Shown piece after piece: positions 1-64,000 of a stretch of 64,000 nt of DNA (position 1 is its first letter; every line of letters begins with the position of its first letter). This DNA is from Mugil cephalus (Eukaryota > Chordata > Actinopteri > Mugiliformes > Mugilidae), in contig NC_061777.1 of the NCBI RefSeq assembly GCF_022458985.1, positions 9,712,668 through 9,776,667 of the forward strand. Direction: 5' to 3'. The translations under genes were made by a program, and so were the position numbers. The notes below the pieces were generated by a model. The model saw only the letters and a list, made by a program, of their open reading frames with translations, was not told the origin of the DNA and ran no database searches.

Positions 1-2813
1 GCCCCGGCTTCATCTCCGCTGCCTGAGCAGGATTGGGGAAGTCTGCCGAAGAGTTGCTGTTGACGCCGCTTTCCGAGTCAGACTGCTCCACCCTCTGGTA
101 GTCCGGCGTGTGATTCTTCTGACCGCCCGCAAAGATAGCTTTAACATTCTCCACCTCTGCTTGGGACACTAAGACGAGATCGTCCTCCCCAGGTTCAAGG
201 TAGGAGATGGCATCGCTGCTGTCTGGCGGCAGCGAGCGCAAGGTTCGAGAGATGACTGCAAAAATGCAGAAAAGGAAGACATTAAGCTCGGTCACAAAAA
301 TATATCAAATAAACAGACCTACGCTCAAAATGTTTAGTTTTTCTATCATTTTTACGATGACTTACTGGAGGACGGCGTGTAGAGTTCCTTCTTTTCAGCG
401 TTTCCACCGAATGGATTCACTGACGGGAAGATGATGAGACAGAAAGAGAGCAGGAACACCTGAAGGGCAAAGTCAATAAGAAAGAATTGAGGGAAAAAAT
501 ACACCACAGCGACAAAGAGCTTCATACTTTCTTTAAAAAAATATAAATAAATATCTAATATAGTCCACAAATTTACCATAACACAGGTGCTGGTTGTGCT
601 GGCCTTCATAGTTGACATCTTCACCATGGTCTGCAGTTTTCTCAGTTGCTCTATCAAGGACCTGTACGAAAGGAAAGGGTAAATTTGATGTGGCAGATTA
701 AAAAAAAAACTTGACTGGACATGTGTCACCACATATGAACACAGAAGAAGCGATATCTCGGGCTCCTTACATGTTCTGTTTCTGAAGCATTTGGACTTTC
801 TTCTGCAGTTCCAGGTTGTGTGCCGTGCAGATGGCAACCCTGTGGCAGACAATGGGTCAGTGATTAAATGATGCATCGAGTTTAAAATACGCAAGAGAGC
901 TGTTGATTGAAATGTGTTTTCACTGTGGTTTGTTGCACTATTGAGCTGTCGTCGTATGCCGACACATATTCCTGTATTTTTGACAACCCAGTTTTCAGTG
1001 GGCTGGGCTAAGAGCAACAAACACAAAAGTGATTTTACAGTTTAATTACCGCCTTTATGGCCTTTATGTTCCAACATAAAATGAACATAATAACAGCACC
1101 GAAGGAGGACTTAGTGCAGCTCGGTTAAATCAGAATGTAGTGGTGTTTTCCTAGTGTACCTAATGAACTGTGTGCATTCCTGTCTCTTTTGTCTCACCTG
1201 TTTTCCAGTCCGTCGACATACACTTTCTTCTTCTTGCGGCTCTCCTGTGCCGACTGCTTGTTGCGGATCTTCCTCCTGACCCTCTTCAAAGTCCTCTCCT
1301 CTGCCTGTTACAGAGCAGAGCGAGCTTTCACCACAATGTTGACGTGACAGACGCGTATATTAAACAGCCCCGAGAAGCTGTGCCACGGAAACACCAAACA
1401 GGAGCATGATAAATAGAAAACGAATCCTGGGGTAAATAAACTAAACACTGAGACAAAGACCTCAATATGTGTCCAAACTGTTACAACATTGTTGTAATTA
1501 CAACAAATTGAGCTCAAGAAAATACGGACTTAAACTGAAAATTACCTTTGTGAGAGGCATGTGGGAGGGAATGGTCGCACCCTCTTTTGCCAAAAGCCGC
1601 TTCTCCTCCTCGGTGAGCACAATCTCTTTAAACACGAACTATAGAGAGGAAAACAGACATAAGGCGCATATAATATATAAAAAACGACAATAACAAAGGA
1701 TGAATGATGCATGTCAGACAATACTGGCACATCGGCTGCAGTCTCTTTGGTCTAACCTGGTCTGTGTTGCTGGTCTGTGTTGAATCCTGTGTTGAATCTT
1801 CTATGGACAGAGTGCAGGGAAGCTCAGTGGTGACGTCCTCCTCCATGTCCTCAGTCACCAGGTCATCTGTCGCGAATAAATATTCATTTAAAACAAACTT
1901 TACCTGGTTTCTAACCTTATAGGCATGTCTCACATTTGCACAGCTCTTTCTTTTTTACTGTTTTTTATTTGTATTAGTGCCAAGATATGTTGTTTGCTGT
2001 GTTTGTTTTGTTAATTCTAATATGTTGTATTTTATTGCAATTGCCCATGTTGTACAAACAACACATACCCAGATCAATGAAGACATCAGTATCTGGCTTC
2101 TCTGCCCTCACGCTCTGCAGCATGTCCATGTCTCTCCCTCCGCTCTGCAGCAGAGAGTAGCTGTGGTCTGCCTGGACCGTCAAGGCCTCGAGGCTCTCAG
2201 TCTGCAGCTCTCCTGAAGTCAGGGCAGGGTCAGAGTGCACCGGGCTGGGCTGAGAGTAACTGGGACTGGGCACGATGTCGCTATCGCTGCCATTAGGACT
2301 TGGGCAACTCAGCAGATTGTTATTTCCTGTGCCGGTGCTGCTGTCGTCAGAAATGCCGCTGTCGCTGCCCAGGGGGGAATGAGAGGGACAGATGGCCTCC
2401 ATGTTGTCCTCTCCATCTAACAAGCTGGACAGGAAGTCTTCAGTATCCATACCTGTCAGCATCTGGGAGACAAAAGGCAATAAGATTGCCAAGGTTTTTA
2501 GTAGCTGTCTGATTGTGTAGTTTGTTTGGTATTGTTTCCATGGACATTTAGAGGTTAGGCACAAAAACAAATCATAAAACCAAAGCAACACAGAAGCATT
2601 TTAGGTCCTTCAAAAATAAGGTTATTATGTAGCTAACTTCATTTTAAGGTTATTTTTCCTAGCTTGTAAATGTAGTCTTACTTCTTGTTCAGACAGCCAG
2701 GATTCAATGAGCCCGTTCTCGTCTGGAAAAAAGGGCTCCGCAGATCCATCGTGGAACAGCAACCCTAAGAGGTCTGCTCCGTCCATATCTGGAAGTTCCT
2801 CAGCAACTGACAT
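1..2813 (-). CDS. creb3l3: creb3l3-type ER-bound bZIP transcription factor (C terminus cut by window edge)
   Basis: Nine coding exons with GT-AG borders and consistent phase: 2682-2813, 2069-2462, 1757-1866, 1546-1638, 1198-1304, 771-839, 577-661, 366-459 and 1-255 (open at the edge). They give about 446 residues. The start is the ATG directly after the acceptor at 2814. The acidic N-terminal activation region holds [16 protein letters not shown] and SDSGISDD. The bZIP basic region (about 250-275) contains [13 protein letters not shown] and is followed by a leucine zipper. One membrane span (about 329-346, [18 protein letters not shown]) follows, then SRTLRSL, which fits the RxxL site cut by site-1 protease in this family. 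Known role: held in the ER and cleaved in the Golgi, its N-terminal half enters the nucleus to drive hepatic acute-phase and lipid genes. The SDSGIS block and the span resemble CREB3L3 more than CREB3L1, L2 or L4. Fish have several paralogues (creb3l3a, b, l), and I cannot tell which this is. Confidence 0.83.
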
Positions 2814-4328
2814 CTGTAACAAAACAACATCAAGTTTAATGTTTTTAACCATAAAATCTTGGTTTGGATAATAGTGATTCTGATAAGTCTTGTACTATTT
2901 TCTGGAATACTGCATTGTCATTTTGTGATATAGTTCAGACTTTATTGGTCTCACAGTTGAGATTTAGCTGTAGAATAGTCACTAAATTAACTGTAAAAAT
3001 AATCTTTTTGGGTGTAATAAGACATTTCTCTGGCGAAAAAAAAAAAAATAACATTTCAAATTTGATTGTAGGCTTTTTGCCTGTTTTATGTGACAGTAAA
3101 TTCATATTGTTATTGACAGATTTCAGACTGTTGATTAGACAAAACAGGATTTTGAGAGGGATTATTATGCAGCTGCCATTTATGAAAATAACGATCAGTC
3201 ATAGCCATACAGTTAAATGATGCAATGCCATGAAATGATGTGGCAGTTATAGCTCACTAAAATGAGAAATGACTCTCAGTTCTTTCTTTTATTTTTAAAA
3301 CATTCTTTCGTATTGCTCTTGTTTTCACAGCACCAAACACCCAAGATGACATCCTCATATGTATGAGCATATCTATCAGATTCTCATTGTCAGCATCATT
3401 CCTATCCAGATAACTGTGATTGCTTGTCAGTGATCATATTGCACATTGCCAGCAGTCACACCCAAAATATCAATACATTTCATGCATAAGTTCAAGGTAC
3501 AGGGTTTATTAGCGTGGCATCCTCTTATCACACTGCTCTGATAGTGATAGTGAGGCTTCTACCATGATACAACAGGACAAAGGGGTGCCGTTGTTAATGA
3601 CGTGATGGTCTTGCAGTGAGCATCCACTCCACTCTACTGATGCATTGTTAGGTGGCGCTTTGTGCTTTGCCATGTGGACGCTGCTACAGGCGCATGTGCA
3701 TGCGTATATGCGATGGGAGCAAACAACTGGTCATATCTCGGCGTGTTGATAACAAATGCATACATATGCAAATGCATTTGCAACACGTATGTGAAGCAGC
3801 TCCGTATATTGCATCACCGGCAGCCATGCACCCCACCATGACCTCATCCTGTACTTGAGCACCGCCCCCTCCTCGCCTTTGTCACGGGACATGAACACAG
3901 TATCAAGTGTCAAAACAAATATGAAGCTTCATCCTTCGATTTGTGCCAAAAGTATGTGCACTGTTATTTAAAAAGGCCCAAGTTAAAAATTAAAATAAAA
4001 AACGAATGCAGGGTCCTCTTAATGAACAAAAATAAAACAAACAGTAACGTCTTGCAGCCTTTAAGACGTGAACGACCGATTTATGGAAGGAATTGACAAA
4101 AATAAAGCTTCTCTTTGTTTCATTTTAATAGGCTAAAATTTTTGATTGCACCATGTGTTGCAATAGCAGAAGTCAGGAGACGTCTTAGGCCAACACCGTC
4201 GAGTCAGCTACTAATGTTGGCCTAATAATCCTGTCATAATCTTCATGTACAGAGGGCGTGGTCCCTCGTGTATTTTAAACCCACTAAAAAGCATTAAAAG
4301 CATACGATATAGACAATGTGTTTCTTAC

Positions 4329-4560
4329 CGTTTCTTGACAGGAGACCGAATACCATTCGTGTGAGTGAGTCCGGATGTCTTTTCGGTTTCTCTTCTGAGC
4401 TTTTCTCTACTAGCACCACAGTCCACCGTCACAGCTCTTCCTCCTGAATGCCCCTTCCAACGAGGCAAAAATTGCGTCATCACGCAAAGGCGGATATGAG
4501 TACGTGTCTTCCAGGAAGTGTCTCTGGGCAGTGTAGTCCTTTGCTTTTCCGTACCTTACA
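4329..4560 (-). promoter_or_regulatory. creb3l3: creb3l3 5' UTR exon and promoter
   Basis: A consensus donor (CAAGAAACG then GTAAGA on the minus strand) ends at 4329. The acceptor just before the creb3l3 ATG at 2813 has no other obvious partner, so this is the likely noncoding first exon. Intron 1 (2814-4328) shows no coding sequence. The upstream GC-richer stretch holds a palindrome TTGCGT-CATC-ACGCAA (4472-4487), which contains the CRE/C-EBP hybrid site TGACGCAA, and a TTCCAGGAAG site near 4509-4519 suited to ETS or STAT factors. No TATA box is clear. The transcription start is not determined. Confidence 0.5.
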
Positions 4561-5819
4561 TTTTTTAACGAAATGCGACCAATACTAAATCAAAATAGCT
4601 ATTTTCTTTCATTTCATTCACCAAACATATAAAATAATATAATAAATAGCTGCCTGTAAAACGCTGAGTGTTTACTTTACCTTGCAGTCTGTATTTCAGC
4701 CTTTCAAAATGACATGGTGCAATAATTTGCAAATTTTTTAAAGTCCACATTTAATTGATATTAAAAAATTATGTAAAATTTTGATGTCATGTTTTGTTAT
4801 TTTTTGCTTTAAAATGAAATAAGACATTGATATACTATGCAACTATGCAATAAATAATTATTTAAATAATTAATTACAAAACAAACCTGAAAGCATCATA
4901 AAAGGAGAAGAAAAGTGTGTTTCATACTTTTATTTATTTCAATCAGCACATTAGCATGAACATGGCATCATATGATTAAAAATCCAACGACTGAATCTCA
5001 TACTGAAATTGTGTCAGTGATTTTGCCACACGAACCAATAACTCTTGTAGCTGGTATTTGGGTATTCATAGCTTAATGTCATTCACAGGCTTTTTTCAAG
5101 CCATGGGGAAAATAGTGAGGTATGTGAGGTCAACCGGTCTAACAGTAGGAACATCTCATAGAGATACGTAAGATGTGAAATCTCTATTTATAGCATCACA
5201 AACATTAAGGATTATAGGTAAACCAGTCCATCAGATCTCATCACATGTTAAAAAAAACACCTAAGGCATCGAAGAAAAGTGCAATTGAACATTAAAGACA
5301 GCACATTTCATGTATTGATTGCATGTTTCACCACTTTATCGCCTCAGCATAATGTCGTGGATTTCTACCTCTTTTCCTTTAGATTTATGCTACATTGATT
5401 TTCGCAGGATTTGTTGTTACAACACAACTGAGCATTGAATGGGTGTGAGCTACTGTATGTTGTAAATATCTGTCCTGTGTGACTGATGTAGCAAGACCTG
5501 TATGCCTACTAATCCTTACTATATTTAGTAAAATTAATTATACATCTCATATTGTTTCTAAATTATGAGAATCAGGGGTCCCCGCCCTGTCAGGAAAATG
5601 AAACAATAATAATAAGTGACTGGCAGCAACATTATTACTGAGACTAATTTTACTAACAAGGTACTTAAGAAATGCCTGATTTCAGGAGCTGAGTGTTATT
5701 TACCATGATTTCAAATATTACTGGACTGAAGAGCACTTTTTTGATTTCTAGTGGAATCCATGCAGTCTTCTCCCAGACTATGAAGTCAATTTATTTCTAG
5801 AGCAAAGCAGAGCATTTTG
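4561..5819. other. Intergenic DNA and nim1k 3' UTR
   Basis: AT-rich and without a supported coding exon. On the minus strand two overlapping AATAAA signals (read as TTTATT at 4929-4938) would end the nim1k transcript about 890 nt after its stop codon. The rest, up to the creb3l3 promoter, shows nothing recognisable. Confidence 0.5.
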
Positions 5820-8800
5820 TCACAGGATCACACAGAGTTTAGATGTGTGGCGTAAACTGCGGTACACTTTCAGCCGCTCCTTTTTACTTTTTGTCGACGG
5901 TCCGACAACCTGCGCGACCGCAGGAATGCTCTCCACGACCCGTCTCTTGTGAGCGCGGTGCAGCAGGATCCGATAGACCCCAGTGATGGAGCTCCTGCAG
6001 TCTTTCCCCTGGTTGTTGAGGATGTGTTCTGACGTGATTCCCAGCGTCTCCAGTGCTAGCTTCACCTCCATCTCCTCCTCCTCGAGTTCAGATGTGTCGC
6101 TCTCCGCTAGGTAGGATGGGTCGAGTTTAAAAGGCTCCATGGGGCGCGGGAAGTCCACGGGGAGCAGCCACTCACAGCCCATCATCTGCTCCACCGTACA
6201 GCGGTCAGATGGTACGGGCTGGAGGATCCCCCTGATCAGCCGCTGACATGCCTCGGGCACCCAGGTGGGCAGGACGTAGGCCCCTTCCATGATGCACCGC
6301 TTCAGTTTGGCCACAGTGTCTGCCCTGAACGGCATGGTCCCCGTCACCATGAAGAACAGCATCACCCCCAGGGCCCAGATGTCCACGTAGATGCCGACAT
6401 AGTGCTCATCGCGGAAGAGTTCAGGCGCAGCATAAGGTGGAGAGCCACAGAATGTGTTGAGTGTTTCGTCACGGCGGCTCAGCGTACTAAATCCAAAATC
6501 CCCTACTTTGACACACGAGCTGCTGGTGTAGAAGACGTTTTCTGCCTTCAAGTCACGGTGGATGATGTTGTTTTCGTGCTGCGGGAAAACAAGGAGGGAC
6601 TCAGTCATGCAAATATCACTCACTTGAACCCAAGTGAGCTGTTTCTGTAAATTCTACCTGACAGAATACCGTGAAACTGAATGTTTCTCCAGTTAAAAAT
6701 GACTTTATTTGGATGTTGAATCCAACACAAATCATTGTTGCAAGTATTTTCTTGTGAGATATCCCAATGATAATTTATTTTAGATCCAGAACAGATATTG
6801 TATATATTTCCACCATATTGTCCATTGAATTTACATATTCCAGAGTTTAAATGAATCTATTAATCTACTTTGTTAGTTTAGGATTTTGAATTCTAAGCCT
6901 CAGTTTATTCTCCCATTTACACTTAAAATAAGCTGGTCTTGACTAAGAATGAATGCCTAAAATGTAAATGCTGTGTATGAAAAGCAGCAGATCCAGCTCA
7001 GTGGGGTATAAACAGCCACAGACGTTGTCATATGAGATTAAATGGTTTAGAGGGCTGGATTAAATTTTAATGAACTCCATGGTTGATCCAGGTTACTGTG
7101 GTGGCAGACCAGACAGTGTAGGTTGTCATCTTCTGGGTCGTTTTAATTATCAGTGACAACACAACTATCACCGTTACATACCTAATAATAATAAATAAAT
7201 AAAAAAAATCGTAAGAACACACATACTGACCATGTGTTTAACAGCAGAGAGTATCTGGGCGAAGACAATCTTGCTATCAGTATCCGATAGTTTCCCTTCT
7301 GTAGTGATCTTGGTGTAGAGCTCCCCTCCGCCCGCGTACTCCATCACCAGGTGTAACCTTGACAAAGTCTCCACCACCTATGGAAGAGCGAGGCAGAGAA
7401 ATGCACTGAACTGATCACGAGAAGTCAGATTAGAGATAAATCAGCACGAGAGCACACGATATGAGTCAAACCTCGTAGAGTCGTATGATGTTTGGGTGGT
7501 GGAGCTTCTCCATGCTAGAGATCTCTCTGGACAGCAGCCTCTGGGTCTTCTGATCCAGCTTGGTTTTGTCTAAGATCTTTATGGCCACTTTGTCTAGTGA
7601 CGCAAAGGTAAAAGTTTGATGAAGGATCAGTTGCCTTCAGAAAAACTACTTTCTTGATTATCATCCCCCAGGGAGTCAGTTCATACCTCATCTTAAAAGT
7701 GAAATTTAATTTTGTAAAGGGAAAAGTGCTCTTTTATTCAGACATACTCTTTGTCATTCTGCAGTGACTCCACGTCTGAGCAGATATGCAGGATCAAACC
7801 GAGGTGAAGAGTCAAACTGCTTTGTCAAATTCAAACAACTGATATCTCGGCGGTATTCCTTTAAATGATTTATATGTAAAACAGACCACAGGTAACTGAA
7901 TACCGAAAAGTTCTTAAGTGGCAAAATGGTGTTGAGATATCTAATTGTGCTTCAGTATGCATTATTAAGGCCAGGGTGTATTGGGCTCCCTCTCAGCTGT
8001 GACATAGCTTTCAACAGGAGCATTCAAAATGCATTGCAGCTCATATTGTTTTTGACTAAATGACACCACTTAAACGCGCACACACATTTGCAAAGAACAG
8101 GAAAAAACACGCATACAGCAAAGAGCAGATAGCAAACCACAGGGTGTACACACACACACACACACACACAGCAACACACTCATTTTGCTCTCTCTCTTTA
8201 GCCTTTGATGAGGCATGCAACAATTTTAGCCGTCGCTAAGGAAACTGGAGATCTCTAATCAATCCATCTGTTCAAGGGCAGCAGACAGTGTGTCTCTTTG
8301 TGGCTGAATCAGCCCCCTGGTCGGGCATACATCACCTTGTTAGTGAATCGCTCTATGAGGACACACTTGTTAGCGTCGCTGTCCATTGACAGAAACAGCT
8401 TATCAACCACCTTATGACTTAAATCAAACAGGAAGCCAGAGAAAATGTGAGACTAATTCTTTTTTATTTCATTTTAGGATAAATGTCTTTGAACTTCCTT
8501 TCAGTAATGAGTCATGGTTCTATCAGCATCTAGTCGGCTTGTGCTTAGCTGATGTTTTCATTTGTCCCTGTGCAAATGTCAGCTCCATCTCACATATGTG
8601 AAAGCGTCGTTTACCTTTGGTGAGCGCATGGATTCCAAGCTTCACATGGGAGAAATTTCCACACCCAATCTCTCCGCGAATTTTGTAGAAGCCGATTCTC
8701 CTGCCCACTGTTAGCTCGCGAACCACCCTGCGACATAAGTACACAACAGAAGCTGTAATAATATACGTGATTTACTAAAGCAGAGCAACCACAGAAAAAG

Positions 8801-9186
8801 AAAACCTTCAACAGAAACATAATAAATCAGATTCATGAATGGATCATGACCACAAATGATGATCCGAGGCTCTACCTGTCATCCTGGCACATGTCCAGGT
8901 TAAGCCTCTCCAGCGGAGTGAGGCGGCGGACGGTTGCGCCCTCATCGTCCGTGTTGATGTCAGAGCTGTCCTGGCGGCTCCAGCGGGCGTACCTTTGGCC
9001 ACTCGCAACCACGGCCGTGCCTCCGACGGACCCCCCGACAGAGTCTCCATTAGACTCTCCGGTCTCTACCCCGGAAGCTGAGCTCTTCCCAGTGATGCCT
9101 GCTGCCCCCGAAGCCCGAGAGCCTGCTGCCCCTGCCCCAGCGGTAACCCCTTCTGGGCTGCTCTCGGCGGGGCAGACAGCGGTCAT
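5820..9186 (-). CDS. nim1k: NIM1 serine/threonine kinase (AMPK-related)
   Basis: Five coding exons: 8876-9186, 8615-8727, 7472-7593, 7231-7377 and 5820-6578. They sum to 1452 bp, 483 residues plus stop, somewhat longer than the human protein (436), mainly in the Ala/Gly/Ser-rich N terminus. The start MTAVCPAE follows an acceptor (CCCGCAG then GATG). The kinase domain has the glycine loop [14 protein letters not shown], the catalytic lysine in [11 protein letters not shown], the HRD loop [13 protein letters not shown], the DFG segment [10 protein letters not shown], the activation-loop Thr in [14 protein letters not shown] and the APE motif. The C terminus [14 protein letters not shown] matches the family end. 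All catalytic residues are present, so it should be active. Family knowledge: a soluble kinase of the AMPK branch, poorly understood. The neighbour znf131 also adjoins NIM1K in mammals. Confidence 0.95.
8148..8170. repeat. (AC)n microsatellite in nim1k intron
   Basis: About eleven AC dinucleotides lie in the intron between the second and third nim1k coding exons. The rest of that intron (7594-8614) shows nothing else clear. Confidence 0.9.
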
Positions 9187-9710
9187 CCTGCGGGGGACGC
9201 CCAGGGTGGAGTGGGCTTAGCTCATAGCTGGGAGTGATGTAGGACTGGATGGACAATAATAAAAAAAAAAAAAAAAAAATCTTCACTTTGCATTACATAT
9301 TTGAGACAAAATGTTTTTGAGCAGCACTCTTTAAGCACATTTTAAAATTAAAGTAAAACAAGTAAACAAGTTAGAAAACTGTCTAACAGCTGAATTTATG
9401 GGACGGCTTGGCAAGGTATAAAATGTGTTGTCACCCACAACATTAACATTAAGTGTATTTTTCTAACAACGTGAAAATAGGGATCTTTTGCTTTGCAGCA
9501 CATGAACATGTCATAGCTTTACCTCCAATTTTACAAAATGAGCACAATAGCTAAAATACAGTATTTACTTAAAACTAAATGAGAGCCAGGCATAAATCAA
9601 CATGATGTAAATTGTAAATGCAAGATAATCTCTGTGCAATACTATGCTGAACTGTCATAGATCCTAAGTAAAAGTTGAGTAAATGTATATGAAACAAAAC
9701 CTTGACTTAC

Positions 9711-9974
9711 CTTCAGACATGCCAGCCATTTAGAAGGTACATCGTTTTCAGTGCCCAAATATCATAACTATTCAGACAGCTGATTCGTTGAAAAGTTCTT
9801 ATGAATGAGCACTTCTGTGTTTCTCAACCAAACTGGTCCAAGCACATTCTTCATGGCTACAAGCACATGCTGCATCCACAATTTCCCAAGTCTCCCGCGC
9901 CTCAATCTGTCCTGGAGCTTGAAGCAGTTTATTGTCTCGTGGTTGATGTTTAAGTTTTTCCTCACTTGCAGTCG
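9711..9974 (-). other. nim1k: nim1k internal 5' UTR exon with upstream ORF
   Basis: The minus strand shows a long pyrimidine tract ending in TTCTTCAG (acceptor at 9975-9976) and a strong donor, TCTGAAG then GTAAGT (9705-9710). The enclosed 264 bp have no long coding frame in phase with nim1k, so this is read as a 5' UTR exon joined to the acceptor at 9188-9189. It contains ATG at 9729 (MAGMSE...), whose frame would end at a TGA overlapping the main start after splicing. Confidence 0.55.
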
Positions 9975-10126
9975 CTGAAGAAGAAAGAAAAAAAAAAGGG
10001 ATGAGCACAGAGATCAGGTGAACCATGCGTTATCAGATTCACGCTCGGCGTTGTCTCTTGCCGAAGAGGTCCGCAGAGCCTTAATGGACTCTTTTCAGTC
10101 TCCGGGGTATAAATATGCCGTGGGGT

Positions 10127-10172
10127 GAGGAGGAGGAGGAGGAGGAAGAGGAGGAGGGAAGAGGAGCAGGAC
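10127..10172. repeat. GAG-rich purine run
   Basis: Imperfect GGA/GAG triplet repeat on the plus strand with interruptions (GAAGAG, GGAAG). Confidence 0.8.
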
Positions 10173-10555
10173 AGGGGGGAGGTTGGAGGAGAGAGGCTGA
10201 ACAGGTGATAGTGTCAGTGCAGCCTTGTGCTGGTTAGTGAGACAACCTGGAGTGAAGCACAAGAGACATGCAAAACAAAAAGAAAAAGTATTTCAACGTT
10301 CACGATACCATTCATTTCTCCTTAACAACTCATTCATTTTATTCATTTTCTTTTTATGTTCATACCGTACCAAAGTCTGTCAGATTTGTTTTAATAGGTC
10401 AAGCAGCTGCGCACAATTATTTTGTTTTCCACTCTCTGCACAGAAGAGTTTGCGTGCACAGGTCAGCACAAGTGTTCCTGTGCAGCATGTGCTCAAGCGT
10501 CACCCTAATTCTTTCCTAATTTTCTACTTGAGTCCTGCTCCAAAGGGCGACTCGG

Positions 10556-10558
<3 letters not shown>

Positions 10559-10601
<43 letters not shown>

Positions 10602-10607
10602 GGGGGG
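10559..10607. repeat. (GT)n microsatellite followed by G run
   Basis: About twenty GT units run directly into eight or nine G residues. Confidence 0.95.
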
Positions 10608-10983
10608 CAGGTTGCCACGGGAACCAGAACAAACAAATCAAATGAGACCCTCGCCTCCTTCACACGTACAACCTGAAATACCTGCGTGATCAACTACCAT
10701 TGCAAATGGCAGGAGTATGAGTGATGAGAGTGTCACTCCCTCCTGTGTACTGTGTGTGCGAGTTTATAATCGTGTAATTAGGTGATAACTGCATGCTACT
10801 CAGAGAGCGAAGCCCTAACAACGTCCCGTGAGAAGAACAAAAAGAAAAGGTGAACCTGAGGTGAGAGTGAACCGCAGAAATGATTCAGATTCATTAAGTT
10901 GCTCTGATAATTGCGCTGAATTAATGCTTTTGTCCTTTTTTATTTATTTATTTATTTTTTATGATCAGAATTTGCCTGTGTTG

Positions 10984-11218
10984 GGCAGTACAGTAGTGAA
11001 GTGGTTAAACTCGTTTCCTCCCAGCAACAAGTGGGGAGCTTCTGGGGAGAATCCACATATTCTCCCTCTGCCGTCGTGGGTTTTTCCCAGGTGCCTCCGC
11101 CCCCCTCCCGCATTCCAAAGACTTACACGCTAGGTTAATTGGTGATTCTGAACTGGCAGAGGTGACAGCTGGGATAGGCTCCACTACGGGGCGGGAGGGG
11201 GACAATGAACGGATGCAT
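10984..11218 (+). repeat. Dispersed teleost repeat, plus-orientation copy
   Basis: Contains wording shared by a very common fish interspersed family: TGGTTAAACTCGTTTCC near the start, ATTCTCCCTCTGCCGTCGTG, CCTCCCGCATTCCAAAGAC, GGTTAATTGGTGATTCTGAA and GCTGGGATAGGCTCCA near the end. A second copy of the family lies in the opposite orientation at 54655-54910. I recognise it as the noncoding part of a fish retroelement but cannot name the family with certainty. Confidence 0.7.
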
Positions 11219-14200
11219 CTGAATGCAGCCTGACTACGCAGAACACATAGAATTTAACTTTGGTAGTTCATCGTGTTTAGCAGAATTGCTCGATTGTTCT
11301 GCCTGACACCTGAGTCGACTGAGCAGTTAAAGGATTAGAGTGAAAAGTTCAAAGCTTCCCCTCTAGCCAAGTGTCCATTGTTTACCAGATCTACACAAAA
11401 ACACATAACTGAGGCACACTTTCTAAATGTATTTAATCTGTATGTGTTTATAGCTCCATTAGGGACAAATGGGATTTATACTATGACCAAAAAAGATTAC
11501 AATGGATTAGTCAGTTGCTTCTTCTTTCTTTCTGCCGTTATGGAAGAAGATGACATCACGTAATGAGACGTGAGGCAAGAGCAGAAATGGTACACCGAGT
11601 GTATGGCGAGCTCTCACACGTCTCAATATTAACATGAATGAATGAATCCACGCTGAAGCGGCGCCAGGAGCGAAATGAAAGCAGTTCCCCTTTTGTGAGG
11701 CCTGGACTCTTCCAGCCTTCAAACACCTTCCTGCCATCGCACCATGAATATCTCCGCATTGATCTCGGGCAGCCTAAAAGGACTTGCTAAGAGAGGAGAG
11801 GCCTCCGCTTCACAGCACAAAGCGACACGTGCTGAATACCGGGGCTTTTATGTGTGTAAATAAAAAGACGAAAGAGCGGCCATGCATGAGATAAACAAAT
11901 CAATTATCAGAAGGGAGCAGGAAGAGTACACAATCACCCTCAGGAAATTGTATTTTTTCTGTTATTATTATTATTATTATAGAGAAATGTTTACAAAAAC
12001 CTGTTCTTGAGGATTTGTATATATCTTGGAATATGGTCAGTGGCAAATATTGTATCCTACTATTAATGCATTTTATTTTTTCAACTAAAAAAACAAACTT
12101 ATTAAAATATATACAAATGTTTTTACAAAATGATAGTTATTAAAAGAAAAGAAATACTAACGGGGCCAACAGGTAACTATTCAAATGTAAGTATATTGCA
12201 CAGGGTTTGATGAGTCTACCTGCTCCGATTGCTTTGTCCTTTGCTTCCACTGGATGACAAATCTACCTGGTTGCTTGGTGATGGACACTGACAAAGCATG
12301 TTTGTTTGTCTTTAAGTCGGGGTGGGGATTAGGCATTAACTGAAACTGAGTATCAAAGAAGAGAGCACACAGTGTTATATTTACAGCGGTGCAGTGCTGC
12401 GCTGAGCCCCCGAGAATACTCATGTCAATTATCAGGCTGAAAGATATTATAAACACAGCAATATTTGCTCCAATACAGAGCACAACAGTGCACCGCTGGG
12501 AGAAATACTAGGGACCTGGCAGTAAATTGCACATGCATGCCTTAGGCAAACTAAAAAAAAAAAAAAATTCACAAAAAATAACAAAAGAACTTCATAGAAA
12601 TGCTCACTTTGCCATTTCTTGATTACAGTCATATTTATTTTTCATTTTTTGGCAACAAACATTCGTTCTTCATGGCTGCAAGCAAATAATTCCCTACAGC
12701 ATGAAATTGAAATAAAACAATATTGTAAAAGACAACATGGATGTGCGTGTTTATTTAATTAGACAAGGCATTCTAAAAACTGTAAAAGATGTTTCCAGGA
12801 AACTTTTGAAATCAGTGTACTGGGCTGGGTGTTCTGGGGCTCCTTTTGGTGTGGAAGCACATAATTAAACGTGCTATGTTGTTCACCAGAAAGATGTATT
12901 ACCGACAATTAGAAAACATTGTATTCAAGATCTTGTGGCGGCTATTTACTGACACAAATGATTAATGCAGGGATGTATTCTTGTCAAAATGGGCTGGCTG
13001 TGTTTAATCCCTCAATCGTCTAATTTGCTGTAGAGGCGGATATAAAACTATTACTACTTATCACGAGCAAACCCTTGAATTTGCAGTGAGCCAGGCCCTC
13101 ATCAACAAACATGATCAGCTTTGCCAAGTGTGGGTCCTTCCTCCCCAGACAGTCAATCAATTGTCTGAGTATCCCTAAAGAAGTAAGGTCTGCCGGGTGC
13201 ACTCTCCTGCCGGTCAGACTGCTAGCATCAGCAGCCTCTTCACACACTCCAACAACGGAAAACACAAGGGCCCTTCCACAGCAGCTGTGCATCAAGAATT
13301 ACTCACTCTTTCCATCTGTGAAGGTTCCGCCACACAAATGCCTGCTTGTGTCTTTACTTAGATGAGGTGACAGCACAGAAGAGACGCTTCACACATCTCC
13401 AGCTATGCAATCTGCTCTACCCGGCTCTAGTAAAGAGCCTTGCTTTGCTTGCCGTCGCCTTTACGTCCATTCCCTCGCTCTGCAAAGTCCCATTCTCTCT
13501 TTTTTTTCCCAGTTATGCATTCAGGCCTACCGCACATGCGTTCACGCGGGCACAGGCACACTCACGTAAATGCATACAATTCAGCGTGCACACGCAGACA
13601 GTGAATCCTGCTCCGCACAAAGCCCCACAGTGTGTTAATTGAGACGCACAGTTGACAAGAAGAAAAAGCTCAACAGTGAAAAGGACTTCAACAATGAGGA
13701 CTGAAGGCCCTAGGAACAGAGAGGCAGGCCCCCCTGGAATCTATGCAGCAAATATTTTACATTTCCCAAAAAAAAAAAAAAAAACAGGCTGACCTCTATA
13801 GTCCCTTCCCCCCCTGACACACATACACACACCGCTTAAATCGCGCCAAAGCAAAAGAGCCAGGAGAGCTTTGCAAATGGTCAGCTGAAACTGATGCTAG
13901 ATCAACAGGAGTCTATGTGACCCCACCTACGTCTCAATTTACATATCTTTATTTAATCTTTTATGTATTATGACTACTCTGTATTCCCTTGTGCTATCGG
14001 TTGTGCATAGATGCACTGTTGTTCCTTAAGATGGCATCGCAATACAGAACACATACATACAAGCACAACGCTACATACATTATGTCTCTAAGGTCTTATA
14101 ACAAAGTTGCCATGACACTCTACATAGGGAGCACAGTAACATAGCAGTGTTGTAGACACTGTAAACCCTGCATTTGGCAGTCCAAATCTAAATCTGGACG

Positions 14201-15079
14201 GTCATTTATTTCTTCTGGCTGTCAGGAGCTGTCTGCGTGTCATTCACCATCACCACATCAAAGAGGTTTGCATCAAAGAAAAACACACGAGGCACAATGT
14301 TTCATGTTCTCTGACTGACGATCAAAAGGATGAAAATTAAGAACACATTTTAATTCAGACAGAAATGATTATTTTTACTTCTAATATATGGAAAAACAAT
14401 CAGCAATCCAGGTCTACCCTGACAACAACGATTAAGAATACGCCTATAATGCAACAGAGTAAAGACTTATGACTTTATTGTTCTCCCCTTCCGGGTATTT
14501 ACTTCACGAAATAGGGCAAAAACAAATATATCACGTATATGACCCACATTATGCAGGGTGATGGCAGTTTGATTCAATAAGGTGAGAATGGTAAGACAAT
14601 TGTGTGACCCAAATCTATCACCAAGCACAGGAAGCACACAATGCAAATATGCCAGTCACTCTGTGGAAATAGCTTTAGACTAGAGAGACTTTAGACTGGA
14701 CTAGGCTACTTTTCATTTCATATAACAAGGTTTTGCATGTTGTTTGCGATCCTTTGACAATCCCATGTTGTGCTCGTGCGTAATTCCTATCGTTGTAAGC
14801 AATAGGTTTATTTAAATCCAACCTATTCAAATGCAGTGGATTGCTATTAAACCGTAATTCGCTGTCAGTTTGGAAAAAAAAGAAGCCATATCAGAGCGCA
14901 ACAGGTGCTATAGACCCAGGCTGTGCCCATTTACAGCCCGGGATAAATGAGAGTCGTGTATTCGAAACGTTAGAGAAAAAAAAAAAAGTTGGGGTCATGG
15001 CGACGAAGTTAATTATGACTGTGCGTGCGTAACGTGCGTGCGTAACCATAAGATCAGTTACAAGTGATGTTTTGAAAAA

Positions 15080-15100
15080 AATAAATAAATAAATAAATAA
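15080..15100. repeat. (AAAT)n microsatellite
   Basis: Five AAAT units following an A run. Confidence 0.85.
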
Positions 15101-15481
15101 AAACATCAATGTGACAAAAATGGACAATGGTATTATGAAAAAATATTACTATAATTAGTCCAATGGTCGCATTATTTAAGGCGAGCTTTGCGGCTGCAGT
15201 AGTGACATAATGCTGGGTAGACAATCTTGATTGTTACTGCACTGCATTTGCTTCTACAAATGGATTTTCTGCGACAACATGCAAGCATTTTCAAACAAAA
15301 TCTCGCTCTCTCAGGAATCGCACCCTTAAGTGCATCACTTAGGTGAACTGGCCATCCGCGTTCAGTGATAGTCAACAGTTACCATCCTCCGCGGCAGGCC
15401 ATTCCCCTGTGAGTCAGGGTGTTTCTTTCTGACCAAGACCACACAGCGCAGAACCACCAGAAACACCAGAATTAGTCTTAC

Positions 15482-15800
15482 TTGGCTGAGCGTCTTCGTC
15501 GGTCTGTGGCGACAGTGTTTACGGTCCTCCCGACAAAATTCATCTTCTCCGGTGCCGGTGACATTGAGCGCACCGGCTCCGCTGCAGCTGCTCCCCGGCT
15601 CGGTCTGTTGTGAAGGAAATCCGCTTAACGAGCAGGTGAACTGGCGAATCAGCGGCTGGCCGAGGAGTCCGCCGCGTAACCAATGAGAAGCAAGAACCGG
15701 GAACACTTGAGTTCAGTACCACAGGAGCTGTCCCGCTCCGCGCAGGTGGTTAGGGACGCCAGGTAACCCGATCTGTTTGTGTCACGCACCACGCTCGCTG
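15482..15800 (-). promoter_or_regulatory. GC-rich CpG-containing candidate first exon/promoter (probably nim1k)
   Basis: CpG density rises sharply between about 15500 and 15800 compared with its surroundings. On the minus strand GCTCAGCCAA is followed by GTAAGA (donor at 15476-15481). An inverted CCAAT box lies near 15680. The nearest minus-strand gene downstream lacking a first exon is nim1k, whose 5' UTR exon at 9711-9974 could receive this donor. A 114-codon frame through it has no recognisable family and is not called as a gene. Confidence 0.4.
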
Positions 15801-17247
15801 GCCAGGCTATTAGCGCAGGAGATCAAGGTGGGGTCAGGGAACAAGCTGGGGACTTAAGGAGGTGTGTTGATAAGCAGGCATTGCATTTAGACTGGCATTG
15901 TTTGCCGCTGTGAATTAGAAGTTAAGTGGAGCTGCCCTTAATGCATTTTATCCACCTGCATAGATAAGTCTGATCTCGTAGCTTGTTCATTTTCACAAGT
16001 CCGGGTCAAGAGCTGACAGACAGATAAATGAAAGAGCTGTCATCTCATTCAGTTTGAGGTTTAATTAATGCCACACACCCTCTGCTGACTGCGTTGGTGC
16101 ATGTCACCCATGTTGACTCACTAAATATGCAATGTTCACTATGGTGTGAAAGCTTTTATAAAACTGTGTGGGACGTTTCTTGTCTAACAGTAAATAATGT
16201 ATAATGCAAGCATTTTATGCATGCCAATGTTAAAATTTGATGAATAAAAATGTATTAAAATGTCTGGGACCAACTGCTTTACATTTATCATTTGATTCCA
16301 TACAAATACAGCAAAAAAAAAAAAAGTAACTGTAACACATTTGGTTTGTTACATAATTTAGGTTACACCAACCTTAACATTTCAGTTATATCTATTCGTG
16401 AGGTACAGACTATGGATTATGATAGCACTAATTTAAGATATTAATAACACCCATGTCATACGGCATTTCAATAAATATGTAGTTAATCTGATGAACTTAA
16501 GGTCTTCATTTACATTTACTCAATTTTTTTGGCAAATTAAAATGATTTCTCCAGTTTGTTTTAATCACTATTAAAATAAATTATAAGCAAATCTGACTAC
16601 AACTTAGTATTATTTCTTAGGTTGCACTATTTGCCAAAAGTACAAGGATGATGGCTTTGAATCTATCTATCTATTTATATACACCATATAGCTTAGCCAA
16701 ATGCATTTAAACTCTGTTTTAACAATTCCTGGAATTTTAAGAAAGTGAAACATCAGAACTCAGATTTATTTCAGCTTCTCTCATCTCATTCCCACTGGAC
16801 CAGAAGTGATATAGAAATGCCTTTAAATTGTTTGACTTACAACAATCTATGGTGATTCTTGTAGCCATATTCTTCAAAAAGTCCCTTGCAGTTGTTCTGA
16901 CTCCTGCAGTGGACCCAAGCATATTTTTCTTCATGACTTCTACTGTCCATTATTTCCTGTGAATCACATAGGTGTCACAGATTATGTCACAAGTTTAACT
17001 CTACAATGACATAAAGCGTGCATATCTGAAACAGACTCAGTTCCATGCGTACAAAAATGGGTTAGGAGCGGGCCATCAATGGCAGTGTTGGGTGTGGTTA
17101 TTCCCCTACAATCCCAAAATGTGTGGTTACAAGTCATGAACTCAACATCCCTCAACACTGATTTTAAAACATTAGAAATCCATGTCAAAAATCAAACATT
17201 AGGTTTTGTGTATACAGTTGAAAAATGACTCGGTTGTCAAAACAGCT
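15801..17247. other. Intergenic DNA between nim1k and znf131
   Basis: AT-rich with short A runs. No exon or clear repeat seen. Confidence 0.4.
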
Positions 17248-17677
17248 TTTATTCCATATTTGAATTCATCTTACAAAAACACCAAAAGTTAATATGGAAA
17301 TAGACAACAAAATCGTATCGTTAACACTGGGAAATGGCAGCATACAACATTTGTTTTATGAGTCGCAAAAACAATTCCTACATTGTCAAATTGTCATGGC
17401 AAGTTACCCAATCTGAAAGATCAAAATATACATTTGAGATAACATTGACAGGCGAAATGCGATTGATGAAGCACCAAAGACACCGAAAATATAGGATATG
17501 ATGGCAAATGGCTTTGAAATAAATACAGTGAGGGAAATAGGGACAGAGACATTCAACATAAACGTGGGTCATATTGATGTGGCATACTGTGTCCCACATG
17601 CAGTAATCTGTATAAAAATAAGAAGTCTGCTGAGAAAGTGTCCTGCAGCCCATTTAAGATAATCCTTTTTTGTCTGC
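17248..17677 (-). terminator. znf131: znf131 3' UTR and poly(A) signal
   Basis: Read on the minus strand, AATAAA lies at 17248-17253, about 425 nt after the znf131 stop codon. The intervening sequence has no other supported feature. Confidence 0.65.
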
Positions 17678-20600
17678 TCATACAACTACTGCCTGTTCTG
17701 CTTCCTCAACCTTCACCACATCTCCCTCCAGCTCGACTTCCACCTGAGGGTTCACCACCTGCTGCCCGTCAACTTCCGTGGTTGTCACATGCACCACCTG
17801 GATCTGCACCCCGGCCTGTTTTAATCTCTCCATGTCCTCCTCGCACATCTCCGTCACCCCTCCATCCTCCACGACAACCGTCGTGGTCTCCTCCATTTCC
17901 ATGACATCTACGGGCTCCACTGTGACGTGTTCGACCTGAATGCCGTCATCCAGCAGGACCGTTTCTGCTCCCTCTATGCTCTGCGTTGCTATGGTGAGAG
18001 CGGCGGTCGCGGCCGAGTCTGTAATGATCACTTCTTCGGTTGAATGGGCGTCTCTGAGGTGGGCCTTCAGCTCTTTGGGGTGGGTGAACCACATGTCACA
18101 CATGGTGCAATGGTTGGGCTTGACTCCAGTGTGACTCACGAGATGGTCCTTGAACTGGTCCCAGCTGTTGAACACGCTGCTGCAGACCTGAGGGAGAATG
18201 TGAAGGAGAAAATAGGAGGTCATAAATGAAAAATGCGTAGCTACTAGACTGGTAGCATTTCTCCATTTCAGTATAATTGGAAATCTACTTACATTTTTAT
18301 TATCATTATTATTATAAGATATATTTGTTCCTGTGATTGAGTACCAGATAAAGCTACTGTCTTGTGTTGTCAAACCAGAGGCTCCAAATGCTGTGGAGTA
18401 AAACAATAGCTTCTCCAGCTTCTCGGATGGATGATTCATACCATAGACTGTCCGATCATTACGATCCGGGAGTGGAGTCATGCCAAGTCTGTTATATACA
18501 GTCTAAGGCGGAGCCACAATATTAATGACCTGAATACACTTCCGCCAGACACACTAATTAATACTGTTTTTACAAAAAAAAAACAAACAAACAAAAACCC
18601 TGCAGTTTACTGCTTTACGGGGCAGTTATTATGTCACATCATGAGTAAAATGAAACATGCATCAGCATTATATTAACTACCTAAAATGACAGAAACCATC
18701 CTTGAAACACAATTATTTAATGTGTATTTTAGTGTTTTACTTTGGCCCAAGTCCCATCCATAGACATGGAGGAGGTGGAGCTTATGACATATACTGCAGC
18801 CAGCCACCAGGGGAGCTCTACTTGCTTTGGTTCATTTTTGAGGAGGCTCATTTTACAATCCATATACTTATGATCAATTGTTTTTAACACCTTTAGAAGA
18901 CTTTTCAACTGAGTAACTGAGTACTGTGTCTTTTCCAATATGAAGTAATGCCTCTATGATTTCCTTTCCTGCCTTACTGGACAACACTGGAAAATGTCTT
19001 GATGCTTTTTAGTTGTGGTTTGAGAGCTCAGTTGGGCGCCAACATTAGGCCATATTAGGTCTCATAGAGACCCACACTTCTCCTTTATTGCTGTGGTGCT
19101 ACCACAGGTTTGTTGTTTACACAGCACAGAGGTCTGTTCCACGTCAAACATTTCAAAACCAAACCATTTCCCTATCAGTGACATGACAACCTTTATTTGG
19201 TGGTATTTTGTTACTTTTGGCAAAGGCAACTGCCAACACCCAAGCATGGTGTGTACCAACAAAACTCAGGTCTGCCTATGATTCAAGGGAAATAACACAA
19301 TACCACTATGAGGTGGCAGGTATTTGATTGTCAGAGGGGAAAAAGGGATTTTTGCAATTGGGGCATGAAAAACTTGAACTGCTTTGATATTGTCCACTCC
19401 TACTTCATATATAATTTCCTTCCTAAACAATTAGACTTTAGTTTCAAAGAGAGCAGTGTCTGCTACAAACAGATGTGCTCAATGATTGCTTTAAGTCTTG
19501 AGCAATCACTTTAGGTTTGTTAATAACCAAGTGAGCCTATGTCCTGTTTTTGGTAACAACTCACCTACGTGTCGACAGGGAGAGTAGCTACAGTGATAAA
19601 TTACACTAGTTCATAGAAACGTTTTTTCACATACATTTTACAATCAACCAATCTGTTGGGATTATTGAATATGGACCATGTTATTAGTTAGAACATATGG
19701 TTTGCTTGCATACAATGCGGAAGCAAGCCTTTTCCAACACAATTTTCTAAAATAATCATAAAATCCTTCTACTATAGGCAGCTTTGGTCATGAACAAAGT
19801 GTACCTGGCATTCGTAGAGTTTCTTGCGTCCCTTCTTGGCTCCAGCCCCATTCTGACAGGCCACCATATGGCACTTCAGTGTGCTGTTCCTTGCAAATCG
19901 CTCGTGACAATCTGAACACTCATAAGGTTTTTCACCTAAACATAAAAGAAATGCATATAAAAAGTCTGTCTGACCAATACGATGGGTAAGCTTGTGTATT
20001 TTACACATAAAATGAAACTATCATCATATTATTTGCTCACCCGTGTGCTTTCGTAAGTGTTCTTTGAAGTGTCCAAAGTGGTCAAAGTGCTTCCTACAGT
20101 ATTCACAAACATGCACTTTCTTCTGGGGCTTCTGGTTTCGCGCCAATTCCTCTGCATCGAAATGAAACGTGCTGATGTGCTGCTTCAAGGCGCCCTCCCG
20201 TGTGTAGGCTTTACCACAGTGGCTGCACACATGGGGCTTTTCCAGCGAGCCCAGATGCGTCTTCAAGTGCTGTTTGAGGTGGTAGTACAACTTGAAGGTG
20301 CGGTCGCACTTGTTGCAGCGGAACATGTTGTCTACTTGGGAAATCTGGACCTCTACGACCTCAACATTCTCCAGCACCTTGGAGGCAGTCACCGTTTCCT
20401 CCTGGTACACAACCTCCTGCTGAGCACAAAAAAATCCTGTCTCAAGTCTTATATTTATACTGTATACGCCAGTGTTTATTGAAGAAGTCATTATACCTCT
20501 GGAATCCCTCCTTTGTTGATCATGCGTAGCGTTGGCTCCCCTTGCTGATATTTGCTTGTTATGTCGGCAAGAAGAGCCAAGGCCGAGTCATCTGATGCCC

Positions 20601-22346
20601 CCTGAGCGTTCTTTGCTGCATCGACCACCTCTTCCAGCCCTGACTCCTCCACCTCAATGGCCCCTTCCCCGATCACTTCAATCTCCACCTGCAGAGCATT
20701 GAAAAAATATTCACTCAATCAAACCTCGACAAAGCCACGAGGATTTACTTCATTCATGAGAGTTTCAGTACCTGCTCTCCTTCCACTGAGGGTATTGTTT
20801 CTGTAATCACATTAGATGTCTCAGCTATCTTCCTCTTTTTAGCTTTCCTCTGCGTCGTCGGTGAGGGATTCTCATTTATCCTGTAAAAGAAGATTAGTCA
20901 TTGTTGACAGTTAAACACTGCTCCAGCTCATTAAACACATCGCCAGTACATTCATAAATTAGCTACATCGTGAATTATATGCACTTGTTATTGCATTTAA
21001 ATCTCACATAGTGTTCAGCGCCTTGATGGCTTCCTGCATTTGGAGATATTCAGCAGCCTTCCAGACATCATTGGCCTCCTCTTCTCCAGCTATAGCTAGT
21101 GTGGCTGTGTAAGTGAACTCCATCAGCTGGCGAAAGGCTGTGTTGCTCACTCCTGTTAAAATGTGACAGAGCAGCAAAGATGGTTAAAAGCTATTCTATA
21201 CAACATATTTGTCAAGCTGCAAAATCCCAGCTTGACACATTCAGAACATAAAACACCCTGACTTTGCAGGTAAGCACTTAACAGATCGAAACTCTTCTAA
21301 TATATAATTTATCTTATAATGGATGTACACTATGTTTCGGGATGAATACCAACTACAAAATAGGCATTCAAAAACATGTCTACTATGTATTACGGATCAT
21401 ACTTATAGTTTATGTCATTGTTTCTATCTACAGGTAACTACACTAAGGCAGACAATCACAACTGTTGTAAAAGAAACTCTGGTGCTAGAATAATAGATTA
21501 CCATTACATAGTTTGTCCACAAGAGAGCACTAACAAGATTATTTTCAACAGTAATATGTACTGCTCAGTATGAATTGTGGTCACAAATATAATAAAAAAG
21601 CATCTAGGTCATCCAGATTAGTGCTGTTATCACACTTAATCCAATATGGATTAAAATTAATAATAAATAATTAACTGTTAACTGTGGTAAATCTAAAACA
21701 ATTTTTCACTTTTCTTAAACTGGATTTGCGCTAAACTGCAGTATTCACAGAAATAACTAAAATTATTTGATGCTTCACAACAGACTCATGTCAAAAAAAC
21801 AACATTTTTCATTGTTGCTTTGGGGAATGTAAAGGAGAATATCTTATCACACATCACTTTATTTAGTGACCATGCAAACAGTTAAGGTAGGATTATTAAA
21901 TTCAACTGAGTTAAAGAAATACTCTGTCTCCTGATAATTCATATTACGAGGTCTTGGATTCTTACTTCCCCTGAATTTAATAGAAACATTGCCAGAATAC
22001 CTTCTATCTCCACCAGTGGTTCCTGAGTGAAATCCTGGAAGAACTTGTGGAAAAACTGACTGCATGCTGCCAACACTGCTTTGTGGGCTCTGAATTGGTG
22101 TCCTGAAATACACAAAAACAAAATAAAACAAAACAAAAAACACATGAAAATAGGATCATTTCACCAAGACCTCATCGAGACGACTTACTGTGCAATGTGA
22201 GCCCACTCACCGTCCACAATTAGGGTGATGTCAGTGAACTGGTCCAACTGTCGTTGCTCATTAAGTTTGTCCATCATCACTTTGTAATGTGCCGGGTACT
22301 GGTTGCTTCCATCCACCTCCAGCTCTACATCCACCTCTGCTGCCAT
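17678..22346 (-). CDS. znf131: ZNF131: BTB/POZ and C2H2 zinc-finger transcription factor
   Basis: Eight coding exons: 22211-22346, 22001-22102, 21008-21152, 20772-20880, 20497-20688, 20041-20419, 19805-19935 and 17678-18187. They sum to 1704 bp, 567 residues plus stop (human 623). The start MAAEVDVELEV follows an acceptor at 22365. A BTB domain (about residues 20-125) contains LNEQRQLDQFTDITLIVDGH, FRAHKAVLAACSQFF and EEANDVWKAAEYLQMQEA. A basic stretch KAKKRKIAETSNVITE suggests nuclear import. DDSALALLADITSKYQQGE is a conserved family block. Six C2H2 fingers follow (about 260-450), including HVCEYCRKHFDHFGHFKEHL and YECSDCHERFARNSTLKCH. The C terminus is acidic and Val/Glu-rich. Family role: nuclear BTB regulator. 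At 20417-20419 the acceptor CAGCAG allows inclusion or loss of one Gln. It is head-to-head with selenop. Confidence 0.95.
18755..18870. repeat. Short dispersed fish repeat in znf131 intron
   Basis: The stretch ATGGAGGAGGTGGAGCTTAT followed by ACTGCAGCCAGCCACCAGG resembles a short interspersed sequence common in fish genomes. A fragment reading TTATATACAGTCTA near 18491-18506, in the same intron, may be its usual tail displaced. Borders are approximate. Confidence 0.45.
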
Positions 22347-22364
22347 TACCCTCTTGATCTTTTG

Positions 22365-23200
22365 CTGAAAACAGAGAGAGACAGACATTAGATTTCTGTT
22401 ATATTATGGGTACCACACCTACTACCAAATCTTGGCAGTGGCACTATGTAACCTACAAACCTGCCTCCTGGTTGCAGTTTTTCTACAAGGTTTTGATGGA
22501 TTATGAGAAAACCAGAAATATATTGAGAATAACTGACACTCATAAACACAGTATAATAACAATAGTTCACGAATACCACTCAAAGACGCTGATGATATTG
22601 TTAAACATGTGATATAAATCAACTCATATTATGACATATGGGGTTCCTTTAGCTAGCTTAGCAGCTTCGCTGGTTCAGCAGCATGTTAGCTTAACGAGCA
22701 AACACACAACGCTGCGCCCCACAAACAAAACAAATAATTTCAACTACCCGACGTGTGCACGTAACCGTAACGTTTCTTACCGAGACTAGATAAATCTGTG
22801 TAACCGCTCCTATCCCGGACAACGAAGGGAATAACCATGGTGTAACCACACAGCGTTGTTGTTAACGGGCCTCTTAGCATGCTCGACATTTCGTGTTTGA
22901 CAATCGGCATTACGTCATCAAACCGCGCATTAAAATACACTTTTCCCAGACAGGTTTCCCTATTTTACCCGCCGTGGGTCAAATTACGATTGAAAAAACA
23001 TCGGTATACATACCCCGAGTTCGGCTACGCTGTTTCAGAAAGTTGTTTTGCGATAATATTTCCCTCGACGCATGTACCGCTGTTCTACTCTCGAAGCTAC
23101 AAAAAGGGCGGTCGCTCATCCCCCAGGCCTCGGATTCCCAGAAACCCTTGCAACGTCAAGGACGCCAGAGAGCGTTGCTTAGTGACGCCGGTGAGGAAAA
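22365..23200 (-). promoter_or_regulatory. znf131: znf131 5' UTR exon and promoter
   Basis: A donor on the minus strand (CTAGTCTCG then GTAAGA, 22775-22780) is a good partner for the acceptor before the znf131 ATG, placing a noncoding first exon upstream of 22781. CpG content is higher from about 22750 to 23190 than in the flanks, as in a housekeeping promoter. No TATA box is clear. The transcription start was not fixed. Confidence 0.5.
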
Positions 23201-26200
23201 AAAAGACAAGAGTTTACTTTTTTATTTTTTCTATACATTTTGTTTTTCAAAAAACGTATAATTTAATCTATGTAGATATATGTGGATATAGATACAGAGA
23301 TATGTCGATATAAATGCAGTACAGAGTGCTACTTATCCTTTTCTGTTTATTCATGTGTTTTTATTTTGTTTGTATTACTTGTTTTAATGTATGGCGGCCT
23401 TCGGTGCCAGAAAGGTGCCTAAAATAAAATGTATTTTTATTTTTATGTATTGTTATTATTTGTTATTATTGCTATTAATAGTAGTAGTAGTAGTAGTAGT
23501 AGTACTCTGCCATGTTGAGTCCTGTAGCAGTCACCTGCAATCTCTGTTTCCACTGAATCTGTTTGACTGTGCATTTATGGATTCAAAACTTGTTAGATGG
23601 TTTTGTAATCTTATCAGGTGTGATGAACAACAATACTGAAAACTCATTTTGCAATTCTGTCACTTCCACAAACATGTTCTGTGAAGATCAGATTGTGACT
23701 CAGAGTTAGAGGACTAACTTAATTTGGACTTGAAATTAACTTGTAATTCCAGAAGTGCACTTACTTTTGCACCCAACGGATACTGTACGTAATATTGGTT
23801 CATTTTTCTGATTAAACAAATAAACCAGAACAATATTTTTGAAAAATGTGAAGGGCGCAGATATATATATAAATATAGATCATACCACTCATAACCATCT
23901 CTGTTCCATTTCCAAATCAATGTCTTCTTGTAATCTTAACAGCCATATTGATGGGTGTCACTGTGCACATCCACACATTTCATATCACCACTGAATAAAG
24001 ATAAGAAGATAAGTGAGCAGAAGTTATGAGCTATATGCCTGGTCTTTAAAACAGACTTCTTACTGTGTTTAGCAATGGCATGCTGCATATCAGTATTTCT
24101 CCATAGGAAAAGATAATTGGATTTTTATTTATTTTATTTTATTAAGAAATTGTATATTTTTTTTCTTTAAAAAAAGTACTATCTTTGATTTCCCATGGCT
24201 CATAAAGATGTTACTGATATATGAAAAAATGTCTGGTTAGGTATCAAGGTCAACAATTAGACTTTAGCTCAGTCTGATGTCATAAGGCGCCAGCCTTTCA
24301 CTTATCATCACCCTGAAATATGTGAATATTTGACAAAACCCGAATGGATAATCCATCTGCTGAAAAGATAGCAGGTACCCAGTGTGTGTTAGCCATTATG
24401 TAACTATGTGACAAATAGTAGGCAGGTAATTTCATAAACATAAGAGCGAGCAGTTGAGTTTGAAACATTTAAATTTCGGTCACTTATCACAAATAAAGCA
24501 TAAGAGTGTGGGGCAGCATTTGGTCAGTAAGATCCAAAGCAATAAATGGAAAACCTCAAATAACGAGTTGCCAATCAAAAGTCAACTCTAGGTCCTTCAT
24601 TTTTTATCAGCGTAACTCAGCTATCCACTAGGCTGTTCAGCCATCTGGCGTATCACACATGACCCTAAAGTCCTTTCACAAAACTAAGACCGAATGGTAC
24701 CATTGTAAAAGGCAGTGTGAAATGTATGCCATCAAGGAGCACTTGAGGTCACAGCTTAAAAATAGCACCAAAAGCATATCAAGGGCAGCCACTGACCAGA
24801 TGACTACCCTTTCTAGAGAGTTCCATGGGCTCCTTGGCTTGATTTACATCCTGTTGTGCATTACTACCTATGGGACCATACACACATGTAGGTCCGTATT
24901 TCTAATTTATATTAAAACTTTGCCACAGCTGAAACTCAATTAAAATGTCTAATTTTTTTAAATAAAGTTTCGGAAATTTCTGAAGGAAATATTTTTGGTT
25001 GGTTATAAGGTTGTGTACAATAGCGTTGGTTATTTGCTTTCGCTTAGTGTCAATACCAGTTAAGAGGCCTTGGTATTTACTGATATGCATTATTGCGTGT
25101 AGGTCAGGGTGCCCCTGGAAAAGGGCATATGCCACAATGCCGACCCTGTAAATGAGTAACACCGGGTGACAGAACAAATTAGTTCTGTAAATCACACGTC
25201 ATGCTCTGCTCTATCAGCTGACAGCTACACTGAAGTTGTGCATTCAGACCTCTCTGATTGGGAGCTGTTTGTAGATACAGGTAACAACATTTAATCTGGA
25301 CTCTGGGCTATTATGACTGTACCTCTGCTTCTACAAGTGCCCCTCTATCTTTTAGTTATTGCATAACTAATTATTCATTATTTCATTATTTGCCTCCATT
25401 TTGCTTGCATGAACTCCCTGCATGTTTACGTTTTGTCTCCATGGGTAAAACTGTACCAGAATGTCAACACGTAGTGTAATAACTACAGCGTTTTCCTTGA
25501 GTGCTCTTAGAAAAACTCACTGAATCAGGACAAGTGGCAGCAAGTTAACTGTCCCTACGGTTTTTGGTACTCTTCCAAAGGCAGCATTGCGTGAACATGC
25601 AAAAAATGTACATATGTGGGAGCTGAAAGAACACCTTCAACATGACAGATGGCAATCCAAAATTGCCCAAATTTGGGCAGATGATTATGTAAAACCTGAC
25701 AGTCGCACAACTGTGGGTGTGTATGCTGAAAGCATTCCAATTTTCTCCTCACGATGTCACCGATACTTTATTGCCAGCTAGAACCACACTGACCTTTGAC
25801 GTATCTAATCTCTTTACAGTGGTCTCATCTCATCCCGACTGTGTGGCCTACATCTGCAGACAGACAATCTCACCTCGTATGATATAATCATTGATATAAC
25901 TACTGAAGCCACATAGGTTAATGTACTGCAGTCCATTTAATGACATGTTACTCAATAACTGAGCCCCAACCTAAAAGTAGGGGACAAGTCTCAACATGAA
26001 TTCAAATGCACAAGCACCTGTTGAATTCAAAGGACTGTTTCTTTTCCTTGTAAAACGTGTCTCTTTTTGGTTACCAGCTAAATCTGTAGCATGCAGTTCG
26101 TTGTTTTATTTTTCCCTTGTTGCTTTGGAAATCTAAATTTTTCTTTTCAAATTATCTGTGCTGCATATTGGCCCTATGTGCGTGACAAGAATACAGTTTG

Positions 26201-26640
26201 CTCACTATCATTATCAACATTAGTGAGAAAACCCTAACCCCAACTTTCCAAGAGGTGTTTGTGTGAATCCTGCAGACGTGCTGGACAACGACCAGAGTCC
26301 CACCCTCTGTCCCTTTTCACTTCCCCTCCCTGTGCAGAAACTAAGAAACAGAATTGCACAATGTTTTCCATGTTCACGCAGCTTCACAAGACACCTATAG
26401 AAAACAGACAAGATTTAAAGGAACCAATTCCATTTACAATGCAAATACGTGCACTATCTTGACATATCATTGTACAGAGGCGACTTTTTCTCCTCACACT
26501 AGTCCACTGAGGATACTGGTCAGGCTGCCAAGTGCAATAAAACATTTACCAGGAAAGATATGTGGCCCGTCAAGGAATCTCTTGCACTTTAACTTTTTTG
26601 ACTTGATAAAAATGCGGAATCAGCATACAGCTGCGACTGA
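23201..26640. other. Intergenic DNA between znf131 and selenop
   Basis: No supported exon. It includes the AGT repeat at 23480-23503 and AT-rich tracts. A plus-strand frame near 25587-25781 has no family I recognise. Confidence 0.4.
23480..23503. repeat. (AGT)n microsatellite
   Basis: Eight AGT units. Confidence 0.95.
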
Positions 26641-26679
26641 ACTTTGCCCTCCTTCCACACTGAACAACAACAGGCAGAG

Positions 26680-26779
26680 TATAAAAGGGGGGAGCAGGGG
26701 AGGAAGAGGCTTGTTTTTGTTCACAGAGTTGAAGGAAAGCAGAGCTGAACAGAAGGAAAGAAGACTTTTACACCAGAGG
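26680..26779 (+). promoter_or_regulatory. selenop: selenop TATA box and noncoding first exon
   Basis: TATAAAA at 26680-26686 in a GC-richer context. A start about 25-30 nt downstream gives a short 5' UTR exon ending at 26779 before a strong donor GTAAGT. The acceptor TGCTCAG at 27250-27256 starts the first coding exon. A TATA-driven promoter fits a liver-type, strongly expressed secreted protein. Confidence 0.75.
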
Positions 26780-27290
26780 GTAAGTGACAGATTTTGTATA
26801 GTTTTATCAAGTCGCTTCAAATTACGCAAATCCCGACATTCCCACGACGTGAGGGTGTAAAGTCTTGTATACAGTGTACAGTCTTGTATATTTGATGAAT
26901 GCAAATGTTTTCGTTGTGCATGCATGGTATCCTATTTTGGTCAGATATTCAGTGACTTTGGCTAAACATGTTTTATTTTTACTGTAAGCTTTTATTAAAA
27001 TTGAAACACCACGATTTAGGAACTTCAAGTAAACAGATCTGTTCACTCAACTAGTTGAGCAGTACTTCTTAGGTAATGCTGCCGTATCAGACTGGATGAG
27101 AAGATGTAACAGTTTGGAGGGATACATAAAATGATTTGCAAAAACGCTTTAGTGAATTTGTTAGGTGAGTTCAACCCATGTCCTTCTCCCCTTTCAACTC
27201 TCAAACTTCTCCCTTCTCCCTCCTCCCACCCCTATCTCTTCCCTCTCTGTGCTCAGCAGATCGGGGCAGCGAGGAAGCAGCACCACAGGC

Positions 27291-29049
27291 ATGTGGGCGG
27301 CCCTCGGTCTGCTCCTCACTCTCTGCCTGCTCCATGGGGGCGGAGCAGAGAGTGACGGGGGTGGGCCGCGCTGTCAGCTGCCGCCAGCCTGGAAGATAGG
27401 GGAGGTGGAGCCCATGAAGGGGTCAATGGGCCGGGTGACGGTGGTGGCTCTTCTTCAGGCCAGCTGACTGTTCTGTTTGGTGCAGGCTTCCAGGTATGCA
27501 CCAGTCACATGATGACAAGTGTGTAATTTGACAGACAACATATAAATCATATTAGATATTCAAAGAGACAAGTTCATTTCAAGGCCTAGTCTTTGAGGTT
27601 TGCAAATTTTGCCCAAATATGGTAGGTGGTTCTTATGCAAATATTCCAAAGTTCACAGCCCAAGAAGCACATCCTGTTCACTAATGCTGACATTCAGGAA
27701 AGCACCATTAAGCAGTCTGTTACATGTAAACTCATTTTTGAATTCATTGTCTCCCTTCCACGTAGAATGGATGGCCTGCGCCAAAAGCTGGAGAGACAGG
27801 GTCTGAGGGATGTGGTCTACATGGTGGTTAACCACCAGGGGGAGCAAGCACAGCGCCTGCATCCCCTGCTCTCAGAGAAACTTTCACAGAACATCATGCT
27901 CTACAAACAGGACGAGCAACAGACTGATGTTTGGCAGACCCTCGGGGGGGATAAAGATGACTTTCTCATTTATGACAGGTTTGTTGCATGCACTAGATCG
28001 TTCGTTCTCAAGATCACATTTGGTTTTAGCCTCACAATGGTTTTCTGTCCTTTTCCCATCAGGTGTGGTCGTCTCACCCACCACATCTCTCTTCCATACT
28101 CCATCATTGGACAAGGCCATGTTGAGAGTGCAATTAAAGATACCTACTGCAAACGCATATGTGGAGAGTGCTCACATGAGGTAATGAAGTTGTCAAAAAA
28201 AAAAGTGCTGTGCTCTTTCAGTGAGAGACAACCGTGAATGCTAATATCTCTTTTGGCACTGTTTCCATTTTTCCACAGAGTGCTGAGACCCCAGAGGAGT
28301 GCAAAGAGACGGCAGATGCACAGCCCGATGCAGGAGGTGTCCCAGCTGCAGAGGGTGACGCTGGACATGGTCACGGGCTTGATCATGGCCATGGTCACCA
28401 TCATGGCCATCACCATCGTCATGGCCACCATGGTCACCATGGTCACCACGGTGACCACGGTCAACATGGAGACGGTCAAGGTTTCCACCCCCGTGGCCTC
28501 GGCCATGATCAAGCCGGTGGTCATCACCATGGAAGCCATGATGGCGCAGGCCATGGATCTCACCATGGACAAGGTCAAGGGCAGGAAAGTGTTAGACTGC
28601 AGGGTCATGGCCAGGAAGGTGGGATACCTCAGGGTCAGCAACATGTAGATTTTTCCCAGGTGCAGCAAGCAGTGCATACACAACACATGTCACAGGGGGC
28701 CCATGCTGCCCCTGTTAGGCCCTGACAACAAGAGAGGTCGAGGTGAAAGCCAAAGTACAGCTGACAGCGGGCAGCAGGCTCTGACAATGAAGCCTCTCCC
28801 AAAGCCAGCTGATGCTGACACTGACGCAGGCTGTTTGGCGAAGCAGGGAGCGAGCAGCCAGTCGGTCTCTGACACTGTGACGAGGCTCTTCCCGCCTCCT
28901 GACGGTGACACGGACAGACAGGCAATGCAGCCAATAATGTCAGGGAGACCTGACAGTGACGCATGCCCTCTGCTGCCTGACAGCAGCCTCAGGCAGCCCC
29001 ATGAGCCTGACCTCCAGGTGTTGCTAGCTGAGAATGAGACCACCAGTAA
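27291..29049 (+). CDS. selenop: Selenoprotein P with 17 selenocysteine codons
   Basis: Coding exons 27291-27493, 27766-27978, 28063-28180 and 28279-29049 sum to 1305 bp, 434 residues plus a TAA stop. A signal peptide (MWAALGLLLTLCLLHGGGAES) is followed by a thioredoxin-like domain with a U-x-x-C motif: the TGA at 27465-27467 is residue 59, inside VTVVALLQAS-U-LFC. Further matches are NQQGEQ-like VVNHQGEQ, QTDVWQTLGGDKDDFLIYDRCGRL and CKRICGEC. A His/Gly-rich stretch (about 208-240) suits heparin and metal binding. Reading through TGA, the C-terminal half has Sec at 327, 334, 340, 356, 358, 360, 376, 386, 388, 403, 405, 412, 420, 422, 429 and 431, with family landmarks SUCUHURRLFG and TUQURMPSAAUQ. 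Known role: secreted selenium carrier from liver. Ordinary gene finding would truncate it at 27467 or 28725. Seventeen Sec equals the number reported for zebrafish SelP. Confidence 0.97.
28369..28480 (+). repeat. selenop: His/Gly-encoding CAY-GGN repeat in selenop
   Basis: Degenerate repeats of GGCCATGG/CACCATGG type encode alternating His and Gly. The repeat keeps the other frames open and produces spurious ORFs on both strands. Confidence 0.85.
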
Positions 29050-29370
29050 GCTGGTTCTGACATCAGTCTCACAATAACACCAGCTAGCAACACTGAGGCA
29101 GAGCGCTCTTTTTTTTACCAACAAGTATTACTCTGGGAGAGGGGAAGGCAATCCTGACAGCAGGGATGTGGGGTCGATGAAGAGGTTACATCTAATTTTA
29201 CACAGATTAAGATAACACAAGATAAATAGACACATCAACCATGTAATGCAAGTAATTAAATTGTGGTTTAATGCGTATCACCCGGCTCATCCTGCCTGTC
29301 ATTGGGTTGCTCTCGGCCTCTCCTAGGAGTGCATGTGGTCAGCATGTTCATAAACTGCCTCCTCCATTTT

Positions 29371-29446
29371 GCTCCCTCCTTCCTTTATGAAACCAGATGC
29401 AGAAACTATGCTCTAGTGGCGTCTGGTTGATGTCAGGCAGGAGAGA
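29371..29446 (+). ncRNA. selenop: SECIS element 1 (selenop 3' UTR)
   Basis: The SECIS core is visible: ATGA at 29387-29390, unpaired AA at 29403-29405 and TGAT at 29428-29431. Helix II pairs ACCAGA (29392-29397) with TCTGGT (29422-29427). The pyrimidine-rich strand before the core (CTCCCTCCTTCC) can pair with the purine-rich strand after it (GGCAGGAGAGAG). It lies about 320 nt after the TAA stop and should direct Sec insertion at the TGA codons. Confidence 0.9.
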
Positions 29447-29882
29447 GAGGAGAGGGAAGCTCACGAACATGATGAACACTTAAAACGATTCAAAGTCAAG
29501 AATGAGAAACAACTTAAAATGTGAAAGAAGTAGTACAGGAACAAAATTAGAGAACATAGCGTTACTTTATATCGAATGGGATTATTACCACACATTAAAA
29601 GGGTTATATTCAATGGTATCTATTTGTCTAGGAACTCCAAAACACAGGCCAAGTAAGAAATGTTCTATAAATCAGCATGCCCATAGGGTGTGCTATCACA
29701 CCATCATTGTTATTGAACACACATATATACTTTTGCTTTGTCCTTGTGCAGAAGCTTTAACGTCTCTCAGGTATATCTTTTTGGATATTTTATGTTTTTT
29801 TTTTCTTTGCATTCACAACATTTGCTACGTAGGCTGCAGACTGCATACATTTATACAAAGATAAGAGATTGTTGGAATACAC

Positions 29883-29948
29883 TCTGTGCTTAATGATGGA
29901 TTCTGTGGGAAGGCAACGGTCACCTTGAAAACCTGATGCTTGCACAGA
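29883..29948 (+). ncRNA. selenop: SECIS element 2 (selenop 3' UTR)
   Basis: ATGA at 29893-29896, 13 nt to an AA pair at 29910-29911, then TGAT at 29934-29937. The basal helix is perfect: TCTGTGC (29883-29889) with GCACAGA (29942-29948). Helix II is weaker than in SECIS 1, with internal mismatches. Two SECIS elements in one 3' UTR is the hallmark of selenoprotein P mRNAs. Confidence 0.88.
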
Positions 29949-29992
29949 GATTGTATTGTGCGAAGGATGTTAAACGTGGAAACCGAGCGCTG

Positions 29993-29998
29993 AATAAA
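29993..29998 (+). terminator. selenop: selenop poly(A) signal
   Basis: AATAAA about 45 nt after SECIS 2, giving a 3' UTR near 960-970 nt that keeps both SECIS elements. Confidence 0.8.
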
Positions 29999-30095
29999 GA
30001 TGGCTGAGTAAATATTTGTGCGTGCGTTATTGTCAGACTAAAATAAGATATGCAGTTCTCCTCTCACTGAATATATACACATCTGTGGATCATCC

Positions 30096-30358
30096 TACAG
30101 ATTCTTCACTAGTTTGGGATCTAGTAAATTTGGAGGCCAGGTCAACAACACCTTGTGCTGTTTTTCCATGTTATTTGAGTTGTTCCTTAACCATTTTTAT
30201 GTCTGTGCCTGTGTCAGATGCCTGGTCAGGTCTGCGTGGGTGGTAAATGTCTAAGTAACATTTACACAAATGCCAGGTCCAAACGTTTCCCAGCAGAGCA
30301 CTGAATTGTCACAAGATGGTCATTATGTCATTTACTTTTCCTCTCAGTGGCACTAAAG
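30096..30358 (+). mobile_element. Remnant of a common fish DNA transposon
   Basis: Segments such as AAATTTGGAGGCCAGGTCAA, CATTTACACAAATGCCAGG and CGTTTCCCAGCAGAGCA match a transposon family very common in teleosts, read from the noncoding strand. A related fragment lies at 62700-62950. No intact transposase remains. Confidence 0.7.
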
Positions 30359-31026
30359 TTGTGGGTGATTGGTGTATATTTATTTACTTGCTTATTTATT
30401 TTTAGAAGAATTAAGGCGCATGATACAGAGCATCCCTCGGTCATATTCATTCACTATTCTGAACATGCTTTTTGCGGTCGGACACACAGTATGTGACGTC
30501 AGCAAAGCAGGGAGATCATATCATCTACGACTTGTATCTATTTCAGTACAATTTCATCTATTTTATAAATAACCTACGCATAACAGTTTTTCCTGATCAA
30601 TCCTTGGACAGGACATGTGCTGTTCCTCCCATTATGTGTCAGCAGATGGCAATGAAGGTCTATAGGATAAACCTCCAACGCAGCTGGTATGGACTAAACC
30701 TCTGTTGACAACGCCGCCCTAATGAGCTTTAAACAGAGTGCCTTTTCATTTAAATCATTAACATATAAGTGCCATCTTTTTTTTCCAACCCGAAGCTTGT
30801 GCATGTCAGCCGTCTTTTTCGATAGTTTCTATTTTCCCATGATACGTCCACAAACATATAATTTGAGCAATACCTTGTAGTTCAGCTCATTTTGAATGCA
30901 AAAAATACGCTGCTCCAAGTGACAGATTTTTATAATTGCAGAGGTCATCTTTCTAAAAATCTCTTTTTGGTCATTTATGGTTTTACATAGTTCCTCAATG
31001 GTAAATCGTATTTGTAACATACCCCA

Positions 31027-31240
31027 TGTTGCTGAAAGTATTCACTCACCCATCTAAACAGTTGAATTCAAGTGGTCCTAAGCAATTAAGTCAAGCACCT
31101 AGGCATGAAGACTGCTTCTGTTGAAGCTGTTACAGCTGCAAATGGAAGGTCTACTTCATATTAAACCCTATGTATTAAGAATGGGATGTCACTCAAGTGT
31201 GTAAAGGCAGATGAGCAAATACTTTTGCCAATATAGTGAA
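31027..31240 (+). mobile_element. Internally deleted Tc1-like transposon (MITE-like)
   Basis: The left end (GCTGAAAGTATTCACTCACC) and the right end (GAGCAAATACTTTTGCCAATAT) are inverted copies, as in Tc1-family elements. Between them lie AAGCACCTAGGCATG and then ATTAAACCCTATGTATTAAG, sequences that flank a transposase gene in full-length fish relatives. The transposase gene itself is missing. Confidence 0.75.
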
Positions 31241-34130
31241 TATGCATACATGTATTGATGATGGACTTCTTGTTAAACCTATGTTAGTTTATACAGATAA
31301 TATGTGTAGAAATAAATAGGATGATTCTTCTTGTAAACAACCAGTTTGGATTCTAGGTGCTTCTGTTCGTCTTTACATTGAGAATTGCGTTATATTTAAG
31401 TTGCATCAGACAATGTACCATCATCAGGCAAAGGAGAGCAAGTCCTTTTTCTGTAAAACGTAACACTTTTAATGTCAATATATGGCTCTGAAACTGTGAG
31501 ACTGCCTCCTAGACCCAAAGTGAAACACCCTCTGCTTAGTGTTATGTGGCTGAATTGCCTGTTGGACTGTGTGCCTGAAAAGGTCAACAACCAGCCGGAG
31601 GTAATAAATGAGGCTGAGGTGGACTGCTTGTGTGGGCGTAATTGGGCTGAAGATCCAATACAGGGGAACAGTGACTTATGGGTAATTACCTGCAATGTCC
31701 TGAGACAAAGAGCTGTGAGTGGCTGTCTCTCTGATTCAATCAGCCCCACACAGAGCAGCGCAGTACACAGCCTGGGCCTTAATTGTTCAATATGCTTTCC
31801 CCTCGATGCACAACTGTTTTTGCAGCCGTTTCCCCTTCACTTATTCCAGCGGCGGCGGCGGCGGCGAAGAGACAGAATCACACACTTCTGAACTCGCTCA
31901 CACAAAGTTGTTCCGCGCTGCTCGCAAAACAAGCACCCGTTCCTCCGCCCTGCAACCACCGCACACGTATATGGGAGCAGATCTCGTTTATTATCTCTGA
32001 GACACATATAAGGAAATTTGTTTGCATTTGAACTCTCGGGGCACAGTCGGCTGAACACTTTCTTTATTAATATCATGTTCTGTCACCGAATCCGGGTCTG
32101 AACCGACCTTTACAGTACATTATGCTGCTCCTGTGCTTTTAATAATACACTCGGCACCAAGTTAAGGAGGCCATGTGAATTAAGCACTGTTGGGGATTAT
32201 CTAAGGTCAGTAACATGTGGAATCTAATTTGTTCATTTTACATTTGCAGCTCCAACACTAACATTAGATTAGCAGAAAATTAAATAATGACTCCAATTTC
32301 CAGTGTGGAAATTGAAGGGAATGTTAAGATACGATGAATCCTGGGAGTGTTTTGAGGGAGTAGCATCGAGGAGGAAGACAACATCTGACAAAACATGATG
32401 CATAAGATGCTGTATATTTATTGTGTAACTTGTTGCGAGCTTATTGATCACACATACAACACCGGAAAGGCTCAATTGGTAAGCAAACAATATCAAATCA
32501 ACACAGTTCTTGGCCCTGAGTAAAACAGCAGCAAACAGACAGTGGCTCCAAGAACAGAATAACATGAACGCAGCACAATAATATGGGCTCGTATGAATTA
32601 ATGAAGCCAGAGCAAACCGATGAATTATGGTGTTTTTCACACTTGAATGCAGAGGTTTCCGATTTTGGCATTTAGAATATTTCCAGTTTTATGAGCTTGG
32701 GCCAGATAGTGCTTTGAGGGCTCCGAGCAGACGAATAAATAACACATGGAAAGAAACAGAGAGCGGAGCCACTGTACGTTGTGTAAAAAAAAAAACAACA
32801 CAAAACAAACAAACAAACAAAAAAAAACAACAGAAAAAAAAAACAGGCTGTGTACCGCTGTACTCAAGTCAAGAATTAAACTATTTCCTTAACAAGCCAA
32901 AAAAATGTGTGGCTCAGTGCTCTTGAGTCTGATAAAGAGAAAGAACCAACACAAATTCTTGCAAGATTACTTCCAGACTTAGCTGAGCGACATAAAAACC
33001 CACCCTTGAACTGACGCAAAAACCAAGAGGCTGGGGACCGAAATGCATCATTGTATAATAAATGCACTTTTTCCATTAATGAAATGCTGAAATCACATAA
33101 CAGGAGAAGTATAAGAACGTAGAGTCACAGTTTAACTATTCCCCTCTTCCTCTATCGTGTCTTCATTAAGGATATATCTGCTTTATCTATCCATTAATCT
33201 TATGGTACATATTAAATACTCCATTACAGTACAGCATTCTAGCAATCTGTTAGTGTAAAATACATCCTATAAACTTTGTGAAACAAAACCGAAGCTTATC
33301 CATACTAAAGGTTCCTTGCTGTCTCGAGTATTGTGCTGACTAGGAAACATAAGGATACAAAACCCAAATACTATTTTAAACATCAGATACATGTGTGTAC
33401 AAAGTGCTTCCTCTAAAGTGTCTGTAACATTTATAAGCACAAAATAACACTTGTTTTTTTTTTTTTGATATATACTACATTATGAATGCGCTCGTGGTAA
33501 ACTGTCAAAAAAGAAAAAAAAATACTCAATGTAGTAAACATCTGTACAGTAAGCTTGAAGAAAAAAGCACCCCCCCACACACACAAGTTTTCTATCCAAC
33601 TGTAACCTTTAAAAATACTTTTTTTTTTAAACAACTTTTCCTCTGTATAACAATTGCATTGCATATTTCAGTTTGCACACATTCACAGTCACCATGGCAG
33701 AACTGAAACACAACCTCAACAGTACTTTTTCCATTCTCAGATCTTCCTTCATATAAACATTGAGAGCCCTCTGAGGATCTTTGGATGGGTGTGAACACTG
33801 CGAAAGGCTTCGGGACCAGGCGGTCCCGCTGAAATGCTACCGACAGCCGAGCTGCAGGTCGATATCAGTCTCATCCAATTTGTGGGTTTAATTTCACAAA
33901 AACACGACCCTTTGCCCCACCTGGCCGCAGTAAGGCTGAATGTAGAAAAAATACACGTACCGAGCAGCAATATATTGTGACTGGTAACATTAATGACATA
34001 AAAATATATACTTGTAATTTTGTAGCACTAGTAAATATATTAAGACATATCTGCGACAGCATTGGCTTGCTGGTATCATCCACACAAGAAGGCAGCAACG
34101 ATGGAACACGTGGTTCTTTTCAAAGAAAAA

Positions 34131-34152
34131 AAGAGAGAGAGAGAGAGAGAGA
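34131..34152. repeat. (GA)n microsatellite
   Basis: About ten GA units after an A run. Confidence 0.85.
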
Positions 34153-36140
34153 CGGACAGAAAGAAAAGAGAAATGGCACATTATTCATCAGATTCACATT
34201 TTTTGAAAACTGTCATTTTGTGGCCCCTTCTCTATCTTCTCTTTGCGATGGGATTGTCTGATACAAAAGACCTATTCTGTGTGAGTCGTTAACCTATTTA
34301 TGCCAAAAGGATGAGTACGACACGACGCACAATGCAAGGCCGAATGGGTTGCCTTTGCGCTGCAAAGTATTGTGTTTTTGTTTTGTGTATGGTGATAGGT
34401 GTACAAAACCTCTGATTCATTCACTGAGCTGTTGACATGAAAGTTCATTGTGCTGTATCGCAAAACCATGGATATAAGACAACCTCTATTAGCCTCTGTA
34501 TAGACAGCTTACTATACACAGCACGCTATGCTGTCGTGGTTGTGACAGGCATATTGTCAAGTCTTTATGATGGGACGAAAACACGGGAGACAAAAGCTCT
34601 CCTCTCCTTTCTTCACGCTCACATTATATAAAGTCTGCACTGTCAGGGAACTATAGACAAGCTTACGCAATAAGCTAATGAGGCTAAATAATTGATTAAG
34701 CAACAGATTCTGCCGAATAATGCCCTAAATCTGGTTATTCAAAAGAATGTATGCAGCACAATAAGTAGGGATTCGTGCCTAATCACGCGCACATTGTCCA
34801 CTGTAAGCTTGTTGTATGTGCAAAAAATCCTCATATTTGCCTCAGTCAGACGAGAACTTGAAACTAGAGGGCTTTCAGTACTAACTCTCATTAAAAAAAA
34901 ATGTTGGTTTGAAAATTGTGGTCTGTTCTTTTTTTCTTACCAGCGCAATCGGAAACATGCAAATTATGGTTGACGAAAGATTTTCAGCGTTTTATGACAA
35001 TATGGGAAAGTGAAATGTGTAATTCAGGCAAATGCTTCTTTCTCGTGTGTTGTGCGTGTGTGTGTGTGCGCACCGTGCATGCACTGTTACTGTGTCGGTT
35101 CCACGTGAGTGCACACAGAAGATTAACACTGATTCGTCCGATACACACAGCAGTACTACTCTGCACAGAGTGATGCATAAACGCACAAATCTTAACTAAG
35201 TGAGCATAGTACCATAGCACAGCAGGCTAATAACACTATCATAGGCACAGCTTGTTAACACTGTGTACTTGGCAGATAGAAGTGTAAAGTGTGAGCTAAT
35301 TACATCTTTCACAGTCTGTCAACTTGTTCCAGTTGCCGTCCCTGCAATAAAAACTCAACGTGAGAAGGCTGTAACTCCTTAGTAGAAAGTTTGATCATTA
35401 AAGTTTCAGCTTATGAGCGCTAGTTGTAAATTTGTGAGATTTGGCTGCTGTTAAAGCGATGCAGTTTAATTAACAGGTGTGGGTGTGTACCCTTTTCCTT
35501 TGTGGCAAACAACTATATTAACATGCCCTCGAGCAAGGCACTTGGTGGCGCTCTGTGTCCTACAGTACAGCCTGCACAGCGTGGCAGTGAGTTGAGCATG
35601 AATGAATCCTTCCTGCACGTCAGTGTGGTAACTAACAAGTTCTCTGTGATGATGTTAAAAGTATAGGAAAATAGATAACCACAGGTTAAAAGAAAAAAAA
35701 AAAGCACACTGGGATAACATCTGATATAACAACGCTATAAACGACCTGTGATATTCAATTCATTCCAGGAATTGTTTGATTTCCCTTTTATGTCTTTACT
35801 ACAGTTAGTCATTTCCTTTCGCTTCCCATTTCTCCTTTTAACATGCACCAGGGACAAGAAGAGACACATTAGCAACAGCATATGTGGGGACTCTTCTTGC
35901 TTTCATTTATTATTGTTGGCATTCGCTGCCATGACTACTTTTTTATCTGGGCGTGGACAATCAGCTATTTGAAAGAATTCATTGTATTAAACTCGCAGCT
36001 TTGGGGAAAATTATCTTGGCATCATATAATCTAAATTTGGCCACTTGTTTATGAAAAGATATGAACAGCTTTAGCCAAAATGATGCCAGGAATGGTTATA
36101 TCTGCATAGCTGTGTGTGTTTAACAGTGTATAATGTGGGG

Positions 36141-36146
<6 letters not shown>

Positions 36147-36176
<30 letters not shown>
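36147..36176. repeat. (TA)n microsatellite
   Basis: Fifteen TA units. Confidence 0.95.
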
Positions 36177-36178
<2 letters not shown>

Positions 36179-36713
36179 CACTAATAAGATGACGAACTAT
36201 GAAACCCATAACATAAAGGGTGAGGTGCAGCAATCCCCTGCCAGGCAAATGGTGGCAACATCAGCAATGACTTCTATTTGACTAGAATGTGCTTTTCTTC
36301 ATCCCATCGATCTTAAACCGACACAGCTTTGAAAGATTAAGACTTCATGTTGTGGCTCGAAACATAATTAGTCAGAGGCGTAAAGTGACATAAGGCAGTC
36401 AAGCGCTGACGTGATGCTTTTGTTCAGTCATGCGAGGATGCAGACGGACAAAAAGCAAACGGTGCGTTTGGTTTGGGACGTTCTCTCGTGCATCATGTTA
36501 ATCGATTTAGAAGATGCAATACAGATAAGAGTATAGCTTGTAGGCTTTTCACGTCTCCCTTTCAGCAACTTCTGCAAACAGACACCTGTACACGTTCATC
36601 CGCCAAGCGCGCTGTAAGTCACTGTATTTGGTTTCCAGCAGGAATCAGGCAGGGAGACTGCAGGTGACTTCCTCAATCTGCCTTCCACCTAAAGATCTGA
36701 TGGCACTGTCATT

Positions 36714-39700
36714 TCACGGCGAGAAATTCCCCAGCAGGTCCGGGGTAATGTAGCCCACGGGCAAGGCGGCCTTGGAGGGGTGCTGCGGCAGAGAGGGAGG
36801 GGGAGACTGGCGGGGAGGCGGGTTGAGGAGCACACTATGGTGACTGTCCAACTCCTGTACAACTGTGTAGTCTGCAACAGGGGCAAAGAACGTGGACTGG
36901 GGAGAGTCAGGAATTATGTAAGGTGACTGATTATCCTCTGTCAGGGCTGCGGGTTTCGTCTCCACTGGCTGAGGGTGTATGGCTTGGTAGCCATCGCCAG
37001 GCAAGGGAGTGCTGATCTGCCGGACACTGCTCTCTGGGTTGTAGCCATTCCCCTCTGGATCCACTACCACCAGCTGGAACTGAAGCTCCTTTTGCTTCTC
37101 TTGGTCTTCGCTGTCTTTTCCCTTCCTCTGCCGTTCCTCTTCCGTGGCCGAGGTGCCCTCTTGGATTCTGAGCTGCTGACCAGGAGACAGCACAACACCC
37201 CCAGAGGGCATCACATTGCTGACTTGGGCGTAGAAGTCTGTGTTGACCCACGTCTGTGGCCCTGGCGTTTGGGTTTGGACAAGGGACCTTTCGCCTCCGT
37301 CCAACGCTGGTGCACCTTCTGTAACATCGAAGGAGGCTTCTTCGTCCTCGGGCTGACCTGGCAGAAGAGTGGCCATCAGCATTAGGGTGTCTCGTTCGGG
37401 CACATCTGGGTTGTAGCATCTTGCCTGGCCCGAGTCGTCATCAGGGAAGCTGGGAGTGAACGACGAAAAGAAAGGAGAAGAAATTCATATTTGCACGGTC
37501 TTCTGCATGAAAACAAGGGCTTTATGAGAGAACCTTTGGCTTACCTGACGTTATTGGAGCACCCTACATTCATGTGGTGGCTGATAGACTGAGGCACACC
37601 CAGGAGCTTCTGGGTGTCTGAGCCACGGCTATCCCCCTTCTCTTCACCATCTGCATTCTCTGCATCCACCTCGATGAACTCGACCCACGGCTCGTCTTGA
37701 TAGAAGTCTGGCGCATAGGTGGGTAGGCCGCCCATGCCGCCACCAGTCAGGATGAAGTTCAACTCGTCCAGCTTCCCCTTCTGCATGTGCACAGATTTAT
37801 GTGTAGTGGCAGTTAGGATGCAGAAAGTAACAATAATAGTTTTTCCTCTGGAGAACTTTGCAACTCATGAGTCTAAATGCTCAGATGTATTGACCCCAAA
37901 ACTCAACAAGCTTTACGTTTCACCTCTATCTGTGAAAAAAATGGCAGCATTATTGTTTTGGTCAGGCTTGACGTTTCGGTCGCATTCTGTTTATTGTTAT
38001 TATTAACAGGCAACCACTGGGAGAGGAGCGGTGGGTGGGTGGCGATTACGTGGCCTAACATGCCCCAGTTGAATGAGACACACAGACACACAGAGGTCTG
38101 TCTTTGATCAGAATTACAATGGAAATGTAATCAAAAAATAAAAAAACATGGTTACACAACGCTTTATATAATCACTTCACTGAATCAGCAAAGCATAATT
38201 TGACTGTTAAACAGTCTACTATTTGTGTTTACATCTGTGTACAATCCAATATAAATAGAACGTATACATTAGAGTCCAGATGACACTGGATTTTTGATTT
38301 AAATGAGATGAAACTGTTAAAAGACAAACACTGAAGTATGTGATACACAAATAAGAATATTTTCCAACTGAAAAGGAAACTCTGCTTGACAAAACATCAG
38401 TGTGGCAATGTCCTGACTTGCCTTAAACGTATACATCTTTACATCTTTGACAAGTTAACTCACACTGGTAGCGCTACTGGTGGGGTAAAAAAAAAAAAAA
38501 AACACTGACAAGCACAGACATACAGCAGATGTACCTTCAACAGCTCTGAATCGATGCCTTTGATTTTGGGTGCGGGAACAGGTGGCAACAGAACCATCAT
38601 TAATCTGCAATGACAGACAGACACGATGTACACACTGTAAAACCGAAGAGTAAAAGTGGGTTAACAACTTTTTCAAGTCTTTTTCCCTTCACAGCTTAAC
38701 AATGAAATAGTAATGATGTTTTTGTCATTTTGTTTAGTATTTAAAGAGTTGAGTGATCCGCACATTTCAGTCAATAAATGCATTGAAAATTCATTTAACA
38801 CGGATACATACACAGACAGTTGGACCAACTCAGACACACAAGTGTAAACACAGACAGAAAAACACGAGTGGATTGTCCATTGTCACTATCGTAACTAACG
38901 TGTATTCCTCTTTCAATGCCCACAAAAGTGGGGCTCATCCATACTGTGATGTCTCAGATTTTAAGAATGAGGTTGTTCACACAGAAACTGACAGTCAGTC
39001 AATGCAGAGTGAAGCTGAATCTAATGAGGGTGATCTTATTTAAAGTACCCTTGAGGTGGGTACTCCTACGTGTAATCCTCTAGATTCTGGAGATGACATA
39101 GGCACATGGCAAACTCAATTAAGAAACAACTTAGCTTCTTTGTTTTTAAAAATGCACAGCGTTCTTCATGTATTGGAGTCAGCTATACAGGTCATAGTTG
39201 AAAATCTGGCACATATATTCTCATTGTCTAAACCTCTACTGAGAGACGCTGTCATCAGGGTTTTTCAGGACCATGACCAGGCAATTAGTGACTCCCTTCT
39301 TCATGACTTAGTGGAAGTTTTGATGAAAACTAATGTTTTTGTCAGCGCCACATCAGATGGTGCAGAGCTTTCAACTGCTAAGCGCAGGAAAACATTTGTA
39401 AGGGCCAACTACCCTTTGGCAATACCAGTACAGTACACTATAGATTCCAGTGGACACACAGCAGTGTATGTGTCAATACTGCAGATGATTCAGACAATGT
39501 TTAAGAATACTGACATTCTTGACAGGATTCAAGAAACAAACCATCACCCCCTGGAGTGTCTCATGAAGATGGAACATATTTCAAAGAAAACCCGCTATTG
39601 TCAGAGGGTGGAGAGCTTAAACTTGCACTGATTTTGTATGTGGATGACATTGAACTAGTGAATCCTTTAGGCACATCTAGAAAGATCCACAAACTTTATG

Positions 39701-42700
39701 CAGTATTGGTTACTTGCCAATGTACCTAGTAAATATAGGTCCAGTCTGCATGTTATTCAGCTAGCTCTGCTATGCAAAATGTGGTTATGAAAGTGTACTT
39801 TCACCTTTGTTGAGAGGTGCACTCTTGAGCAGGAAGGTGTTTTTGTTGCAACTCTAGGTCAGTGTATCAGAGGGACTGTATTTTGTGTGGCAGCTGTTAA
39901 TTTGGCTGCCCATGGCCTTGCAGGCTTTGTGCAGAGTTTCCGAAGCAACTATGTCTGCAGATTCTGTTGCTGTACTGCAAACGAGATCCAGTCCAGTAGT
40001 TTCTGAAGCAGAGTTTAACATGGGAACAAAGGCCTGTCATGATGTTCATGTGCAGAATGCTGTGCAGGGAGAAAATGCAACTTACTTTGGTGTTAAATGT
40101 GAGTGTGCTCTTAGCAAGACTTTGCAACATTTTCATCCCATTACTGGCTTCCCGTCTGACATACTTCACAATCTATTTGAAGGTATGGTGCCAGTTGAGT
40201 TGGTGTTGTGTATCTCTGAGATGATCCGTCATAAGTATTTCACTCTCGATTATCTAAATGCACAAATCCGGACATTTCCATATCAGCATGCTGATAGGCT
40301 TGATAAACCACAAGTGATCCCCAAGAATTTTTCAACAAAATTAGGCATTGGTGGGAATGGGCATGAAAATTGCACTTTGTTGAGGTTATTACCTCTTATG
40401 GTAGTAAGTAAAGTCCCAGAAGGAGATGAAGCCTGGGCCATATTGATGGACCACAAAGACATTGTGCAACTGGTATTGTCTCCATCTTTCACAGAGGAGT
40501 CCATCCAGTACATGAAGACTAAAATAAATGATCACCGACAAGGTCTTCAGTCGGCACTATCCAGAACTGGCAAAGTGTTTTGGGCCTCTTGTTCACCATT
40601 GGACCTTGACATTTGAAGGAAAACATCGCTTTTTCAAAAGGGTCATACACGACACACGTAATTTTAAGAACATTTTGAAAACACTTGCTACCAGGCATCA
40701 GCACATGATGGCATATAATTTCAGTGCCCCCCGCATTTTTCAGACCTGACATAGAAGCTTCTAGTGTCACCTCCAGCCAAGTTTCCACACTGCCTCTAGT
40801 GGCAAAAAACTTCATAGAGACAAAGACCAATAGCCAGAACATATACAGTGCACCAAAGATCTCCATAAGTGTCACAGAGTTTGCAAGGGAAATGTTTGTT
40901 TCTGCAGGTCAAACTGGAGGACTGCCAACATTTAGCAAGACTGAGCACATACCGCTTGTCAATAACTTTGTTTTCTTTCACTGCAGGGACTACAACAGGT
41001 ACACTGAGCATTTGCGGTCATTTCAGCCGACGTCCTCAGACAACTTCTCTGTGTATCAGCTATCAGAGCTCAACGACATAGTCAGCCATCAATATTGATG
41101 GGCATTTAGTGTTAACACAACAACAAACACAACAAAAAGATTTATTTTGTTCAGAGACTGAAAGAATTAAAATATGTTTCAAAGTGGGGACCTATAGAAT
41201 CTAATGGAGCAGCGTGGGGAAAAAAACACAAGTGTAGTCTCACATCCAGTGCCACTGACACTGCTCAGTTCCCACAAGCCTGGAAGAACTGAACAGAGTA
41301 AGTTTTTTTATTTATTGTTTTGCAAATGCTACACATGATACATAATACAAACCAATCAATGTACGTTTTTCATTCAAAACTGATAATGTGCTTCAAATTG
41401 TAATGCCAAAGCTAATGTTACCGATTTATCCATTTTTTTCTCTTTCTCCATAGTAATAGGAAATGGCGGCTCAAAATCTCCTTCTCCACGTTCACATTTC
41501 GACTGACATTGTTAGGGAGATGTCGCTATCCTCCCGACCAGATACTGTAGATGATCTCAAAACAATAATCAAAGAAAGATTTAAGTTAGACTTTGACTTT
41601 AACTTGTCTTTCGAAGACCTTGACTTTGATGGGCAGTTGTGTACATCCTTGTCTCAAAGAGCTGGGGTCACAGACAGGATGGTACCGCTGGAGTAAAGTT
41701 TAAAATGGGGAACTTCCGCGCAAAGTTGAGTCGGGCAGGATTTAGTGAGGTAGCTGTAAATGCCGGAAAAAGGAGTAAGAACAACCCCGACAAACAGCCT
41801 ACCCATGCTAATATTAAAAGGCCAAAATGGGCCGAGGTGAATTTCCTCCCAAATTTCCTGAGAGGTGAGGATCTTGAAAGCCTGGAAAAAATTAGGCTCC
41901 AAATTGTAGACGAAGTGAAGATGATTGACAAAAACCTGATGAGCTGCCCGTTGGAGAGATCCTGGAACACTGGCCTGCCCTTACAATGGAGTCCCGGGTG
42001 AAAATAGTATCAGTACACACAGATTTAATTGTTTTCTTGAGCACTTTTTAGGTGATCAAACGTGGCTTATGCTTTAAGGTAAAGCTTTACGTGACCCCAC
42101 ATTTGAGAAATGGTTACAGTGATTTTCCATTATGCAAGAGATGTGAAAACTCTTATTTATTTCTGGTTTCATTTTTTATACAGACTGCAACATTTAACAG
42201 TGATTTTATGTTTGTACAGATTTATTCTGAGTGTCACAGGATCACAAAAATCAACCCGAAAAACCATTTCTATGCTGAGCTGGATCGACATGTTCCACGT
42301 CTATAAAGTCTGTTCAGGAAAAAATGCTGCACGCACTGGAAAGGCAGCAGAAGCTCCTGATCAGCTCTTTAGCGCTTACGACCTCCAGGTGAGTTGGTTA
42401 CACTTCCTGGTGCTTGACAGCAATAGTGAATTATGTTCAAACTCTAATCTCTACAGTCTTGAGTCTATTTTACTGAAACGTGTCTAAAAAGGATTTGTTT
42501 TTTCAAGACAGAAACAATTGTTAACATGTGCATGGAGACGTAAGACACAGAACAACAACAAATAAAAACATTTTCCATGCTAGAGGACCCACAGCGACAA
42601 AGACGCTGTTGGTCTGTTGCGCATAACAAGAGTGTGTTTATCACAGAGCTGCGCACGTGCCACGCAGGTCAGCTCTTTGCAATAGCACAATCTACTGACT

Positions 42701-45700
42701 TAAATGTGAAATGTTTCACAAAACAATGTGTGGTTTTTGGTCTGTTTTTGTTTTTAGAAAAGTTCAACTATTAAATGAAAAATAGGGAGATTGTTTTCAA
42801 AAACAAAACAAATGCCACATTTGGCATTTTTCAACCTACTGTCAATAGTGTGTTTTTATATATTGCTTAACGTACAGAGTGAAGAATTATGTTCTCTCAC
42901 TCAAGGAACAAGTTGACGTCCATGGAAGACGTGCTGTTGTTCTCTATGCTCTCCCTGCTTATCTGTGTGAGGATGACTCCAAGTTCCTGAGGATGTGGGA
43001 TGTAAGTCAGCATACTGTTATATGAAATGTTTGGAATTTGCTTGCTCTGTGAATTTAGGGAAAAAAAACATGTTCTGGTTGTTTAGTTTAAGTTTTGAAT
43101 TAGTATTTAGTATTTCCATAAATTTGTTTTTGTAGTGTACAGAAGGGATGCAAAACAAGCAACATATTGTTGCAGAAATAAAGAACAGTAATCAGAACAA
43201 ATAGAATTGAACAAGTAATAGAAATAAAGCATTAAACACCTTATTCAACAAATAATAACGGTCAGTATAAACATATCAATATACAGTATATGCAACAGTG
43301 AATGCTCTGATCTCCTATCATTAGCCTTTAACAGTCATTAACTAAACCAATAACTGGACAATTAACATACAAAACATAGATGAATAACAAAGAGGCAGAC
43401 AACCATCGAATTCAAGCCTACTGGTTTCTGAACGCACACAGGGTCTAGCTCACAAAATCAAAGGAACGGCAACAGTAATTTGCCCGTCAGCCTCTACATC
43501 GGGATGCTTCTCCCTGCTGCACTGACTAACTCTGCAGAGCCTTTTTTCTGATAGTAGGGGACGTAGTTCTGCACATTTTTAACTGATTATTTCTTGGCAG
43601 GCTGCGCTTCGTCACATAATCATATTCAACAACAGTTGACAGTTGTCCCTTTACTTCAGCACTTTAAAGTGTTGACGACCATGATCAAGGAATGTTATGG
43701 AGGTAAGCTCTGTAGGTTAATAGATCAAAAAAAGAACTCCCCTGATGTTATGAAATTCACGGGAAAGATATTTTTAGTGTAGCAAAAGGAGATAATATAA
43801 ATTTACATCAAGTTGGCAATTTGATACTAAAACAGTTTAATAAAGTCAGGCAAGAAATCTTCATTTCATTATTTCATTATTTATTTGATGCTGTATCTCG
43901 AGGTGCAGTCGGTTTGTATTGTGGTACGCCAAGAGGCGTTTCTCCTTTCTCGCTCATCTTCAGCCTGTGGACTCCCCTGAACTGGACACTGATGACGCAC
44001 CAGTCGGCCTCGCTTTGATCCGTGCCAGTTCAACTGATGCCACATTCCTCTGCCCGGAGAGGGCTGCAGTTCTCATTGAGGGTAATCTTGTGATTGACGT
44101 GACTACATTGGCTGAGGCCTATGTGATTCTTCTTGCCTTGATTTATGCGCTGCATTTACAGTACCCAAAAGACTTGGTCAATAATTTCGACTTCATCCAA
44201 AAAGGGTTGATGGGTCTGGAAGATGGAAAGTTGAGGCCCAGAGTGTTGAGCCTTAAAAACGACCTTTTGGCTGTGGAGTAATATGGCTCTTAGAAACAAC
44301 GTTGATGCACAACAATTCATAGGCACAGGCAATTGAAACATCTTAGTGTTTTGATGTTATTGTTCACCTCCATGTTGTAGGTTTGACAGCTGGACAGCTT
44401 GGATATGTTATTGAAAACATTTTCTGCCATGCATTTGTAGGTGCATGTGGTATACTGACAGTTTTAAAAATAGTTTAAATATTTCTGTGGTTTCTCTTTT
44501 TTTTTTAATTGTTTACACACGAGGGCACTGTTTTTGAAAAAAATGCACTATTTCAGGTATTCAGCACATGGAAGTGTAGAATTTTAGAAAACTATTTATT
44601 TGTTGTTGTACGTTTGCTCAATAAAGACTGAGTTGCATCTAACCTTGTTAATGTGTTTTTGACTGTAGGTGTACTACATAGAGATTTTGATCTTAGTTTG
44701 AGTTAAACTGAGCAAGTTTTTTGCCTGTATTGGAGCTAGTGTAGAGCTTCTTCTGAATTGAAAATTTTAAGTAAACATAAGCGAAAAACTCAGTTTTACA
44801 ATAATAAGAACATTCAAGTTATCTACATTTGTACTTATCAGATAAGTTTTGTTAAACTTACCAAAGTAAGTCAGTGCCACTTAATTTTACAAGTAAAGCA
44901 TATTTAACCAATACTGCTTTTTTAGTTCAAAATGTTTAGTTAACATTAATTAAAAAATTGTATGTAGTCATTTTCAACAATGTTTTTTGAGAACTAATCA
45001 GGGTTTACAGTGCATGGTGTGTTATAGTTGTCAGTATCTGGGTGCATGAGTGCATGACACTGTTGATTCACCAATCTGCTGCAGATCTATCAAGCATCTG
45101 TCACCACCACATCCATGAAAAAGAGAGTGCAGCGTACCTGTGCTGCTGAGAGAGCGCTATCAGCATGAGGAGGATGAGGACGCCCACGATGCCAAAAACA
45201 AGAACCAGTGTGAAAGGGACGGTCGACTCTAAAAAGCAAAATAAAGAAGGACGTTGTTAACCAGGTTGCTCAAGTTTGGGCATTTTCGCAAATTTTGAAC
45301 TGGATGAAGTAACTACGCAGTTGTATTTATTTACTGCACCTCACCCAGAGATTTATCTCCAGTACCTCACCTTGGACGGGAACATCAGTCACTTGAATGA
45401 AGATGGAGTCACTGAACTCGCCAAATTTAATGAAGGCAGGCATCCTGCAGCGGATGTGCACTTCATACTCTTTCCCTATGTGCAGGCCGAAGATTGTCCG
45501 CTGAGGGTGTGGCTGGACATCCAACTGAAAATTGCAGAGACGAAGACAAATGTGACGCAGGTATGTCTTTGTGTGGGATTTCTGACAGATGCCAATGACT
45601 GTGACAGCGATCCTTACAGGAATAGCTACAACAGGAACACTGAAGATGACTGAAGGTAATCAGGGTGTCGAGAGGTTTATTTTTGGTTCCCGTAACTGTG

Positions 45701-48700
45701 ACCTTTCTGGAGGTACAATGGTCGGGGGGCATTTCAGACACACAGCCTGGAGGACACGCTATTGCACAAGAGGCATCTAAAACCATTTCCATGGAGGCTG
45801 AAGCTGTCAGGCTGACTGGCCAGGCGATAATAAATATGAGCCTGTACAAGGTCCCGTGGCCTCCGACCTACAGATCCCTCCCTTCACTTCCGTCAGAGAG
45901 GCTGTGTTTTCTCAGAGGGCCCTGCTCTGACTTCCACAGCCAACAACGCTACACTGCATTTAAGCCAGGAGAGTCCAAGGGGGAGGGGAAGGGAAACATG
46001 ACACTCTACTTCTTTGACCTACCTACAATTTACTTGTAGGGGGATGCCTGAGTGTTTTCATTTATGCAAGCTTACGCGTGTCCCAAGGGCGCTTTTTTGT
46101 AAAGTTTTATGCAAAAGTAAATGAGCGTGCTGAAAGTTTAAGGTGGAGCAGGGAGGAGAATTAAAGAGAGAATTTAAGAGAGAAAAGACTCACTGCTTCC
46201 CATTTGGTGGAATTTCTCTCTCTGTATTGGATCTCGTACTCGATACGCATCCAGCCTGCCCCAATGTCCGCAGAGGGTGGTGGCTCCCAGTTGACCATGA
46301 CATCATAACTTAGCCAGGAGGGACTTATATTGAGTAAGGTCCAGTTTAGAGACACCGGTGGGTCAGGACGTACTGTTAGGGAAAAGGCAAAAAAGGCAAA
46401 ATGAAACACACGACTATTTATATCCTTTGACTTCAGCTTTGAATGCACGTATACTGGTGTAATAATAAATTAAGAAGTAGTGAATTAAAGCGAAAAGATT
46501 TATGAGTCACTGAATTAGAACACCTTCAGTATGAGCTATGTTGCTTGTTTATGTAAAATCATCTTGTTCCACAAATGAACTCATAGAGTTAGTGCCGGTT
46601 TCACGGTCTCTTCTGATCAGACGCAATTTGCAAAAATGGAACTAATACTTTGTTTTCAAATGATAGAATTAAATATAAAATGCGGGTAATAAACTCGTTT
46701 ATGACTTTTCCCATTTTAGCCTCTGTGGAGCCAATTCAATTCATTTCCCAGAGCAGCAGGAATTAGTGAAAGGAAGAAAAATCATCAGGTGTCTAATGTG
46801 AACAGCCTCCAAACACGCTCTGCAAATCTAGTGGAAAATGATTTATTTCAAATTAGTTTTTCTCACAAACAACTGGAAAATGTGGAACAGTGCAGGCACT
46901 CCAGACATAACAAGCCCATTAATATCCCTCGCCAGCTCTCTGTCTCTATGAAAAATGCTGCTGCGATATTTTGGTCGGGACACTTAAGTGTTAAATTGAA
47001 CGACCAAACAATCAGCATCACATCCTGGATCTAATACAGGTGACGTGGTTAAGAGGATAACATCCATTAGTCTATTATCTACTAAAACGTGCCGGCAATC
47101 AATTTGCACACATGGAAACTAATAAACAAAGAGGGAAGCTATATTAGACAGCGTATTACAGTACCACGTGATAGTGTGGCATTTATCAGCATATTCTACA
47201 GTCTTTTCGATAAAGCCTGCAGATATCAAGCGTACAAACAATGTGTGTCTGATGCTTGCTGATATTGACAAGCATGTGACATTCAACATTCAGTGGTCAT
47301 GCCGATAATGCTATCATATATCAGCAATACCCATTTTCCGCTGTATATGATTTAAGGCAGTGATCAGCCGCAACTGTGGTGTTCCACATTATGTGGTTCC
47401 ATAATGTTATGGCTGATCGGTAGGCTATATGTCTGGGTGTAATTACTAAGCAGTTTGTAAAACAAAATTGTCAACAACAAAAAAATTATTGTCAGTACTT
47501 CATCTTCTCACACAAAACAGCGTGGACGACACCGGACTGCATCGTATTATGTATCCACAAATCTCGGCTACTAACCAATATTCTCCACGGTGAAACAGCC
47601 ATCGTCGTAGGTGGTGTTTTCGCTGCGAAGCTGCATACAGTAGGGGATCCAAATGGATGTGTGGTTCACGTCAAAGAAGCACTCCCTATTTGAATGCACA
47701 TACTCCGGACATTCCTTCCATCCACTGGTGGCAGGGCTGAATGAGGGCAAAAAGAAAAGCGAGAAAGGGTTGTTTTTAATCACATGCGAGCGTACACATA
47801 ACATAGTGATCCTGAAAACTACTTGGAGTTCTCAAAGGGACTCACTCTTTCTTGCGGTAGAAGACTCTGAGTGCTCCGGGGGAGGACAGGTTGTGGTAGA
47901 TACCTGGACTCCACCAACAGCGGAATGTCTCCAGGTCCCTTGATATGCACTCAGTGAAATGAGGCTCAGAAGGAGCTGAAAGACAGCCAGAGGAAGGTAC
48001 AAGATTAGAGATGGAACAAACAAGAACTCAGACTGCTCTGGCCTGATAAATCGCATGTATTGACACCTTTCAACCCTTCTAAGGGTTTAGATTCATCAAG
48101 CGCGACAATACTGATAAGATCTGCATTGAACCGTGACCTCTGGTTAACGCCACGGTCAAAAACAGATCTGAGTGAGCTCAGGAAACAAGCCGCAGGACAA
48201 ACATAACAACATAAAATATATATTCACAGCACTTGGGCTTTCGGCATCCGCTCTTGCAGAACGAGATACAAGGTTTTGCTTTGATCGTGCTCAAAGAGCT
48301 GTGGAAACAAGATGCTTGAAGAGGATCCTTCCTTTTAAACATACCTGCACCTGCCTTTTCTGTCTTTTCTGTCATGGACATTGTGACAAATCTGCATCAT
48401 ATAAAGACCACGTGAGGCGACAAGATATGAGGCTAAGTTGCGTAAAAAATGGCTAAACCATGGACTTAAACAGAATAAAATGGAAGCAATCAAGGCTTTA
48501 TAAACTTTAAGTGCCGTACCATCTCTCCTCTTGTCTCAGCCCTTTGCGCCTCTCCCTTGGGACCCTGTCACTCCTCATCAGCACTCCCTCACCGCCTCCC
48601 CCTCTCATCCAGAGCACAGTCCCGGAGTTTGGTGCAACCATAAATAAGCAGCTGAAGGTTTCATTGATTTCTGCCCTCCCTGCTCTCACCCAGCCCTCTC

Positions 48701-51700
48701 TTCTGACTGGCTGCATTATAAATCACACACAGACCCAGAACATAAACAAAGTCTGGGACACAAGAAAAATGAAGCGGAACAACATCTTCAGACACTTTTT
48801 GGGTTTATGAGCACAAATTATCTCCACATTGACTCACTTAAGACTGCTAAATCTGGCTTTAAGAAGATGGTACGCCGCCAGCATACACGCAGACATGCAT
48901 TTTGCACACACACACCTGCGCAGCATGTGTATGAATATAGAATTAAATGCACACTTCTGACCACAACAATCACAATACTGATCGGCTTGCAAAAGTCTAT
49001 TTTGAAGCCAGCGTAGCTGCATAGTTCACCGCATTCCTTGTGCCTTTCCCACCTTCCCTCCCTTCATCTTCCGCACGCTGTCATGGTTCTCAGAGGTTTG
49101 CTTTTTCAACTCTGCCTCCCTCCCCCACCCAACAAATTCCATCTGCCACCATCAAAGAGCTTTCTGCAGACATTAGCTGCAAAAAAAGGAGGGCAAAGAA
49201 CTACAGCGACGTAGGTTACACGGGACTCAAAGCAAAGCAACACTTAGCTCTGGAATATTTACATTGTATCCAAGCTAATATTTTTCGAGGGCTGTCAATT
49301 TCGCGGTGAGGCAATGACATGTGACTTTTTATGCATGAATTTGAATCATTGTTTTAAGGAGTTGCTTGCACTTTTGAACTCAACTGGTGTGTCGGAGGTG
49401 AAAAAGTGTGCAGTAACACACCTGGGCAGAGTCACATTCTCTCTTTCTCACCCTCACGTGATTTTTTTCAACATAAAACATCAGTTATTGCTCGTCGTGG
49501 TTGCATATGCATGTAAAAAAAAATGACAACATTGTGAGGAAGATATATATTTAGATATTTTTTTTTGGAACTGTTCGAGTTGTAACAAGCTCACAAGCCA
49601 GGGCGCTTGACAGATAGATGTGGATTACCAGCCATGCAGACGCTGGTAATTATTTTTTTTTTGTACATGTAGATTTTACCACCACAGGTTTTTACTGATG
49701 GGAAGCTAACTCATGCCTGTACCTGCCAGCTGACATTGAACAATCAGCAGTTGAAAGCCTTTGGCCGGGAGAAGAAAACTCATTTTGTGCACGAGTGTGT
49801 GCGTGCTCTCCTTCATCCCGGCTGTCCACATATATCCGTCTGTCCTTGTGGGCTGTGTGTGCGCAGCCGAGACTGATAAACAGCTCTTAGCTTATCGTCC
49901 TGTCGTCATCAGTCCATATAGAGGCGCTAGGAAACCGTTTATCTTCCTCCATGTCAGCTCTAGCCATTAAGGTTTAAAATCCACTAAGACCCCTAAATAA
50001 GAACCACTCGGGCTGCTGGCCTTTGCCCCAGCTGGCAAATAGCACTAAAAAGGTGGTGGGGACGTTGTGACAAGGATTTATCAGTTTACAATATTGTGAA
50101 ATGCTCGACTGTAATAAGGAGCGAAACAAGGCTATGACGTAATGAATTACCACTTTTTCCAGCTCATTTGCAGATGTAAGTTGATGCTGAGGTTAGTAAT
50201 GCTCCAAAAGGCTGCTAACAGTAGAGGAGGAGAGATGGCAGAGAAAACAGAGGAAAAAGACAGAGGGGAAGACAAATAGCACAGTCTGTCAGCTTGCGGA
50301 ATAATGGAACAACCTGTTACCCAACATTATTTTGCAAAACAGGCGAGCGAACAAGAATAAAACTAGCATCATTACATAAAAGATAAATATAGGAAAATAT
50401 TACATTTGAATTACATTGCATTACATTACATTGAAATTGAACCAAATCCAGTCTAAACTATTGTCAACTAGTTTCTGTTCATACCAAACTGAGAAAAGCA
50501 GAGAAATATGACAAAAATCTCACAATCATCGTTCCAACTATCATTTCAAGGAGGAGAGATCAAGTGGGTACAGAACTCAATTTGTTGAGCGTTCTCATTT
50601 CCAGGGGTAGAACAGATTACGAGGGGACAGATCTTCCCCCTTAGCCTTGACGTTCCTCAGGGTTCAGTTTTGGGTCCTTTACACTTCTCTACATGCATAT
50701 GCAACCACGAGGAGCAATTACTGACAGCTGTAAAATAAAAAATGAGTCTTAAGTAATACCTTTCTTTCCTGAATCTTTGACTAAGAGCACCCTATTGTTA
50801 AACCTGGATTTAATTAGTGCATTAATATCTTGGTTAGGTGCTTTTTTCATAGAATTATATCTAAAAGGAGTCACTTCCTTCACCCATCTGACATTTTCTG
50901 TGCCCCTTGTCCTTTTCAACTTGACTACGGCAATTCGTATCATTTTATTTTATATTAATTTCCCTGACTGACATTTCTCCTCCATAATTGCAGACAGTTG
51001 AAGTGCTGTCTGGCTGAAGAGAAAGTATTTTTCATTATGGTTGTTTTTGTGCTTTTTTGTAAATCCATTCATTGACCATCTGCTATATGGGAGACAGAGT
51101 ATTTTTTTGTCTGTTCTTTACTTATGTAACCATAAAAAAAAAACCACACATGAAGAGCGTCTTTTCATTGTGGTATTAGCACGTAATTCATTTTATTGCC
51201 CTCTACTGTAAGAGAAACTCATATAACTCATATCCTGCTCTCCACTAACGGTGAAAAAGTCAATTATATGACACTCAAAGCCAATTGCCACAGTGAATCT
51301 AAATTTAACCCCATCAGGAGGAGATTAAGGTAAAAGGGCAAATCTTTGCCAAAAAGGAAGTCATTTTACATCACTTCAGCCAATTCAGATTTACTTTGCC
51401 CAGTATTCACTTTGTGTCTCAACAAGGTAGACACCACTTCCAGCAGTTGTGTAAACTTCAGACCTCTCTGGTAGCACTGTTCAGACTTCTGAAAGCTGCT
51501 TCAGTGCCCATGCTGGATGATTGCCATTTGCAGAACCATCAGTTTGTGTATTTAATTGGAGTAATTGGCAAAAGCTATCACTGTGTCAAGGGTTAAAGTG
51601 TGTGCGTGCCAGTCTGCGCATCCAACAGCATATCCCATCAGCCCACGCAAATTCACATTAACACGTACGCTCCCGTGTGCAACGCACACCATGCAGCCGA

Positions 51701-54700
51701 CAGCGAGATGTCTTAGGGTGACAAAGAAAAAGAATGAAAGTGCAGGTCTAGAGAAATAATTAAAAAAAAGATGGGATGGAAAGGGGGGAAAAAAAATGTT
51801 CTCATTCGTATTTCATTTTTCTTCAAGTGAAAAATTCCTGATCACAATAGAGAAGGTTAAATATTGAGTAAGGAGAGCATGTGGCATTTGAGAGAGCCAG
51901 AAAGGCTGTGAAGTGGGCCAGGAGAGAGGGGGGGAAAGGTGAGAGACTGCAACAAGATACAAACAAGGGAATGTAAACAGGTGATATAAATAACTTCCAA
52001 CGTGAACACACAGTCTCACGTGGAGTGCACAGACACACAAACACAAATGCATAAGCACCAAACTTACATCTTCACAACAAAACCCGACAAATAATATCAA
52101 AGTGCCATTGTTCCTTGAATGCATCCTGCCCTTCCTACCAGTAACACAACAGGACATATGGCTTCTCTCCTCTTTTATAGTTGGGGACCACTGCATGACA
52201 AGTTCTCGCCTCTTCTGATCTTCATGATTCCCAACAATGTTCATCGCTTTGAAGTCTTACAGACACTGTCTGGTCCGGTGTGTTTAACCATGCAGTGACC
52301 CGGTCAGCTTATTCAAGTCACAGCTATTTAGTAGCTTGAACTAATGAAGCTAATCTCCTATAATGCCATTAAGACCCAAAGAATTGGCTTACTTATGTCA
52401 TATTACGTCCAAGGGTGATTAAAGGGACTTGAGCAATGGTGTCGTGTTCACCATGTGGACTGGTAAATGCCTGGCACTTATTCTTCTGTGTGTGTGCGTG
52501 TGTTTGTGTGTTTGTCTGTGTGGCGTGGTGCTGAACTCTTTACCTTACAGTGCCATGTGAGATCGACGCTTCAGAAATAAGTTAGATATCCTGATATCAT
52601 GCATTGCTTTCTAAATTTGTATCGCTCTTACAAGCAAAAAGTGTAACTCCTTTTGCAGCCTTTTCCAGCATATAAGTGAATTTCATATGAAATTTGTCTA
52701 TAATTTGGTTCGTCCATTCTGGGCTCCTGGTTTGACATTGACCTAACAAGGCGCCAACAAAAACACATGGATTCACAGTTAAAGTAGCAATCCACACTAC
52801 TGAAAATATACTTCTGAACACTTGTATTCCACTTCTGGCAGTAGCTTGCCTGTTAATTCGACAAACTGGTTCTTTAAAGCTCTAGGACTGTATCCAAGGC
52901 TCTAAATAACAAAGCAAACTTTTCCTTCCTTAATTAGAGCAGCGGCCATTTAAAGATTACTGAATTTTAAACAAGAAGCCCAGTCAGTCACAATCAGATG
53001 ATTGTGGGTGGGGAAAAAATAAATATACAGTATATACAAAAAACTTGCAGCTACGCCACAGGTGCGCCTCCGAGCCGAAGCCAGTTTCATAAACACACAT
53101 TTTCCCAAATTTAACAACACTTTTCCAGACAATATTTGTACGGGGTTAAGTTATAACTTAGTAAATTGTGTTGCAAGTGTGTGATTCAAAATCAGGCCTT
53201 CCAACAACCTTTTTTTCCCCCAGGATTATTTCTGATTAAACTGCTACTTCGCAGCGCTCCTTCCATTCTGAGTATTCTCCCTAGCTCCCACCATCTGCAG
53301 TATGCATTGCTGTCTCACGCTTTCCCACTTTCCAACTTTTGCGTTCAGGCACCGTTTCCCACTCAAGGCCCCAACTTCGCCGTTCGCACCGACTGCTCGT
53401 TTCTGAAGCAGACGTAACTGCGGATTGTTTGTACAAGGCAGGCGGACCAAACCTCTGCACGGTTACCACTGGTTACCACCTCTGTGGCCAAGAACACAGC
53501 CCCGACTAAACAGGATCAATCTGCTTGAGCGGCGAGCCCTCCTGAGACACACAGACACACACTCGGGGAAGGTTGAAGAAAAGAAAAAAAAAAGAAAGTC
53601 TGTGTGCGGGCAAAAACAGATACAGGGAAGTGACTAACGCTGCCTATAATCACTCTGGTAAACCTTTAAATACATAGGAGCATCTTCTAATCTATACTCT
53701 TGGCTTGTTTTGTGGCTGGCTAGACAACAGACATAAAAATGCTACAGAAAACATAATGGCCCACAGAATTCCAGGAAGGGTGTTTCAGTTCCACAAACGG
53801 ATCAGCGAAATGGAAGCGCATAACACCTTCACAATGGCACACATTACATATGGGTAACGGGTTAAATATAGACTATTATAAGCGTATAAAGCCAAGCGGA
53901 GAAAGCAGGTGTCAGGACTGGAAGTTGTATCGTTGGGCAAGCTTGAGAAAGGCGCATGCTGGGCGTGTTTGCTCTCGCTATCTCTGGCTGCTTTGTGTTT
54001 ACAGATGTTTCAACGGTTGTTGAGGAAGACCAGGGCTACATTACCACAGAGCTCCCGGGGAGACCATTTTAAAGTGGACCAGTCAGAAAGTCTCATGCTT
54101 TGACCTCACCCGCCATATCAGCGGTTTGTCTGGGAGCTTATCGGAAAGGTGATGTAAATCCACAGAGATAAAAGCATTTGCTTTCGTTTGTTAACAAATA
54201 AAAAGTCAAAGGGCCTGAGAGCAAAGACATAGAGCTCAAAACACTGACTGTACAAATTCATTAAGTACACAAATGCTTCGTCCTTTTCCGCCCTTGAGCG
54301 TTTAATGCCATTGCTGAAATCTTTTTTTTTTTTTTTGTGGCAATATGTTTATGTTAAATGATATAACTATGATATAATATTTATAGATATATGTAATGTT
54401 CGACCCCATTCTGCGCACATGCTGTTCCCGTCTTCCCTTTTCATCACAAGCTATTTTGAAAACCATGACCCAGAGGCCCAGAAGTCAGTACCGGAGACTT
54501 TCTGAATTGTTTCCAAAAGCTAATCAGAGTGATACATTTCCCAACCAAATGTCACGAAACCATGTCCATTTGAGTCTAATATTCACCCTACATTCATGCA
54601 GATCAAGCTTCAGGTTTCACCAGCAGAAAGGAAGCAGCACTAAATGTTCGCTTGTCCTCTAGGGGGTTGCGGGAGGTGGGGAGGGTGGGGGATGGTCTCG

Positions 54701-57269
54701 AGCATATCCCACCTGTCATTGGGCGAGAGGCAGGGTACGCTCTGGGCAGGTCGCCAGTCTATCGCAGGGCTAACACGGAGAGACAGACAACAATTCACAC
54801 TCACACTCACACCTACGGCCAATTTAGAATCACCATTAGCCTAATGAGTTTCGTCTTTGGATGACGGGGGGAAGCCGGAGTGCCCGGAGGGAACCCATGC
54901 AGGTGCCACCTGAAGCGCAAAATGTGCAAGACCAAATTTGCTGGTACTGGTACCGGAATGAGTCAATATTGTATTTCTATACTAAAGGGGCAAAGGGGAA
55001 ATAGCAGCTGAACCAAAGTACATATGTGGTATTGACGATTTTCCTCAGAGAAAGCATCCCAAAAAGCAGAAGAGAAGCACGCTGTAAATCTGATCTTAAC
55101 TTGGCAGAAGAAGCCAGGATGAGTTGGCATGCTCCGTTGGATTCCAACCGTATGTGTGCAGCTGTTTTTCACTAAACCCACAAAGAACCAAAGAAAAAAG
55201 ACCTACTGAAAAGCCAAACTATTTCTCGCTTTGAGAATGCCATAAAAACATGGCACAGTCACGAATGAAAAACAATCTGCTTCTTTATTCCACCTTGTGG
55301 TCGCTATATTGTAATACGCACTAAGAATATGCAGAGCCAGTGTATGTTGTCTGTGTTTGCTGAGTTCTAAGGTCACGTCTCAAAAGCAGAAAAAAAAACA
55401 CACCGTTAAAGGTCGGCTACATTAAATCGGCTGTGCATATAGAAAGAATCTGAGCTATTAATAACCAAAACCACATTTATGGCCATTTAGGGCCTGAAAG
55501 TCAAATATGAATGCAAATGAAAGGTAATGGGAAATGATTACACACATGTGGGATGAGGGCTGCAACGTCACATCCGTACATGATGATTTGTCAATGGTTC
55601 ACAATGTCAGCGCCAGTGTTTCTACTGTCACAGTGAGTTTTGTCTGACGGAGAGTTGGAGGTCAGTGCCTGGGAGTCCCCTCATGTGTCGTTTACATCAG
55701 AAATGGGTTCGTAATCCATACATATCTTGTTAAATAAGTGTTTAAAAGCAGTAAAAATTGTTTATTTATTACTGAATTATTATATCGAATTAAGTTTATT
55801 GATAGATTAATCGGCTAATTGAAAAAATTATCACTAGATTAATCTCTTTAGAGAATAATCTCCATTGCAGTCGTACACGTGACGAGTCTGTGTGCAGGTA
55901 CGGGCCCGGCCAAAATTCCACCCATGTCTCCCCAGGCTGCCCAGAGATGGCTGCGAGGGGAGGGGGGATTTCTCAGATCTCTATCCAGTGCTGTCTGGTT
56001 CACCTCTTAATGGGAATGAGCAGATGCACTAAGAATACACTCGCTGGACAGTGACTTGCCATAATGCAGATTGAAGGATGTCTTTTGTTGTGTTGCCAAA
56101 TGTTTTATGGTCATTAGTCGATGATTTTCTCTCATGATTTCGGCAAAATGGATCTTTTTTTTTCTGCGCTGAGGACATGAGGGCAAGCTGCTAAGTTAAC
56201 TATTTTGCACTGTAATCCTTACCAAATAATATCTGTATTTTTAAAAAAAATAAAAAATAGATGCCGAGAAGATGCCTAATTTGACGTTTGAACAAGAGCC
56301 GTGTAAGCTTTTTGTAAGCCGAACCAAGTCTGTGAACGATAAAGGTTTTAACATAAAATATATTTTCAAGCAGCAACCCACATAAAATAAAATGCCCCAG
56401 AAGACAGACAGTAACGTTTACCTCTTAAAAAACAACAGACGTGTTGCAGCAAAGTCAGCAGCAAAGCTGATTAATTGAGCTGGTGTATCTTGACTGTGAC
56501 CGTTTCCCAAAACTGTGTACAGTTCCAGCACATGTAAACAAGAAAGGGTTGCAAAGTTTTACACTTTCACCTAATTCCGGCTGCAGTAGCTTTAACCTTT
56601 GGGTGAAGATGCCACCCCCAATTAAAGCTTATCCGTCAGAAACAATTTCTGCGACCGAATGAGTTTATAGTCAATTATAAAATTCCTATTTGGGAAAACC
56701 TTTTGGCTGTAAGGATTTTTAAGTGGTAAATGATATGAAAATCCATCTCATTTGTTCAGCCACAGCATTCTTTCACCTAATTACTGCAAATAATTCAGTG
56801 ACAGCTGGCTTAGCTGGCTGAACATCCTGCGTTGTCCTGACCCTGGACTTTGACAGAGAAGCCCCAGCCATATATTTACCCTAGCACTATCGATCACTAA
56901 CCAGTTTGACAAGTCCAATCAGGAAAGTGCAACGTTTGCTCAACAGTGAACCTTTCCACATGCATCCGAGCAAACACAGCATTCTGCAACTGTTGTCTGA
57001 CATAAAAGGTGATAACAAGTGTCAACAGCAAAAACCAAAATCACATTTGTTAATATTTAATGAGATGCACGTCCGAGTCTTAAGCCGTCTAAAGAAGGGA
57101 TCAGGATCCTGCTATTTCTCCCGCATATTCGTGACACAAAACAGCAAAAGCACCTACCTGGCGATGCCATGTGGTCCCGGTCAATGAGGAACGCAGACGC
57201 TGGACTGGGCAGCCAATCCAGGGAGGGTATAATGAGTAGGAGCAGGAGACTGGAGGACGAGATGGCCAT
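36714..57269 (-). CDS. ghra: Growth hormone receptor type 1
   Basis: Nine coding exons: 57158-57269, 47846-47975, 47576-47736, 46194-46372, 45371-45524, 45138-45228, 38535-38604, 37545-37780 and 36714-37449. They sum to 1869 bp, 622 residues plus stop. The signal peptide MAISSSSLLLLLIIPSLDW leads into a class I cytokine receptor ectodomain with seven cysteines (TECISRDLETFRCWW, WKECPEY, RECFF, IPYCMQL, DDGCFTV, HIRCRM). FGEFS replaces the WSxWS-type box. One membrane span (about 249-271) is followed by Box 1 LLPPVPAPKI, the JAK2 docking site, then DEPWVEFIEVD (Box 2 region) and several cytoplasmic tyrosines. The end GYITPDLLGNFSP is typical. FGEFS, the full cysteine set and the tail match fish GHR1 (ghra; some forms were once called somatolactin receptor) rather than GHR2. 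It binds growth hormone and signals through JAK2/STAT5. Confidence 0.95.
38753..41098 (+). pseudogene. Transposase-like gene, decayed
   Basis: Frames covering 38753-39043, 39056-39631, 39885-40616 and 40724-41098 give consecutive parts of one protein of a family repeated in fish genomes. The N terminus has the His halves of C2H2 fingers (LKIHLTRIH, FNAHKSGAH) without clear Cys pairs. Later blocks are DDIELVNPLGTSRKIHKL, GTVFCVAAVNLAAHG, GFPSDILHNLFEGMVP, NGHENCTLLRLLP and LTFEGKHRFFKRV. Breaks: a TAA at 39041-39043 with the same frame continuing after it, a shift near 39560, stops near 39780, and further frame changes before 39885 and near 40600. I recognise the family from 'uncharacterized protein' entries in fish and have not identified catalytic residues. 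No intact product is expected. Confidence 0.7.
41463..44281 (+). pseudogene. PB1-like / SAMD3-like accessory gene of the transposon, decayed
   Basis: A noncoding exon probably ends at 41297 (donor GTAAGT), and the acceptor TCTCCATAG precedes ATGGCGGC at 41463. The N terminus (about residues 5-60) resembles a PB1/ubiquitin-like domain, with an acidic OPCA-type motif FEDLDFDGQ. The frame then shifts near 41690 into FKMGNFRAKLSRAGF and IKRPKWAEVNFLPNF. Candidate exons 42220-42388, 42878-43001, 43601-43702 and about 43895-44281 give IYSECHRITKINPKNHFYAELDRHVPRL, VDVHGRRAVVLYALPAYL and a C terminus with LIYALHLQYPKDLVNNFDF. This is the block order I recall for fish proteins labelled 'sterile alpha motif domain-containing 3-like'. 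Stops and shifts at about 41690, 42306 and 43640 indicate decay, and a segment after the PB1 region seems lost. Confidence 0.6.
45229..47575 (-). other. ghra: ghra introns between ectodomain and membrane exons
   Basis: Introns 45229-45370, 45525-46193 and 46373-47575 surround the coding exons. The only extra feature is the short inverted-repeat element at 47361-47423. Confidence 0.6.
47361..47423. mobile_element. Very short MITE with inverted ends in ghra intron
   Basis: GTGATCAGCCGCAAC at the left is an inverted match to GTTATGGCTGATCGG at the right, about 30 nt apart. The right end, ATAATGTTATGGCTGATCGG, is the terminus of the same fish transposon family as the fragments at 30.1 and 62.7 kb, as I recall it. 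Confidence 0.6.
50548..50700 (+). mobile_element. Fragment of a non-LTR retrotransposon reverse transcriptase
   Basis: GACGTTCCTCAGGGTTCAG and the bases after it read DVPQGSVLGPL, the conserved reverse-transcriptase block of LINE-type elements. About 80 bp upstream, AGAACTCAATTTGTTGAG reads RTQFVE, matching the usual preceding block. A stop and a frame change separate the two, so this is a dead fragment. Confidence 0.75.
54655..54910 (-). repeat. Dispersed teleost repeat, minus-orientation copy
   Basis: Contains GTCGCCAGTCTATCGCAGGG, TTCACACTCACACTCACACC, CCAATTTAGAATCACCATTA and GGAGGGAACCCATGCAGG. Its complement matches the wording of the copy at 10984-11218. Confidence 0.75.
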
Positions 57270-57273
57270 GACT
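57158..57273 (-). promoter_or_regulatory. ghra: Start-defining exon of ghra with splice acceptor 4 nt before the ATG
   Basis: Minus-strand TCTGTCTCTCTGCAG ends at 57274, then AGTC and the ATG at 57269. An in-frame ATG further upstream would lie in the intron, so the start MAISSSS is preferred. A separate noncoding first exon must lie further right; none was identified. Confidence 0.75.
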
Positions 57274-60200
57274 CTGCAGAGAGACAGAATGGAGAGAGAC
57301 AGAGACACAGTGAATATAATTATCAGTTGAACTCCATGATGACATGCCCATGTGAAAAACCCTCCTTCCCCCACTCTCCAGACTCCCCCTCTCTTTTTCT
57401 TTCTCTCTGCCGAGTGAGTACAAATTGTGGCTGCCATTTATTTTCAGCTGGTGTCCGTGAAACCCAACACATGACCAGGCACCGTTAAACATCATGTCAG
57501 TTTGAAACTACAACGATCCAAAGTTGAACGTAGGGAGCGGATTTTTTTTTTGTATGAATAAATTTGTATTTATGATCATTTTCAAGCTTTATTTAACAAA
57601 AGAAATTTAGCCCAATCCACAGTCCACAGTATAATTGGCCGTTTCTGAATACTTTTGGTTTTATTGTTGTCTCAAAGAACACTACAGGAAATCTTTCCTG
57701 CCTCCAGCCTTACGCCTGTTCAACTCTTCATCTGTATGTGACAGATAACACTCTTTCCTAAATCCTAAAATCACACTAAAACCATCAAATCCGAGTAGGA
57801 AAATTTAGATTTTTCACCGGGGAAAACCACAAACATGTTTCATGAACCATTTTTAAAACTTAGAATGCAAATCTAAAGTGTAAATTTCAGAAGCTTATGA
57901 ACAAATTTAGCAAACAACAAAGCTATTTATAACTATTTCCATTAAAATGTTTACAGGTGTAACAATAAGTAGTAATATCTAAAAGTCCCTCTCTGGCTTC
58001 TCTTTCTTTGGCTGGGAAAAGGGAAGGGACCTGTGTCAAGTTTTGTTTTTGCTTTCGAGCATTTGAAGCTGGCTAGCGATCTCCGCTTGCTAACGTTTTG
58101 CTTTTCACAGTTTCTCGTGTGCAGCAGACACGCACCAGCATGACGGCAATATTCAGGTAAAAGTGTGGTGTAAATTATTTATAGTAAGTCTAGTTTTACT
58201 TGGTCTGTCAAGACAATTTAAAAACTGGTATATAGATTGAAAAAGTTAAAATGGAGATTCAGTGTCTTGGTGCTACACCGTCTTAAATTGGTCACGTGAT
58301 TTGGACGCACCGGCCCGTCCGTCGACTCCAGAGGGTTAAACTGGGGCTGAGTGATTAATTGTATATGCACTTATATTGGAATATAATATAGCATGATTTT
58401 CATACCTCAAACGACACGATTACATGGTGGTCACGTGACTGGAGAGCGCCAAAGCTCTTAACTTCAGCGTCAGGCTGAATGAACAATCTGGAACTGACAC
58501 GACTGGCACGACATTAGAGGAAAATCAAGTCCCTTGTCTGTAATTATTTTGGTTTAAAAAAGAAGACGATGTTGCACAGCATCACTGGGCTCAAAATGTA
58601 GACGTAGTGGACGCATGCATTGTGGGCTTAGTGGGAACTAAGCTATGCTGCACTTTTGTTTTGTTGTTGTCCTTGTAGCATGTTAGCATTAGCGATATAA
58701 AATGGTGCAATGAGTCTGAAGGAGCAGCTCTTCTCTTTGGCTCAGACATCAAACAGCTGCGTTTGACAATATTTCACTTTTTAACAGTTTTAGACAAATA
58801 ACGTTCTCTTCTCTGTCGCTGGAACAGTAAAATTAAATAAAAAACTCTGCTGTTGGTGGTACCGTGAGACGAATGTACTGAGACGTTCTGCCCTTAGAGA
58901 CATGACTAAAGGCCTGAGTGGTTCATTTGTTGCTCCATGAAATTTACCGGTGCTCCTTAATGTGGCAGATTTGTGAATGAAGTACCATGAGGGTAATTCA
59001 AAACAGCACTTACCTCTCAGCACAGTGACCCGTGTTCAAAATTGTTCAGCAGTTCAATAAAAATATCATGTATCTTTTAATTTATTTCCAATAAATACGC
59101 CCAAAGTATAGCGAAGAAGACTTAATGCTGTACATGTATGTATACATATCAATGATTAAATTTTGTTGAAAAAGAGGATAAAAATTGGATTATTTTCCAA
59201 AATCTTCAGCCCTAAATTAAACACACGCAAGGATTTCTGAGTAGGCATCTTTAGAGGAAAAGGCAGAAGCCAAAAATTTAACACAAAAGATTTAATGTCG
59301 TCAATATTTCTTTAATTGGAAGTAGAAATTTTGTACTTTATTTCTTTAACCATTAGCGCAGATTACACGGCTCTGGTTTATAAATAGTGATGAATAAAAG
59401 TATTCAGTCACACTACACATTAAACAAAAACGGCCCAGTATGCCAAGTTAACACTGCAAATAGATATTTATCTATGCTTCCATTGCATTCCAGACATTAA
59501 CTTGGAGTTGCCGTGGTCACATGGCAAGTACATTTAAAATGCATTCTCCTTTTAGCACAGTTTTTGGAATTCCACCATCGCCAGAGGAAAGAGTCGCTCT
59601 ATGCTAAATGCGCCATCCCCGAGCTACTGTCCAACTTTGGTTCAAATAATGTGCTAACAGACGCAAAAAAATATCAGAAGAACTAAAGAGAATGGAAGAA
59701 ATAAGTATGTGTATGATTATCTTCTCTGGGCTTTGAGCATTTAGGAATTTAGGCAAAATTACAAAAATTACTATTCCTAACTAAACCTTTAACATTGTCC
59801 TACCACAGTATATACATAAACAATAACTAACTCATCCTGGTCAATAGGCTGGTGTTGGAGGACATGTTCTACCAGTTCAGTTCAACCTCTAAATATAGTC
59901 CAAACTTTCAGTCCGCACCCTTGGCTATTTACAGCTATGTCTCCGCAACTTTGCTGGGCAGCCAACAACCCTAAACACGGAGGTTATGTTTCTGCCAGTG
60001 TTTTCCTAAGTTCTAATGTAGACTGGGGACAGAGAATTGAGCTGCAGCACAACAAATTCTTATCTTACCCCATCTTAATCTCTGTGCTGACAAAAAAAAA
60101 AGACCCAAAAGATGATTTCACAGGCCGTTTAATTTTATGTTTACACTGACAGCTACTGAGCAACGATGTGCCAACAAAAATGCCCGGTCAAAGTTTATAG

Positions 60201-60463
60201 AGTCCTTCTAAAACGGCACATGAACACAGGCACGTATACACTGTAAGAATGCCAATCACATATCCGACTTAGGTCAATAGAGTAATTAAAAATAACACTA
60301 GATAGATCAATAGATTAAGTCACAAAAGCAGAACAAAAATCTCAGTAACGAAAAACAACACTTCTGCAGACTCAGATTTTAACCAACAATATGCAATGTC
60401 CATCATATATTTAAGTATGATATCAGATCATAGTCATCACAGTTTGAGTTTTATACCATCAAA

Positions 60464-60880
60464 GTGAGAACATCTGTGCAAAGGGGAGTACATTTTTGCA
60501 ATCTGAGGACATTTTGGTTTGTCCTCACTTGTTTATGAGGTTGTTTGAGGGTTAAGACTTAGGGTTAGACATTTACTTGAGATGGTTAGGGTGAGGCACT
60601 TTTGTTGAGAGTTGAGCTCTTGAGGCGCTATCTTTCCGAGGACCGATCTGAGTTTTCACCAACGAAGTATGGACATTAATGCAAAGTGAGGACATTCTTG
60701 CCTGTCCTCACGTATTTACAACACTGTTTGAGGTTTAAGACGTGGTTTAAAGGTCACAATTATGTTAGGTCTAGGGTTACATTTAGACACTTAGTTGAGA
60801 TGGTTAGGGTCTGGGGCTAGGGAATGCATTATGTCAATGAACGTCCTCACAGAGATAGCCATACAAACATGCGTGTATGT
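60464..60880. repeat. Two diverged tandem units of a GAGGACATT...GTCCTCAC repeat
   Basis: Unit 1 from about 60499 (CTGAGGACATTTTGGTTTGTCCTCAC, then TGTTTGAGGGTTAAGAC and GAGATGGTTAGGGT) is repeated from about 60686 with the same order of blocks (GTGAGGACATTCTTGCCTGTCCTCAC, TGTTTGAGGTTTAAGAC, GAGATGGTTAGGGT). Spacing is roughly 185 bp. Each unit has a short inverted repeat GAGGAC/GTCCTC. Confidence 0.8.
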
Positions 60881-61589
60881 GTGTGTGGATGCATTCCAAG
60901 TGTCCAGAGGCCATACAAGGCCAAGTTATACAATGCAACAATTCATGGCAGAGGGATGTCGAGCAGCAGGCTCATCTGGTCTAACTAAATGCTCCACTTA
61001 TAATTATGTACCGCTCATTTTCTGCATTTAAAGTCTTGGCCTTGCATCCACCCTCCCTCCCCCCTCCCCGCTATCTCTCCTGCGCTTAAGCTTCAAGAAT
61101 CTTGACCGAACGTCTTTTTTTTTTTTTCCCCCCAAGTTTAACAAGTTGCCTTTGTTTTAGCTTTGTTTTTTCTTTGTTTAGATATACCATGACCTGGATG
61201 ACCAAGGCTCTTCACAGAGAAAGTCTAACATTCTTTCCTCAGCGGCGGAACCAAAGGATTGTAGAAGTGGGCCAAACAGCCCCTTTACTCCAACATGTGG
61301 CCTCATGTTTATCCTAACATTAGTCTCCCCCCATTCTCATGCGAAAGCGTCTGTGAAAGCCCTGGCAAAGCTGGTGCTTCATCTCCATCTCATGCACGTT
61401 TGTCCCTCATTTCTCTTGCATTCTTAGCCAATTACCAGCTCAGATTCACAGGAAGAGCTGCTTGAACCAATCAGAACAGAGGGAGGCTCAGTCCAGGCCT
61501 CCTGGGGTCCCTCAGTAAACATTTAAGGCCCGTGTGGTCAACCCTCCTCCCACTACCTCTGGCCTAAAAAACACACTCACACACAGACC

Positions 61590-61609
61590 CACACACACAC
61601 ACACACACC
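61590..61609. repeat. (CA)n microsatellite
   Basis: About nine CA units. Confidence 0.85.
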
Positions 61610-62700
61610 TCCACTTGGCACCCCGCTGCAAGCATCATGCCTCTCCCATGTTCCTTCAAATCTAAATTAATCATCAGTGTTTGTTCAGAAGGAGCTGACA
61701 AGGGAAATGGGGGAAATAAGAAATAGATGGGGTGGTGGTAGGAGGGTGACGCCAAAGAAAAAGAAAGGTTAGGGGGTGAGGGGTCACATCATGTCTGTGT
61801 TAATCCATTCTGCAACTGCAGAGGGAAAGCATGCATGCACACACAAGCACACGGACATTAAGTGATGTTGCAAGCCCAAGTTTAGTTTGAGGTTCTTCCA
61901 AAGAACAGTGAAAGACTGAATGTGAGCAGTGTTCAACACGCATTTGCCTTTGCTCCAAAGAGCTAGCGGACCGCACTCGTTTTATAGTTTAAATACGCTC
62001 ATTTAACTTGCTCCTTTTTTTTGTTGTTGCAAATGTCTGGAGTTGGGAAAGGGGTGTGGTCATTCAGAAACCTTTTTTTAATTTAAAATGCGAGAGCTGT
62101 AGGTCTCAACCTAGGTGTGCCAGGTTGGTAGAGATGCGTAATGATGGGAAAAAAAAAAAAGAGAGATTTGCTAGGAGCCATTAACATATAAAGTTGGCTC
62201 TAGTGCTTCCAAGGCAATTAAAATCCACTCTTTTTTGATGGTGAGGAAAACAGGAGACACTCAGTAGGAAATGGCCATTCTTATCTCAAATTTGATATTG
62301 CTCTCATGGATGAAATTTGTGTCCAAAGGTTAAGGATAAGGCCATTTACTAAGGGTTACTAAGGCACATTTTCACGCTGCAATTAGCTGATTACAGATAA
62401 AGAAATGGCAAAATGTATGTGTCTACAGTCAAAGCTACATTATAAAAATCTAAGTGGACAACAGTCAACATGCTTTCTGGGATTCAAGAACCGGAAAACC
62501 GGAAGTTTAGAGGTACAGGTAGTGGTGGTATCACGGCTTTTAACAATCTTCGGAGACATTGATTTTGAGTAGCTACTCCTTGTAATTTAGTATAACATGT
62601 TGTCATCTTCAGCCAGCTTGAAGTTCTGCTCAGAGTAAAATTAGAGTCCATGTTTTCTTAAGATCCTTCAATTTTGAAGCATTTACAAAACAAATAGCCA

Positions 62701-62950
62701 GCACTGGGGAACCACCTAACTAATATTGTGTAGATCTCCCTTGTACCTCTAGGCCAGCTGTGGCTTATCAGAGGTCTGCACTGGTCTAGGTGGGTGGTAC
62801 ATCTCCTAGTAACATCCACATAAATGCCACATCCAAAAGTTTCCCAGCAGAATATTGTATTATGACAAGACGGCCAGTGTTATATTGGCCGTCTTGTCAT
62901 AATACACTTGCCAGTGATTTTATTGCTGTGGTTGACTGGTATACATACAA
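62701..62950 (+). mobile_element. Second remnant of the 30.1-kb transposon family
   Basis: GGTGGTACATCTCCTAGTAA, ACATAAATGCCACATCC and AAAAGTTTCCCAGCAGAAT align with the copy at 30240-30300. The segment starts with AATATTGTGTAGATCTCCC, also typical of the family. A perfect hairpin (62856-62906) interrupts it. Confidence 0.7.
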
Positions 62951-64000
62951 TTTTATACTTATTCTAACAAAAAATGTTTTCAAACTTTTTGCTTTGAGGC
63001 CTTAAAAGGGTAGCCAAGGAGGTGTCTAGTACAACAGTGAGGCAATGTACCAAATGAAACCTTGCAAAAAGCTGACAAAGGAAGAGAACACAGTGAACAT
63101 GGATACGTCAAATACTGAAAAAAAGAAGACCATGAGATCACAAGACCTCAAATCCTCAAGACTTCAATAATAGAGAGAATACACAGATTTTAGCAATCTC
63201 TGCTTATGATCAAGATGTGATCATTTGATCGTTGCACTTAGAACAGCCAGGAAAATGCCATTTAGAATTATTTTAGTCTACAACACCTTTCTGTGGCTTT
63301 AGGGACTTTAGGCGCCAAATGCACTAATGTGAATATAAGCGCTTCTCAGATTACTTTCACTCGCACTTCACCATGTATTTCATTCATTTCTTTAGGGCCC
63401 CTCATTCTTTGCAGTCATTTTCTCTGCAAAAACTCTGATGCTTAATGTTGAACGTCAAGACTCGGACTTCACTGAACTAAGTGAGGGTTAAAGGGAAAAT
63501 AAAAGAAAAGCTGTGAATCAATTTAGCATGACCTTGTCAATTACTCTGGAATCAGACGCTGCATTACTAGCCAAGCCTACGCAGAAAAAAAAAAATACAG
63601 AGCTATTCAGGCTCCGTTTTCTCAAAGAAAGCCAGACAAACTTAATATCCGAAAGGCAATCAACTATAATCATGGAATAAAGCCCGCACGACATTTTTAA
63701 TGGGCGAAATCTGCGGAAAGGTTCGGGGAACAAGAGCTTTGCATGACAGGTTGTGAAAAGTGAGGCTGACAAATCGGGCGCTGCTGGCAAGAAAAAAAAA
63801 ATTGCAAACCAATGCAATTGTGAAATAGCTTTGCTAAAAAAAAAAAAAAAAAAAGCGGTAAAAAGCAAGGTGAAAAAAGATCAGTAAATATACTGGTGTT
63901 AGAAGAAAGATTCACGCAGGCATCAAGATGGTGAAGATGGAGTTTTCCCTAATAATTGTTGAAAGCTTCTGCTGTACAACTTCGACAAAATAAGTGAATA

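Follow-up and report, generated by a model that had tools for sequence, protein, structure and literature searches.

The plant element En/Spm (CACTA) is among the closest described systems to the fish transposon reported here; as excerpted from PMC1636069, it has CAC..GTG ends and encodes two proteins that are both needed for transposition. While the En/Spm proteins come from one alternatively spliced unit and its ends read CACTA, the fish element has CACTG ends and two successive genes, the second of which (gene 2) bears a PB1- or SAM-like domain and probably resembles TnpA in role. Animal TRC elements such as SmTRC1 are likewise CACTA elements with a second, shorter product; the same excerpt gives 2-bp direct repeats for 7 of 14 SmTRC1 copies and reports TRC relatives in zebrafish. 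TRC transposases are described there as having a conserved Transposase_21 domain, whereas fish transposase matches to this profile fall below cut-off, and the TRC second product (fast evolving in SmTRC1) is described in that excerpt as not found in other species, whereas fish gene 2 is common to two clades. Plavaka and fungal EnSpm elements belong to the CMCT clade, which a section of PMC12730594 defines by the motif order D, D, CxxC, HxxxH, E and a target site duplication of 2-5 bp; the fish transposase has the same motif order. Some of these elements carry TET/JBP dioxygenases according to that section, while scans of the gene-2 pieces showed none. Finally, plant MUSTANG-B proteins, in the part of PMC3435246 that covers them, are transposon-derived and carry a PB1 domain encoded by a short 5' exon, but in that case the domain is joined to a domesticated MULE transposase, whereas the fish PB1-like domain heads a separate second transposon gene. 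No earlier description of such a transposon pair was found among the literature matches listed.

The window, a stretch of 64,000 nucleotides of the Mugil cephalus genome, contains a decayed DNA transposon at 38633-45012 (6380 bp), a single unit whose two head-to-tail genes lie between CACTG ends with imperfect inverted repeats of 12 bp, flanked by a 2-bp duplication of CA. With a probability of roughly 0.7, we read it as a two-gene cut-and-paste transposon of the CACTA/EnSpm-Mirage-Chapaev (CMC) group, from a divergent animal lineage, with gene 2 as an accessory gene. The sequence-only reading had placed a transposase and a PB1-like gene head-to-tail between one pair of inverted ends, and this arrangement held up with corrected ends, 38633 and 45012 replacing 38753 and 44281, which are open-frame limits. 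The features are as follows:

38631..38632, no strand: target site duplication, left copy, 2 bp (CA); young relatives have 2-bp duplications in 4/4 copies with both ends
38633..38644, + strand: left terminal inverted repeat, CACTGTAAAACC
38753..39628, + strand: gene 1, N-terminal half of the transposase, split into frames 38753-39040 and 39044-39628
39637..39672, + strand: gene 1, first catalytic Asp block, YVDDIELVNPLG, resembling YQDSFEIVNPLG of the L062 copy
39858..40613, + strand: gene 1, conserved block with GNGHENCTLLRLLP
39887..39967, + strand: gene 1, second catalytic Asp block, mutated (AVN for GDN), with the CxxC pair
40528..40746, + strand: gene 1, last catalytic Glu block (TFEGKHRFF, 40609-40635)
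40709..41095, + strand: gene 1, C-terminal part of the transposase
41463..41693, + strand: gene 2, PB1-like first exon, MAAQNLLLHV...EDLDFDGQL, ATG at 41463
41693..41998, + strand: gene 2, middle of the SAMD3-like body, VKFKMGNFRAKL...KRPKWAEVNFLPNF
42220..42385, + strand: gene 2, body exon split over two frames; a donor-like site, GTGAGT, comes after it
42912..42995, + strand: gene 2, short exon VDVHGRRAVVLYALPAYLCEDDSKFLRM, assigned by eye
43967..44281, + strand: gene 2, last exon of the SAMD3-like body, exon start inferred, ending at 44278 with the stop codon to 44281
45001..45012, - strand: right terminal inverted repeat, GGGTTTACAGTG; this end is common to deleted relatives with different flanks
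45013..45014, no strand: target site duplication, right copy, 2 bp (CA)

The inverted ends pair at 11 of 12 positions (CACTGTAAAACC against GGGTTTACAGTG) between CA/CA flanks. By themselves they are weak evidence, because CACTGTAAAA-like sites are common in the window (13 with at most one mismatch, against a shuffle mean of 8.4); the element ends are instead fixed by the end points that copies elsewhere share. In blastn comparisons, six of ten internally deleted relatives with differing flanks reach 45012 or a few bases beyond, and the exact string TTTACAGTG at the right end is present in 5 of the 9 deleted relatives searched. A different left end in the deleted relatives was considered and set aside for three of the four left sides examined: one has exactly the first 26 bases of the window element and two more carry them in mutated form, while the fourth lacks them. 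These 26 bases mark the left end of a relative on C11. Several hundred bp that follow the first bases are kept in deleted relatives and missing from the window copy. The two deleted relatives readable on both sides are flanked by TA/TA in one case and by TG versus TA in the other.

Gene 1 is a broken transposase gene that extends in several frames across 38753-41095. The window copy is dead: frame shifts disrupt its transposase, and AVN stands in place of GDN at the second catalytic position, with loss of the second Asp; its CxxC pair reads CRFC (39956-39967), and the GxxHENxxLLRLLP block corresponds to GNGHENCTLLRLLP at 40353-40394. The L062 transposase has D312, D400, C421/C424, H628/H632 and E653, as read off the alignment, and thus the two Asp and one Glu, with CxxC and H(3-4)H between the second Asp and the Glu, that mark CMC transposases. 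Profile matches are weak: 4 of 32 transposase rows match Transposase_21 (best E 0.0071, bits under the 28.6 cut-off), 2 of 32 give weak matches to the Plavaka model, and NCBIfam returned nothing for the transposase beyond two chance-level bacterial names. An element outside CMC, representing a new superfamily with convergent CACTG ends, would fit these matches, particularly as PMC1636069, in excerpt, describes animal TRC elements with a conserved Transposase_21 domain. We nevertheless consider this quite unlikely, since the full D, D, CxxC, HxxxH, E order, the CAC..GTG ends and the 2-bp duplications fit CMCT as set out in the section of PMC12730594 cited above. CACTG..CAGTG termini, of the CMC type 5'-CAC..GTG-3', are found in the window and in all four young copies with both ends, and the target duplication is 2 bp in each of these four copies and CA/CA in the window. 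The earlier suggestion of a layout like that of CACTA elements stands for the layout and is corrected in one respect: catalytic motifs, termini and duplications agree with membership of the CMC group itself. Plant CACTA elements carry subterminal repeat arrays. In L062, CTGTAAA, a motif picked after looking, occurs four times in the right 700 bp and not in the left 500 bp, against a mean of 0.39 and a maximum of 3 in shuffles of both sides together. By its motifs, gene 1 encodes a DDE transposase, which would act at the CACTG ends; insertion leaves a target duplication of 2 bp.

Searches of the host genome only (635 Mb) identified 57 transposase loci and 85 gene-2 loci. These form 28 pairs, against about 0.03 expected by chance, in which the transposase is followed directly by gene 2 on the same strand and within 8 kb, and the gap between the paired genes is below 1 kb in 24 of them; the sole other arrangement among the loci is a gene 2 that belongs to a neighbouring element. 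Five copies of a young family carry both genes, and in the four with both ends readable, CACTG ends surround both genes and 2-bp duplications are preserved. The outcome named earlier as refuting the pair, families not adjacent genome-wide or inverted ends that consistently enclose one of them alone, was not seen in this one genome. The further proposal that pairing explains why both families are so repeated is correct in part, as 29 of the 57 transposase loci have no partner by coordinates, and no transposase was detected alongside 57 of the 85 gene-2 loci, mostly 3'-exon fragments. Such solo loci in both families might point to accidental adjacency, with unrelated repeat families inserted close to each other or an old segmental duplication of a chance pair, but the number of same-strand pairs, their presence across two deep clades and the movement of young copies as single units, each with a 2-bp duplication of its own, leave this explanation with a negligible probability, and the pair count rules it out for this genome.

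The transposase tree divides the loci by type of gene 2, into those with a PB1-like first exon, including the window, and those with a SAM-like first exon. Transposases of the two clades are approximately 30-45% identical in aligned parts, and gene 2 has the same place and orientation in both. Because both proteins remain similar between the subfamilies although silent sites are saturated, gene 2 has probably been kept by selection. That gene 2 is a regular, long-inherited component of the element is shown by its linkage, by common descent and by signs of constraint on the protein. Alternatively, gene 2 could be a passenger without a role in transposition, descended from a host gene that an ancestral element picked up in a single Pack-type capture. 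Gene 2 is missing at some transposase loci, its dN/dS between two young copies is 0.87, and an unverified human SAMD3 sequence resembles the gene-2 body, with profile matches of E 4.8e-9 and 8.9e-5 when scored among 2000 shuffles; in addition, PMC8616336, in the portion available, states that CACTA elements capture host sequence and that PB1 is usually not associated with transposons. We regard the passenger explanation as unlikely, since a useless gene would be expected to decay or vanish over the divergence that separates the two clades.

The PB1-like N terminus proposed for the second protein was supported for the window type, at below-cut-off scores, and not for the sister clade, which has the SAM-like exon instead; these domain calls rest on below-cut-off profile matches and models. 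Four of five PB1-like exons match PF00564 (E 0.0018-0.009, with 0.006 for the window exon; 0.022 for a longer reading of L070), all under the 23.6-bit cut-off. PB1 domains have an acidic OPCA-type motif, and the PB1-like exons carry one, with EDxDFDGxL or near variants in 5/5 rows of their alignment. The window exon has five genome matches including itself, and the sequence that follows it in relatives has seemingly been lost from the window copy. Both SAM-like exons scanned gave SAM_TNK matches under the cut-off (E 0.15 and 0.063). When the PB1 and SAM exon profiles were run against solved structures, no meaningful match emerged; Foldseek with predicted models of both gene-2 first exons likewise found none at an E of 0.001 or lower, and NCBIfam gave no match for gene 2.

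By analogy with plant TnpA, gene 2 most likely encodes an oligomerising accessory protein. It may self-assemble through its N-terminal PB1-like domain, or through the SAM-like domain in the sister clade, while the SAMD3-like body would bind DNA or the transposase; gene 2 could thereby bring both element ends together in a transposition complex or tune activity, as TnpA does in plant En/Spm. It is also possible, though we lean against it, that gene 2 counters host silencing (by anti-silencing or self-regulation) and has no part in the steps that cut and join DNA; SAM domains are frequent in chromatin proteins. In maize, TnpA switches a methylated promoter back on and represses one that is active (PMC1636069, in excerpt), and TET/JBP genes in fungal elements are thought to aid escape from methylation (PMC12730594, in the section cited above); however, Pfam and NCBIfam scans of gene-2 pieces revealed neither a catalytic nor a methyl-binding domain.

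The accessory reading of gene 2 bears on SAMD3 (sterile alpha motif domain-containing protein 3), which begins with a SAM domain, as does SAM-headed gene 2, but is a single host gene in mammals, whereas gene 2 is a repeated transposon gene. The unverified human sequence gave weak matches only against the host genome (best E 1.9e-4). The resemblance raises the question of whether SAMD3 derived from a transposon or was captured into one; that a deep animal CACTA-group lineage depends on a second protein with an exchangeable PB1/SAM N terminus and a constant body, of which vertebrate SAMD3 would be a domesticated copy, is a speculative and rather doubtful proposal. The recent insertions of the young family, with their readable ends, provide testable material. 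Many fish proteins are annotated as 'SAMD3-like' or 'uncharacterized'; if our reading is true, many of these would be transposon genes, with consequences for gene counts and expansion studies, two different assembly-type domains would head the same transposon protein, and animal CACTA-group elements would gain a conserved accessory protein.

The window element bears CACTGTAAAACC at its left terminus (38633) and GGGTTTACAGTG at its right terminus (45012), is flanked by CA on either side, and encloses two genes that run in one direction:

38753 to 41095, gene 1, a broken transposase
41463 (ATG) to 44281 (end of the stop codon), gene 2, same direction

As CACTGTAAAA-like sites with at most one mismatch are common in the window (13, as compared to a mean of 8.4 after shuffling), the window termini alone constitute little proof. 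To the left of the element, minus-strand exons (window 36714 to 37864 and flanks) match the Pfam growth hormone receptor family GHBP (E 7.8e-50 and 2.5e-23), and a minus-strand frame at 45327 to 45659, without a Pfam match, was judged by eye to resemble an extracellular exon of a cytokine receptor; the transposon seems to be placed antisense within an intron of a growth hormone receptor-type gene.

Searches with the left end and with the final exon of gene 2 both found relatives in the genome, many loci being common to the two. In a comparison of ten of these with the window element, similarity covers portions of the left side and of 43072 to 44101, most of gene 1 and of gene 2 is missing, and the right boundary at 45012 is reached, or overrun by a few bases, in six. 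The exact right end is present in five of nine such loci searched, with a different flank in each, and differs by one base in a sixth, while four left sides show the window's first 26 bases (one locus), mutated forms of these (two) or loss of the end (one). Flanks readable on both sides, at two loci, are TA/TA in one and TG versus TA in the other. Because of these common ends, differing flanks and end comparisons, we conclude that the ten loci are internally deleted relatives of the window's mobile unit, to which the gene 1 start and the gene 2 end both belong. As a family (L033-L040, L057 and L077), they represent a non-autonomous form of about 10 copies that retains the initial portion of gene 1 together with the final exon of gene 2.

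The best-preserved transposase relatives form a young sister family, with two copies on contig C17 and single copies on C5, C8 and C15; identity is 98-100% in most of the stretches compared, and was measured across the full length for L062 and L065 only. Its elements start with CACTGTAAGAAAT and end with TTTACAGTG; the right end is present in all five copies and the complete left end in four, with target duplications of TG, TA, TA and TA, while an AT repeat replaces the left end in the fifth. The L062 element (6724 bp) has an open transposase frame of 832 aa with gene 2 downstream in the same orientation, and in all four complete copies the inverted ends enclose both genes rather than one, as the sequence-only reading had proposed. 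Right ends with 83-90% identity to this family also occur at C21:5273641, C2:27409094, C1:48136882 and C1:48218218; no match to its left end was found near these four, which may be diverged or non-autonomous copies.

Across the host assembly (635 Mb, 24 contigs), we identified 57 transposase and 85 gene 2 loci after merging at author-chosen distances of 3 and 4 kb, which can fuse neighbouring elements (probably so on C2 near 27.875 Mb); these counts and those of pairs are lower bounds. The expectation that the two families are adjacent genome-wide was borne out by at least 28 same-strand pairs with gene 2 no more than 8 kb downstream, 24 of them within 1 kb, as compared to 0.03 expected under uniform scatter; tblastn on fetched loci yielded two further pairs (L010 and L019), and the one differing arrangement among transposase loci involves gene 2 of a neighbouring element. 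Gene 2 loci identified by body or first-exon queries were paired in 27 of 40 cases. Most unpaired loci in the full set of 85 are fragments of the 3' exon, and no transposase was found 4-5 kb upstream of two of them. Clusters of gene 2-like matches at C2:29.8-30.2 Mb and C2:31.04-31.09 Mb, in which a transposase was not detected, contain five last-exon matches and three weak matches to a provisional human SAMD3 sequence (frames of 233-344 aa, one internal TAG each), and could represent a duplicated host gene family. No transposase was detected within 8 kb of a SAM-type gene 2 at C1:52780809-52781891 (minus strand; 51% identity, 383-aa open frame, two TGA inside the match), possibly a solo remnant or a host copy.

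No gene 2 was seen in the fetched stretches of a third transposase clade (L024, L025 and L029) or in about 5.5 kb downstream of one of its loci, and this clade may do without gene 2 or have a substitute for it. An immunoglobulin-like frame, by eye resembling a V segment, adjoins that locus. Three third-clade fossils (L024, L025 and L095) lie inside about 90 kb (C7:25.84-25.93 Mb); because of the V-segment-like frame beside one fossil, we propose that they may have multiplied along with an immunoglobulin gene cluster.

Alignment of the L062 transposase gave the motif order D312, D400, C421xxC424, H628..H632 and E653; the order D, D, CxxC, H..H, E is described as the signature of the CMCT group (PMC12730594). 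Pfam matches among 32 transposase rows were weak for Transposase_21 (four rows, best E 0.0071), Plavaka (two) and DUF4218 (two). C2H2-like patterns were seen by eye in the L065 N terminus; Pfam zf-C2H2 matched one of the 32 rows (E 0.0021) and had no match in L062 or L065.

In a transposase tree of 22 loci, four without an assigned gene 2, a single branch (support 100/100) separates 8 loci with SAM-type from 10 with PB1-type gene 2; the first exon decided the type at 6 of the 8 and 5 of the 10 loci, respectively, and the body or final exon at the others. Transposase and gene 2 identities across the 8 SAM-type loci are correlated (r 0.65, 21 pairs), a value equalled or exceeded in 64 of 5000 permutations. 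Comparison of subfamilies shows saturation at most silent sites alongside proteins that are still similar; where computable, substitution ratios, which come from tblastn-aligned codons only and are biased toward low values, fell between 0.14 and 0.35 for gene 2 and between 0.10 and 0.28 for the transposase. L071, L073 and L023, three decayed copies closely related to one another, gave ratios of 0.67-1.0 in both genes; between L062 and L065 the values, from few changes, were 0.44 (transposase) and 0.87 (gene 2). Judged from these codon comparisons, gene 2 was probably retained as a protein during element activity. The provisional human SAMD3 sequence matched the PB1-type body profile (E 4.8e-9) and the SAM-type profile (E 8.9e-5) in a set that included 2000 shuffles, and gave only weak matches in the host genome (best E 1.9e-4, at a gene 2-like locus also found by the gene 2 search); a relation between SAMD3 and gene 2, through domestication from such elements or capture by them, is a lead suggested by sequence similarity.

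Among animals, CACTA elements with 2-bp direct repeats have been reported from Schistosoma, and zebrafish has relatives of them (PMC1636069); expression of zebrafish EnSpm families, for the most part non-autonomous ones, is also described (PMC9341512). In plants, MUSTANG-B provides a precedent for a transposon-derived gene with a PB1 exon (PMC3435246); the literature matches listed contain no account of an EnSpm-like element with a PB1 or SAM partner gene. The pair described here is one mobile unit of two genes that are inherited together and carry signs of constraint. The transposase would cleave at the CACTG ends, and gene 2, self-assembling via PB1 or SAM, would help draw the ends together or regulate the element; its closest functional parallel, by described role and with no homology claimed, is TnpA of maize En/Spm, to which an essential role, interaction with TnpD and regulation of the promoter are ascribed (PMC1636069).
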